Assembly: GCA_023245145.1 (NCBI GenBank)
Contig: JAHFKW010000002.1
Coordinates: forward strand, 1 to 54,600
Direction: 5' to 3'
DNA: 54,600 bases
DNA from: Candidatus Staskawiczbacteria bacterium
GTDB taxonomy: Bacteria; Patescibacteriota; Minisyncoccia; Minisyncoccales; Staskawiczbacteraceae
This document shows, one piece after another, positions 1-54,600 of the stretch. Every line of letters starts with the position of its first letter. The stretch's first letter is position 1. A program made the position numbers and the translations under genes. Under the pieces are notes generated by a model. The model saw only the letters and a program-made list of their open reading frames with translations. It was not told the DNA's origin and searched no databases.

Positions 1-576
1 AAGGCGCAAGCCGCTTTATGAATGGTCTGCGGTCTATCAGCTAGTTGGTGAGGTAATGGCTCACCAAGGCTATGACGGATAGGGGGCGTGAGAGCGCGAC
101 CCCCAAGAATGGCACTGCGACACGGGCCATACTCCTACGGGAGGCTGCAGTCGAGAATCTTCCGCAATGGACGAAAGTCTGACGGAGCGACATTTCGTGA
201 TGGATGAAGCCCTTCGGGGTGTAAACATCTTTTATCTGGGAAAAAGTTATTGATTGTACCAGATGAATAAGGGGATCCTAATTCTGTGCCAGCAGGAGCG
301 GTAATACAGAATCCCCGAGCGTTACCCGGATTTATTGGGCGTAAAGGGTTGGTAGGTGGTTTGGTAAGTTTGCGATTAAACCTCATCGGCTTAACCTTTG
401 AGCTGTTGCAAATACTGCTAGACTAAGAGGGCGTTAGAGGCAAACGGAACCGATGGAGTAGGGGTGAAATCCGTTGATATCATCGGGAACACCAAAAGCG
501 AAGGCAGTTTGCTGGGGCGACCCTGACACTGAACAACGAAAGCGTGGGGAGCAAAAAGGATTAACACCGTTGTGAC

Positions 577-722
577 GGAATTTCTAATTATTCTAATTGT
601 TCTAATTTCTAATCAAATTATAATTCTTGAATGTCTAATTTCTAAACGGTTTAGGAATTTTGGCATTAGGATTTGGTATTTGATTAGGTCAATTAGGTTA
701 ATTAGAATAATTAGAGATTTAC
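577..722. repeat. AT-rich inverted repeat R1 (family built on TTCTAATT/AATTAGAA)
   Basis: Left arm aatttctaattattctaattgttctaatttctaatcaaat; right arm tatttgattaggtcaattaggttaattagaataattagagattt is its approximate reverse complement. Confidence 0.7.
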
Positions 723-1171
723 GAACAATGGCCGGTAGGGTATACCGGAGATAGTCCCCAGGCGCAGTATTGTGTCCTGGAAAACTTGGCTGTATGCTGG
801 AAAATCCGTTGAAAAACGGACAATCAGCAGGCAACCTTAGTTTACTGAATGATGGGTTGGGTGACTCGTGATGAGACTGCTTGCCGGGGAGCTTAATCCC
901 GGAGGCGAGTTGCGCTAACTAACCCATAGCGAGTTCTTTGGAAAGTGCACTTCCAAGGAACTCGCTCCTATCATTCAGTAAATTAAGAGAGTCCTCAGAG
1001 ACTACACGCCGAGCATTGATGAATATGCGAGCCGAAGCCGAAAGGCATCCTCGCCATTTGCGAGGTCAGGAGGATTAGATACCCTCTTCGGCTCGCACCT
1101 TTTTATCGATGATGATATAGTCCGAACTATGCAGTAATGTATAGAGACGAGCAGAAATGCCTCGTCCACAA

Positions 1172-1240
1172 ATTTAGGCATTAAGATTTCAAAATTATTT
1201 AGAAATTAGAATAATTAGAAATTAGAAATTCCAAATTTGT
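1172..1240. repeat. AT-rich repeat R2, same family as R1, inverted relative to R1's left arm
   Basis: ttatttagaaattagaataattagaaattagaaatt near the intron 3' end. Confidence 0.6.
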
Positions 1241-2132
1241 AGCAACAAATTTGTAGATACCCTTGTAGTCCACGCTGTAAACGATGGATGCTGGCTATTG
1301 GCAGTGTCGACCCTGCCAGTGGCGAAGCTAACGCGTTAAGCATCCCGCCTGGGAAGTACGAACGCAAGTTTAAAACTCAAAGGAATAGACGGGGACTCAC
1401 ACAAGCAGTGGACCATGTGGCTTAATTCGACAACAAACGAAGAACCTTACCAGGACTAGAAACCCAACTGACCATTCTATGAAAGTAGAACTTCGCAAGA
1501 CAGTTGGGCAGGTGCTGCATGGTTGTCGTCAGTTCGTGTCTTGAGACGTACCGTTAATTCGGGTAACGAACGCAACCCTTGCTCTGTGTTTTACATGTCA
1601 CAGAGGACTGCCCGAGATAATTGGGAGGAAGGTGAGGATGACGCCAAATCAGCATGGCCCTTGATGTCCTGGGCTGCACACGTGGTACAATGGCCGGTAC
1701 AATGGGCCCGAACGCGCAAGCGGGAGGATAATCCCACCAAAGCCGGTCTCAGTTCGGATTGAGGGCTGAAACTCGCCCTCATGAAGCTGGAATTACTAGT
1801 AATCGCCAATCAGCTACGTGGCGATGAATACGTTCCTGAGTCTTGTACTCACCGCCCGTCAAGCCAAGCAAGCTGGGGATAGCCGAAGTTCCATGCAAAT
1901 GGGCCTAAGCTAGATTCAGTAAGAGGGGCTAAGTCGTAACAAGGCACGGGTAGCGGAAGCTGCTCGTGGATCATTTTTTTAAAAGTGTTGACTCTAGTTA
2001 AAGTCCAGAATTTAGATTTTAACTTTAAATGTTTTGCAGGTTTCTGGCTACGCCAGATCTCGCGCAGCGAGACATTTCAAAAACCAGCTATTTAAGACAG
2101 CTTTAAGAAACGAATACTTACCAAGAATAAAC

Positions 2133-2158
2133 ATTCCCGCCTAGCGGGTTTTGTTTTA
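2133..2158 (+). terminator. Short GC hairpin plus T-run after 16S
   Basis: CCCGCCTAGCGGGTTTTGTTTT. Confidence 0.5.
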
Positions 2159-2194
2159 CCTTGAAATTTTAAGAATTTGTAGTAACATGGGCGT

Positions 2195-2647
2195 ATGGCT
2201 CAATATTTCACCAAAGAAGGCTTAAAAACCCTGAAAGATGAATTGAAGGAATTAAAGACGACTGAAATGAGGCGGATTGTTAAGTTGATTGCCGAGGCAG
2301 CCTCTTTTGGCGATTTAAAAGAAAATTCGGCTTACCACGAAGCTCGCAATTCCAAATCATTTTTGTTGGGCCGAATTGAACAACTTGAAAACGCCATCAA
2401 TGATGCAATAATTAAGGATAAGATTGAAGACGGAAAAATTCAGATTGGTTCAAGGGTTAAAATGCTGTTTGCAGGAAAAGAAGAAGAGTATCAGATCACA
2501 TCGCCAACCGAATCTGACATTTTAAAAAATAAAATTTCGTACCAATCGCCGTTTGGACAAAAACTGATGGGGAAAAAGGCGGGCGAAGAATTCAATTACG
2601 AAGCGGGGGCAAAAAAGGTTAAAATTAAGGTGCTCTTTATAAAATAA
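2195..2647 (+). CDS. greA: Transcription elongation factor GreA
   Basis: 150 aa; GreA coiled-coil (LKDELKELKTTEMRRIVKLIAEAASFGDLKENSAYHEARN) and C-terminal SPFGQKLMGKKAGEEF. Confidence 0.95.
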   Translation: MAQYFTKEGLKTLKDELKELKTTEMRRIVKLIAEAASFGDLKENSAYHEARNSKSFLLGRIEQLENAINDAIIKDKIEDGKIQIGSRVKMLFAGKEEEYQITSPTESDILKNKISYQSPFGQKLMGKKAGEEFNYEAGAKKVKIKVLFIK

Positions 2648-2674
2648 AAACGCTTTTTAGGACGTTTTGCTGTG

Positions 2675-2745
2675 TGGACCCTGCGGGAGTCGAACCCGCC
2701 GCTCCTCATTGCAAATGAGGTGTGTTACCGATATACCAAGGGCCC
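2675..2745 (-). tRNA. tRNA-Ala (anticodon TGC)
   Basis: Reverse strand GGGCCCTTGG...CCTCATTTGCAATGAGG...GGGTTCGACTCCC...AGGGTCCA; G3:U70 present; CCA apparently not encoded. Confidence 0.9.
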
Positions 2746-2788
2746 ATTAGTAGTTATAGTATTACAATTAACGAAAAATTTCAACATT

Positions 2789-3277
2789 ATGAAAAAACTG
2801 TATCTTATCATCGGGGGAATTGTAGTTTTGGCAATTGTGGGCTTCATTGCCAAAGGACTTATTTTTGGAGCGCTCACTGGGGGACATTATCAGCAAAATC
2901 TAAATGGCACGCAAACCTATTCAAATAATGAGGGTTCGGTAACGGTGGGAAATAATGCCAGCATGCCAAGCGAATGGCCTTCTGATGCGCCAAGTAATTT
3001 TGCCGGAGGCAGTATCGTATTTTCAGGAAATTCAAATCCGCAAACCGGAAAAAATGGAGCAGTGGTTTCCTACACAGTGAAAGGCGGAACGATTCAGGGT
3101 GTTTCTGATTATTACAAAGCTCAACTGACTGCCAATGGCTGGACACTTCAGGGTAATTACAATGTTGCGGGTCAGGGAGTTTTGGCTGCCCAAAAAGATG
3201 GCCGAACCTTTGGCGTGAGCATTTCCGACAGTGGTAATGGGAGCGTCACCGTCACTGCTGGCTTGGAGTTACAGTAA
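2789..3277 (+). CDS. Membrane-anchored hypothetical protein
   Basis: MKKLYLIIGGIVVLAIVGFIAKGLI N-terminal TM. The upstream part of the tracked ORF overlaps the antisense tRNA, so the start was moved to 2789. Confidence 0.75.
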   Translation: MKKLYLIIGGIVVLAIVGFIAKGLIFGALTGGHYQQNLNGTQTYSNNEGSVTVGNNASMPSEWPSDAPSNFAGGSIVFSGNSNPQTGKNGAVVSYTVKGGTIQGVSDYYKAQLTANGWTLQGNYNVAGQGVLAAQKDGRTFGVSISDSGNGSVTVTAGLELQ

Positions 3278-3325
3278 AATTAAAGAAAAAAGCCTGCTTC
3301 CTTTTTGGGGTAGCAGGCTTTTGTT

Positions 3326-3963
3326 TTAGCCTCCCAATGCAATGGTTGTGCCATTAGGAGAACTAAACGATGCGGGATTTTTTACGGGTAATTTCCCTCC
3401 AAAAATTGTTAGGAAAAGTGCGCGTTTGCCAGGATCATCTTTATTTGCCTTAAGATAACCCTCAACAATGCCATATCCAACGTCGTCGTAAATGGAATAG
3501 CTGTGCACAGTGTACAGAGGTCCATGCAGTAAATTTTTTATAACATCTTTCTGACTTAGGATGTCTCTTTGGAGCACGGCTGCACCTTTCCAGCGCATAT
3601 TCTTAGCTACGCCATCATCGACCCTCAATACACCGCCCCACATTTCCTTGAGGAGTTGAGGAAGTCTTTCGTTAGCGATTTTTCCGCCTCCTGTGTAATT
3701 TTTTCTTGTTGGCGCCAAGCTTCGTTTGGGTCTTTCTCTCTTTCCTTAAATACCGTAATTTGCCTGATTTTTTTAGGCTCAGTGGTGAGTGAAGTAAGGA
3801 AAGAGTTTGTCGCCATGCCCGCCGGAAAGGCTAATAGAGAAGTCAGAGCAAACACCAGCAGAGTTAGTTTGATACGTTCCCGTGCGATTAGTCGTCCGTT
3901 GTCTTTTTTGGGTTCGTCGATGGTGATTACGTTTCTCTGACTTACATCGGATGATTTTTTCAC
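3326..3963 (-). pseudogene. Orphan membrane protein split by an apparent -1 frameshift (GTG start with AAAGGAG)
   Basis: ORFs 3625-3963 and 3326-3718 overlap and both read as protein-like; AAAGGAGctcgccGTG upstream; TM segment LTLLVFALTSLLAFPAGMA. Confidence 0.5.
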
Positions 3964-4085
3964 GGCGAGCTCCTTTGTTAAAGTGCCGGTTGACGCCAGT
4001 TCAATAGATCAAATTTACAATCGCTAAAGTTTAATTATTTTATCATACATTTGAAAAATCAGCCAATTTGTAATAGTATAATCAC

Positions 4086-5105
4086 ATGGCACTATCTATC
4101 GCAATCGTGGGGCTTCCAAACGTTGGTAAGTCCACGTTGTTTAAAACATTAACTAAAAAGGAAGTCTTGATTGCCAATTATCCTTTTGCCACGATTGACC
4201 CGAATGTGGGGGTGGTTTTGGTTCCTGATGAAAGAGTAGATAAGCTGGCTGAATTTTCCATTTCAGAGAAAAAGATTTATGCTACGGTGGAATTTGTGGA
4301 CATTGCCGGGTTGGTAAAAGGCGCCAGTGAAGGCGAGGGGTTGGGTAATAAATTTTTAGCCAATATTCGGGAAACCGATGCTATCGTCTATATTTTACGC
4401 GCCTTTAAAAATGATGACATTATCAACACGCAAAGTGACATTAATCCAATGCGTGACAAAGAAATTTTGGACGTGGAATTGATTTTAAAAGATTTGGAAA
4501 CGCTTCAAAAGTATAAAACCAAAGATGCTAAGGAAACTTCGGCGATAACCAAGGCCGTTAATTTTCTTAAACAACAGAAAGTGTTAGTTGAGCAATCTTG
4601 GAGTGAAGAAGAAAAATCAGTATTAAGAAATTTCCAATTGTTGACTCTCAAGCCAAGATTATATGTGTTAAACGGATCACGGGACGACTTGATAACTTTA
4701 CAACTTGATAACTTGACGAACTATCTTTTGATGAATATTGCGGAAGAATATGATTCAGCGGCGTTTACAAAAGAAGAAAGAATTGGGCTTGGGTTATCGG
4801 CGGAATCGGGGTTAGATATGTTAATTAAAAAATCGTATGAATTATTGGGTTTACAAACCTTTTTAACCACCGGGGAAACGGAAACGCGGGCGTGGACGAT
4901 TCATAAGGGCGACAAAGCTCCGCAGGCGGCAGGCGTAATTCATTCAGATTTTGAACAAAAGTTTGTGAAAGCGGAAGTAATTTTTTGGGAAGATTTGTTG
5001 AAAGTTGGTAACTATGCCAAAGCCCGCGAAACTGGATTAATCCGGACGGAAGGTAAGGAGTATGTGATAAAGGATGGAGATGTGGTTGAGTTTAAGCATG
5101 GGTAA
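4086..5105 (+). CDS. ychF: Ribosome-binding ATPase YchF (Obg-family GTPase)
   Basis: [53 protein letters not shown]-terminal TGS-like domain. Confidence 0.97.
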
Positions 5106-5172
5106 GAGGGTATAAATTTTGTAATAAAAAAATCCCGACGCTTGGTGGTCGGGATCTGGAGGGCTAGTTTTA

Positions 5173-5436
5173 TTATTGATTATCGAACTTTGCCCATTTT
5201 TTGACATTCTTTTTGTGTATTTGGCGTAGTCGTCGCCTTAGCGCGGCGGCTTCCTTGCGGGCTTCGGGTTGGGTTTCATAAGAAGAAGATGATTGCCATT
5301 TACCATTACCATCAAATATGGTAACCCCGAAACTCCAGCCACCTCCAGCCTGCTTCATGGGGCCGGGGTGGACTAAGACGTAGTGAGGTTCGATTCTGCG
5401 AGAAAGAGAATCCTGAACCATAATCGGCTTCAACAT
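5173..5436 (-). CDS. Orphan small protein (stand-alone gene unit)
   Basis: 87 aa ORF; GGAGA upstream; TTGACA-17-TAGAGT-like promoter at ~5483-5513; terminator ATCCCGAC...GTCGGGATTTTTTT downstream. Confidence 0.65.
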   Translation of the reverse strand: MLKPIMVQDSLSRRIEPHYVLVHPGPMKQAGGGWSFGVTIFDGNGKWQSSSSYETQPEARKEAAALRRRLRQIHKKNVKKWAKFDNQ

Positions 5437-5563
5437 GAATGGTCTCCAAAAAATATTGAGAATGGTGAGTACTGCTCTAATAATACTCTATTATATAATT
5501 CATAATCTGTCAAGTAAAATTTGAAATAAAAAATCCCACGGTGGCGAGTCGTGGGAAACTAGA

Positions 5564-5689
5564 CTAGTAGTGGAACAATCCGGCGCAGGCCATAACATCA
5601 GCAAAGACTTTACACGTCATAACCAGCGGTACCGTGACACAAAAATACTTCCACGCTAATCCAATACTTTCTTCATTGTAGCGATACAT
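5564..5689 (-). CDS. 41-aa orphan microprotein, absent from the ORF track
   Basis: AAGGAGcaaatcATG; translation MYRYNEESIGLAWKYFCVTVPLVMTCKVFADVMACAGLFHY; promoter TTGACA-17-TACTAT; terminator TCCCACG...CGTGGGATTTTTT. Confidence 0.55.
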   Translation of the reverse strand: MYRYNEESIGLAWKYFCVTVPLVMTCKVFADVMACAGLFHY

Positions 5690-5761
5690 GATTTGCTCCT
5701 TGATAGAGAGGCAGGTTCAGGTGTTGAGGCTATAGTAGTATGAATCATTAAACTTGTCAAC

Positions 5762-6055
5762 ATGAAATTTGAGATAAAAAACTTACAAAGCAATATTAAT
5801 ATTATTATGCGACAGATTGGTTACCAACCAGCTTACTTCCAAGAGCCTGGGGAATTTAGTGTAGTTAAAAAAATAATGGGAAGTGACTACCCCAGATTTC
5901 ACTTATATATAAAAAATACAGGAAGTGATTTTAGCTTTAATCTTCACCTTGACCAGAAAAAACCTTCGTATGAAGGTGCAACGGGACATAGTGGAGATTA
6001 TGATGGAGAGGTAGTGGAAGGCGAGGCAGAGAGAATTCAGCAGTTATTAAAGTAA
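5762..6055 (+). CDS. Hypothetical protein
   Basis: 97 aa intact ORF; composition like the core genes; no SD. Confidence 0.7.
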   Translation: MKFEIKNLQSNINIIMRQIGYQPAYFQEPGEFSVVKKIMGSDYPRFHLYIKNTGSDFSFNLHLDQKKPSYEGATGHSGDYDGEVVEGEAERIQQLLK

Positions 6056-6059
6056 AAAA

Positions 6060-6088
6060 AGTGCGCACTTTGGTAGTGCGCTTATAGG
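6060..6088. terminator. Bidirectional terminator between converging genes
   Basis: aaaaaaagtgcgcactttggtagtgcgctt stem. Confidence 0.6.
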
Positions 6089-6099
6089 AAAAATCACTG

Positions 6100-6318
6100 T
6101 CAAGGATTTATGGGAGTGATGGTCTCTGGATTAACCAGTCGCTCTTCGCTTGGATTTCGATTGTGAAACTTGATCCAATACTGTAGTTCTCCCGAAGCTG
6201 TCTTTGTCCACTCAGTCACTTTAGCTAGATCTCCGTTTCGCAGATCGTTGGGATCCTGAGATATATAAATTACAATCGTTCCAATCTTCAATCTCGTATT
6301 TGGATTTATCCCGTTCAT
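6100..6318 (-). CDS. Orphan small protein
   Basis: Start revised to ATG at 6318 (AAGGGGAatcatcATG). Promoter TTGACA-17-TATAGT. Confidence 0.6.
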   Translation of the reverse strand: MNGINPNTRLKIGTIVIYISQDPNDLRNGDLAKVTEWTKTASGELQYWIKFHNRNPSEERLVNPETITPINP

Positions 6319-6379
6319 GATGATTCCCCTTGTTTGTGAAAGTTGCTGAACAAATAAACTATAGTCTATAAATCTCAAT

Positions 6380-7030
6380 ATGTCAATAAAAATACTCTAC
6401 GAAGACAATCACATTATTGCGGTTGAAAAACCCGCAGGTGTTTTGAGTCAGGGAGACCGGTCGGGGCAAACCAGCATGTTTGGTTTGGTGAAAAAGTATT
6501 TAAAAGAGAAATATAAAAAACCGGGAAATGTGTTTTTGGGAATTGTGCATCGTTTAGATCGGCCGGTTTCTGGGATTTTATTGTTTGCTAAAACCAGCAA
6601 AGGTGCATCAAGATTATCCGAGCAATTCAGAAACAAGACGATTGAAAAAACGTATCACGCGTTGGTAGTTGGAAAACCGCCGAAAAATAGGGGAGTACTG
6701 GTGAATGTGATTGGCAAGGACGAAAAATTATTGAAGGCTAAAGAATATGGTGATGGGAAAGAGGCCGTGTTGCATTACGAATTGGTGAAAAGTAATGGGA
6801 AATATTCTTTACTGAAAATACAAATTCAAGGTGGGCAGTTTCATCAAATTCGGGTGCAACTTTCTTTGGCGGGGATGCCAATTGTGGGGGATGTAAAATA
6901 TAAAGGTGAAGCATGGAGTTTTGGAGAAGCAATTGCATTATGCGCCACGGGAATTTCATTCATACAAGCCACTGTGGATAAACGGGTTGACTTGTCTATT
7001 GCTATTCCATTTGAATTGGGGGATAATTAG
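6380..7030 (+). CDS. RluA-family pseudouridine synthase
   Basis: EDNHIIAVEKPAGVLSQGD; GIVHRLDRPVSGILLFAKTSKGASRLSEQFRN. Confidence 0.93.
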   Translation: MSIKILYEDNHIIAVEKPAGVLSQGDRSGQTSMFGLVKKYLKEKYKKPGNVFLGIVHRLDRPVSGILLFAKTSKGASRLSEQFRNKTIEKTYHALVVGKPPKNRGVLVNVIGKDEKLLKAKEYGDGKEAVLHYELVKSNGKYSLLKIQIQGGQFHQIRVQLSLAGMPIVGDVKYKGEAWSFGEAIALCATGISFIQATVDKRVDLSIAIPFELGDN

Positions 7031-7035
7031 AGAAT

Positions 7036-7143
7036 ATTCATTAAAATTTCTAATTATACTAATTAACCTAATTATACTAATTAACCTAATTAATCTAATC
7101 AAATATTAATGATTAGAAATTAGAACAATTAGAATAATTTTAA
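7036..7143. repeat. AT-rich inverted repeat R3 (same family as R1, R4, R5)
   Basis: aatttctaattatactaattaacctaattatactaattaacctaattaatctaatcaaatatt / aatgattagaaattagaacaattagaataattt. Confidence 0.7.
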
Positions 7144-7147
7144 AGCT

Positions 7148-7837
7148 ATGCTTTACAGTGATTGGTCGTTTGATATCATCCAACCGGTGGTGCAAGCATG
7201 TATTATGTTTGTGCTTAGCCTATTGTTGGCGGTCGTGGTGTTTGTAATTGGTTATTTAATTTCCGTGGCGATTGGCAGAATCGTTACTGAAATTTTAAAA
7301 GCCTTGAAATTTAATACGCTTTTTGCAAAAGAGGGTTGGGACAAGGCTTTAAAAACCGCTAATATTACCGTGCATCCGTCGGAATTTATCGGTGCGATTG
7401 TAAAGTGGGTGTTTGTGATTGTGTCGTTGTTGGTATCGGTGGATATTTTGGGGTTGGCGCAGTTTGGAGGAATTTTAACGCAGGTGTTGGATTATTTACC
7501 AAACGTAATTGTGGCCGCATTAATTTTTGTGGTGGCGGTGATTATTTCTGATATCATTGAAAAAATTATTCGCGTGGCGGTAGAAAGAATGAGGGTGGGG
7601 TATGGACATATTGCTTCCATGATTATTACCTGGGCTATTTGGATTTTTACTACTTTTTTAATTTTAGAACAGCTTTTGCCTAATAGTATTTTGATTCAAA
7701 CACTATACATGGCGATGGTGTATGGAATTGTTGGGGCGTTGGCGCTGGGAATTGCCATTGCTATTGGACTTGGTGGCAAAGAAACCGCCGGAGAAATTAT
7801 TTCAGAAATGTGGAAGAAAATTGAACATAAAAGTTAA
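7148..7837 (+). CDS. Multi-pass membrane protein with MscS-like conserved TM helices
   Basis: 229 aa, several TM helices, DYLPNVIVAALIFVVAVIISDIIEKIIR. Confidence 0.75.
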   Translation: MLYSDWSFDIIQPVVQACIMFVLSLLLAVVVFVIGYLISVAIGRIVTEILKALKFNTLFAKEGWDKALKTANITVHPSEFIGAIVKWVFVIVSLLVSVDILGLAQFGGILTQVLDYLPNVIVAALIFVVAVIISDIIEKIIRVAVERMRVGYGHIASMIITWAIWIFTTFLILEQLLPNSILIQTLYMAMVYGIVGALALGIAIAIGLGGKETAGEIISEMWKKIEHKS

Positions 7838-7851
7838 TTTTTTTGGATTAA

Positions 7852-7877
7852 AGGGCCCCGCTAAGCGGGGCCCTTTT
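7852..7877 (+). terminator. Rho-independent terminator
   Basis: GGGCCCCGCTAAGCGGGGCCCTTTT. Confidence 0.85.
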
Positions 7878-7888
7878 GCATTACCTAT

Positions 7889-7917
7889 TGACATACAATT
7901 ATAAATAGAATAAACTG
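7889..7917 (+). promoter_or_regulatory. Candidate sigma70 promoter upstream of 23S
   Basis: TTGACA-17-TAAACT. Confidence 0.5.
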
Positions 7918-8196
7918 GCTAGTAATGATGAATCAAATAAAAACCACAACAAAAAGCGGATAATTCTTTACCCATTTTTTAGGTTTTAGAAACCCGCTGC
8001 CAAGCGGTTTTTCATTTCATCAGCGAACCTTGTCAATTTTACCCTTATTAAAATATGCTCAAAAGGCATATACTTTTATTTGGTAAAGCAAATAAAAATA
8101 AGGTCTCTTAATCCATTTTAAGATGGGTCTTATTGGATTAAGAAAAGGTAACAAAAGCATATTCGCTGATAAATCTTTCACCAGATTTATTAGCAT

Positions 8197-8243
8197 CACA
8201 AGTTCATACGATACATAAAATCTGTATCTATTACTTACGCATA
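8197..8243 (+). promoter_or_regulatory. 5' arm of the 23S processing stem; 3' arm ~11752-11800
   Basis: cacaag..tac.ta.aaaatctgtatctatt..cttacgc matches the reverse complement of the downstream flank gcgtaagaaaatagatacagattttacgtatcttgtg. Confidence 0.75.
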
Positions 8244-8973
8244 CGATCCCGCTTTGCGGGATCATTAAAAAATAGGTTATAAGCGAATGGTGGATGCCTT
8301 GGGATATTACAGTGATGAAAGACGTGGCGTGCCTGCGATAAGCGTCGGGGAGGTGGCTAGCAACCTTTGATCCGGCGATTTCTGAATGGGGAAACCCTAT
8401 TGTGTGAATAACGCAATAATCTGTGCCGTAAGGCATGGAAGCTAACCCACTGAAGTGAAACATCTCAGTAAGTGGAGGAACATAAAACAATGTCTCGCGC
8501 AAGCGAGACGCATTCCCTTAGTAGTGGCGAGCGAAAAGGGAGCAGTCTAAACCAGAATTTATTCTGGGGTTGTAAGGGTTTAACGTCGGGGGCATTACTG
8601 TGCTCTGCACAGAATATTGAAATATTTAAACATTTAAATATTCCGCGCAGGGCGCGGTAATGAATTCCGAGGGAGAACAAAAAGGTAAGTTATTAAAAGA
8701 AGCACCCTGGAAAGGGGCACCATAGAGGGTAATAGTCCCGTACTCTAAAATAATATTACGCTCCTTGTTAAGTTTCTTAAGTACTGTCGGGAATGATAAC
8801 CTGGCAGGAAGCAGGCCGAACTATCGGCCAAGACTAAATATGTAATATCACCGATAGTGAACCAGTACCGTGAGGGAAAGGTGAAAAGTAGGGGGATGAC
8901 CCCGGTGAAATAGAACCTGAAACCATTTGCTTACAAAGAGTCGGAGCGGCCACATCACACTGTGTGTGATACG

Positions 8974-9042
8974 GAATTGTTCTAATTACTCTAATTAACC
9001 TAATTATTCTAATCAAATGCTAAATTACCAAAATTCAAAATA
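8974..9042. repeat. AT-rich repeat R4 (left arm of the 23S insertion)
   Basis: aattgttctaattactctaattaacctaattattctaatcaaatgctaaattaccaaaattcaaaa. Confidence 0.75.
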
Positions 9043-9046
9043 AAAA

Positions 9047-9075
9047 AACGGCACCAATTTTTGGTCGGTGCCTCG
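9047..9075 (-). terminator. Terminator of the antisense gene in the 23S insertion
   Basis: Reverse strand GGCACCGACCAAAAATTGGTGCCGTTTTTTTA. Confidence 0.8.
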
Positions 9076-9099
9076 TTGTTGCGATGAGAAAAAGATATT

Positions 9100-9288
9100 T
9101 TACTTTTTCTCGCGCCTGAAGAATGCGATGTATGTTTCAGTAAGTCCGATAGCTTGACACACTGAAACTAACTCCCAGCCTTCCTGCGCCATTTCATTCG
9201 CTGTATCAACTACCCCATCTTCGATGTCTTCAATTTCATTTGAACCGACGACACCGTAGTCGATAAGCATTTTGCAGTGTTCGTACAT
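9100..9288 (-). CDS. 62-aa small protein (DUF4177-like by eye), antisense inside the 23S insertion
   Basis: Perfect SD AAAGGAGGaaaacATG; EMAQEGWELVSVCQAIGLTETYIAFFRREKK resembles DUF4177-type proteins; TTGACA promoter-like sequence at ~9330-9352. Confidence 0.75.
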   Translation of the reverse strand: MYEHCKMLIDYGVVGSNEIEDIEDGVVDTANEMAQEGWELVSVCQAIGLTETYIAFFRREKK

Positions 9289-9354
9289 GTTTTCCTCCTT
9301 TGAGTAGGGAAACTAACTGGTTATTAATCTATCATATTATAGTTTTAATGTCAA

Positions 9355-9424
9355 GTTTGAATTTTGGAAATTAGTCATTGGTATTTGATTAGAATAATTA
9401 GAACAATTAGAAATTAGAATAATT
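9355..9424. repeat. AT-rich repeat R5 (right arm, inverted relative to R4)
   Basis: gaattttggaaattagtcattggtatttgattagaataattagaacaattagaaattagaataattt. Confidence 0.75.
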
Positions 9425-11457
9425 TCACATCGCGCTTAGCGTGATGTGGCTGTGACGGCGTGCTTTTTGCAGAACGAGCCAACGAGTTTATCTATTCGGC
9501 TTGTCTAAGCCCTTACGGGGTGAAGGCGTAGCGAAAGCGAGTGTTAATAGCGCGTTTGCCGAATGTATAAGACCCGAAGCGTGACGAGCTTACCATGTGC
9601 AGGCTGAAGTCTGTAGAAATACGGATGGAGGGCCGAACCCGTGAGTCGTGCAATCCTCTGGGATGACGTGTGGTAAGGAGTGAAAAGCTAATCGAGTTAC
9701 GTAATAGCTGGTTCTTCCCGAAACAGCTTTGGGGCTGGCGTCTGTTAAGATAGTATAGGGGGGTAGAGCACTGAATCGAAACTCTTGCCGCAAGGCAGAT
9801 TTTCGAATCAAACTCCGAATACCCTATGCCGTAAACAGGCAGTTAGACCGTGGGGGCTAAGCTCCATGGTCAAAAGAGTAACAGCTCAGATCATAGTCTA
9901 AGGTCCCTAAATTATATTAAGTGTTATGAAGGAAGTGTTTTGTCCTCGACAGGCAGGAAGTTAGCTTAGAGGTAGCTATCTTTTAAAGAGTGTGTAACAA
10001 CTCACTGTCCAAACTTTGCGGATTTCCGCGAGGAGGGACGAAATGCGCCAAAGATTTCCGGGGCTAAATATAATACCGAAGACATGGACTTATTTTTCCT
10101 TCGGGAAAAATAATTGGTAGGGAAGCGTTCCTATCGCAGTGAAGCAGGAGAGTAATCGACTGTGGAGCGTTAGGAAGTGAGAATGTTGGCCTGAGTAACC
10201 GCAATAGGGGTGAAAGCCCCCTACACCGAAAGTCCAAGGTTTCCTTGGCAATGGTATTCAACCAAGGGTTAGTCGGTCCTAAGGCGTATCCGAAAGGAGT
10301 AACTGATGGACAATGGGTTAATATCCCCATACTTGGATGCATTTCCATGACGTTGCGCATTGTAGTAATTTGGGTGGATAACTGGATTTCACATTCTGAC
10401 TTTTAAGAGTTAAGAAGAGTTGGCAGAAGTGTCAGCAATCCAAGTGAGCGCAGTGCCTAGAAAAGGCGTCGTGGGCGTGGTGCATTCAAACCGTACCGCA
10501 AACCGACACAGGTGGACAAGCGTAAGTATGCTAAGGTGAACGGGTGAGACCTCTTTAAGGAACTAGGCAAACAAGTGGACGTAAGTTCGCAATATGTCCT
10601 GCCCTTTTTCGCAAGAAAAAGGGCCGCAGCTACTGTCTCTCTACCGACTGTTTATCAAAAACACAGCTCCCTGCTAACTCGCAAGAGGATGTATAGGGGG
10701 TGAGGCCTGACCAGTGCTGGAATGTTAAGTTTGGGAGTCCAAGCCGCAAGGTTTGGGCCCACTGAATGAAGCACCAGTGAACGTCGGCGATAACTATAAT
10801 CGTCCAAAGGTAGCGTAATCCCTTGCCGGGTAAGTTCCGGCCCGCATGAATGGCTTAACGAGTGGAGAACTGTCTCAAAGAGGCGCCCGGTGAAAATGCA
10901 ATACCAGTGAAGATGCTGGTTACCTGCGGCTAGACGGAAAGACCCCGGAAGCTTTACTGTAGTTAGATATTGAATTTTAATTTTTGATACGTAGCGTAGT
11001 GGTGAGCCTTTGAAGCGGAATTTTCGGATTCCGTGGAGGCGCCGATGAAACAGCCATTTTTAAAAGTTAATATTCTAATCCACTTAACTGTGGTCACAGT
11101 GTTTAATGGGCAGTTTAAATGGGGCATTTGCCTCCTAAAGAGTAATGGAGGCGTTTAAAGGTTGGTTAGGTTCGGATGGAAATCGAACCGATAGGGCAAA
11201 GCCATACACCAGCTTTACTGCAAGACGGCTATGTCGCGCAGTTGCGAAAGCAGAACTTAGTGAACCGACGTGATTTCATAGGAAACACGAAGATCATCAG
11301 CCAAAAGCTACTCCGGGGATAACAGGCTAGTAGAGCCCGAGCGTCCATAGCGACGGCTCTGTTCGGCACCTCGATGTCGGCTCAACTTATCCTGGGGGTG
11401 GAGCAGCTCCCAAGGGTCGTGCTGTTCGCACGTTAAAAAGTTACGTGAGCTGGGTTC

Positions 11458-11488
<31 letters not shown>

Positions 11489-11830
11489 ACCGCAGGCGTT
11501 GAGTTTTGAGGAGATTTGTTCCTAGTACGAGAGGACCGGAATGAACCAACCTCTGGTGTACCAATTGTTCCGCCAGGAGCATTGTTGGGTAGCTACGTTG
11601 GGAATAGATAAACGCTGAAAGCATATAAGCGTGAAACTAACTCCAAGATGAGAACTCTTAGATTTCCCGAAGATTACGGGATTGATAGGCTCCAGGTGTA
11701 AGCTCCGCAAGGAGTTCAGCCGGGGAGTACTAATAAATCATTATATTTTTTAGCGTAAGAAAATAGATACAGATTTTACGTATCTTGTGACTATGCGATT
11801 GTTATCTTTAACACCACAGATTGAGTTCTG

Positions 11831-11940
11831 TGGTGGCGATTATACTGGTGTTGTCCCACCTGTTCCCATTTCGAACACAGCAGTGAAATACACCAAGGCC
11901 GATGATAGTGTGATGAACGCGAAAGTAGGTAGTCGCCACC
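11831..11940 (+). rRNA. rrf: 5S rRNA
   Basis: tggtggcgattatactggtgttgtcccacctgttcccatttcgaacacagcagtgaaa...gcgaaagtaggtagtcgccacca. Confidence 0.93.
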
Positions 11941-11959
11941 AAAGAACTTAATTGTAAAA

Positions 11960-11994
11960 AAAGAAACCGATCAGTCCGTGATCGGTTTTTGGTT
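11960..11994. terminator. Bidirectional terminator between 5S and the 12008-12202 gene
   Basis: aaaaaaagAAACCGATCAGTCCGTGATCGGTTTTTgg. Confidence 0.8.
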
Positions 11995-12007
11995 GGCTAA
12001 TGACGGA

Positions 12008-12202
12008 TTAACGGATAGCTTTTCGAATGGCGAGCGATAATTTTTCGCCAGCCTCTGCCATTCTATGCATCCATCGTGTCTCTGCGCCAACTCCATCACC
12101 ACCTTTCTCAAGTTCTTTTTTGTAAAATCGCGCTGTCTTTCTTTTGCTCTGGGTATAGCAGCCTAGAGCTTGGCGAATTAATTTCATCTGGTTGCTGTTC
12201 AT
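12008..12202 (-). CDS. Orphan small basic protein
   Basis: AAAGGAGttaacATG; promoter TTGACA-17-TAGAGT; terminator above. Confidence 0.7.
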   Translation of the reverse strand: MNSNQMKLIRQALGCYTQSKRKTARFYKKELEKGGDGVGAETRWMHRMAEAGEKLSLAIRKAIR

Positions 12203-12276
12203 GTTAACTCCTTTGGTTCTCGGTGAGGGATATAACTATCGAAACTCTACCAAATTAAACTTTATTTGTCAAAGTT

Positions 12277-13170
12277 GTGGCAAGCTTATTATTTATGATA
12301 CAGTACATTATTGCATCTATGAATTTTTATGTTAGAAAACCCTTCGGCCTGGCTCAGGGCAGGCCGAATCTTATTTGGCAAAAAGTGCTGGTTGGGGCGG
12401 GGATTTTGGTTGGTCTGATTATCTTTCTGAATCTGTTTGAATCGCCAGTACGAAACACTTTTTATTTCATTTCTAGTCCTATTTCAAATGTCTTTTTTCA
12501 AGCCGGAAAAAACATTAACCAATTTTTTGGTTCATTTTTAACCTTCGGTGCCTACCAAAAAGAAAATAGCAATTTAAAGCAGGAAAATAAAAATTTGTTA
12601 AGCCAGATCGCAGGACTCCAAGACCAAATAAAACAAAACCAAGATTTAAAAAGTTTCATCCAAACTCCCAGTCAAGCTGATTTTTCCATATTGTCGGCCG
12701 AAACCATCGGTCTCAATTCAGCCAACGACATGATTACCATTAGCAGAGGATCAAAAGACGGTATTCAAGAAGGCATGCCTGTTATTTCTCCACAAAAAGT
12801 GGTGTATGGAAAAGTTACCAAAGTCTATAAAAACTTTTCTGAAGTGATGTTAGTTTCCAATGTAAAAAGTGTGGTGGACGTGAAAATTTTACAAACGGGA
12901 TTAGAAAAACCACAAATTAATGGTGCCGTAAAAGGTATTGGGAACTTGGGTGCGTACTTGGATTTAGTAAATTCCGATGCCAAAATTCAAGAACACGATG
13001 TGTTGATTACTTCCGGACTGGAAGGTATTTTTCCAGCCGATTTGTTGGTGGGAAAGATTGAAAGTGCAAGCCAAAACGATGCCAAAGCCTTCCAAACTGC
13101 CAATGTAAAACCATTTTTTGACATCAATACCCTAGATAATGTTTTTGTAATAACTAACTACAAAAAATGA
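12277..13170 (+). CDS. mreC: Rod shape-determining protein MreC (true start may be ATG ~12319)
   Basis: N-terminal TM plus coiled coil, then SRGSKDGIQEGMPVISPQKVVYGKV and DVLITSGLEGIFPADLLVGKI. Confidence 0.9.
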   Translation: MASLLFMIQYIIASMNFYVRKPFGLAQGRPNLIWQKVLVGAGILVGLIIFLNLFESPVRNTFYFISSPISNVFFQAGKNINQFFGSFLTFGAYQKENSNLKQENKNLLSQIAGLQDQIKQNQDLKSFIQTPSQADFSILSAETIGLNSANDMITISRGSKDGIQEGMPVISPQKVVYGKVTKVYKNFSEVMLVSNVKSVVDVKILQTGLEKPQINGAVKGIGNLGAYLDLVNSDAKIQEHDVLITSGLEGIFPADLLVGKIESASQNDAKAFQTANVKPFFDINTLDNVFVITNYKK

Positions 13171-13658
13171 TAGGCAAAACTATTTCATTCATTATTTTTT
13201 CCTTGGTTTGTTTCTTGTTGACCATAATCCAAACCGTTTTTTTACCGTTTTTTAATATATGGGGCGTCGCACCAAATTTATTATTCATTCTTTTTTTCTT
13301 TGTCATCTTTTTTTCAAATAAGAAAGATTTTACTGCCACATTTTTTATGATTTTGATGATTGGATTTTTTTCGGATATAATTTCGCAAAGTCATTTCGGT
13401 ATTTTTATTGGTACATATGTGATACTCTATTTTTTACATCTTTTCATTAACAACTTTCTCCAAGACCGACAAGGTAAAAATGTAGTGGTTTATTTTATTG
13501 GCGAATTTTGTGTTTTGTTTTTATTATGTCATTTCACCTTAAATCCTTCTGTGTTGGTTCATTTACTGTACAGTTTATTATTCGCTTTAACGGCTTTTTA
13601 TGTCTGTCAAACATTTATTTTTACAAATCACGACAATAACCAATTAAAACTACTGTGA
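13167..13658 (+). CDS. mreD: MreD-like membrane protein
   Basis: Multi-TM ORF overlapping mreC and PBP2. Confidence 0.75.
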   Translation: MIGKTISFIIFSLVCFLLTIIQTVFLPFFNIWGVAPNLLFILFFFVIFFSNKKDFTATFFMILMIGFFSDIISQSHFGIFIGTYVILYFLHLFINNFLQDRQGKNVVVYFIGEFCVLFLLCHFTLNPSVLVHLLYSLLFALTAFYVCQTFIFTNHDNNQLKLL

Positions 13659-15547
13659 AATTAGAAAAATATAAAATCCAAGAGTCTATCGGTAACATTG
13701 AGACTCACGAGGTTTTTTTGGATTCCTTGGCGCACATAAAAGAGGAGGAATTTGGATTGTCGGAAAAAAGGTTTGAGGTGGCTATTAAAACCAAAGTTAT
13801 TGGCGCCATTTTTGGGTTATTTTTTTTGTTGGCCATGATATTGTTTTTAAAAACCGCCTATTTACAAGTATTTAAAGGCGATGCTATGCGCCAAATCGTT
13901 AAAAATAATAAAGGTAGTATTAGCTTGGTACGGGCCGAGCGCGGTATTATTTACGATAGTAATTTGCAAAAATTAGCGGTAAATTCACCGGCGTATGATT
14001 TGATCTGCCGGCCAGCCGGCCGGCAGGCGACAAGTAACTTTTCTAATGGAATATTTCAAAAAGAAGTGGGATTACTTTCGGAAAGTCTCCATAAGACCAG
14101 TGCAGAAATAGAGAGCGCATTCAGGGATTCTACGGAACCAGTCGTATTATTGGCTGAAAATATTTCTCAAGAGCCTTTATTAATTTTGGAGGCCAGAATA
14201 GAGGAATTACCCGATTGTCAGATTGAAAAAAATACTACTCGAAATTATGTCATGGGCCAGGCATTTTCACATGTATTGGGGTATACAAGTCAAAAAATCG
14301 GAAAAACCGGCTTGGAAAATTATTATGAAGAAGAATTACGCGGTACTCCCGGTCAAACCGAAATTATTAAAACTGCCTCGGGGGTGCAAAAAAGCAATAC
14401 TATTATTTCAGAACCACAGGCGGGCGGTAATTTAGTACTTAATATCAATGCTGATTTGCAAAAGGCGGTATATAACTCTCTGGAAAAAAGTATCAAAAAT
14501 GTGGGTTCAAAAAAAGGTGCAGCGGTGGCACTAGATCCTCGCACCGGCGCCGTTTTAGCAATGGTTTCATATCCTTCCTACGATGATAATATTTTTTCCC
14601 AAGGAATTTCACAATCCGCCTATCAAAAATTAGTTAACGATCCTTACCAACCATTTTTCAATCGTGTGGCCGGTGCCAAATATCCTAGCGGTTCCACCAT
14701 CAAACCCTTTTTGGCTTCGGGCGCACTGCAAGAAAATATTATTTCACCCACCAAATTAATCAATGACCCGGGGTATATTTTGGTGCAAAGTCAAAATGAT
14801 CCAACGGTAACCTATAAATTTTCCGGAGTAGCTCCACATGGTTTGGTGGATATGCGAAAAGCCATTGCCGTTTCCAGTAACATTTATTTTTTTACGATCG
14901 GTGGGGGGTATGGCGATCAAAAAGGTCTGGGGCCGGCCGGTATAAAAAAGTATTTAGATATGTATGGCTTTGAACAGAAAACCGGCGTTGATTTACCGGG
15001 AGAATTTAAGGGTTTTGTGCCTTCGCCTACGTGGAAAAAGGAAGTCAAAAAAGAACAATGGTGGGATGGAGACACCTATAACTTATCTATTGGCCAATCC
15101 GATTTACAGGTTACGCCATTGCAGGTAGCGGTGGCATATTCAGCGATTGCTAATGGTGGTACTTTGTATAAGCCTCAAATTGTAAAAAAAGTTGTATCGT
15201 CGGTGGATGCTAATTCTATTATGCGACAGTTTGAGCCTGAGGTCTTAGGTCAGCTTTCCATTGATCCAGCTAATTTGGATGTGGTACGGCTTGGGATGCG
15301 TGACGCGGTGCATCAAGAATATGGTGGCTCACTGATGCTTAATAACCTTGGCGTGGACGTGGCAGGAAAAACCGGTACAGTGGAAACGGGTCGGGCGGGG
15401 GTGTATAATACTTGGTCGAGCAGTTTTGCTCCGTTTGATAATCCGGAAATTGTGTTTGTGGCAACTATTGAAGGGGTGCAGGGGTTAAGGTCTGCCACAT
15501 TGCCCGTGGCACATGATGTGTTGGACTATTATTTTAATAAAAAATAA
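13655..15547 (+). CDS. mrdA: Penicillin-binding protein 2 (transpeptidase)
   Basis: YPSGSTIKPFLASGALQE (SxxK), SSNIYFF (SxN), GKTGTVE (KTG). Confidence 0.95.
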   Translation: MKLEKYKIQESIGNIETHEVFLDSLAHIKEEEFGLSEKRFEVAIKTKVIGAIFGLFFLLAMILFLKTAYLQVFKGDAMRQIVKNNKGSISLVRAERGIIYDSNLQKLAVNSPAYDLICRPAGRQATSNFSNGIFQKEVGLLSESLHKTSAEIESAFRDSTEPVVLLAENISQEPLLILEARIEELPDCQIEKNTTRNYVMGQAFSHVLGYTSQKIGKTGLENYYEEELRGTPGQTEIIKTASGVQKSNTIISEPQAGGNLVLNINADLQKAVYNSLEKSIKNVGSKKGAAVALDPRTGAVLAMVSYPSYDDNIFSQGISQSAYQKLVNDPYQPFFNRVAGAKYPSGSTIKPFLASGALQENIISPTKLINDPGYILVQSQNDPTVTYKFSGVAPHGLVDMRKAIAVSSNIYFFTIGGGYGDQKGLGPAGIKKYLDMYGFEQKTGVDLPGEFKGFVPSPTWKKEVKKEQWWDGDTYNLSIGQSDLQVTPLQVAVAYSAIANGGTLYKPQIVKKVVSSVDANSIMRQFEPEVLGQLSIDPANLDVVRLGMRDAVHQEYGGSLMLNNLGVDVAGKTGTVETGRAGVYNTWSSSFAPFDNPEIVFVATIEGVQGLRSATLPVAHDVLDYYFNKK

Positions 15548-15561
15548 GATAGAATACGGTA

Positions 15562-17028
15562 ATGGCAACCATAGATGAATTGCGAAAAGTCAGGTTGGCA
15601 AAGTTAAAGTCCCTAAAAGACAGTGGTTTTTTGGCGTATCCGGCAAAGACAAAAAGAACACACTCTATTGCAGGGGCTCTGGAGAAATTTGATGAATTGG
15701 CGAAGACGGGTACGGAATTGTACTTGGCCGGAAGAATCATGGCTATGCGCGGTCATGGGGGAGCGACTTTTTTGGATATAAATGATGGTTCTGCTGACAA
15801 GATTCAAGGCTTAATTAAAGAAGATAAGTTGGGAGAAAAAGGCTACCATTTTTTTATTGACCATTTTGATATTGGGGATTTTGTGGAAATTAAAGGTGGG
15901 CTGATTGAAACAAAAAGAGGTGAAAAGACTATTGAAGCTTCTGACTACAAAATGCTTTCCAAATCTTTATTGCCTTTACCGGAAAAATGGCATGGATTGC
16001 AAGATGTTGAAGAAAGATTACGAAAAAGATATTTGGACATTTTATTTAATCCGGAAGTTCGCGAAATGGTAAAAAAGCGCGCGGTGTTTTTCAATAGCAT
16101 GCGTGAATTTTTAATGGAAAAAGGATTTTTAGAAGTGGAAACTCCAGTTTTAGAAAATCTTACAGGTGGAGCCGAAACCAAGCCATTCCAAACTCACCAC
16201 AATGCCATGGACTTGGATATGTTTTTGCGAATTTCGGTGGGGGAACTCTGGCAGAAAAAGTTAATGGTGGCTGGCTTTGAAAAAACCTTTGAAATTGGAC
16301 GGGTTTTCAGGAACGAAGGCATGGATGCCGAACATTTGCAGGATTACACTGCCATGGAATTTTATTGGGCTTATGCTGACTACGAAAAGGGTATGGAATT
16401 TGTGGAAGAAATGTATAAGTATGTGATTGAAAAAACTTTTGGTACGTTAAAGTTTAAAATAAAAGAGTTTGAAGTAGATTTTGGCAGTAAGTGGGAAAAG
16501 TATGATTACGTTTCTACGATTAGTAAATACACCAAAGTGAATATTCTGGAAGCCAGCCTGCCGGAAATGGAAAAGGCTTTGCAAAAATTAAAAATTGATT
16601 ACGATAAAAAAGGGTTTAATATCACCCGCGCCGTTGATAACCTTTGGAAATATTGCCGAAAAAATATTGGGGGGCCAGGGTTTTTGATTAATGTGCCTGA
16701 TTACATGGAGCCATTGGCAAAAAGAAGTGAAAAAAACCCGAAGTTGGTGCAAAGATTTCAAGTTATTATTGGTGGGTCAGAAAATGGCAAAGGGTTTAGT
16801 GAATTAAATGACCCGGTTGACCAAGCTCAAAGGTTTGCTGACCAACAAAAACTACGCGATAAAGGGGATGATGAGGCTCAAATGTTTGATAAGGAATATG
16901 TGGAAGCAATGGAGCACGGCATGCCACCAGCATTTGGCTTTGGGGTTTCAGAAAGATTATTTAGCTTTTTAATGGACAAACCCGCCCGGGAAACGCAGAT
17001 TTTTCCGTTGATGAGGCCAAAATCATGA
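15562..17028 (+). CDS. lysS: Lysine--tRNA ligase (class II)
   Basis: VRKRYLDI-like motif, FLEVETPVLENLTGGAETKPFQTHHNAMD, GRVFRNEGMDAEHLQDYTAMEFYWAY. Confidence 0.96.
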   Translation: MATIDELRKVRLAKLKSLKDSGFLAYPAKTKRTHSIAGALEKFDELAKTGTELYLAGRIMAMRGHGGATFLDINDGSADKIQGLIKEDKLGEKGYHFFIDHFDIGDFVEIKGGLIETKRGEKTIEASDYKMLSKSLLPLPEKWHGLQDVEERLRKRYLDILFNPEVREMVKKRAVFFNSMREFLMEKGFLEVETPVLENLTGGAETKPFQTHHNAMDLDMFLRISVGELWQKKLMVAGFEKTFEIGRVFRNEGMDAEHLQDYTAMEFYWAYADYEKGMEFVEEMYKYVIEKTFGTLKFKIKEFEVDFGSKWEKYDYVSTISKYTKVNILEASLPEMEKALQKLKIDYDKKGFNITRAVDNLWKYCRKNIGGPGFLINVPDYMEPLAKRSEKNPKLVQRFQVIIGGSENGKGFSELNDPVDQAQRFADQQKLRDKGDDEAQMFDKEYVEAMEHGMPPAFGFGVSERLFSFLMDKPARETQIFPLMRPKS

Positions 17029-17064
17029 AACATGAAACACACAACATGAAACATATATTAAACT

Positions 17065-17472
17065 ATGAGTAAAAAAGTACTAGTTTTTGGTACGTTTGAC
17101 GGTTTGCATGAAGGGCATAAAAACTTTTTTAAACAGGCGAAGATGCATGGTGATTATTTGATTGTGGTAGTAGGGCGGGATTCAACGGTCCAGCGAGTAA
17201 AAAAACGCTTGCCAAAGTTTAATGAAAATGAGCGGCTGGCGGTGGTGGAGCGGTGTGAATATGTTGATTTAGCCAGATTGGGCAATGAAGGCGTTGGCGT
17301 ATATGAAGTAATAAAAGAGGTTAAGCCCGACGTGATTTGCCTTGGTTATGACCAGATGGTTTTTACGGATAAACTGGAAGATAAAATAAAAGAATTTGGC
17401 CTAACTATCGAAATTAAAAGACTTGAAGCATTCCAGCCGGAAAAGTATCATTCTTCAATATTAAACAAATAA
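17065..17472 (+). CDS. Cytidylyltransferase-family nucleotidyltransferase
   Basis: VLVFGTFDGLHEGHKNFFKQAK (HxGH-like). Confidence 0.88.
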   Translation: MSKKVLVFGTFDGLHEGHKNFFKQAKMHGDYLIVVVGRDSTVQRVKKRLPKFNENERLAVVERCEYVDLARLGNEGVGVYEVIKEVKPDVICLGYDQMVFTDKLEDKIKEFGLTIEIKRLEAFQPEKYHSSILNK

Positions 17473-17479
17473 AACGTAC

Positions 17480-18760
17480 ATGCTAGATATTAAATTCATC
17501 AGGGAAAATTCGGAGAAAGTAAAAAAGGCCTGCCAGGATAAAAATATACAACTTAATATTGATGAGATTTTAGCGTTGGATACCAAAAGGCGGTCTTTAA
17601 TAGTTTCCTCAGAAAATTTAAAAGCTAAACAAAGGAAATTGGGAAAAGATAATATTGATGAAGCCAGAAAAATCAAAGAAGAATTTTTACAGGCCGCCAA
17701 AACACTGCAAGAAACAGAAATACAATTACATCAATTATTAGTGCAAGTACCTAATATTCCACTGGCTGATGTGCCAGTTGGAAAAACAGAGGCCGAAAAT
17801 CAAGTCATAAAAATGGTTGGCAAAAAACCAATATTTGACTTTACGCCTAAAAATCATTGGGAATTAGCCCAGGGTCTGGATTTGATAGATAAAGAGCGGG
17901 CGACCAAAGTGACTGGCGCTCGGTTTGCTTATTTGAAGGGGGACTTGGTGAAACTGCAATGGGCACTGATGCATTTTGGCGTAGAGGTGTTGTCCAGCGA
18001 AAAAACGTTAGCCAAAATTGCCAGGGCTGCAAAATTACAGGTAAGTACCAAGCCCTTTGTTCCCGTTTTGCCACCATTAATGATTAAAACTGGGCCATAT
18101 GATGCCATGGACAGGCTTGAGCCTCGGGAAGAGCGATATAAAATTGAAGGTGAGGATTTGTGGTTGCAAGGCAGTGCTGAACATGTGCTGGGAACTATGC
18201 ACATGCAGGAAACTTTCGAAGAGGCAGAATTGCCCGTGAGGTATGTTGGTTATGCGACGAGTTTTCGCAAAGAAGCTGGAACGTACGGTAAAGACACGGA
18301 AGGGATTATTCGGATGCATCAATTTGATAAATTAGAGATGGAAAGTCTGACGACGGCTGAAAATTCTTTGGATGAACATTATTTTATGGTGGCTATTCAG
18401 GAATATTTAATGACGCAACTTGGCCTGCCATATCAGGTGGTATTAAAATGTACGGCGGATATTGGGAAACCCAATGCTCGAGGAATTGACATTGATGTTT
18501 GGCTTCCCGGGCAAGATAAATATCGTGAAACACACACGGCTGACTACATGACCGATTATCAGGCACGCAGATTACAAACAAAAGTAAAACGAAAAACAGG
18601 AACAACTGAATTGGTACATACAAATGATGCGACGGCGTTTTCCCAGCGTCCATTAATCGCCATCCTAGAAAACTATCAGCAAAAAGATGGCAGTGTGAAA
18701 GTACCAAAAGTGTTGCAAAAGTACACGGGTTTTAAGATTATCAAGAATGGAAGAAAATAA
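17480..18760 (+). CDS. serS: Serine--tRNA ligase
   Basis: MLDIKFIRENSEKVKKACQDKN; ELPVRYVGYATSFRKEAGTYGKDTEGIIRMHQFDKLEM. Confidence 0.96.
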   Translation: MLDIKFIRENSEKVKKACQDKNIQLNIDEILALDTKRRSLIVSSENLKAKQRKLGKDNIDEARKIKEEFLQAAKTLQETEIQLHQLLVQVPNIPLADVPVGKTEAENQVIKMVGKKPIFDFTPKNHWELAQGLDLIDKERATKVTGARFAYLKGDLVKLQWALMHFGVEVLSSEKTLAKIARAAKLQVSTKPFVPVLPPLMIKTGPYDAMDRLEPREERYKIEGEDLWLQGSAEHVLGTMHMQETFEEAELPVRYVGYATSFRKEAGTYGKDTEGIIRMHQFDKLEMESLTTAENSLDEHYFMVAIQEYLMTQLGLPYQVVLKCTADIGKPNARGIDIDVWLPGQDKYRETHTADYMTDYQARRLQTKVKRKTGTTELVHTNDATAFSQRPLIAILENYQQKDGSVKVPKVLQKYTGFKIIKNGRK

Positions 18761-19547
18761 AATACTGGTTAAGAACCTTAAAATAAATTACAAAACGTTT
18801 GGGGGAGGCAACCCGCCTTCGCCAGAGGCTTTTGCGAGGCAAAGGCCATTTTTAATTCTCCACGGCTGGGGTTCAAAATCTGAAAGATGGGAAAAGGTAG
18901 CAAATTTGTTGGCAGAAAAAAATCTATTTGTGGTGGTGCCGGATTTGCCCGGGTTTGGAAAATCACAGGAACCAGAAACAGCTTGGAATTTGGATAATTA
19001 TGTGGAATTTGTGAAGGAATTTACTGAAAAAGTGCCTGAACTTAATAATAATTTTTATCTGCTTGGACATTCTTTTGGCGGAGCAATTTCAGCTAAATTT
19101 AGTATTATGCATGCCCAGCAGGTTGAAAAACTGTTTTTAGCCGCTGCCGCTTGCCATCGAGAAAAAACGGTAACAAAAAATTCGCTTTCCAGAGCTTCAA
19201 AAATGGTAAAAGTATTTTCTTTTGTGCCCGGCTATGTGTTATTTCGAAAAGCAGTTTATAAATATATTTTAAGAAAATCAGATTATGCCTATGTTTCCGG
19301 CGTAATAAAAGAAACGTACTTGAAAGTGATTGCCGAAGATTTATCACAAAAATTATTGTTTATTAAGGTGCCAACCGTGATTTTATGGGGTGATTCCGAT
19401 GATTTGACGCCGGTGGAAGATGCCTATTACATGAATAAAAAAATTGACGGGTCAAAGTTATTTGTGTTTGAGGGGGTTGGTCACAATTTAGACCGGCACG
19501 AACATCCAAAATTAATGGGTGAAAAAATTATAGCATGCCTTTCTTAA
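18747..19547 (+). CDS. Alpha/beta hydrolase
   Basis: LILHGWGSKSERW, LLGHSFGGAISAKF, GVGHNLDRHEHP. Confidence 0.92.
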   Translation: MEENKILVKNLKINYKTFGGGNPPSPEAFARQRPFLILHGWGSKSERWEKVANLLAEKNLFVVVPDLPGFGKSQEPETAWNLDNYVEFVKEFTEKVPELNNNFYLLGHSFGGAISAKFSIMHAQQVEKLFLAAAACHREKTVTKNSLSRASKMVKVFSFVPGYVLFRKAVYKYILRKSDYAYVSGVIKETYLKVIAEDLSQKLLFIKVPTVILWGDSDDLTPVEDAYYMNKKIDGSKLFVFEGVGHNLDRHEHPKLMGEKIIACLS

Positions 19548-21022
19548 TTATTCTCATCAGTTTTCTTTGGCTAGCAGGAACGGTAAAATCAATTCTTTTT
19601 TGGTTGTATCTTTGGCAATTAAAAGATTATCACATAGGCCGGTTTATAGACCATTTTCAAACCGCCAAAGGCAAGCGTATTATTTTTTTGTATGTGACTC
19701 AATTTATGTTTTGGCGAATGAAGAAGCCGGTTTTCACTGCTAAAATGATTTTACTTTGCATATTGGCCATAAGTATCAGTGCTCTTTATTTTGTGTTAAC
19801 GCATACCGTAATGACATTGGTGCTTTATAATCTTCTTGTTCCGATTATTGTTTCTGCCCTTGTTTTGTTGGTCCAGCCATTTTTTGTGACGGCGCGAAAT
19901 AGGATTTTAAAAAAAGCCAGAAAGAAGATGGCACAGTTTCCGAATTTAGTTGTTATTGGAATTACGGGAAGCTATGGTAAAACCTCAACCAAGGAATTTT
20001 TACAGACTATTTTGGCTGAAAAGTTTAAGGTATTGGCCACACCCGAGCATAAAAATTCAGAGATTGGCATTGCCCAAACTATTTTACAAGAATTAAATGC
20101 CAGACACGAAATATTCATTGTGGAAATGGGAGCCTACAACAAGGGTGGCATCAAGTTATTATGCGACATGGTTAAGCCACGCATCGGCGTGGTAACGGGA
20201 GTTAATGAGCAACATTTGGCCACCTTTGGCAGTTTGGAAAATTTACTTTCGGCCGAGGGTGGGCAAGAACTTTTGGCAAGTCTTCCCAAAAGTGGCACGC
20301 TGATGGTAAATGGAGAAAATAAATACTGTTTGGATTTGTATAAAAATGCCAAGATTGATAAAAAAATATATGCGATTAATAAAGATAAAATTAATACCGA
20401 TATTTGGACAGAAGAATTGAGCGTAAAACCGGAATGTTTGGATTTTGTGGCGGTGGACAGAGAAAAACACGCGGTACATATGGTGGTGGATGTGCTAGGT
20501 AGACAACATGCTCAAAATTTATTAGGCACAATGTTGGTGGCTCGCGAGTTGGGAATGAGTTTTGAAGAAATTGCCAGTGCGGCTAAAAACATCAGTCAGG
20601 CGCAGGGTGGCATGACATTAAAAAATGGTGCGCATGGAATAAAGGTTATAGATTCTTCATACTCGGCCAACCCGGATGGCGTGATGGCAGATTTGGATTA
20701 TTTAAAGGTTTTCACCGGTAAGCGCGTCATAGTTATGCCTTGTTTAATTGAGTTGGGTGCAAAATCTATTGAAGCGCACATTCAAATTGGTAAAAAAATT
20801 GCAGAGGTTGCCGATTTAGCTATTATCACCACCCGTGACAAATTTGAAGAAATAAGGAACGGAGCTATTATTAACGGTCTGTCGCCGGAAAAAGTATTGT
20901 TTATAGAAAATCAGAAAGAAATTTTTAACGTGCTGACCACATTTTGCGGTATGGGCGATACAGTTTTATTGGAAGGCGGAAGGCCAAGTGAAGTTATCAA
21001 GTTATTAAAGTTATCAAGTTGA
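19535..21022 (+). CDS. Mur ligase family protein (MurF-like) with N-terminal TM region
   Basis: VIGITGSYGKTSTKEFLQTIL; MGAYNKGGIKLLCDMVKPRIGVVTGVNEQHL. Confidence 0.9.
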   Translation: MPFLIILISFLWLAGTVKSILFWLYLWQLKDYHIGRFIDHFQTAKGKRIIFLYVTQFMFWRMKKPVFTAKMILLCILAISISALYFVLTHTVMTLVLYNLLVPIIVSALVLLVQPFFVTARNRILKKARKKMAQFPNLVVIGITGSYGKTSTKEFLQTILAEKFKVLATPEHKNSEIGIAQTILQELNARHEIFIVEMGAYNKGGIKLLCDMVKPRIGVVTGVNEQHLATFGSLENLLSAEGGQELLASLPKSGTLMVNGENKYCLDLYKNAKIDKKIYAINKDKINTDIWTEELSVKPECLDFVAVDREKHAVHMVVDVLGRQHAQNLLGTMLVARELGMSFEEIASAAKNISQAQGGMTLKNGAHGIKVIDSSYSANPDGVMADLDYLKVFTGKRVIVMPCLIELGAKSIEAHIQIGKKIAEVADLAIITTRDKFEEIRNGAIINGLSPEKVLFIENQKEIFNVLTTFCGMGDTVLLEGGRPSEVIKLLKLSS

Positions 21023-22212
21023 AAGTTTTTAACAAATTCAAACCAATTTCAATTTCTTTATCTCCCAACGTCCAAAAAGATGATGTGGTTTTGGCGTTGA
21101 AATTATTATTTCAGCCGTGGAAGTGGAAAAATGGCCTAGCGATAAAAACTTTTGAAAATAATTTCGCTAAATATTTGGGGGTAAAATATGCCTTTTCGTT
21201 TAATTCGGGCCGCAGTGCTTTGTACGCGATTTTAAAAGCGCTAAATTTACCAAAAGGTTCTGACGTGAAGCTTCAAGCGTTTACGTGCAATGCCGTAGTA
21301 AATCCAATATTGTGGGCTGGTTTGAGTCCAATTTATGTTGATTGTGCGACTGATTTTAATGCTGAAAGTAAAATTGATATTGTCCAGCATACGTTTGGTC
21401 TACCCAATGAAAAGTTACTTAATCAAAACGTAATTGAAGACTGTGCGCATGCACTGGGAGCGGAAATTAACGGCCGTAAAGTTGGCACCTTTGGCAAGGC
21501 CGGGTTTTTTAGTTTTTCGCGGGATAAGGTGATTTCTTGTGTGTATGGTGGTATGGCGGTAACTAACGATGATGAATTAGGTAAAAAATTGGAAGCCTTG
21601 CAAATAGAGTTTGGCATGCCAAGCAATTTTTGGACGCGCCAGCAAATTATGCACCCAGTATTGCTACATTTTTTTATTTTACCTTTGTACAATTTTTTGG
21701 ATTTAGGAAAAGTTTTTTTGGTGGCAAGTCAATGGTTTCATATTTTATCAAAAGCAGTAAGTTGGCAAGAAAAAAGGGGATTGAGGCCAGATTATTTTCC
21801 CAAAGCTCTGCCCAATGCTTTGGCTATCATGGCCCAGCACCAATTTAATAAACTGGAAAAATTTAACGCACACCGTAAAAAAATCGCCGAGTTTTATTAT
21901 CAAGAACTGTCTGGCACGAATTTTGTTCTGCCAAAAAAAGAAAATAATATATTTTTGCGTTTTGCTGTCCAACATCCCAAAGCTATAGAAATTTTATATG
22001 AAGCTTGGCATCACGAAAAGATTTTACTAGGGGATTGGTACACTACGCCCATCGCACCGGATGACACAAAAATGGAGGAAATGAAATATGTAGCCGGTAG
22101 TTGCCCCAACGCCGAATGGCTCGCCAAACGCACTCTGAATTTACCCACGCATATCAACATTTCCATGAATGACGCTCGTCGTATCATCAACTTCCTCAAA
22201 AAGTTTATATAG
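21019..22212 (+). CDS. DegT/DnrJ/EryC1/StrS-family aminotransferase
   Basis: FENNFAKYLGVKYAFSFNSGRSALYAILKAL; EDCAHALGAEINGRKVGTFGKAGFFSFSRDKVISCVYGGMAV. Confidence 0.9.
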   Translation: MKVFNKFKPISISLSPNVQKDDVVLALKLLFQPWKWKNGLAIKTFENNFAKYLGVKYAFSFNSGRSALYAILKALNLPKGSDVKLQAFTCNAVVNPILWAGLSPIYVDCATDFNAESKIDIVQHTFGLPNEKLLNQNVIEDCAHALGAEINGRKVGTFGKAGFFSFSRDKVISCVYGGMAVTNDDELGKKLEALQIEFGMPSNFWTRQQIMHPVLLHFFILPLYNFLDLGKVFLVASQWFHILSKAVSWQEKRGLRPDYFPKALPNALAIMAQHQFNKLEKFNAHRKKIAEFYYQELSGTNFVLPKKENNIFLRFAVQHPKAIEILYEAWHHEKILLGDWYTTPIAPDDTKMEEMKYVAGSCPNAEWLAKRTLNLPTHINISMNDARRIINFLKKFI

Positions 22213-22287
22213 TTTATGTACCTATATATTATAAGCTTGTATAATTAGAGCACACTATATGCTAGCTAAAAATATGTTATCAAGTTT

Positions 22288-22821
22288 ATGAAATTGTCGA
22301 TTACCGATCAGTTTCTCTATGATCTACTGGTGTTGATAGACGAAGGTGCTTATACTGCCGGAAAGTTGTTTGGTCCTCGACGTAGTATTATTAGAGCGTT
22401 GCCATATCATCGTAATCCGGTTCTTGAAAAATATCGAAAAGAAAAAAGCGCTAAGGCTCTCAGAAAAATTATCTATTATCTTAAAACCAATAATTATATT
22501 AAGGTGAAGAGCTTGGAGGGTAATAAGGGAATTATGTTAACATCCGGGGGAATAGCTAAAGCTCTGCGGACGAGCATGGTCATTGAAGCAAAACAAAAGC
22601 GTAAAGACGGAAAATGGATTATGATTATTTTCGATGTGCCTCAAAAATATCAAAAATCCAGAAACATTTTAAAAAGTATATTATTAAATTCTGGTTATAA
22701 GCTATTGCAACAAAGTGTATGGGTTAATCCCTACGATGTCTACGAAAAAACGGTGGCACTATTGCAACACCATGATCTGGAACGATACGTAAAAATATTT
22801 ATCATTGAGGCTATTCGATAG
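22288..22821 (+). CDS. PaaX/Cas2-like protein (wHTH plus Cas2-like C-terminus)
   Basis: GKWIMIIFDVPQKYQKSRNILKSILLNSGYKLLQQSVWVNPYDVYEKT resembles the PaaX C-terminal/Cas2 ferredoxin fold. Confidence 0.75.
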   Translation: MKLSITDQFLYDLLVLIDEGAYTAGKLFGPRRSIIRALPYHRNPVLEKYRKEKSAKALRKIIYYLKTNNYIKVKSLEGNKGIMLTSGGIAKALRTSMVIEAKQKRKDGKWIMIIFDVPQKYQKSRNILKSILLNSGYKLLQQSVWVNPYDVYEKTVALLQHHDLERYVKIFIIEAIR

Positions 22822-22971
22822 TGGTACGTGGTGTGCACTTTAATTCTATAAGCTTGTTGAATTAGGGTACATATTAATTTTCGGAGGATTAGGGGGGGGT
22901 AAAAGTTCGCAAGAAAAAAGCCCGCGGTTGTCAATCGCGAGACTTTTTGGAGTGGTTTTACTGCACTCCTT

Positions 22972-23205
22972 CTAATGGCGCGAAGAGTGGCCGACTACCT
23001 CGCGCTTACCGCATTTCCGACAATGTAATATCCATCTATTGTCGGAAGTGATGGCGGGTTGTCCATTTTCCATCAAGTTTTCGAACTGATGGCCGCCGCA
23101 CCGATATTCACTGTACCAGTCGGCGATGCTCTCGCCCCAAAATGCCCAGATTCCCGTGGCGAATATCAGTCCCAAAACGATCAGTAATGCGATGACGTAG
23201 ATCAT
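22972..23205 (-). CDS. Orphan small membrane protein with a Cys-rich tail
   Basis: TAGGAGcaaaaATG; promoter TTGACA-18-TATAGT; TM + RCGGHQ...LHCRKCGKRE; terminator at ~22915-22940. Confidence 0.7.
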   Translation of the reverse strand: MIYVIALLIVLGLIFATGIWAFWGESIADWYSEYRCGGHQFENLMENGQPAITSDNRWILHCRKCGKREVVGHSSRH

Positions 23206-23341
23206 TTTTGCTCCTATAATACGTAGGAATGGCTGGAAATCAGCGCTTTTACCTACACCCTAACTATAGCATACACTAAGAGTTCTTGTCAAGTAGTGCC
23301 AGGGGTTTGGAAAAGGCGGTGAAAACTGGTAAAATAACAAG

Positions 23342-24370
23342 ATGGAAATCAAAGAGGTTTTAAACAAAGAGCTGTGGGAAAGTTTTTTGGCGCAACAGAC
23401 GCGAAAGACGTTTTTGCAGTCTTGGTATTGGGGCGAGTTTCATACATCTTTGGGAAACAAGATTTGGCGGTTTGGGATATATGAAAATAATAAATTGGTG
23501 GCCGTGGCTTTGACGGTAAAAATTAAATCGCGAAGAGGGGATTTTTTGTTGGTTCCGCATGGGCCGGTGACGAAGTTATCAAGCTCATCAAGTTATAAAG
23601 TTATCAAGTTATTATTAGAGAGATTAAAAGAGTTGGCTAAACAGGAGAAAGTAGATTTTATCAGAATTTGCCCGATTTGGGAAAGGACGTCAGAAAATGT
23701 TTCAATATTTAAATCTTTAAATTTCAGAGAGGCGCCGTTGCACTATCATCCCGAAAGCAGTTGGAAATTAGATATTACGCCAACGGAAGAACAGCTTTTG
23801 GCCGGCATGCGAAAAAGTACGCGCTACTTAATTAAGCAGGCCCAAAATAATAAAGACATAGAAATTATAAAAAGTACGGATGTAAAAGATTTAGATTTAT
23901 TTTATAAACTTCACACGCCGGTGGCTAACATGCAAAAATTTGTGCCGTTTAGTTTGGAATATTTACGTAAAGAATTTGAAGCTTTTTTGGCTGACAAAAA
24001 TATCTCCTTGTATTTTGCTAAATACAAGGGCGAATACATTGCTACGGCTTTTGAAATTTTCTGGTCGGGAATCGGTTTTTACCACCACGCCGCACTTTTG
24101 CCACAGTTTCACAAAATCCCGGTTTCGGTATTGCTTCAATGGGAAGCTATTAAAGAAGCCAAAAGTAGTGGGTCTAAAGTATATGATTTTTGGGGTTATG
24201 CTGACCCCATGAAAAATCCAAAACACCCTTACGCCGGCCCCACATTATTTAAGCAAGGTTTTGGTGGCTACGTGGATGAATATGTCAAAACCCAAGATTT
24301 TGTGATTAGCCAAAAGTATTGGATGCATTATATAATAGAGAAAATAAGAAAGTTTAAGAGAGGATTATGA
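23342..24370 (+). CDS. FemAB/FemX-family peptidoglycan bridge aminoacyltransferase
   Basis: QSWYWGEFHTSLGNKIWRFGIYENNKLVA; MRKSTRYLIKQAQ; KVYDFWGYADP. Confidence 0.88.
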   Translation: MEIKEVLNKELWESFLAQQTRKTFLQSWYWGEFHTSLGNKIWRFGIYENNKLVAVALTVKIKSRRGDFLLVPHGPVTKLSSSSSYKVIKLLLERLKELAKQEKVDFIRICPIWERTSENVSIFKSLNFREAPLHYHPESSWKLDITPTEEQLLAGMRKSTRYLIKQAQNNKDIEIIKSTDVKDLDLFYKLHTPVANMQKFVPFSLEYLRKEFEAFLADKNISLYFAKYKGEYIATAFEIFWSGIGFYHHAALLPQFHKIPVSVLLQWEAIKEAKSSGSKVYDFWGYADPMKNPKHPYAGPTLFKQGFGGYVDEYVKTQDFVISQKYWMHYIIEKIRKFKRGL

Positions 24371-25152
24371 AGTATCGCAAACCCTATAGCATTAAAAAGC
24401 ACAAGAAGTTTTATCAATCTAGCTGGTTTTGGTTGGCATTTTTGGGATTGAGTTTGGCATTAGGCATAACTTATTTACTATTATTTTTACCAAACATACA
24501 AATTACGCACCTTGAAATTTCAGGTAACCAAAAAGTGGCGACTCAAGATATTGAAGCATTGGTACAAAAAGAGATTGATCAAAGAATTATAGGTTTTTCA
24601 TCAAAAAGTATTTTTCTTGTTAATTCAAAAACTATATCCCAAAAATTATTGGCGGGATTTCCTTCTCTTGAAAGTGCAGAGGTGAAAAAGGGTTATTTTT
24701 CAAAGTTAACAATTTATATCACCGAGCGTAAACCTTTCGCCATATTTTGTAAAACGGGCAGTGATTGTTTTTCTATAGATAAAAATGGGATTATTTTTCA
24801 GTTGACCGATAGTTCTCCGAAGAATATGATGGTTTTAAGTCATGATCCTGCAGATGTTAAAAAGCTGGAATTTGGACAAACTGTAATTGCTAAAAATATT
24901 ATGGAAGGGATTATCAATATTCAGGATGATTTAAAGAAAAATTTCCAGATTGATATAAAAGAGATCATGGTTTCCAATCCACTGATTATCACCACTTTTG
25001 AAAACTGGAAAGTGTATATTGATCCTTTGGCGGATATTAATCTTCAGATTGCCAAAATGAGAAAACTGTTAACAGATGAGATTAGTCCTAGTGCCAGAAA
25101 AAAGTTACAATATATCTATTTACAATATCAAGATCGGGCCTATTTTAAATAA
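24367..25152 (+). CDS. ftsQ: FtsQ/DivIB-like cell division protein (POTRA)
   Basis: N-terminal TM, ITHLEISGNQKVATQDIEALVQKEI, FPSLESAEVKKGYFSKLTIYITERKPFAIF. Confidence 0.85.
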   Translation: MKYRKPYSIKKHKKFYQSSWFWLAFLGLSLALGITYLLLFLPNIQITHLEISGNQKVATQDIEALVQKEIDQRIIGFSSKSIFLVNSKTISQKLLAGFPSLESAEVKKGYFSKLTIYITERKPFAIFCKTGSDCFSIDKNGIIFQLTDSSPKNMMVLSHDPADVKKLEFGQTVIAKNIMEGIINIQDDLKKNFQIDIKEIMVSNPLIITTFENWKVYIDPLADINLQIAKMRKLLTDEISPSARKKLQYIYLQYQDRAYFK

Positions 25153-25162
25153 AGACGTGCTA

Positions 25163-25192
25163 TTGACATAATTGCTTGACGTATGATATAAT
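25163..25192 (+). promoter_or_regulatory. Sigma70-type promoter
   Basis: TTGACA-18-TATAAT. Confidence 0.65.
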
Positions 25193-25219
25193 TAAGTATT
25201 AGGTAATAACCTTAATATT

Positions 25220-26215
25220 ATGAATTATATCCTTGGAGGTGAAGAACAATTTAAAAAACTCTGGGTCAGAATTCTAAATGTGCTTGAAAGCAAGGTGCTT
25301 TTGTATGTGGCACTGGTTTTACTTGTACTGAAAATTGGGGTGGTGGCGGTGAATATTCCCTTACCCCAAAATTTCTTTTTTGCCGATATTACTAAATCTA
25401 CTTTAATCTCTTTACTAAATCAAAATAGGGAGGCGCAGGGTCTCAATAGTCTGACTGAAAGTGATGCCTTAAACAGAGCTGCTACTTTGAAAGCTAAAGA
25501 CATGGTGATCAACGATTATTTTGCCCACAAAAGCCCAACGGGAATTACGCCCTGGTATTGGTTTGGCGAGGCTGGATATACCTATAAATACGCCGGGGAA
25601 AATCTGGCGGTGGGGTTTATGGATTCTCCGGAAGTATTTAACGCCTGGCTCAATTCTCCCAGTCACAAAGCTAATATGATTAACCCAAATTATAAGGAAG
25701 TTGGAACCGCCGTTTTATCCGGTTTTGAAGGTAATTCTATTATTGTGGTACAATTGTTTGGCAGTCCAAAAATAGTAACTGCGACTCCAAAACCCACCCC
25801 CAAAATCCCACCAATAATAACTCAAACTCAAAAACCGATACCGGCTCCAACGGTCCCGGTTATCGCTAAAACCGAACCCAAAGACGCTGTTACTGTTGAT
25901 CCTGCTCCGCAAGTATTGTCAGCCATATCGGAAAATGGAGTGTACTCAAAACCCGGCGACAATGTCGCCACATCACCATATTTGAAAGTATTGAATTTCG
26001 TAATATACGGTAATACAGAGGGCTTGCAATACGTGGCTTATTTGTTATTATTGTTAATCGGTGGTGGCTTATTTGTGGGTATTATTACCGGCGCTGAAAA
26101 ATTGCATAAAGAGTTAATCATCCAGTCGCTGGCCGTCGTGGGCATCGTAAGTCTGTCGCTGATGGTTAATCAAGATTTACTGATTAAAATTATTCCACAT
26201 CAAATCATTATTTAA
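25220..26215 (+). CDS. CAP-domain (SCP/YkwD-like) protein with TM segments
   Basis: LLNQNREAQGLNSLTESDALNRAATLKAKDMVINDYFAHKSPTG...AGENLAVGF...NSPSHKANMINPNYKEVG. Confidence 0.9.
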   Translation: MNYILGGEEQFKKLWVRILNVLESKVLLYVALVLLVLKIGVVAVNIPLPQNFFFADITKSTLISLLNQNREAQGLNSLTESDALNRAATLKAKDMVINDYFAHKSPTGITPWYWFGEAGYTYKYAGENLAVGFMDSPEVFNAWLNSPSHKANMINPNYKEVGTAVLSGFEGNSIIVVQLFGSPKIVTATPKPTPKIPPIITQTQKPIPAPTVPVIAKTEPKDAVTVDPAPQVLSAISENGVYSKPGDNVATSPYLKVLNFVIYGNTEGLQYVAYLLLLLIGGGLFVGIITGAEKLHKELIIQSLAVVGIVSLSLMVNQDLLIKIIPHQIII

Positions 26216-26218
26216 ACT

Positions 26219-26890
26219 ATGTACATCAATAGACAACAAAAAAAGTTAATTAAAGCGTACATCGCTTTATTTATTCTGATTTTTACGGTTATAAATTGGG
26301 ACAATGTTTCATGGATGTTTAATTATCGCGAAATTTCGGGATTAGCGTACGATTTTTTTAATCCGTATCAGAACAGTAATTTACTGGTTAGTGCCAATAC
26401 TATACCCGTACAAGTTCCCGTAACTTCGGCCACTACCCAAAAAACCTACCCGTATTCTAGCAAGGAAAATTCCTTGGAAATCCCGACACTTTCGCTGGTT
26501 ACCCCACTTGTTATCGGAGAAAGTACAGACATTCCTTCTTTGGAAAAGAATTTGGATAAAGGAGTGGTATATTATCCCGGTTCTGTTCTACCGGCTCAAA
26601 CGGGGCAAATCTTGGTTTTGGGTCATTCGGCTCCGCCCAACTGGCCTCATATCAAGCACGATTGGGTGTTTACCAATATTGAAAAACTGACCGTGGGAGA
26701 TAAAATTGAACTATATTTTAATAATCATCAATATACCTACCTAGTCATTCAAAAAGACATTGTACCGCGGGGGCAAGAAGTGGGTTCTGACACACTGACG
26801 GGGAAAAATAACATTTTAACACTGGTAAGTTGCTGGCCACCGGGTAAAGATTATAAGCGCATTGCGGTTTCAGCACAGCTGGTTGACTAA
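26219..26890 (+). CDS. Sortase
   Basis: LEIPTLSLVTPLVIG; ILVLGHSAPPNWP; ILTLVSCWPPGKDYKRIAVSAQLV (TLxxC). Confidence 0.88.
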   Translation: MYINRQQKKLIKAYIALFILIFTVINWDNVSWMFNYREISGLAYDFFNPYQNSNLLVSANTIPVQVPVTSATTQKTYPYSSKENSLEIPTLSLVTPLVIGESTDIPSLEKNLDKGVVYYPGSVLPAQTGQILVLGHSAPPNWPHIKHDWVFTNIEKLTVGDKIELYFNNHQYTYLVIQKDIVPRGQEVGSDTLTGKNNILTLVSCWPPGKDYKRIAVSAQLVD

Positions 26891-26900
26891 AGGCTAGAGC

Positions 26901-26929
26901 TTGACAAGAATACTTAAATAATATATAAT
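26901..26929 (+). promoter_or_regulatory. Sigma70-type promoter
   Basis: TTGACA-17-TATAAT. Confidence 0.65.
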
Positions 26930-26970
26930 CATAAATTAACAAAATTAATCATTAATAAATAATTCATATC

Positions 26971-29205
26971 ATGAAAACGATATATAGAATTAGTTTGGCG
27001 GTAATGTGTGTGGGACTGTTCTTGGGTCTTGCGGTTTTTGGGGTTAGCGCTTCAACTGTGTCTATGATGACAATTAATGGTAGCCATAGCACCCATCCAG
27101 TAGTTGCCCCTGGTACCCAAGTAACTGTTAGCTGGCGAGCCCCAGCCGGATATACCTATTGTAATACCGGTGTAAGCCCTAATATGCCAGCTGGGTGGGG
27201 TTCATACACCGATCTTCCACTTAGTGGCACAAACTACTACTATCCTACTGTAGCTATGCGATTTCAAATGCAATGTGCCGTAGACAGAAATAGTCCGATG
27301 ACGATTGAAGACGGAGTAGCCGTTGACGTAACGACTACTACCTGCACGCCAAATACCACACAAAAGTGTGTGCCTGGTTCCAATGCTGTATACAACTTTA
27401 ATTCCTGCAATGTACAGGGAAGTTTGGTAACTCAATGTAATGCCAACCAGACTTGTCCGACCGGATCAAGTGTCTGTGTCAATAATACTACAAATACCGG
27501 AACCGTTACTTGTTCTACTGATGCCCAGTGCGGAACAAGTGGATACATTGGTGGTCCTTCCTGTTCAAATGGAAATGTTTTTCAAAACTACATAAACTAC
27601 ACCGGAACGTGTAAAAATCCTAGTCTGACCACTTCATACTGCGATTCTCCGACTTCAACCTTTCAACAGAAAACGCCTTGCTCGAGCGGAACTACTTGTT
27701 CAAATGGAGCCTGCGTTAACAGTAATACCAATCTTGGTGGTGTCATTGTTTGTTCCAATGACTCACAATGCGGAACAAGTGGATACACCGGTGGTCCTTC
27801 CTGTTCCAACGGAAATGTCTTCCAAAACTACTTAAATTATACCGGAACGTGTAAAAATTCGGGATTAATTACTTCATACTGTGAATCTCCAACATCAAAC
27901 TTTCAGCAAAAAAATGTTTGCTCAAGTGGTACGACCTGTTCCAATGGCGCCTGCACAACCAATGGAAGTAACGGAAATGGAACTTTGGCAATTTCGTGCA
28001 GTGCCAACCCCGGTAATATCCTAATCAATCAATCAACCACTTTTAATGGATATGCTGCGGGTGGAAGTGGAACTTACTCATATACTTGGCAAGGAGCTTG
28101 CCAAGCGGGATCACAAAATTGTTCCGCTACTTTTTCTCAAGCCGGAGCCTATACAGCTAATTTAACCGTGACTTCAGGAGGTCAGTCTCAAAGCACATCT
28201 TGTTCAGTTGGAGTAAGTGGCAATAATAATACTATTATTAATAATACTTGCACCAATAACCAGTCATTAAAATGTGTGGGCAACTCATTGTATTGGTTTG
28301 ATTCATGTAATGTGCAGGGTAACTGGTATCAAACCTGTGGATACAATCAATATTGCTCAAGTGGAGCTTGTGTTAACAACTACACGAATTACACTAATTA
28401 TATCAATACCTGCACTTACCACGCTTATCAGAGTTGTATGAGCGGTTCGGTACATTGGTTTGATAGTTGTGGCGTTGATCAAGGTATTTCTCAAGCTTGC
28501 ACAGGAAATCAAACCTGCTCGGGCAACACCTGTGTTAATCAATACATTAACAATAACTATGGCAATGTATACACCACTACTCAAGTAAGAAATCTTTCAG
28601 CCGGAAATTTAAACTGGTCCTCATCGGTTTCTGCTAGTCCGTCTGATATTTTGCAATTCCAAATCACTATTCAGAATAATTCTGGTGTGACTATCAATAA
28701 TGTTAATGTCAGAGATAATTTGCCAACTAACTTATTCTACAATAATAATTTAACGGTTGATGGCATCGCAAATTCGGGTAACATTACTTATGGAGTTAAC
28801 ATCGGCACTTTGAGTCAATGGCAAACTAAAACGGTAAGCTATCAGGCACAAGTTGGTCCCGCCCAGAACTTCGTATTTGGAAATACCACTTTGACTGACG
28901 CTGTTACCATCACTTCTGACAACGGCAATACTGCCAGTTCCAATGCTTCAGCATCGGTTAATCGCTCGGGTGTATTGGGAGCTACTTCGGTATCTACCGG
29001 ATTAACTAATAACTTTTGGCTGGACTCATTCTTCCTGCCATTAATTTTGGCGCTATTGGGAGTTTGGGCTTATAAAGCCGGGATTTTAAACACCTTTGGT
29101 TTTGCTCAATGGGTTGGTATGAAAAAAAATAACAAAAACGAACTTTTGGCCCAATCTCAATTGCATAAAAAAATTACTGCAATTAAGGCAAAAGAAAATG
29201 CTTAA
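26971..29205 (+). CDS. Large secreted Cys-rich repeat protein with DUF11-like domain and C-terminal TM
   Basis: Signal peptide; two near-identical CGTSGYxGGPSCSNGNVFQNYxNYTGTCKN modules; several YWFDSC-type modules; LQFQITIQNNSGVTINNVNVRDNLP; C-terminal hydrophobic segment. Confidence 0.85.
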   Translation: MKTIYRISLAVMCVGLFLGLAVFGVSASTVSMMTINGSHSTHPVVAPGTQVTVSWRAPAGYTYCNTGVSPNMPAGWGSYTDLPLSGTNYYYPTVAMRFQMQCAVDRNSPMTIEDGVAVDVTTTTCTPNTTQKCVPGSNAVYNFNSCNVQGSLVTQCNANQTCPTGSSVCVNNTTNTGTVTCSTDAQCGTSGYIGGPSCSNGNVFQNYINYTGTCKNPSLTTSYCDSPTSTFQQKTPCSSGTTCSNGACVNSNTNLGGVIVCSNDSQCGTSGYTGGPSCSNGNVFQNYLNYTGTCKNSGLITSYCESPTSNFQQKNVCSSGTTCSNGACTTNGSNGNGTLAISCSANPGNILINQSTTFNGYAAGGSGTYSYTWQGACQAGSQNCSATFSQAGAYTANLTVTSGGQSQSTSCSVGVSGNNNTIINNTCTNNQSLKCVGNSLYWFDSCNVQGNWYQTCGYNQYCSSGACVNNYTNYTNYINTCTYHAYQSCMSGSVHWFDSCGVDQGISQACTGNQTCSGNTCVNQYINNNYGNVYTTTQVRNLSAGNLNWSSSVSASPSDILQFQITIQNNSGVTINNVNVRDNLPTNLFYNNNLTVDGIANSGNITYGVNIGTLSQWQTKTVSYQAQVGPAQNFVFGNTTLTDAVTITSDNGNTASSNASASVNRSGVLGATSVSTGLTNNFWLDSFFLPLILALLGVWAYKAGILNTFGFAQWVGMKKNNKNELLAQSQLHKKITAIKAKENA

Positions 29206-29217
29206 TTAATTAAGCAA

Positions 29218-29245
29218 CAAAAAACCCCGTCAACGGGGTTTTTTG
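29218..29245. terminator. Bidirectional terminator
   Basis: aacaaaAAACCCCGTCAACGGGGTTTTTTGTT. Confidence 0.85.
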
Positions 29246-29250
29246 TTGCT

Positions 29251-29857
29251 CTATTTTCTGCCTTCAAATGCAGAATCCAATGTTTCTTCATCGGCGTATT
29301 CTAGCTCACCACCCACGGGCAGGCCTTGACCAAGGCGAGTTATTTTAAACGTGCTAAATTGTGGTAATTCTTTTAGGGTGCGTACTACCAAAACAGTACT
29401 CGCCCGACCTTCCGGAGTAGAATTTAAAGCAATAATAACTTCCGTAAATTGGCTAGCCTGAATTCGTTTTTTTAATTCAACCAAACGTAATGGATTTCCC
29501 AAAACAAAATATACCCCATGAAACTTTTTCGTCTTTTCCAAGGAATGTAAATCGGCTTCTTTTTCTACGATGCACAATAATTGTTTGTCGCGAGAAGGGG
29601 ATTGGCAGATGTCACAGAAATGCGAGGTCTCCGACATCTCGCCAGACTTGCCCTGAGCCGTGTCGAAGGGTTCAAATGGGTTGAAACAGGATTCGCACAG
29701 TTTAACATTCTTTTTTAGTTCTTGGATAGCCTGGATTAGCTCGTCAGTTGTTTGTTGAGGCTGATTAATCAGGTAAAAAACAAACCGCCCGGCCGTGCGC
29801 GAGCCAATGGTCGGAAATTTTCTAAATAGTTCTTGAAGTTTTTTGATAGAATCCATA
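29251..29857 (-). CDS. recR: Recombination protein RecR (start MDSIKKLQELF)
   Basis: FRKFPTIGSRTAGRFVFYL, CESCFNP...FCDICQSPSRDKQLLCIVE, TRLGQGLPVGGELEYADEETL. Confidence 0.93.
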
Positions 29858-31225
29858 TTACTCTCCCTGAATTTCGGTCGCATAATCGCCCTGTTCCAAG
29901 TCCCTGAAACTGACGCGTTGTTCGTCAAAGTACAGTTTCACGGCTCCGGTGGCACCATTCCTGTGCTTGGCTACAATAATTTCAGCGATGTTTTTTTCCA
30001 GCGACATCTCATTATATTTATCTTCGCGGTAAATAAAGAGTACTACGTCGGCATCTTGTTCAATGGCTCCCGATTCACGTAAGTCCGACAACATCGGCCG
30101 GTGGGGAGTGCGTTGTTCAACCGCACGAGAAAGTTGAGACAGCACTAGTACCGGTATATTTAATTCGCGTGCTAGTTGTTTTAGAGCCCGAGAATTTTCC
30201 GTTACCTGTTGAATAGGCGAGGCGTATTTATTTTCACTATCCATCAACTGTAAATAATCCACCACAATCAATCCTAGCCCCACATCGGCCTGCAATCTTC
30301 GCGCCATAGCTCGCATCTGCAGTTTATTAGTGGTGCCAGCATCGTCAATGTAGATAGGAGCTTCAGAAAGTGTACCCATGGCTGATTGTAATCGTGAAAA
30401 ATCATTATCACCCGTGCCATCTTGTAGTTTACCGGTTCTTAGCCTCCAAGCATCCACGTTGGCTTGCCGAGCCAATAATCTTTCCACCAATTGATCTTTG
30501 CCCATTTCCAAGCTGAAAATTCCCACGGGTAAATTTTGGTGCACCGCTACGTGACGAGCAATATCCATGGCCAGTGAAGATTTACCCATGGAAGGTCGGG
30601 CCGCCAGCACAATTAAATCCGATCGTTGCAGGCCGGACAGCATATTATCTAATTGCTTAAAGCCAGTTGGTATTCCCCGATACAGCGATTCGTGTTTGGA
30701 AAGCTGTTCTATTCTTTCAAATGTCTCACCTAAAATTTCTTTAATCGGTAAAAAAGCTTGCTTAAGTGATTTTTGGCTGATAGAAAAAACAGTTTTTTCG
30801 GCTTTATCTAAAAGTGAATCCACTTCTTGGGTTTCATCAAAAGCATCGGTGCCAATTTGAGCTGAAGCCGAAATTAAATCTCGTAAAATCTTTTTTTCGC
30901 GTACAATTTTAGCGTAATTGGCCACGTGCGTAGCAGTGGGGACGGTGTTAATGAGGCTGGTTAAATAAGCACTTCCGCCAATTTGCTCTAACACATTATG
31001 TTCTTTTAGCTTGCTGGAAATGGATAAAATATCAATTGGTTCGGACTTAGCAAATAAATCCATCATGGCGCCGTAAATATTTTTGTGACTGTCTTTGTAA
31101 AAATCTTCGGCGCTGATGGTATCAGAAACCCGAATAATGGCATTTTTATCCAACATCAAACAACCCAATAGCGACTGTTCGGCTTCAATATTTTGCGGTG
31201 GTTTTTTTATGGTTGTTTCATTCAT
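29858..31225 (-). CDS. dnaB: Replicative DNA helicase DnaB
   Basis: PPQNIEAEQSLLGCLMLD; LAARPSMGKSSLAMDIAR; VVDYLQLM. Confidence 0.97.
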   Translation of the reverse strand: MNETTIKKPPQNIEAEQSLLGCLMLDKNAIIRVSDTISAEDFYKDSHKNIYGAMMDLFAKSEPIDILSISSKLKEHNVLEQIGGSAYLTSLINTVPTATHVANYAKIVREKKILRDLISASAQIGTDAFDETQEVDSLLDKAEKTVFSISQKSLKQAFLPIKEILGETFERIEQLSKHESLYRGIPTGFKQLDNMLSGLQRSDLIVLAARPSMGKSSLAMDIARHVAVHQNLPVGIFSLEMGKDQLVERLLARQANVDAWRLRTGKLQDGTGDNDFSRLQSAMGTLSEAPIYIDDAGTTNKLQMRAMARRLQADVGLGLIVVDYLQLMDSENKYASPIQQVTENSRALKQLARELNIPVLVLSQLSRAVEQRTPHRPMLSDLRESGAIEQDADVVLFIYREDKYNEMSLEKNIAEIIVAKHRNGATGAVKLYFDEQRVSFRDLEQGDYATEIQGE

Positions 31226-32616
31226 AGCTTTTTTAAAACTTGACCGTCTTTTGTATCTTGCACGATATATCCGTATTTTTCAATCTCTTGACGAACCTCA
31301 TCGGCTTTTTGCCAGTTTTGCTCTTTTCTAGATTGTTCGCGCTCGGTCATTAATTTTTCGACTTCGGGTGGAATGGTAGTTTGTCGTAACTTTTTAAAAT
31401 CAATAATGTTAAAAATATGATTTATTTCCTCAAAAAAATGATATATCGTGTAGGCTTGAGATTGGCTCAAAAAATCCAGCGCCACGTTTATTTCTTTTAT
31501 TAATTCAAATAAGGTGGCGAAAGCTTTAGGTGTATTAAAATCATCAGCCAAAGCGTCCCAAAATTGAGTTTGATACTTTTTAATTTTCGCAGTTATAACT
31601 GCTTTTCCCTTTAAGGTTTTGACCAGTTTAACTTTACGTAAAAATTCTTCCATTTTTTCCAGCGCTGATTTGACTTCAATCATGCTGGATTCGGAATAAT
31701 TCATGGGCTGATGCCATAGATTCTTGGCAATGAAAAAGCGTAATTGTTGCACGGAATAGCGTTTTAAAAACGCGTCGATAGTCACTGAATTTCCTCCCGA
31801 CTTAGCCATTTTTTGATCATTGATGGTCAAAAATCCGGTGTGCATCCAATATTTCGCCAAAGGAGCTTTACCAGAAATGGATTCCATTAGGGCCACCTCG
31901 GCTTCGTGGTGTGGAAAAATCAAATCTTGAGCACCGCCGTGAATATCGTATTGCTCGCCAAAGAATTTCTCGGTGATGGCGGTATCTTCAATGTGCCAAC
32001 CCGGTCTGCCGATTCCAAAAGGAGACTCCCAGCTTGGTTCGCCTTCAACGGCAAGTTTCCAGAGGCAAAAGTCTCCCCGATTTTTTTTGGTAGTGCTGTA
32101 GTCAATACGCGAAACGGAGTCTTCGGCTTGCAGGGCGGTTCGACCGGAAAGTTTTCCATAGTTTTTAAAACCGACAATGTCAAAATATATTCCATCATCC
32201 AATTTATAGGCAAGTCCTTTTTCAACGAGCCGTTCAATTTGGTTGATTATTTCTTGAATATGATCGGTGGCGCGGGCGTATTTTTTAACACTGGTAATGC
32301 CGAGCAATTTCATGTCTTTTAAATGCTCTTTCTCAAACGCTTCGGCTAGATCTTTGGGTAGAACACTTTTTTCGCGCGCGCGAACAATAATTTTGTCATC
32401 CACATCGGTGATATTTTGTAAATAAAACACCTCAAAACCTTGATGCGTTAAATATTTGGCAAAGCAATCAAAAATAACGTAGGTGCGGGCGTGTCCAATG
32501 TGAGAAAAATCATACACCGTTGGACCACAAACAAAAAAGTTAATTTTATTACCTTCGAGTGGCTTAATTTCTTCTTTTCTGCCAGAAAGAGTATTGTAAA
32601 CTTTAATCTTTTCCAT
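31222..32616 (-). CDS. cysS: Cysteine--tRNA ligase
   Basis: FFVCGPTVYDFSHIGHARTYVIFD; GRPGWHIEDTAI; KMAKSGGN. Confidence 0.96.
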   Translation of the reverse strand: MEKIKVYNTLSGRKEEIKPLEGNKINFFVCGPTVYDFSHIGHARTYVIFDCFAKYLTHQGFEVFYLQNITDVDDKIIVRAREKSVLPKDLAEAFEKEHLKDMKLLGITSVKKYARATDHIQEIINQIERLVEKGLAYKLDDGIYFDIVGFKNYGKLSGRTALQAEDSVSRIDYSTTKKNRGDFCLWKLAVEGEPSWESPFGIGRPGWHIEDTAITEKFFGEQYDIHGGAQDLIFPHHEAEVALMESISGKAPLAKYWMHTGFLTINDQKMAKSGGNSVTIDAFLKRYSVQQLRFFIAKNLWHQPMNYSESSMIEVKSALEKMEEFLRKVKLVKTLKGKAVITAKIKKYQTQFWDALADDFNTPKAFATLFELIKEINVALDFLSQSQAYTIYHFFEEINHIFNIIDFKKLRQTTIPPEVEKLMTEREQSRKEQNWQKADEVRQEIEKYGYIVQDTKDGQVLKKL

Positions 32617-32661
32617 GCGTGTATTTTAGCATCTTTTTTTGAAATATGGTATATTGAGCAC

Positions 32662-33042
32662 ATGCAGTTAGTTATTTTCCAAGCAACCAAGCATTTAATT
32701 GTTGGGGCGTTTGCTACGTTGGTGGATTTATTTTTATTTGAATTTTTATTTTTTTTATTTCCTGTCAGTTCATTGATGATAAAGGGGGTTTCTTTTCTTT
32801 TTTCGACGATTATAAAATATGGCGGGAATAAATATTGGGCGTTTCTGCAACATGAAAGAGAGGATTGGCACAAAGAGGTTATGGTATTTTTTGTGATTAC
32901 ATTGGTGGGGCTGGCCATAGACCTTATAGCTTTTCATTATTGTGCGAAAGTAGTAGATAGGAGGTTGGCGGTTGTTTTGGCGGCGGCCGCGGCCGCCGCC
33001 GTAAACTTCACCGGCTACAAATTCGTCGTATTTAAAAAATAA
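32662..33042 (+). CDS. GtrA-family membrane protein
   Basis: LIVGAFATLVDLFLFEFLF; GGNKYWAF; VNFTGYKFVVFKK. Confidence 0.85.
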   Translation: MQLVIFQATKHLIVGAFATLVDLFLFEFLFFLFPVSSLMIKGVSFLFSTIIKYGGNKYWAFLQHEREDWHKEVMVFFVITLVGLAIDLIAFHYCAKVVDRRLAVVLAAAAAAAVNFTGYKFVVFKK

Positions 33043-33047
33043 ATAAT

Positions 33048-34085
33048 ATGGCAGAAAATTTAGTGTTATACCGCAAATATAGACCACAAGATTTTGACGA
33101 GGTCATTGGGCAGGAACACATTGTCAAAACTCTCCAAAACTCGCTTAGCTCTGGATCAATTTCACATGCTTATTTGTTCTGTGGCCCCCGAGGCTCTGGC
33201 AAAACCACCATTGCCCGTATTTTTGCCAAAGAATTGGGATGTGATGGAATGGATTTAGTAGAAATTGACGCAGCCAGCCACACCGGTGTAGAGGACGTGC
33301 GAGCCTTAATTGAAGGACTACAATTTGCTCCCGTAAAATCAAAGTATAAAGTTTTCATCATTGACGAATGCCACCAATTAAGTAAATCGGCCGCCAACGC
33401 GCTACTGAAAACTCTGGAAGAACCGCCTGCTCACGCCATTTTTATTTTGGCCACCACCGAAGCTAGTAAAATGCTGGCGACTATTGTTTCGCGTTGCCAA
33501 CGGTTTGATTTTAAACGTTTACATGTTTCTGAAATTGAGAAAAAGCTGGCTTTTATTTTAAAAAAAGAGGGGATTTTAGCCGAACCAGCCGTTTTACCAT
33601 TAATTGCGCTAAACGCTCGTGGATCTTTCCGGGATGCCGAAAGCTTACTGGACAAATGCATCAGCTTTACGGCTGGCGATAAATTAATCACCGTCAAAGA
33701 AATAAAAGAGTTACTGGGGATTGTGGAAGTAGGCCAAATTTCCAAACTGGTGGACTTTTTACTGGTTAAAAATTCCAAAGACGCCATTGGGTATATCAAT
33801 GCAATGCTGGATAGCGGAGTTGATTTGCAGGAAGCCACCAAAACACTGGTGTTTTATTTACGCCAGTGTTTGTTGCTCAAAATTAATCCCGAATTTCTAA
33901 CACCTCAAAATTCAGGTCTTTCCAAAGAAGAATTGGAAGTTATTGTGCGACAAATCACCGGCCTGACCGAAAAAAACATCCAGGCGATGCTGGAAATTTT
34001 CATTGAAGCCGAACAAAAAATGAAGTATGCCACTATTTTACAGCTCCCTCTGGAGTTGGCCGTGGTTGAAATTTGCAGTGCCTAA
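33048..34085 (+). CDS. dnaX: DNA polymerase III subunit gamma/tau, short and lacking the Cys4 zinc insert
   Basis: LYRKYRPQDFDEVIGQEHIVKTLQNSL; CGPRGSGKTTIARIFAK; LLKTLEEPPAHAIFILATTE. Confidence 0.95.
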   Translation: MAENLVLYRKYRPQDFDEVIGQEHIVKTLQNSLSSGSISHAYLFCGPRGSGKTTIARIFAKELGCDGMDLVEIDAASHTGVEDVRALIEGLQFAPVKSKYKVFIIDECHQLSKSAANALLKTLEEPPAHAIFILATTEASKMLATIVSRCQRFDFKRLHVSEIEKKLAFILKKEGILAEPAVLPLIALNARGSFRDAESLLDKCISFTAGDKLITVKEIKELLGIVEVGQISKLVDFLLVKNSKDAIGYINAMLDSGVDLQEATKTLVFYLRQCLLLKINPEFLTPQNSGLSKEELEVIVRQITGLTEKNIQAMLEIFIEAEQKMKYATILQLPLELAVVEICSA

Positions 34086-34849
34086 GACTCTTCGTCACGG
34101 CCTTTAAAACCTCGCCAAAAAAGATAGAGCACAGTTAAAAAGACAACCCCAAGGCCCGCGTAAATGTAATTGTTAATATCTTTGAGCGCACCGGAAAAAT
34201 TAGAAGTTAATTTGCTCGAGTCAATGGGTTTGACTAAGTCTAAATGAAACCATTTTTTCGCCTGATCGGTGATGTTTTGATTGATGGTTTTAATACCATT
34301 TTTAATGGGGTTTGACTCTGCAAAATTATCTAAGCCCTGCTGAATATCAGCGGGTAAAAAGGAAGAATTTGAGGTTGAGGGAATATCAGTCACAGTTGGA
34401 GAAAGGGTTGGCTTAGCGGGCTCCTCGGTTGACTTGGTTTGCTGGACCGACACTGGGGTGCTAATAACTAATTCTTTTTTCTCCGACACATTATTTTTAA
34501 CATTTTCATCGGTTGGATTGATTCCAACAATTTTGGCTGAAATATTATTGATACCAGCTGTTACTTTCCAATCCACAAACACATCATCGTAGGTATTGGG
34601 ACGAATGGAAATTTGTTGAGGCAGGGCCATTTCTTTGCCATTATTTAAAAAGTCTACAAACGCAACCACATCCGTATCGCCCGTATTAAAAACTCGTGCG
34701 TAAATTTTTATTGTTTCACCAACCGTCGGCGCCTCCTTTGAAAAGGTAATATCCGTTTCGGAAATTGACACATCGATTTTGGCAAAAACCAAAATAGGGC
34801 AGAGAAACAATATTAAAGTAGCCAAGAAATATTTCAAAAAAGAATTCAT
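34082..34849 (-). CDS. CARDB-like secreted/membrane protein
   Basis: Signal peptide; PTVGETIKIYARVFNTGDTDVVAFVDFLNNGK; C-terminal TM. Confidence 0.75.
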   Translation of the reverse strand: MNSFLKYFLATLILFLCPILVFAKIDVSISETDITFSKEAPTVGETIKIYARVFNTGDTDVVAFVDFLNNGKEMALPQQISIRPNTYDDVFVDWKVTAGINNISAKIVGINPTDENVKNNVSEKKELVISTPVSVQQTKSTEEPAKPTLSPTVTDIPSTSNSSFLPADIQQGLDNFAESNPIKNGIKTINQNITDQAKKWFHLDLVKPIDSSKLTSNFSGALKDINNYIYAGLGVVFLTVLYLFWRGFKGRDEES

Positions 34850-34896
34850 AGATATATTTTACAATAAATCCCAAAAATGATATAGTGGATAAGTAT

Positions 34897-34970
34897 TCCG
34901 GGATCGTCTAATGGTAGGACATGGGTCTTTGGAACCCAGTATCTAGGTTCGAATCCTAGTCCCGGAACCA
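34897..34970 (+). tRNA. tRNA-Gln (anticodon TTG)
   Basis: TCCGGGATCGTCTAATGG...TGGGTCTTTGGAACCCA...GGTTCGAATCC...TCCCGGAACCA; CCA encoded. Confidence 0.93.
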
Positions 34971-34993
34971 GAAAATTATTAAAAAATAAAAAC

Positions 34994-35212
34994 ATGAAAA
35001 CAATTACATGTAGGCAAATGGGTGGGATGTGTGACGAAGCAATTTCAGGCAATACTCCTGATGAAATAATGATGACTGGCATGAAGCACGTAGAAGTAGC
35101 GCATCCAGACATGGCGGCTAGCATTAAGGCTATGCCAAAAGATGACCCAAAAATGGTGGAGTGGTCACAAACATTTATGAAAACTTGGGCAGAGACACCG
35201 GATAATCAATAA
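34994..35212 (+). CDS. Small DUF1059-like protein
   Basis: MKTITCRQMGGMCDEAISGNTPDEIMMTGMKHVEVAHPD. Confidence 0.7.
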   Translation: MKTITCRQMGGMCDEAISGNTPDEIMMTGMKHVEVAHPDMAASIKAMPKDDPKMVEWSQTFMKTWAETPDNQ

Positions 35213-35219
35213 TAATATA

Positions 35220-35759
35220 TTGAAAATACGACGAGAATCTATTGTATTTGGCGGAGGTTGCTTTTGGTGTACCGAGGCGGTTTTTAAGATGCTTAAAGGC
35301 GTGCTTTCGGTTCAGTCTGGATACGCGGGCGGAAATATGTCAAACCCAACCTATGAAGATATTTGCGTTGGAAATACGGGCCACGCCCAAGTGGTAAAAA
35401 TTGAATATGATGCGGATGTGGTTAAATTGGAAACTCTTTTGACCGTATTTTTCGCCAGCCACGATCCAACCACCAAAGACAAGCAGGGCAATGATGTGGG
35501 CAGTCAATACCGCTCAATTATTTTGTATGAAACCGATGAACAGAAATTATTATGCGACAAATTTATCGCGGATTTAAATAACTCATCAAAACTTGGTGCT
35601 CCGATTATGACAGAAGTTAAAAAGTTAGATATTTTTTACCCCGCCGAAGATTATCATAAAAACTATTACGAAAACAATAAGAATCAGGGTTATTGCCAAG
35701 TCATTATCAATCCGAAATTGAAGAAAGTTCAAGAAAAGTTTGCGGAATTATTAAAGTAA
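35220..35759 (+). CDS. msrA: Peptide methionine sulfoxide reductase MsrA
   Basis: GGGCFWCTEAVFKMLKGVLSVQSGYAGG. Confidence 0.96.
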   Translation: MKIRRESIVFGGGCFWCTEAVFKMLKGVLSVQSGYAGGNMSNPTYEDICVGNTGHAQVVKIEYDADVVKLETLLTVFFASHDPTTKDKQGNDVGSQYRSIILYETDEQKLLCDKFIADLNNSSKLGAPIMTEVKKLDIFYPAEDYHKNYYENNKNQGYCQVIINPKLKKVQEKFAELLK

Positions 35760-35765
35760 AAAAAT

Positions 35766-36128
35766 ATGAATGAAGAACAAATCAAACAAAAACTAACGCC
35801 CGAGCAATATAAAGTTTTGCGGGAAAAGGGGACGGAGGCGCCTTTTACGGGAAAGTATGTGCACAAGACCGTTGATGGAAATTATGTTTGTATGGTTTGC
35901 CAAAATACGCTTTTTTCGTCTGATGCGCAGTTTGATAGTGGCACGGGCTGGCCCAGTTTTGACAAAGCCATTACTGGCGCGGTAGAATATAAACAGGAAG
36001 TTGATGGAAGAACGGAAATCACTTGCACCAAATGCAAAAGTCATTTGGGACATGTATTTGATGACGGGCCGACTGACACTGGTAAACGGTTTTGCGTAAA
36101 CTCCGTTTGTCTGGATTTAAAGAAGTAG
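35766..36128 (+). CDS. msrB: Peptide methionine sulfoxide reductase MsrB
   Basis: FDSGTGWPSFDKAI; HLGHVFDDGPTDTGKRFCVNSVCLDL. Confidence 0.96.
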   Translation: MNEEQIKQKLTPEQYKVLREKGTEAPFTGKYVHKTVDGNYVCMVCQNTLFSSDAQFDSGTGWPSFDKAITGAVEYKQEVDGRTEITCTKCKSHLGHVFDDGPTDTGKRFCVNSVCLDLKK

Positions 36129-36148
36129 TTCTTTTAAGGAGTACCTTC

Positions 36149-36340
36149 ATGGCTACCTGTACCCGAGGAGCGAGGAAAAAAGTACTCGGACCAGTTGTGT
36201 TCGACCGCGATTGGGACGCTGCACTCACCGCAGCTCATGTGATGTGGAAAAACAGAAATCCTGGAGAAAAGTTTTCTCTCACGATTGAGATAGAGCCACC
36301 CAAGCAAGATGACGGAAGGAGCAGCATCCCTCCCGATTAA
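36149..36340 (+). CDS. Orphan small protein
   Basis: TTAAGGAGtaccttcATG; long terminator at ~36350-36409. Confidence 0.65.
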   Translation: MATCTRGARKKVLGPVVFDRDWDAALTAAHVMWKNRNPGEKFSLTIEIEPPKQDDGRSSIPPD

Positions 36341-36419
36341 ACCACCTAGCGGGTTGTGCCTTTGCTAACTAGGGAGTACAGCAGAGAGGACACGACCCGC
36401 TCTTTTTTTATTCACAGGA

Positions 36420-36446
36420 TTAGCACTCTTGACATGAGTTTGCTAA
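36420..36446. promoter_or_regulatory. CIRCE-like operator overlapping a -35 box, upstream of hrcA
   Basis: TTAGCACTC-N9-GTTTGCTAA (9/9 and 7/9 to CIRCE half-sites); TTGACA inside the spacer with TAAGAT 17 bp downstream. Confidence 0.75.
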
Positions 36447-36463
36447 TTTATTAAGATAGAAAT

Positions 36464-36898
36464 ATGATTTCAGACAGACAAGAAAAAATATTGGAATTAT
36501 TGATTAAAGAATACATTGATTCGGCTCGACCCGTCAGTTCCGACATGCTCAAAAAAAGACTACACCTGGATATTTCGCCTGCCACGATTCGCAATGAATT
36601 ACAAGAATTAATGGAAGCGGGGTACGTGGCCCAGCCTCACACTTCCGCCGGACGGGTACCAACCGAAAAGGGCTATCGGTTTTTCGTAACGGTTACCATC
36701 ACCCCGCAAAATCATCAACTGCCTAATTTTATTCATCGTGAAATCCAAGAAGCGCGCGAAAACATCAAAAAAGAACTCATGCTGGCGGAGGATATGGTTA
36801 GGTCTTTACGCGGAAAACTGGCTTTACTGGATGGGGTCCGGAATTTAACCGAGCAGGAAACATTATATGAAATATTAACTATTTTAGGCTCATTATAA
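36464..36898 (+). CDS. hrcA: Short HrcA-like protein (N-terminal winged-helix part only)
   Basis: RQEKILELLIKEYIDSARPVSSDML...SPATIRNELQELMEAGYVAQPHTSAGRVPTEKGYRFFV; only 144 aa. Confidence 0.85.
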   Translation: MISDRQEKILELLIKEYIDSARPVSSDMLKKRLHLDISPATIRNELQELMEAGYVAQPHTSAGRVPTEKGYRFFVTVTITPQNHQLPNFIHREIQEARENIKKELMLAEDMVRSLRGKLALLDGVRNLTEQETLYEILTILGSL

Positions 36899-36900
36899 CC

Positions 36901-37365
36901 ATGACAGACGAACATAAGGAAAATAAAGAGGAAGAGTATTTAAACAACTGGAAGCGCGCGGCGGCAGATTTGGCAAACTATAAAAAAGATGAAATGGAGC
37001 GCATGGGGACATTATTGCAATACAGCAAAGCCGATTTGATTGAAAAAGTCTTGCCGGTATTTGATAGCATTTACTTGGCGCAAAAGAGTTTACCGGATGA
37101 TGCTGGCATTGCCCAAATTATAAAACAAATTGTAGATTTTCTAAAAAAAGAGGGGATTGAGGAGATAAAAGTGGTTGGGGAGAAATTTAATGCAGAGACC
37201 ATGGAAATTGTAGCCGCCTCCGCTGAAGCTTCCACCTTCGATAAATCTACGGCGGGACAAGCCGGCGAGCCGCAGGAAGAAATAGTTGTCGTTGAAGAAT
37301 TACAGAAGGGGTATATGATGCAAGGGAAAGTGTTAAGAGTGGCGAGGGTTAAAGTGAATAAATAA
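36901..37365 (+). CDS. grpE: Nucleotide exchange factor GrpE
   Basis: YLNNWKRAAADLANYKKDEMERM; VGEKFNAETMEIV; GYMMQGKVLRVARVKV. Confidence 0.93.
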   Translation: MTDEHKENKEEEYLNNWKRAAADLANYKKDEMERMGTLLQYSKADLIEKVLPVFDSIYLAQKSLPDDAGIAQIIKQIVDFLKKEGIEEIKVVGEKFNAETMEIVAASAEASTFDKSTAGQAGEPQEEIVVVEELQKGYMMQGKVLRVARVKVNK

Positions 37366-37377
37366 AGTCAAGATAAA

Positions 37378-37701
37378 ATGATTGAGGAATTTGTTAATAA
37401 AGGAATTATTTCAGATGGATGGCATACTTTTGATGAATTATACGAACACCGAGCTGAACTTTTTATAGCTCTGTGTCGCAAAGTTAAAGAAAACGTTTGG
37501 CGTAGCAAATTACAAAGTGACGGAATCATGTTTGAAAATATGTTTCTTCTGGGAGTCGGCAAAAACAAAGGCGAACAGATTACTTACCATTTACCACTTT
37601 CAAAATGGGAAGAAGTGAATTTTGCGGAAACATTAGAAAAAGCACCAGAATTTGACGGCCATACAAGTAATGATAATATTGAAAGGCTAAAAAGAATATA
37701 A
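37378..37701 (+). CDS. Conserved hypothetical (phage-type family) inserted between grpE and dnaK
   Basis: ISDGWHTFDELYEHRAELFIALCRKVKENVWRSKLQSDGIMFENMFLLGV...ITYHLPLSKWEEV. Confidence 0.7.
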   Translation: MIEEFVNKGIISDGWHTFDELYEHRAELFIALCRKVKENVWRSKLQSDGIMFENMFLLGVGKNKGEQITYHLPLSKWEEVNFAETLEKAPEFDGHTSNDNIERLKRI

Positions 37702-37785
37702 AAATAAATAATTAAGTAACAAAGTAAAGTGTCGCAATGTCCCGCTAAGAGGGACAAAGTGAATTTCTCACTTCGTTCAAAATTC

Positions 37786-39672
37786 ATGTCAAAAATATTA
37801 GGAATTGATTTAGGAACAACCAATAGCGCGATGGCGATTGTGGAAAATGGTGAGCCAAAAATAATAGAGAATAAAGAGGGGGCACGGACTACACCTTCCA
37901 TTGTGGCGGTTTCAAAAACTGGTGAAAGGGTAGTGGGAGTGTTGGCCAAACGGCAATCAGTAACCAACCCAACTAATACGATTTTTTCGGTGAAGCGTTT
38001 GATTGGGCGAAAGTTTTCTGAAGCGGAGGTGCAAAAAGACAAAAAGAATTTACCCTATGAAATTCGCGAATCGCAAGATGGCGGAGTAGATGTAAAAATG
38101 GGAGACAAATGGTTAAATCCAGCGGAAATTTCGGCGATGATTTTACAAAAGTTAAAAGCTGATGCAGAAGCAAAATTGGGCGAGCCAGTAACTGAAGCTA
38201 TTATTACCGTGCCAGCTTACTTTGACGACAGCCAGAGAAAAGCCACCAAAATTGCCGGAGAAATTGCTGGCTTTGATGTAAAGCGCGTGATTAACGAACC
38301 AACCGCCGCGGCTTTGGCCTATGGATTAAACAAAAAGAAAGATGAGAAAATTGTGGTGTACGACTTTGGCGGCGGAACTTTTGATATTTCCATTTTGGAT
38401 GTGGGCGCCGACACCGTGGAAGTAAAAGCCACTGGCGGAGATACCCATCTGGGCGGAGATGATTTGGACCAAAAAGTGATGGATTGGATTGTGACTGCTT
38501 TCAAAAAAGATAATGGCATTGATTTGGCCAAAGATAATTTGGCATTGCAACGCATTAAAGAGGCGGCTGAAAAAGCCAAAATTGAACTGTCTAGCAGCCA
38601 AGAAACAGAAATTAACTTGCCGTTTATTACCAGCGGCGCTGATGGGCCAAAACATTTGCTGTACAAATTAAGCCGAGCGCAGTTTGAGCAAATGGTGGGG
38701 GATTACATTGATAAAAGTATTGAGTTGGTGAAAAAAACTTTGAAAGAAGCGGGTTTGGAGGCCAACCAAATTAATGAAGTGGTTTTGGTGGGCGGGCAAA
38801 CCAGAATGCCAAAAATTATTGACGAAGTAAAAAAACTGTTTGGCAAAGAACCCAATAAAGAAGTCAATCCAGATGAAGTGGTGGCGATTGGAGCGGCCAC
38901 GCAGGGCGGAATTATGCAGGGCAACGTGCGGGATGTATTGCTTTTGGATGTGACGCCACTTTCCCTGGGAATTGAAACCATGGGCGGTGTCAGCACCGTT
39001 TTAATTAGCAAAAACACCACCGTGCCAACGGCTAAAACGCAAGTGTTCTCAACCGCTGCTGACTCACAACCAAGCGTGGAAATTCATGTACTTCAGGGAG
39101 AAAGGCCAATGGCACAAGACAACAAAACGCTGGGTAGGTTTATGTTAGATGGCATTCCGGCGGCGCCACGTGGAACTCCGCAAATTGAAGTAAGTTTTGA
39201 CATTGACGCTAATGGAATTTTAAATGTGTCAGCTAAAGATAAAGCTACTAACAAAACGCAGTCTATTAAAATTGAAGGTTCAAGCGGACTTTCAAAAGAA
39301 GAAGTGGAAAAAATGAAAAAAGATGCTGAAATTCACGCCACCGAAGATAAGAAAAAACAAGAAGCTATTGAAACCAAAAACTTGGCGGATGCCATGGTTT
39401 ACACGGCAGAGAAAACGCTTAAAGATGCAGGTGATAAAGTTGCCGCCGATGCAAAAAAAGAAGCTGAAACTAAAATTTCAGCGTTGAAAGAAACTCAAAA
39501 GACTGATAACATTGAGGAAATTAAGGCAAAGACCAAAGATCTTTCTGAAACGATGCAGAAAATCGGCGCGGAGCTTTATAAACAGCAACCACAACCCGGA
39601 ACACCTGGTACCGAAGAAAAGCCAAAGGATGAACCGAAGACAGAGGAAGGCCAATTCGAAGAAAAAAAATAG
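37786..39672 (+). CDS. dnaK: Chaperone DnaK
   Basis: [39 protein letters not shown]; start revised to 37786. Confidence 0.98.
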
Positions 39673-39706
39673 GCGCCGGGTTGAATTGAATCAACTCGCG
39701 GCGCTT
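39640..39706 (+). repeat. dnaK 3'-end plus terminator, copy 1 of a duplicated junction
   Basis: GAGGAAGGCCAATTCGAAGAAAAAAAATAGGCGCCG...TTGAAT.GAATCAACTCGCGGCGC; copy 2 at 40606-40668. Confidence 0.8.
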
Positions 39707-39733
39707 CAGAAAATTAGAGCCGATAAAGATTAC

Positions 39734-39979
39734 CTAAGCTTCTAATGATCGCACCTTATTGGCAACAAACCCAGCCAATTGCACAGAATCCATTGCGCTC
39801 GGAATCGCCACTATCTTGACTAATCGGATTCCGCACGAGGCACGGGTCACATTAGCTGTGCCGTTTCCGTCCCCATCTGGCTTGTAGTCGGTAACTGCGC
39901 CACAAGCGACGGCCTTGTCTAGTTCGGCTCTGGAAATTTCACAGACAATGACACCACGGTATTGAACGCACAAGATCAT
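39734..39979 (-). CDS. Orphan small protein
   Basis: TTGGAGGAttcttaaATG; promoter-like TTGATT-17-TATTTT; terminator adjoining dnaK. Confidence 0.65.
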   Translation of the reverse strand: MILCVQYRGVIVCEISRAELDKAVACGAVTDYKPDGDGNGTANVTRASCGIRLVKIVAIPSAMDSVQLAGFVANKVRSLEA

Positions 39980-40034
39980 TTAAGAATCCTCCAATGTCAC
40001 AATGGGTAGGTGGCTAGAACTTACTCTAAAATAT

Positions 40035-40110
40035 CATAAATTCAAAAAGTAATCAATAGATCATGGACTATTACTAAACATTAGGCATTACAAAGCAAGC
40101 CAGCCGATAA
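40035..40110 (+). pseudogene. Decayed copy of the dnaJ promoter and first codons
   Basis: atatcataaat...caatagatcatggactattactaaacattaggcattacaaagcaagccagccg vs true dnaJ atatcataaat...caatagcatggactactatgaagttttaggcatcacaaaacaagccagcgcg. Confidence 0.8.
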
Positions 40111-40123
40111 ATATCAAAAAACA

Positions 40124-40510
40124 GTGAAAAAAGATTTCAAAAATTGGGGCGGACAAAAAGCCAACATTCACAACGAAAAGCAAAGGCCATTTTTTCATGA
40201 GAGGGAAGTGTGGTTTTGCACTCTCGGAGAGAATATCGGCTTTGAGCAAGATGGCAGCGGTGGTAAATTCTTACGGCCAGCGGTCATTTTGAAAAAATTC
40301 AACAATGAGGTAGTATGGATATTGCCACTGACTCGTAATCCAAAAGCAGGTAAATACTATTTTAGCGTTTTGCTGAATGGTAAAGCAAGCACCATTATTT
40401 TATCTCAAATTCGTCTGATTGATACCAAGAGGTTGCAGTACAAAATAGGAATGGTTAACGAGAATGAATTCGGTAAACTAAAAGAAGCGCTTGTGGCGCT
40501 CCTAAAATAA
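40124..40510 (+). CDS. PemK/MazF-family toxin-like protein
   Basis: FFHEREVWFCTLGENIGFEQDGSGGKFLRPAVILKKFNNEVVWILPLT...ILSQIRLIDTKRLQYKIG. Confidence 0.88.
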   Translation: MKKDFKNWGGQKANIHNEKQRPFFHEREVWFCTLGENIGFEQDGSGGKFLRPAVILKKFNNEVVWILPLTRNPKAGKYYFSVLLNGKASTIILSQIRLIDTKRLQYKIGMVNENEFGKLKEALVALLK

Positions 40511-40605
40511 GTGGTAGAAATAGTTACTCCCGCTTGCGCGGGAGAGGGCCGAAGCCGTTTGTACGTTAAGTATAGCAGAATAAAGACCCGTGTCAATAGA
40601 CGCAG

Positions 40606-40668
40606 AAGAAGGCCAATTTGAGGAAAAAAAATAGGCGCCGAAAGTTGATTGAACAACTCGCGACGCCA
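40606..40668 (+). repeat. dnaK 3'-end plus terminator, copy 2
   Basis: GAAGAAGGCCAATTTGAGGAAAAAAAATAGGCGCCGAAAGTTGATTGAACAACTCGCGACGCC. Confidence 0.8.
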
Positions 40669-40674
40669 ATAGAA

Positions 40675-40863
40675 CTATTTTTTTGATGTCTTGCGGGGGG
40701 GAGCTTCAATTCGAACAGATTCGAATTTGCCTCCACTCTGTGTGCACATGCGATATTGAAGAAGACTGCAGAGTTGCCGAAGGAATTCTTGATCTTTTTT
40801 GTTCCTTGGAACCAACAAAATCGTTGGGGTTATAATGTCCTCTGTTTCGAGAACGCAATTCAT
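40675..40863 (-). CDS. Orphan small protein
   Basis: AAAAGGAGaaaatcATG; promoter TTGCAA-17-TATAGT. Confidence 0.65.
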   Translation of the reverse strand: MNCVLETEDIITPTILLVPRNKKDQEFLRQLCSLLQYRMCTQSGGKFESVRIEAPPRKTSKK

Positions 40864-40940
40864 GATTTTCTCCTTTTACGGAAGGTTGAATGTGCAATAC
40901 CTGAATAACTATATCATAAATATAATAAATTTGCAATAGC

Positions 40941-42017
40941 ATGGACTACTATGAAGTTTTAGGCATCACAAAACAAGCCAGCGCGGACGAAATCAAAAAA
41001 GCTTTTCATAAGCTGGCTCATAAGTATCACCCTGATAAAGGCGGGGATGAGAAAAAGTTTAAAGAGATAAATGAAGCTTATCAGGTTTTAAGTAACGCCG
41101 AAAAGCGCCAACAGTATGATCAATTTGGCAGAACGTTTGATCAAAATGGCGGAGGAGCTGGAGATTTTAATTGGGCTTGGCAGAATCAGGGAGCAAGCGG
41201 TTTTGATCCGGAAGACTTGGGTGATATTTTTGAGAACTTTTTTCAATTTGGAGGTGGGGGACGCAGAGCTAGCAAAAAAGATATTAAAAAGGGTAAAGAT
41301 ATTCAAATTGACATTGAAATTGCACTGGAAGAAACTCTGCAACCCATTCACAAAAAGATTTCTCTGAAAAAAGAAATTACGTGTACACGATGCGTAGGCA
41401 AAGGCGCCGAGCCCGGAACAAAAGTTAACGAATGTTTTTCATGTCGGGGAAGTGGCCAGGTGCAGGAAGTTAAGCGCACCATTTTGGGCAGTTACACGAC
41501 ATTTACCACTTGTCCGGAATGTAAGGGCGAAGGGAATAGACCCGAAAAAGTTTGCAATGTGTGTCATGGCGAAGGCCGATTAAAAGGCCATGAGGACATT
41601 GAATTTACCATTCCCGCTGGCATTGATAATAATCAGGCTATTGAAATTGATGGCAGAGGTGACGCTGGTAAGAAAAATGGCAAAGCCGGGAATTTGTATG
41701 TGCGAATTTTTGTAAAAAAGCACCCTGTGTTTTTGCGCAAAGGTGATGATTTATATTTATCTCGTGAAATTAATTATTCGGACGCTATTTTGGGTGGCAA
41801 CATGGAAATGCCAACACTAGAAAATACGCCGATTATCGTTAAAATTCCGGCTGGCACCGAATCGGGAAAAATTTTACGCATCAGTGAAAAAGGAATCCCG
41901 CATTATGGCAGTTACGGCAGAGGCAGTATTTATGTGGAATTGATTATCAAAACGCCCAAAAAAGTAAGTAAAAGACAAAAAGAATTACTTGACCAATTGC
42001 GCCAAGAAGGGTTATAA
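40941..42017 (+). CDS. dnaJ: Chaperone DnaJ
   Basis: DYYEVLGITKQASADEIKKAFHKLAHKYHPDKGG; CxxCxGxG zinc motifs. Confidence 0.97.
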   Translation: MDYYEVLGITKQASADEIKKAFHKLAHKYHPDKGGDEKKFKEINEAYQVLSNAEKRQQYDQFGRTFDQNGGGAGDFNWAWQNQGASGFDPEDLGDIFENFFQFGGGGRRASKKDIKKGKDIQIDIEIALEETLQPIHKKISLKKEITCTRCVGKGAEPGTKVNECFSCRGSGQVQEVKRTILGSYTTFTTCPECKGEGNRPEKVCNVCHGEGRLKGHEDIEFTIPAGIDNNQAIEIDGRGDAGKKNGKAGNLYVRIFVKKHPVFLRKGDDLYLSREINYSDAILGGNMEMPTLENTPIIVKIPAGTESGKILRISEKGIPHYGSYGRGSIYVELIIKTPKKVSKRQKELLDQLRQEGL

Positions 42018-42039
42018 TCGAAGGGAGGAAGAAAAGCGG

Positions 42040-42111
42040 GCTCCTATAGCTCAACGGTAGAGCAGTTGCCTTTTAAGCAATTGGTTCCAGGTTCGAATCC
42101 TGGTGGGAGCA
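42040..42111 (+). tRNA. tRNA-Lys (anticodon TTT)
   Basis: GCTCCTATAGCTCAACGGTAGAGCA...TTGCCTTTTAAGCAA...GGTTCGAATCC...TGGGAGCA. Confidence 0.93.
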
Positions 42112-42147
42112 CAGGGTAAAAAAAGTCTTCAACTTAAGGAGTTGGCC

Positions 42148-42567
42148 ATGGTTGCGCAGAGCATGAAAAAATTGGCAGATCTTTTTGTCATAGACTTGGC
42201 AGGCTGGGAAATTGGCTATTGCCATTTCCTGGAACTGGAACACTCGTGTATGGGGACCTTCCCCGCGATTAGGCTCAGCGACGGAGCCCCAATGTTGGTG
42301 GCGGAAAAAGGTTTACTAAAACTGGTTTGGGAAGCTGTTGGGCAGTGTCAAGCCAGAACATCAAGTTTTTTGGGTCTGTTTAACCGCCGACTCGGCCTCG
42401 TCTTTAATCTGGAGGCACCCGGATCCAACAAGGGCAATTCCGTTTCGCTCAAACTTTTCGGGAGGGATGAGATTCAAATCCTGGTCAATACACCCAATGG
42501 CTTAGGATGGGCACCGGGACTTCTGGGCGGCAGCGAAGGTATCGCATCTCCCCTAAGATTCGACTAA
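42148..42567 (+). CDS. Orphan protein
   Basis: CTTAAGGAGttggccATG (start revised to 42148); terminator AAGCCCCTT...AAGGGGTTTTT at ~42603-42645. Confidence 0.7.
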   Translation: MVAQSMKKLADLFVIDLAGWEIGYCHFLELEHSCMGTFPAIRLSDGAPMLVAEKGLLKLVWEAVGQCQARTSSFLGLFNRRLGLVFNLEAPGSNKGNSVSLKLFGRDEIQILVNTPNGLGWAPGLLGGSEGIASPLRFD

Positions 42568-42710
42568 CTCGCACTTTAACGGCCAAGCTCTAAAGATCGA
42601 CCAAGCCCCTTAATGCAAAAGGAATTGCAGCAAGGGGTTTTTATTTTTTGGTAGTTTTTTAGTGAATAATGTGTGTTGCACATAGACCAGCTCCATGGTA
42701 CGATTAATAC

Positions 42711-43397
42711 ATGAAATCAAAATATCACTCATTAAAAGAGATGGCTATTAATCTACGGAAGAACGGGAGAAGTTATAGTGAAATTATAACAATAACTAAA
42801 ACTAAAATCCCTAAAAGCACTTTATCTACATGGTTTAGTAAGATTTATTTAACGAACGAGCAAAAGAAAAGAATACATGCCAACATCAAGGAAAGCTCAA
42901 GAAAGGGAATGGAGGTGGCAAGAGTTGTAAACAAACGAAGAAGAGAAAAATACCTACAATCCATAATTGACCGCAATCAACATCTTTCCCTGACGCTAGA
43001 AGATATAAATACATCGAAAGTAGTTTTATCAATCCTTTATTTGGCAGAAGGTGCAAAAAGTATGAAAAGAGGCTCTTTGTATTTTGGAAATTCAGACCCG
43101 TTTATTATAGATCTATTCTTGAGTTTAATGAGGAAGTGTTATACTATTGATGAAAGTAAATTTCGCTGCACTCTCTTATGCAGAGCTGATCAGAACATTT
43201 TAAAATTAGAGAAGCTTTGGTCAAAAATAACAAACATACCAAAAAAACAGTTTTATGGAGCAAGAATTGATCCAAGAACTATTGGGAAGCCCTCTAGAAA
43301 TCTAGGGTATAAAGGTGTCTGTAAAATAGATTATTTTTCTGCTGACGTATTTCTAGATTTAATGACCGTTCCTAGAATAATTCATAAGGGCCCGTAG
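42711..43397 (+). CDS. LAGLIDADG-like homing endonuclease candidate with N-terminal HTH; stop codon lies inside the next tRNA
   Basis: SYSEIITITKTKIPKSTLSTWFSKI (HTH-like); VVLSILYLAEGAKSMKRGSLYFGNSDPFIIDLFLSLMRKCY. Confidence 0.65.
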   Translation: MKSKYHSLKEMAINLRKNGRSYSEIITITKTKIPKSTLSTWFSKIYLTNEQKKRIHANIKESSRKGMEVARVVNKRRREKYLQSIIDRNQHLSLTLEDINTSKVVLSILYLAEGAKSMKRGSLYFGNSDPFIIDLFLSLMRKCYTIDESKFRCTLLCRADQNILKLEKLWSKITNIPKKQFYGARIDPRTIGKPSRNLGYKGVCKIDYFSADVFLDLMTVPRIIHKGP

Positions 43398-43461
43398 CTC
43401 AGCTGGCTAGAGCGTTCGCATGGCATGCGAAAGGTCGTCGGTTCGAATCCGATCGGGTCCA
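43388..43461 (+). tRNA. tRNA-Ala (anticodon GGC)
   Basis: GGGCCCGTAGCTCAGCTGGCTAGAGC...TTCGCATGGCATGCGAA...GGTTCGAATCC...CGGGTCCA. Confidence 0.95.
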
Positions 43462-43520
43462 CATTGACAAATCCTGTTTACGCGGTAGTATGTAGTATCA
43501 ATAACCTAACTCAAAAAACC

Positions 43521-44561
43521 ATGAAAAAAGCCTATCTTTTGCTAGCAGTGATTATTGGCATCTTAACTGTTTCTTCAGTTGCACAAGCTTACGCGGGGAA
43601 CTGTTACTCATACGCTTCAAAAAAGTGTGTGAGCAACATTTCATACTGGTACGATTCTTGCGGAAACATCCAGGCAGTCAATCAAAACTGCAACACTTCA
43701 AACCAAATCTGTAGCAATGGCACTTGTGTTGGCGAAAGTACCGTAAATCCTCCTGTTCAAACTTACATCCAAAACTACCGCACCGCCTGCTATAATAATA
43801 ACATTTTCTGGTACGACTCAAATGGAATTACGCAAAACATGCAAAAGAGTTGCTCTGATGGCAACTCTTGCACCACCGACACTTGTACTAGCACCGCCTG
43901 TAAAAACACCTTAAAGTGCGATGGTTCAACTTGTGGTATTAATTCTGCAGACTACATAACCTACTGCACTGGCAACATCAATACTGGAACTGGTGTCACT
44001 ACCCAGAGCACTATCACCAATGGCAACCAGGCCGTGGTCACAGGAAGTTTTGCCGTTTCTATGTTCGTCAAAAAAGAATCTGATCCAGATTGGTCAAAAT
44101 CGGTAACTACAGTTAACGGAGAAAAACTTACCTTTTTAATAATTTTCAAAAACATCTCCAGCACGCCGGCTGACAACACCACTCTTCAGGCTAACGTAAC
44201 CAATGGCATTACCTACGCCGGAAACTTAAAAATTGATAACACCACTTCAGCGGGGAATATTATTTCAGGAGTCAATATAGGACAACTTAGCGCCCAGACT
44301 TCAAAAGTAGTTAGTTTTTCGGGTACTGTCCAAAGTCAAAATCAACAAACCATCCAGGCCAGCTCCAATGTATATTCGGGCAACATGCATGACTCTGATT
44401 ATGTAACAGTGAATGTGTTAGCCTCTTCAAACGCCACGGCATCAGTTTCGGGCAGTGGGTTTGTCAACTTTGTGAAAAAGTGGTACCTCTGGTTAATTGT
44501 AATCATTGTCCTGATTGCGTTGTTTATAATCATTTTCAGAAGATTATCAACGAACGCGTAA
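43521..44561 (+). CDS. Secreted Cys-rich/DUF11-like protein with C-terminal TM, related to 26971-29205
   Basis: Signal peptide; KCVSNISYWYDSCGNIQAVNQNC...CSNGTCV; LTFLIIFKNISSTPADNTTLQANVTNGITY; C-terminal TM + basic tail. Confidence 0.82.
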   Translation: MKKAYLLLAVIIGILTVSSVAQAYAGNCYSYASKKCVSNISYWYDSCGNIQAVNQNCNTSNQICSNGTCVGESTVNPPVQTYIQNYRTACYNNNIFWYDSNGITQNMQKSCSDGNSCTTDTCTSTACKNTLKCDGSTCGINSADYITYCTGNINTGTGVTTQSTITNGNQAVVTGSFAVSMFVKKESDPDWSKSVTTVNGEKLTFLIIFKNISSTPADNTTLQANVTNGITYAGNLKIDNTTSAGNIISGVNIGQLSAQTSKVVSFSGTVQSQNQQTIQASSNVYSGNMHDSDYVTVNVLASSNATASVSGSGFVNFVKKWYLWLIVIIVLIALFIIIFRRLSTNA

Positions 44562-44661
44562 CAGTTTAAACAGAATCACCCGAATTGTAATTATATAATT
44601 TTGTGTTATACTATAATCGTGTTAGCTTTTACTAGTATCTAACTCCGGGGAGGCTAGTTTC

Positions 44662-45252
44662 ATGTTGAGTAAAAATACGAAAGTTACTCTTGTGACAATC
44701 GTGAAACCATGGGATAGCCTTGTGGCTTTCCCTCTCGGCGCTGGAGAGATGGGAATCATGGCCGGCGCCGAAGATCGAACGGGATTGGTACTTAGGCTAC
44801 TGTCTTTGGTTCTGGATTTCAATTCGCAATGGGTGCCTGTATTCATGAGGGTAGATGTGAGCCCCCTGAAGCCGACTTTTTTTGCATCGCTGATCATTGG
44901 CCTTGAAGAGGGCAATTTGTTCTCAAACGATTGCAAAAGTTTTAAAGAATATGTCACAAAGCAAGCTTTTGACCCGATATCTGGTTATCGGATGGCGGTC
45001 AAAGGTAGAGCAGATTTGAATATCATAGTCAGTGACAACACCAACGCGTTGGCTAATGTCTTCAAGATTTTTGATAGGCATGGTGCACACCCGTGCCAGG
45101 CCGAGTCTTCCTTAAGTGTGGATGTCAATTCCGGTAAAACCTTCATTGACCTGAAGGTGAGCTTGGAACTATTCGAACAAGCGAAAGCCACTCTTGCGGA
45201 AATGCTCAACGAACTGCGAGCAGACGGATGTCGTTTGGTGACAACAGAATAA
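44662..45252 (+). CDS. Orphan protein
   Basis: CCGGGGAGGctagtttcATG; -10-like TATACTATAAT upstream; terminator ACCTCGAAACGGATATTCGAGGTTATTTTTTT. Confidence 0.7.
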   Translation: MLSKNTKVTLVTIVKPWDSLVAFPLGAGEMGIMAGAEDRTGLVLRLLSLVLDFNSQWVPVFMRVDVSPLKPTFFASLIIGLEEGNLFSNDCKSFKEYVTKQAFDPISGYRMAVKGRADLNIIVSDNTNALANVFKIFDRHGAHPCQAESSLSVDVNSGKTFIDLKVSLELFEQAKATLAEMLNELRADGCRLVTTE

Positions 45253-45355
45253 GTAAAAGGACTGATTGTCCATTGATCAAACCTCGAAACGGATATTCGA
45301 GGTTATTTTTTTATGTTGTCAAAAGTGTAAGTTTTTGATAAAGTAAAGTAATTTC

Positions 45356-47686
45356 ATGAATAGAAAGGCCACTGTTTTTGAGTTTACCTCTTATCAATTT
45401 GAACCTGAAAAAAAGCAGGCGATATTTTATTATGCAACAGTTTTTGAAGATGGAGAAACTATTCATTGGACGGAAATCATTATTTTACCTAAAATTGCGA
45501 GATCTCCGACACCTCGCAATTTGCTAGAGAGCCTGCATATAATTTTGGGAATTTCTTACTACAAATTCCATTGTGCGACAAGTGTTAAGTTACGTTACGC
45601 ATTGACCAAGCAGGAAGCTGATTTTTGGAACACGGTATATAAAAAAGGCCTTGGGGAGTTTTTTTATAAAAATAATTTAGACCCAAGTATTTCCCCGAAA
45701 TTCCCTTTTAACAAAATTGAAAAAAGCGCGCCAAGATTCATGATTCATGATTCAAGTTCCAAGTGCCTAGTTGGCATCGGAGGTGGCAAGGATTCCATTG
45801 TAGTTGCAGAACTATTAAAACAGCACGGCTTTGACATCACTGCTTTTGTGACTGAAACGGCTGAATCAACATTGATTAACAAGGTGACTGAAACCATGGA
45901 AGTATCGGGCTTAAAAATTCGACGCATTTTAGACCCAAAAGTCCATGAAAAGCATCTTTATAACGGCCACATTCCCGTTTCAGCCATCTATGCTTTTTTG
46001 GGAATTTTTTCTTGCATACTTTACGGCTACAAATATTTTATTGTCGGCAATGAGCACAGTTCAAACTTTGGAAATACAAAATACAAAGGATTACAGGTAA
46101 ACCATCAATGGAGCAAATCGTTTGAATTCGAAATGTTGTTTTCTGATTATGTAAAAAGTTTTATCAGTCCGAATGTACAATACTTTTCTTTAATGCGTCC
46201 ATTTTACGAGATTAGGATTGTTAAAATGTTCGCCAAGCTTGGCAAGAAATATTTCCCCTATTTTTCTAGCTGTAACAAAAATTTCAAAATAAAAAATAGT
46301 TTAACTGATGCACTTTGGTGTGGCCAATGTGCCAAGTGCGTGTTTGCATTTGCATTATTGTCGGCCTTTTTAAACAAAAAAGAATGGTTGGGAATTTTTG
46401 GTAAAGACTTAAACAAAGATGAAAGTTTAAAGCCGTTATTTAAAGATATTTTGGGGCAGGGGACCATGAAACCCTTTGATTGCGTAGGTACATTTGAAGA
46501 AGCTAAAACCGCGCTAAAAGTTAAAACATATCCTGAAGTTTTTCAAACCTATCCCAACAATGTTCCGGAAGAATTTAAGTTTTTGGGTATGGAAAAAGTG
46601 TCCGTCGTAAATCCTGATGGTATTGAAGGAACATCCGCCAAACAGTATCTGAAAAAATACTGGCCAAAGATAAAAATCGTAACCAAAGATGCCGATTTAA
46701 TTATTAAAACGCCGGGAGTTAAGAAAAACCTCATAAAGATTCCGTACACTACGCCAACTAATATCTTTTTTTCAAAAATAAAAGGGAGAAATATGATGAT
46801 CGGTGTTACGGGCAGTAAGGGTAAAAGCACCACCTCTTCACTTGTTTATCATATATTAAAAACCGCCGGAAAAGATGTCCAATTACTGGGAAATATCGGC
46901 AGGCCCATGCTCAATGCACTCCAAAAACCCATACCAAAGGAACGAATATTTGTGTTGGAACTTTCCAGTTTTCAATTGGATGATATTGCATTTTCACCCG
47001 ACATTGCCGTGATTACTAATTTATTTCCCGAGCATATGGATTTTCACGGTAGCTTAAAAAACTATTACCAAGCCAAAAAGAATATTTATCGCTTCCAGAA
47101 ATCAGGAGAGTATCTGGTGGATCGCCCGAAAGCAAAACAAAGATATCAAAGTAATCTTTTGGGTCAGCACAACCAAAATAACATTCAAGCCGCCGTGGAA
47201 GTTGCCACAATTTTAAAAATCCCCAAATTAAGCATCCAAAAAGCTATCGCAACATTTAAAGGTTTACCGCACCGATTAGAAAAAATTGGCACATTTAAAG
47301 AAATTACCTTTTACGACGATGCCATTTCCACTACGCCAGATTCAACTATTATGGCGATTAAGGCTCTGAAAAACGTAGACACGATATTTTTAGGCGGACA
47401 AGATAGGGGATATGATTTTGGGCAATTAGAAAAAGTCATAAAAAAGTATAAAATTAAAAATATTGTTTTGTTCCCAGATAGCGGAAAAAAGATGCTGACT
47501 TCAACCAAGGGTTTGCGGATTTTGAAAACCAAAAAAATGGCAGAAGCCGTACAATTTGCTTATCAAAAAACCAAAAAAGGGGGTATATGCTTGTTGTCAT
47601 GCGCTTCACCAAGTTATTCTTTATGGAAGAATTTTGAAGTTAAAGGTGATGAGTTTAAAAAGTGGGTAAAAATATTGGCCAAATGA
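45356..47686 (+). CDS. Fusion of a MurL-like glutamyl epimerase domain and a MurD-like ligase
   Basis: N-terminal half VGIGGGKDSIVVAELLKQHG...FIVGNEHSSNFGN...SSCNKNFK...WCGQCAKCVFAFALL (MurL-like); C-terminal half MIGVTGSKGKSTTSSLVYHILK...HRLEKIGTFKEITFYDDAISTTPDST (MurD). Confidence 0.85.
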   Translation: MNRKATVFEFTSYQFEPEKKQAIFYYATVFEDGETIHWTEIIILPKIARSPTPRNLLESLHIILGISYYKFHCATSVKLRYALTKQEADFWNTVYKKGLGEFFYKNNLDPSISPKFPFNKIEKSAPRFMIHDSSSKCLVGIGGGKDSIVVAELLKQHGFDITAFVTETAESTLINKVTETMEVSGLKIRRILDPKVHEKHLYNGHIPVSAIYAFLGIFSCILYGYKYFIVGNEHSSNFGNTKYKGLQVNHQWSKSFEFEMLFSDYVKSFISPNVQYFSLMRPFYEIRIVKMFAKLGKKYFPYFSSCNKNFKIKNSLTDALWCGQCAKCVFAFALLSAFLNKKEWLGIFGKDLNKDESLKPLFKDILGQGTMKPFDCVGTFEEAKTALKVKTYPEVFQTYPNNVPEEFKFLGMEKVSVVNPDGIEGTSAKQYLKKYWPKIKIVTKDADLIIKTPGVKKNLIKIPYTTPTNIFFSKIKGRNMMIGVTGSKGKSTTSSLVYHILKTAGKDVQLLGNIGRPMLNALQKPIPKERIFVLELSSFQLDDIAFSPDIAVITNLFPEHMDFHGSLKNYYQAKKNIYRFQKSGEYLVDRPKAKQRYQSNLLGQHNQNNIQAAVEVATILKIPKLSIQKAIATFKGLPHRLEKIGTFKEITFYDDAISTTPDSTIMAIKALKNVDTIFLGGQDRGYDFGQLEKVIKKYKIKNIVLFPDSGKKMLTSTKGLRILKTKKMAEAVQFAYQKTKKGGICLLSCASPSYSLWKNFEVKGDEFKKWVKILAK

Positions 47687-48807
47687 AAAAACACATAAAC
47701 TATTCTTTGCTTATTGTCTCAACAGTTTTACTCACGTTTGGTGTATTATTTTTAGCTACCCTTTCAGCCATTGCCTCACTGAATGCTTTTGGCAATACCA
47801 ATTATTACTTATTCCATCAATTAGTGGCGGTTGGCATTGGAATTATTGCGGGATTTTGCATGTACAAAATCTCATTAGATTGGCTCAAAAAGCTAGCTTT
47901 ACCCTTATTAATCCTCAACCTCTTACTATTAGCCTCGGTTTTTATACCATTATTAGGTTCTAAGTTTTGGGGTGCTAGTCGATGGATTAGCATTGGATTC
48001 ATTACTCTACAACCCTCTGAATTTTTAAAAATTACCGCCATATTATATCTGTCTGCTTTTTTATCAACTAAATTTTCTGAGAATGTCAAAAGGGGATTTA
48101 TGGCCGCCGCCAAAAAAAGTTATCAAAATGGAATCCACGTCTTCTTACCTTTTGTTTTTTTATTACTCACTATTAACGGATTGCTATTTTTACAAAAGGA
48201 TTTAAGTACAATGAGTATTGTTGCCGGCTCATTAATAGCCATATATTTTATTGCTGGCACTCCGCTTTGGCATACGGCACTGCTTTTTGTTTCAGGAATT
48301 GCCGGAGCACTGTTGCTGGTAAAAATAGAGCCTTATCGAGTACAACGCTTTTTAGTTTTTTTGCATCCGGAGACAGACGTACTGGGGATTGGATATCAAT
48401 TAAAGCAATCGCTTTTGGCCATCGGCTCGGGTGGTATTTTTGGCAAAGGACTTGGCATGTCCACCCAAAAATTTGGCTTTTTACCTAGTTCTATGGCCGA
48501 TTCCATTTTTGCCATCATCGGAGAAGAATTAGGTATTATTGGTTGCGTATTGCTTATATTATTATTCATATTTTTTTTCTGGCAATGTGTACGCATCGCC
48601 AAAAGTTCAACCGACAAATTCAGTAAATTAACTGTAGTGGGTATTTGCACCTGGATACTGTCACAAGCCTTCATGAACATTGCTTCCACGCTGGGCATTT
48701 TTCCGCTGGCCGGCATTCCACTGCCATTTTTTTCCTACGGCGGTAGTCACATCATTGCAGAACTCATAGCAATTGGGCTATTATTAAATATATCCAAAAA
48801 TACATGA
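47683..48807 (+). CDS. ftsW: FtsW/RodA/SpoVE-family glycosyltransferase
   Basis: Multi-TM; GASRWISIGFITLQPSEFLKI; PLPFFSYGGSHIIAELIAIGLLLNI. Confidence 0.93.
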   Translation: MKKHINYSLLIVSTVLLTFGVLFLATLSAIASLNAFGNTNYYLFHQLVAVGIGIIAGFCMYKISLDWLKKLALPLLILNLLLLASVFIPLLGSKFWGASRWISIGFITLQPSEFLKITAILYLSAFLSTKFSENVKRGFMAAAKKSYQNGIHVFLPFVFLLLTINGLLFLQKDLSTMSIVAGSLIAIYFIAGTPLWHTALLFVSGIAGALLLVKIEPYRVQRFLVFLHPETDVLGIGYQLKQSLLAIGSGGIFGKGLGMSTQKFGFLPSSMADSIFAIIGEELGIIGCVLLILLFIFFFWQCVRIAKSSTDKFSKLTVVGICTWILSQAFMNIASTLGIFPLAGIPLPFFSYGGSHIIAELIAIGLLLNISKNT

Positions 48808-49919
48808 AAATATTATTTACCGGTGGGGGGTCGGGTGGACACATATTTCCTATCATCGCCATATCCAGAGAATTACGAAGACTCTATGAAAAAGACGATT
48901 TGCATTTTGATTATATAGGACCAAGCAACAGTACGGGAATACTGCAATTAACGCAAGAACCACTTTTTGGCATACACTACATAGCAAGCGGAAAGTTGCG
49001 CCGATATTTTTCACTACTCAATATACTAGACCTAGCAGTCATGATTCCATTTAGTTTTTTACAAAGTTTTTTAATACTACTTTTCCACCGCCCCAATTTG
49101 GTCTTTTCAAAGGGTGGCACAGGCTCTCTACCGGTAACATATGCCGCCCGATTATTATTTATCCCCGTATTTTTACATGAATCCGACATAGTACCAGGGC
49201 TTTCCAATCGTATTACTTCAAAATGGGCTAAAAAAGTGTTTACCAGCTTTGAAAAAACCGAGTATTTTGACTTATCAAAAACCATCTGTGTTGGAACTCC
49301 CATTAAAAAAGAATTATTGGAGGGAGACGCCACGACTGCCAAAGAATTATTTCATTTGGCTGGTGGAAAACCCGTCATCATGTTTTGGGGTGGCAGTCAG
49401 GGAGCAGAGCCCCTTAACGATTTTGTTATTTTAACCATTAACGATTTGTTAAAAAACTATGAAGTTATTCACGTCTGCGGAAAAAAGAATCTGGCCGAAA
49501 CGCAAGCTGAAATTGACGTGATGTTACAAAAAGAATTAGTGGCTTATTATCATTTGTATAATGAATTAGACGAAGTACGCTTAAAGCACGCCTACCACAT
49601 TGCCGATATTATTATTTCCCGAGCCGGATCAGCCAGCATTTTTGAATTGGCAGCCTGTGGTAAACCCAGTATTTTAATTCCATTGCCCAGTGCGGCCGGA
49701 GACCATCAATCCAAAAACGCGCATGCCTATGAAGCCTCTGGGGCAACCATTGTCATTGAACAAGACAATGTTACTCCACATTTTTTCTTCAGTAAAATCC
49801 AACATCTATTGGCATCACCGGAAAAAATGGAAGCCATGCGTCAAACTGCTCTGGCTTTTGCCAAACCTCTGGCCGCCAAAGCCGTCGCCCGGGAAATATT
49901 AGAATATTTACAAAAGTGA
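48804..49919 (+). CDS. murG: MurG lipid II synthase
   Basis: FTGGGSGGHIFPIIAISREL; HESDIVPGLSNRI; GGSQGAEPLND; ISRAGSASIFELAACGKPSILIPLP. Confidence 0.95.
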   Translation: MKILFTGGGSGGHIFPIIAISRELRRLYEKDDLHFDYIGPSNSTGILQLTQEPLFGIHYIASGKLRRYFSLLNILDLAVMIPFSFLQSFLILLFHRPNLVFSKGGTGSLPVTYAARLLFIPVFLHESDIVPGLSNRITSKWAKKVFTSFEKTEYFDLSKTICVGTPIKKELLEGDATTAKELFHLAGGKPVIMFWGGSQGAEPLNDFVILTINDLLKNYEVIHVCGKKNLAETQAEIDVMLQKELVAYYHLYNELDEVRLKHAYHIADIIISRAGSASIFELAACGKPSILIPLPSAAGDHQSKNAHAYEASGATIVIEQDNVTPHFFFSKIQHLLASPEKMEAMRQTALAFAKPLAAKAVAREILEYLQK

Positions 49920-51358
49920 AAAAAAATAAATCAGAAAAAATCAGGGTAAGATTTGCGCCATCTCCAACAGGAGCCCTTCATATTGGAGGAGCCAGGAGTG
50001 CCTTGTTTAATTACCTTTTTGCTAAACAAAATAATGGCGAATTTATTTTACGCATTGAAGACACCGATAGGGAACGATCAGAGCTAAAATGGGTGCCGGA
50101 AATTATTGATGAATTAAAATGGTTGGGGATTGAGTGGAACGAAGGCCCAGATATTGGTGGACCATTTGGACCATACAAACAGTCACAAAAAACAGATGTG
50201 TATAAAAAATATTTAGAAATTTTACTATTAGAAAAAAAAGCCTATTACTGTAATTGCAGTGCGGAAGAACTGGAAGCCAAACGCCAAGACCAGCAGAGCA
50301 GGGGATTAGCTCCAAAATATGACGGTAAGTGCCGGGATAAAAATCACACCGAAGGCGTCATTCGTTTTATTATTCATGCCCAAAAAATAAAATTCCACGA
50401 TCTCATTAGAAAAGATGTGGAATTTGATATGGGATTATTGGGCGATGTTGTTATTGCTAAAAATTTAGAACAGGCACTCTACCATTTTGTCGTTGTGGTG
50501 GACGATTTTGAAATGCAGATTAGTCATGTTATTCGAGCGGAGGAACATCTATCAAACACTCCAAGACAAATTCTACTGCAAGAAGCATTGGGATTTTATA
50601 CACCGATCTACGCACACTTACCGCTCATGCTTAACGCTGACAGAAGCAAGATGGCAAAACGTTCAGGAGACGTAGCGCTTAGCGATTATCATATGAAAGG
50701 TTACCTACCAGAAGCGATTGTAAATTTTATCGTGCTTTTGGGTTGGAATCCGGGGACGGAAAAAGAAATTTTCAGTCTGGCAGAACTGGTCAAAGAATTT
50801 TCTCTGGAAAAAGTGCAAAAGAGTGGGGCAGTCTTTAACACCCAACGCTTGGATTTTATCAATGGCTTGTATATTCGCGAAAAATCGGTGGAAGCGCTGA
50901 CAAAACTATGTTTACCATATTTACCGGAAGCAGCGGGGGAGTGGCCGGAAAAAACCGTTCATAAAATCATTGCCTCGTGCCAGAGTCGGTTAAAAAAACT
51001 GTCGGATATTACCGACATGACTGAATTTTTCTTTGCCGAAAAATTGTCATTTGATAAAAAAATGTTAGCCTGGAAAGAAATGGGGGATTTAGATATTCGT
51101 GAAGCCTTGTTATTATGCGACACTTCGCTCAAAGAGCTGGGTGCCAGCAAATGGAATGCAGAAGAACTTGAAAAAATACTCGTGCCACTAGCCGAAAAAT
51201 TCAATACAAAAAATAAGGGCTATCTTTTGTGGCCACTACGCGTAGCCCTGTCGGGTAGGGAAGCCAGTGCTGGGCCTTTTGAATTGGCTGATATTTTGGG
51301 GAAAGAAAAGACGCTACAAAGGATTCAGGACGCTATACATTATGGTAAAACCAAATAA
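49916..51358 (+). CDS. gltX: Glutamate--tRNA ligase
   Basis: RVRFAPSPTGALHIGGARSALFNYLFA; RSKMAKRSGDVAL. Confidence 0.96.
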   Translation: MKKNKSEKIRVRFAPSPTGALHIGGARSALFNYLFAKQNNGEFILRIEDTDRERSELKWVPEIIDELKWLGIEWNEGPDIGGPFGPYKQSQKTDVYKKYLEILLLEKKAYYCNCSAEELEAKRQDQQSRGLAPKYDGKCRDKNHTEGVIRFIIHAQKIKFHDLIRKDVEFDMGLLGDVVIAKNLEQALYHFVVVVDDFEMQISHVIRAEEHLSNTPRQILLQEALGFYTPIYAHLPLMLNADRSKMAKRSGDVALSDYHMKGYLPEAIVNFIVLLGWNPGTEKEIFSLAELVKEFSLEKVQKSGAVFNTQRLDFINGLYIREKSVEALTKLCLPYLPEAAGEWPEKTVHKIIASCQSRLKKLSDITDMTEFFFAEKLSFDKKMLAWKEMGDLDIREALLLCDTSLKELGASKWNAEELEKILVPLAEKFNTKNKGYLLWPLRVALSGREASAGPFELADILGKEKTLQRIQDAIHYGKTK

Positions 51359-51623
51359 CAAGGGGTTTATACTCAATATCGTAGCCATTGTGGTGGTGCT
51401 TGGCATCGTCTTTTTGAGTCAGCAGGCAAACTATGACTATATTGGCGACTGGTTTAAAACTAATATTTATCCTAGAGTCAGCCACGAGATAGAAAGTAGG
51501 GGAGAGGAGGTCCAAAAAGAGGTACTAAAACAAAAAGATATGGTGGCCCAAAGTTTGTGGGATAAAATAAAAATATTTTTCCAGGAAAAGTTTAATACGA
51601 CTTTTAAAACGAATGTGAAATAG
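51342..51623 (+). CDS. Small single-TM hypothetical protein
   Basis: MVKPNNKGFILNIVAIVVVLGIVFLSQQANYDYIGDWF; overlaps the gltX 3' end. Confidence 0.65.
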   Translation: MVKPNNKGFILNIVAIVVVLGIVFLSQQANYDYIGDWFKTNIYPRVSHEIESRGEEVQKEVLKQKDMVAQSLWDKIKIFFQEKFNTTFKTNVK

Positions 51624-51692
51624 CTTGACTGTCGATGAGGCAGGGCGAGGGCGCTTGACACCCGTTTTCAGCTAGATTAGTATTAAGATACT

Positions 51693-51720
51693 ATGTCGCA
51701 AAATGTAGGTAAAGCGACAA
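51693..51720. other. dif-like site (11-6-11 architecture) upstream of xer
   Basis: ATGTCGCAAAA TGTAGG TAAAGCGACAA: inverted TGTCGC arms around a 6-bp centre. Confidence 0.45.
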
Positions 51721-51738
51721 AGTATCTATAGATACTTT
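51719..51738. promoter_or_regulatory. Perfect 20-bp palindrome, possible operator or recombinase site
   Basis: AAAGTATCTATAGATACTTT, boundaries approximate by 1 nt. Confidence 0.5.
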
Positions 51739-51774
51739 TAAAACGTCGCAAAATCGTGGCAAACATATTATTAT

Positions 51775-52761
51775 ATGAAAAAATCTTTTAAAACTATCGT
51801 TGATCACATTCCTGATTTTTTGGATTATTGTGAAGTAGAAAAAGGTTTGCGCGACAACACGCAAAAAAATTACGCACGCTACTTACACAAATTTACCGAG
51901 TGGCAAAAGGCTAAAAACCTCACTTCCCTGCTCCCCCATCAGTTAACCAGCGAACACATCTGGGAATATCGGCTTTACCTCTCCAGATACCAAAAACCCA
52001 GGCAAAAAGGCTTCACCGGCCTGGAGTCCAGCCCCACCCTAAAAAAAAGCACTCAAAACTACTATTTAATCGCTTTAAGGGCCTTTTTAGGCTACTTTGT
52101 GGCTAAAGACGTAGTTTCGCTACCCCCCGACAAAATAACCCTTCCTAAGGGCGATAAACGCGAAAAAACCCTCAAATTCCTTACCGTCGAGCAAATAGAG
52201 AAACTGTTAACCTCGGCCGACGCCAGCGACTATTTAAGCATCCGCAACCGAGCCATGTTGGAAGCCCTTTTTTCCACCGGCTTGCGTATCGCCGAATTAA
52301 TTTCGCTCAACCTTGAACAGTTTACCAGCCTTAAAAATAAACCGGATTTGGAACTGGGCATTATTGGCAAGGGTGGCAATCCGCGTACGGTGTATTTTTC
52401 CGAGCGCGCGTTAAGCTGGATTAAAAAATGGTTGTCGGTACGTAATTCCAAATCCAAGGCTTTGTTTATTAATTTGCAAAAAGAAAATTCTGACAATGAT
52501 AATCGCATAACTCCAAGATCCGTTGAACGAATTGTAAAAAAATACGCCGTGCTGGCCAGTGTGCCGTTGTTTACCACGCCTCACACCCTGCGCCATTCTT
52601 ATGCGACGGATTTAATGACCCAAGGCGTTGACATCCGCACCGTCCAAGAATTTTTAGGGCACAAAAACATCGCCACCACCCAAATTTACACGCACGTCAC
52701 CAACAAACGCTTACGAGATGTACATCGCCAGTTTCATAGTGGAAAGAATATGAAAAACTAA
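51775..52761 (+). CDS. xer: Tyrosine recombinase, XerC/XerD family
   Basis: ALFSTGLRIAELISLNL (Arg), HTLRHSYATDLMTQGVDIRTVQEFLGHKNIATTQIYTHV (HxLRH...GH...Y). Confidence 0.95.
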   Translation: MKKSFKTIVDHIPDFLDYCEVEKGLRDNTQKNYARYLHKFTEWQKAKNLTSLLPHQLTSEHIWEYRLYLSRYQKPRQKGFTGLESSPTLKKSTQNYYLIALRAFLGYFVAKDVVSLPPDKITLPKGDKREKTLKFLTVEQIEKLLTSADASDYLSIRNRAMLEALFSTGLRIAELISLNLEQFTSLKNKPDLELGIIGKGGNPRTVYFSERALSWIKKWLSVRNSKSKALFINLQKENSDNDNRITPRSVERIVKKYAVLASVPLFTTPHTLRHSYATDLMTQGVDIRTVQEFLGHKNIATTQIYTHVTNKRLRDVHRQFHSGKNMKN

Positions 52762-52803
52762 TTTCCTATTTTGCTTGCACCGCGAAGCCCGCTGGCGAAG
52801 TGG

Positions 52804-52819
52804 TGTCGCATAATAGAGT
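52804..52819 (+). repeat. Direct repeat flanking the 52876-53472 gene (copy 1)
   Basis: TGTCGCATAATAGAGT; copy 2 at 53586-53601 is TGTCGCATAATAAAGT. Confidence 0.7.
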
Positions 52820-52875
52820 TGTAACAAGAAAAAAGCCTGACGCGCATGCCAGGCCATTGATTTTTGTTTGAAGAT

Positions 52876-53472
52876 CTACATCTTGCGCTCTCGCTCAAGA
52901 AACTGTTCTGCGGTCATGTGGAGTAATTTTCCCAAATCTTCCGCATTCAGCAAGAGGCGTTTCTGCCTCAGCTCCTGAGCGCCATACTGCTCGAAGAACT
53001 TAGCATCGAATTCGTAAGCGCCTTTCGAATCACTCTGGTAGTGCCTAGCTTGCACTTCCGTCCAATACTGGCACCGCAGAACTTGAGACGTAATCTTTCC
53101 ATCAAAGAGCGGCACCTTGCAGGTGAATTGGACTCTGTGGCGAACTTCATGAATGCTCGCAGCCAACAGAATTTCCTCCTCCGTTTGATAGACAGCTTTC
53201 GATTCGAAAGCTCGAGCAAGAGCTTCCATTTCCAGCATAGTATGAATAGAGAAATCCTTTCCAGCTGCGAAATACTGCTCCAATCCCTTCTTGAAGATGA
53301 AGTAGAACGACTGATCTGGATGCTCTGGAATATACCCCAAACCGAACTGAGGTTCTCCTGATCCAGGCAACGTATCTACCACAACAACCTTAAGTGGCTG
53401 ACCAGGAAATGCAGCCGTATCAACAAGGCGGATCATTTCCTCTAGTCGCGAAGCAAGATTTATCACTACCAT
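52876..53472 (-). CDS. Orphan protein with HExxH zincin-like motif
   Basis: AASIHEVRHRVQF; AAAGGGG near the start; promoter TTGACA-16-TATAAT at ~53515-53543; flanked by TGTCGCATAATARAGT direct repeats. Confidence 0.75.
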   Translation of the reverse strand: MVVINLASRLEEMIRLVDTAAFPGQPLKVVVVDTLPGSGEPQFGLGYIPEHPDQSFYFIFKKGLEQYFAAGKDFSIHTMLEMEALARAFESKAVYQTEEEILLAASIHEVRHRVQFTCKVPLFDGKITSQVLRCQYWTEVQARHYQSDSKGAYEFDAKFFEQYGAQELRQKRLLLNAEDLGKLLHMTAEQFLERERKM

Positions 53473-53585
53473 CCCCTTTCGTAAGTTGAGGAGCTTGATT
53501 CACTCTATACCTTAATTATAGCACACTATACTATCCTGTCAATACTAAGCCCTCGCCCAACCAAAAACCGCCTTTTAAGCGGTTT

Positions 53586-53601
53586 TGTCGCATAATAAAG
53601 T
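53586..53601 (+). repeat. Direct repeat flanking the 52876-53472 gene (copy 2)
   Basis: TGTCGCATAATAAAGT. Confidence 0.7.
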
Positions 53602-53615
53602 CTGTGGAATACTCT

Positions 53616-54152
53616 CTAGGAGAGCATAAAAAATAAAATACCAATTGCCACAGCCAATAATATATTGAGAAAAGTTCCGAATAAAGAAATATAGAAATAT
53701 GCTTTACCGGCTCTCTTATGTGACCACTGATCATAATTAACTATAGTTTTGATAAATATCCAACCGCCAAAAATTGTAAAGAAAGAATTTACTCTGTCCA
53801 AGCTACTAGAAATATTCGTGTATTTAAGAATAAAATACACGAGTCCCGCAAAAAATATAATTTCCAGCCAACCAACTATTCTAGTTATATATCCTAACTC
53901 TCTAGTTCTATATTCTATATATTTTTCGCTTCCAGAATCTTCTTCTTCAATTTTTATGATTTTAAGTGGTTTTTCTATTTCCTCTATCAATCTACTTTCC
54001 CTAATTTCTTGAACTTCCCTTTCTTTCATTTTGTCTATTGCCCTCTTAGTACTATCCTGAAACCATCCAAGAATGTCTGTTAACCAAAATCTTTGCCAAA
54101 TCCATACAAGAGGTAGCGTAATAAGCATTAGTTGAATCGTCTCCTCAAACAT
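53616..54152 (-). CDS. Multi-TM hypothetical membrane protein
   Basis: TM segments at the N-terminus, middle and C-terminus, with a charged central region. Confidence 0.7.
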   Translation of the reverse strand: MFEETIQLMLITLPLVWIWQRFWLTDILGWFQDSTKRAIDKMKEREVQEIRESRLIEEIEKPLKIIKIEEEDSGSEKYIEYRTRELGYITRIVGWLEIIFFAGLVYFILKYTNISSSLDRVNSFFTIFGGWIFIKTIVNYDQWSHKRAGKAYFYISLFGTFLNILLAVAIGILFFMLS

Positions 54153-54168
54153 ATTATCAATTCTTTAC

Positions 54169-54600
54169 TTACGGCAACTTTACGAATCCTTGGCCCTCAA
54201 ACGCTCTTGCACCAAAGGTTTTGGTGTCGGTCCCTCCGTCTTTATCCTTTACAATAACTTTTACTTTTACCGCTGATTCATAGTTTGTTGGATCGCATCC
54301 ATCTTTATATCCGTCTGCTGGGCCATGATAATATCCATTTTTCACAAGCCCCTTGCCATCGGCCACGCCTGTCAATTTACCACAAGGCGGATTTGGTAAA
54401 ATAAGTTCCCAATGGATGTCTAATTGTTTAGAATCTTTAGGTATGGTAGTAATTTCATAATTGGTTGGACTGACGGGCTCTACAAAATCTTGTTTAACGG
54501 CGGTAATTTTTGGCATAAAGTGCACATTAACCTGTGCATCCCCCACTCCGGATGCTTGTGCCATAACTTTGGCAATGCCCGCGTCAGTGGAAGTTACGGT
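54169..54600 (-). CDS. C-terminal part of a larger, probably extracellular protein; 5' end outside the window
   Basis: The frame stays open to the edge (TVTSTDAGIAKVMAQASG...); Ig-like/Thr-rich composition. Confidence 0.65.
   Translation of the reverse strand, partial: TVTSTDAGIAKVMAQASGVGDAQVNVHFMPKITAVKQDFVEPVSPTNYEITTIPKDSKQLDIHWELILPNPPCGKLTGVADGKGLVKNGYYHGPADGYKDGCDPTNYESAVKVKVIVKDKDGGTDTKTFGARAFEGQGFVKLP

Follow-up and report, generated by a model that had tools for sequence, protein, structure and literature searches.

A small antisense gene inside a helix 25 insert of a Staskawiczbacteria 23S rRNA gene, and its apparent exchange between species

Inserts in rRNA genes are usually regarded as selfish introns or inert spacers. 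In the window, by which we mean the whole 54,600-nucleotide stretch of Candidatus Staskawiczbacteria DNA analysed here, the 23S rRNA gene is interrupted by about 500 nt that hold a protein gene on the opposite strand. What kind of element is this insert, and how could a gene directed against rRNA synthesis be accommodated within it?

The interrupted gene is an intact bacterial 23S rRNA gene (Table 1). Alignment to E. coli rrlB placed the insert between E. coli positions 540 and 551, at the tip of helix 25, where the first-pass annotation of this DNA had also located an insertion. That annotation had delimited the insert as 8974-9424; its core is correct, but both terminal hairpins had been missed. 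Helix 25 is, with helix 45, a location of 23S intervening sequences (IVSs), and the site is empty in two genomes of the same genus (G014 and G016). Rfam recognised no intron at helix 25 and does detect one in the 16S rRNA gene of the same window. We rejected a group I intron with a homing endonuclease, as Rfam and Pfam returned neither a catalytic core nor a LAGLIDADG/GIY-YIG ORF, and likewise a transposon, as the insert contains no transposase. The layout of the locus is itself unusual: 6.4 kb (1909-8266) separate the 16S and 23S genes, a stretch that holds several protein genes as well as a tRNA-Ala on the minus strand.

Table 1. Features of the helix 25 insert and its nested gene (positions in the window).
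Feature	Position	Strand	Basis
23S rRNA gene	8267..11753	+	Rfam RF02541, 2259 bits
Helix 25 insert, IVS-type, in place of the helix 25 tip	8948..9449	+	mapping to E. coli 23S 540/551
Left terminal hairpin, CATCACACTGTGTGTGAT type	8949..8974	+	alignment of 18 inserts, covariation; rRNA genes only
Left stem arm, built of CTAATTATT repeats with a 9-nt period, core CCAAAATTCAAAA	8975..9042	+	inverted repeats; dispersed genomic repeat family
Terminator of the nested gene, intrinsic, 8-bp stem and 7 T	9040..9072	-	terminator scan
Cargo gene, 62-aa DUF4177-like protein, ATG start	9100..9288	-	ORF, Pfam, relatives
Shine-Dalgarno sequence, AAAGGAGG	9294..9301	-	sequence
Promoter of the nested gene, sigma-70-type, TTGACA-17-TAGATT, TG before the -10	9326..9354	-	sequence; matched by TTGACA-17 promoters in the four remaining antisense cargo genes
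Right arm of the long stem	9356..9425	+	inverted repeats, fold, dispersed repeat family
Right terminal hairpin, CATCGCGCTTAGCGTGATG type	9426..9450	+	alignment of 18 inserts, covariation

From the outside inwards, the insert consists of a terminal hairpin on each side, complementary arms built of periodic repeats, and a loop with one minus-strand gene. The inverted repeats that had been proposed to enclose it are present as three pairs of arms, at 8949-8990/9409-9450 (76% complementary), 8990-9023/9378-9411 (85%) and 9016-9039/9356-9379 (83%). In the predicted RNA fold of 8936-9463 these arms make one continuous stem around the loop, and the predicted energy of this 528-nt RNA is -188.7 kcal/mol, against -113 +/- 5 in shuffles (z = -14.9), in agreement with the long stem suggested earlier for the rRNA strand. 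Inverted repeats, folding and covariation (see below) all point to the complementary ends and extended stem that characterise 23S rRNA IVSs.

The arms are members of a palindromic repeat family dispersed through the intergenic regions of the source genome, in which the insert used as query gives 41 local matches. Gene-free palindromic repeats lie between protein genes at 7045-7134 and on contigs C6, C13 and C14 of this genome (G000). We also considered that cargo might ride on the dispersed palindromic repeats everywhere; this was rejected for the source genome, whose intergenic copies, where examined, are gene-free palindromes or half copies. The inserts of sister genomes have arms of other repeat types. 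In the 16S gene of the window (555-1235), an insert flanked by the same CTAATTATT-type palindromic repeats as the 23S insert contains a group I intron (676-1144, Rfam 73 bits), and in G016 such an intron interrupts the 23S gene towards its 3' end (L100, 1796-2236).

The terminal hairpins were found only in rRNA genes. CATCACACTGnGTGTGATG and CATCGCGCnTAGCGTGATG are the motifs on which the hairpins of 18 inserts align; these inserts come from several 23S sites and from a single 16S site. The long-range pairing of the two ends covaries, with 97% of the cells of the outer helix paired and two-sided changes in 7 of 10 pairs, while slid controls reach 13-53%. The local hairpins are supported by covariation as well, so that either fold is possible. 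Across 247 genomes the exact left motif has 12 matches, all within six genomes that bear these rRNA inserts, and its reversed controls have none; with one mismatch allowed, the search within the genus gave a single non-rRNA match, in a stretch that reads as protein-coding. The window insert belongs to a family of inserts, specific to rRNA genes, that share conserved terminal hairpins and occupy several sites in 16S and 23S genes. Members without a gene, bearing these hairpins, occur at other 23S positions (L101 in G019, L102 in G017) and in the 16S gene of G017 (L130).

Inside the loop, we confirmed the antisense promoter-like element, Shine-Dalgarno (SD) sequence and terminator described in the first-pass annotation; the terminator stem lies at 9072-9050 on the minus strand and is followed by GTTTTTTTAT. 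Since promoter, ORF and terminator all fall within the insert, the expected transcript would cover no mature rRNA sequence. On the rRNA strand, a scan of the window insert found no terminator-like site.

To place this gene among its relatives, we turn to a survey of 247 genomes of the order, in 135 of which the helix 25 flanks were matched. Like inserts, for which a search in related 23S genes had been proposed, were found at the same site in six other genomes of the genus. The distribution is sporadic, as in other 23S IVSs: of the nine 23S genes from the genus, seven contain a helix 25 insert and five contain one that bears a gene. Among the surveyed genomes, with flank matches in 135 of 247 and the split sites read in part, gene-bearing helix 25 inserts were confined to this genus. 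Most named records that show this insert boundary are Candidatus Staskawiczbacteria, and several of them have a helix 25 insert identical to one in a survey genome of the same genus or family.

The five helix 25 genes encode proteins of 62 aa (the window), 65 aa (G019) and about 50 aa (G012, across an assembly gap) in antisense, and of 98 aa (G009) and 86 aa (G017) in sense. Protein comparison found them mutually unrelated. Counting the rRNA flank, the outermost 60-160 nt at either end of the inserts show 73-95% identity across the five species. A second gene-bearing insert lies near E. coli position 230 in G009 and G012, both genes being antisense (59 and 63 aa). Outside the ORF these two inserts share 80-81% identity, with arms and promoter conserved; the ORFs reach 42% in an optimised alignment and are not homologous as proteins. 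Furthermore, the helix 25 arms of G012 resemble those of the E. coli 230 site (82%), so that one insert type occupies two sites. Judging from these sequences, the gene in the loop appears to be exchangeable between species and to be tolerated on either strand, and the Staskawiczbacteria-type 23S gene seems to be a docking site for swappable genes. The first-pass annotation had missed both the insert family and the exchangeable cargo because relatives are needed to see them.

On the other hand, the insert might be an ordinary IVS in which the ORF is an unexpressed passenger or a decaying remnant. IVSs are removed by RNase III, and the ORF of the Coxiella IVS, which lies on the sense strand, seems to be unexpressed and decaying, its SD being severed by RNase III (PMC4990558). 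Moreover, the majority of the CPR helix 25 inserts surveyed have no gene. However, each of the seven large inserts has, wholly inside its loop, an ORF with an SD before it; of these unrelated ORFs, six are complete and uninterrupted and one (G012 helix 25) crosses the assembly gap. At helix 25 across the order, such an SD-preceded ORF was absent from all 30 smaller or empty sites examined. When such inserts are dinucleotide-shuffled, 1-4% of the shuffles contain an ATG ORF of 55 aa or more together with an SD core of 5 nt or more; ORF, SD and a promoter of at least 10/12 arose jointly in 0 of 10,500, and four of the five antisense cargo genes have this full set. The fifth is again the gap-spanning gene of G012, with a TTGACA-17-TAGGAT promoter and a T-run terminator. 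As promoter and terminator also track the strand of the gene, we regard the passenger explanation as unlikely.

All five antisense genes have an exact TTGACA, 17-nt spacing and a T-rich terminator, those of G019 and of G012 helix 25 escaping a simple scan because their stems are long or imperfect. In both sense-cargo inserts (G009 and G017 helix 25) an SD is present and no promoter was found when looked for; the T tails after their 3' hairpins are interrupted, and a simple scan nevertheless classes these hairpins as terminator-like. This pattern fits a model in which sense cargo is expressed as part of the rRNA transcript and must let its synthesis continue; with five genes against two, and such tails, it is only suggestive. 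A functional terminator in a sense gene would stop rRNA synthesis and would count against the model.

The description of the 62-aa ORF as DUF4177-like is supported by a match to Pfam DUF4177 (PF13783, E = 1.1e-4), although at 22.7 bits it falls below the 25-bit cut-off. The protein shares its size and an EGWEL...RRE pattern with DUF4177 proteins such as YjzH and PEG 446, while its N-terminal strand motif is weak. A single-sequence AlphaFold model was poor (pLDDT 56.5). One stand-alone relative exists in the genus (G015, 49% identity over the aligned part) and one viral contig holds a 37% match; no close relative was found in the searched genome contigs or annotated phages. The other cargo proteins gave nothing significant in Pfam or PHROGs, and genome searches with three of them returned borderline matches (E 4e-4 to 0.009), none convincing. 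Known DUF4177 members are stand-alone genes (PMC11322243, PMC12456014), whereas this one lies inside a 23S insert; PEG 446 was reported to be antibacterial (PMC11322243), and YjzH of B. subtilis is an RNA-binding candidate (PMC12456014). Just upstream of the SD, a GTTCTTT leader recurs in several cargo and stand-alone DUF4177 genes (L093 4743-4766, L113, L117), in some places with a hairpin, and shared regulation of the two groups is possible.

Alternatively, the cargo protein could serve the insert itself, as a mobility, homing or rRNA-processing factor comparable to LAGLIDADG or 23S_rRNA_IVP proteins. According to the main text of Tsurumaki et al. (2024, PMC11270868), the domains coded in CPR rRNA inserts are nearly all homing endonucleases, plus IVP, the former making up 99% of domain-bearing ORFs in the 23S inserts; the candidate RNA binding of YjzH would also suit such a role. 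Against it, the proteins are about 50-98 aa long and mutually unrelated, profile searches (Pfam, PHROGs) gave no endonuclease or IVP match, stand-alone DUF4177 relatives with their own SD and terminator occur elsewhere in the order, and gene-free inserts of the same family are already present at several sites. We consider this role improbable. For the window, an IVS coding for IVP/S23 was rejected as well: the ORF is antisense, not a sense-strand four-helix-bundle IVP, and its only Pfam match is DUF4177. Finally, misassembly is unlikely because inserts of this type recur at this position in six further genomes of the genus, each assembled independently, and an artefact of assembly or binning that fused a foreign gene to the 23S contig is scarcely credible, even if the window belongs to a 14-contig assembly (626 kb), as five independently assembled genomes have equivalent gene-bearing inserts with matching ends and covarying stems.

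The helix 25/45 IVSs of Salmonella, Campylobacter, Leptospira and Coxiella share the site, complementary termini and long stem of the window insert, as well as its sporadic distribution and lack of an intron core. Their known ORFs encode sense-strand S23/IVP proteins (Coxiella), whereas here we find mostly antisense, self-promoted, unrelated small genes, and excision by RNase III is presumed by analogy. The main text of PMC11270868 reports that CPR rRNA genes are rich in inserts, with short non-intron ones at IVS positions (23IS2, 23IS4). Our insert belongs with these short non-intron inserts of CPR 16S and 23S genes; that main text makes no mention of inverted repeats, opposite-strand genes or exchangeable cargo. 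Phage morons and integron gene cassettes offer an analogy only, in that they too are compact units running from promoter to terminator, or small ORFs exchanged at one fixed dock; the present genes differ in that they have no phage context and their dock is an rRNA hairpin. We found no report of exchangeable or antisense gene cargo in rRNA IVSs in the open-access literature. CPR rRNA inserts and RNase III-excised helix 25 IVSs are already known, and exchangeable, mostly antisense, non-homing cargo is apparently new, as far as the searchable literature goes.

Considering all the above results, we think it probable that the insert is a 23S IVS of a genus-level family that invades rRNA hairpins, is removed by RNase III and houses an exchangeable gene. 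In the precursor rRNA, the complementary ends and arms would pair into one long double-stranded stem at helix 25, as folding and covariation suggest. As in known IVSs, RNase III probably cleaves this stem; consequently, the insert would be lost without ligation, leaving the 23S rRNA in pieces. Released from ribosomal constraint, the loop could accommodate one compact gene, in the window a seemingly complete antisense transcription unit from promoter to terminator that may be translated. As its transcript would start and end within the insert, it would be complementary to discarded RNA only and not to mature 23S rRNA. Sister species have a different, unrelated small gene at the same dock. Antisense cargo brings its own promoter, whereas sense cargo lacks one and would depend for its expression on the rRNA transcript or on the loop once excised. 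Exchange could occur via recombination in the shared arms and rRNA flanks, and heavy rRNA transcription should lower the expression of antisense cargo. The data are also consistent with the first-pass suggestion that antisense transcription would oppose rRNA synthesis. Our best guess is that the cargo consists of small genes, either useful to the host or selfish, for which the insert provides a tolerated site in strongly conserved surroundings.

A more far-reaching proposal, which we put forward tentatively and hold to be rather doubtful, is that helix 25 and the E. coli 230 site form a dock for cargo exchange, where small autonomous genes are swapped into a conserved rRNA frame that RNase III can remove and antisense cargo is expressed inversely to ribosome synthesis, through transcriptional interference and pairing with the excised RNA. 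If true, a minimal genome would be gaining genes at its most heavily transcribed locus, through such a frame with replaceable, self-promoted and mostly antisense genes. One could then also test directly how a cell tolerates or uses convergent transcription across an rRNA gene, and what purpose rRNA inserts serve in CPR bacteria.
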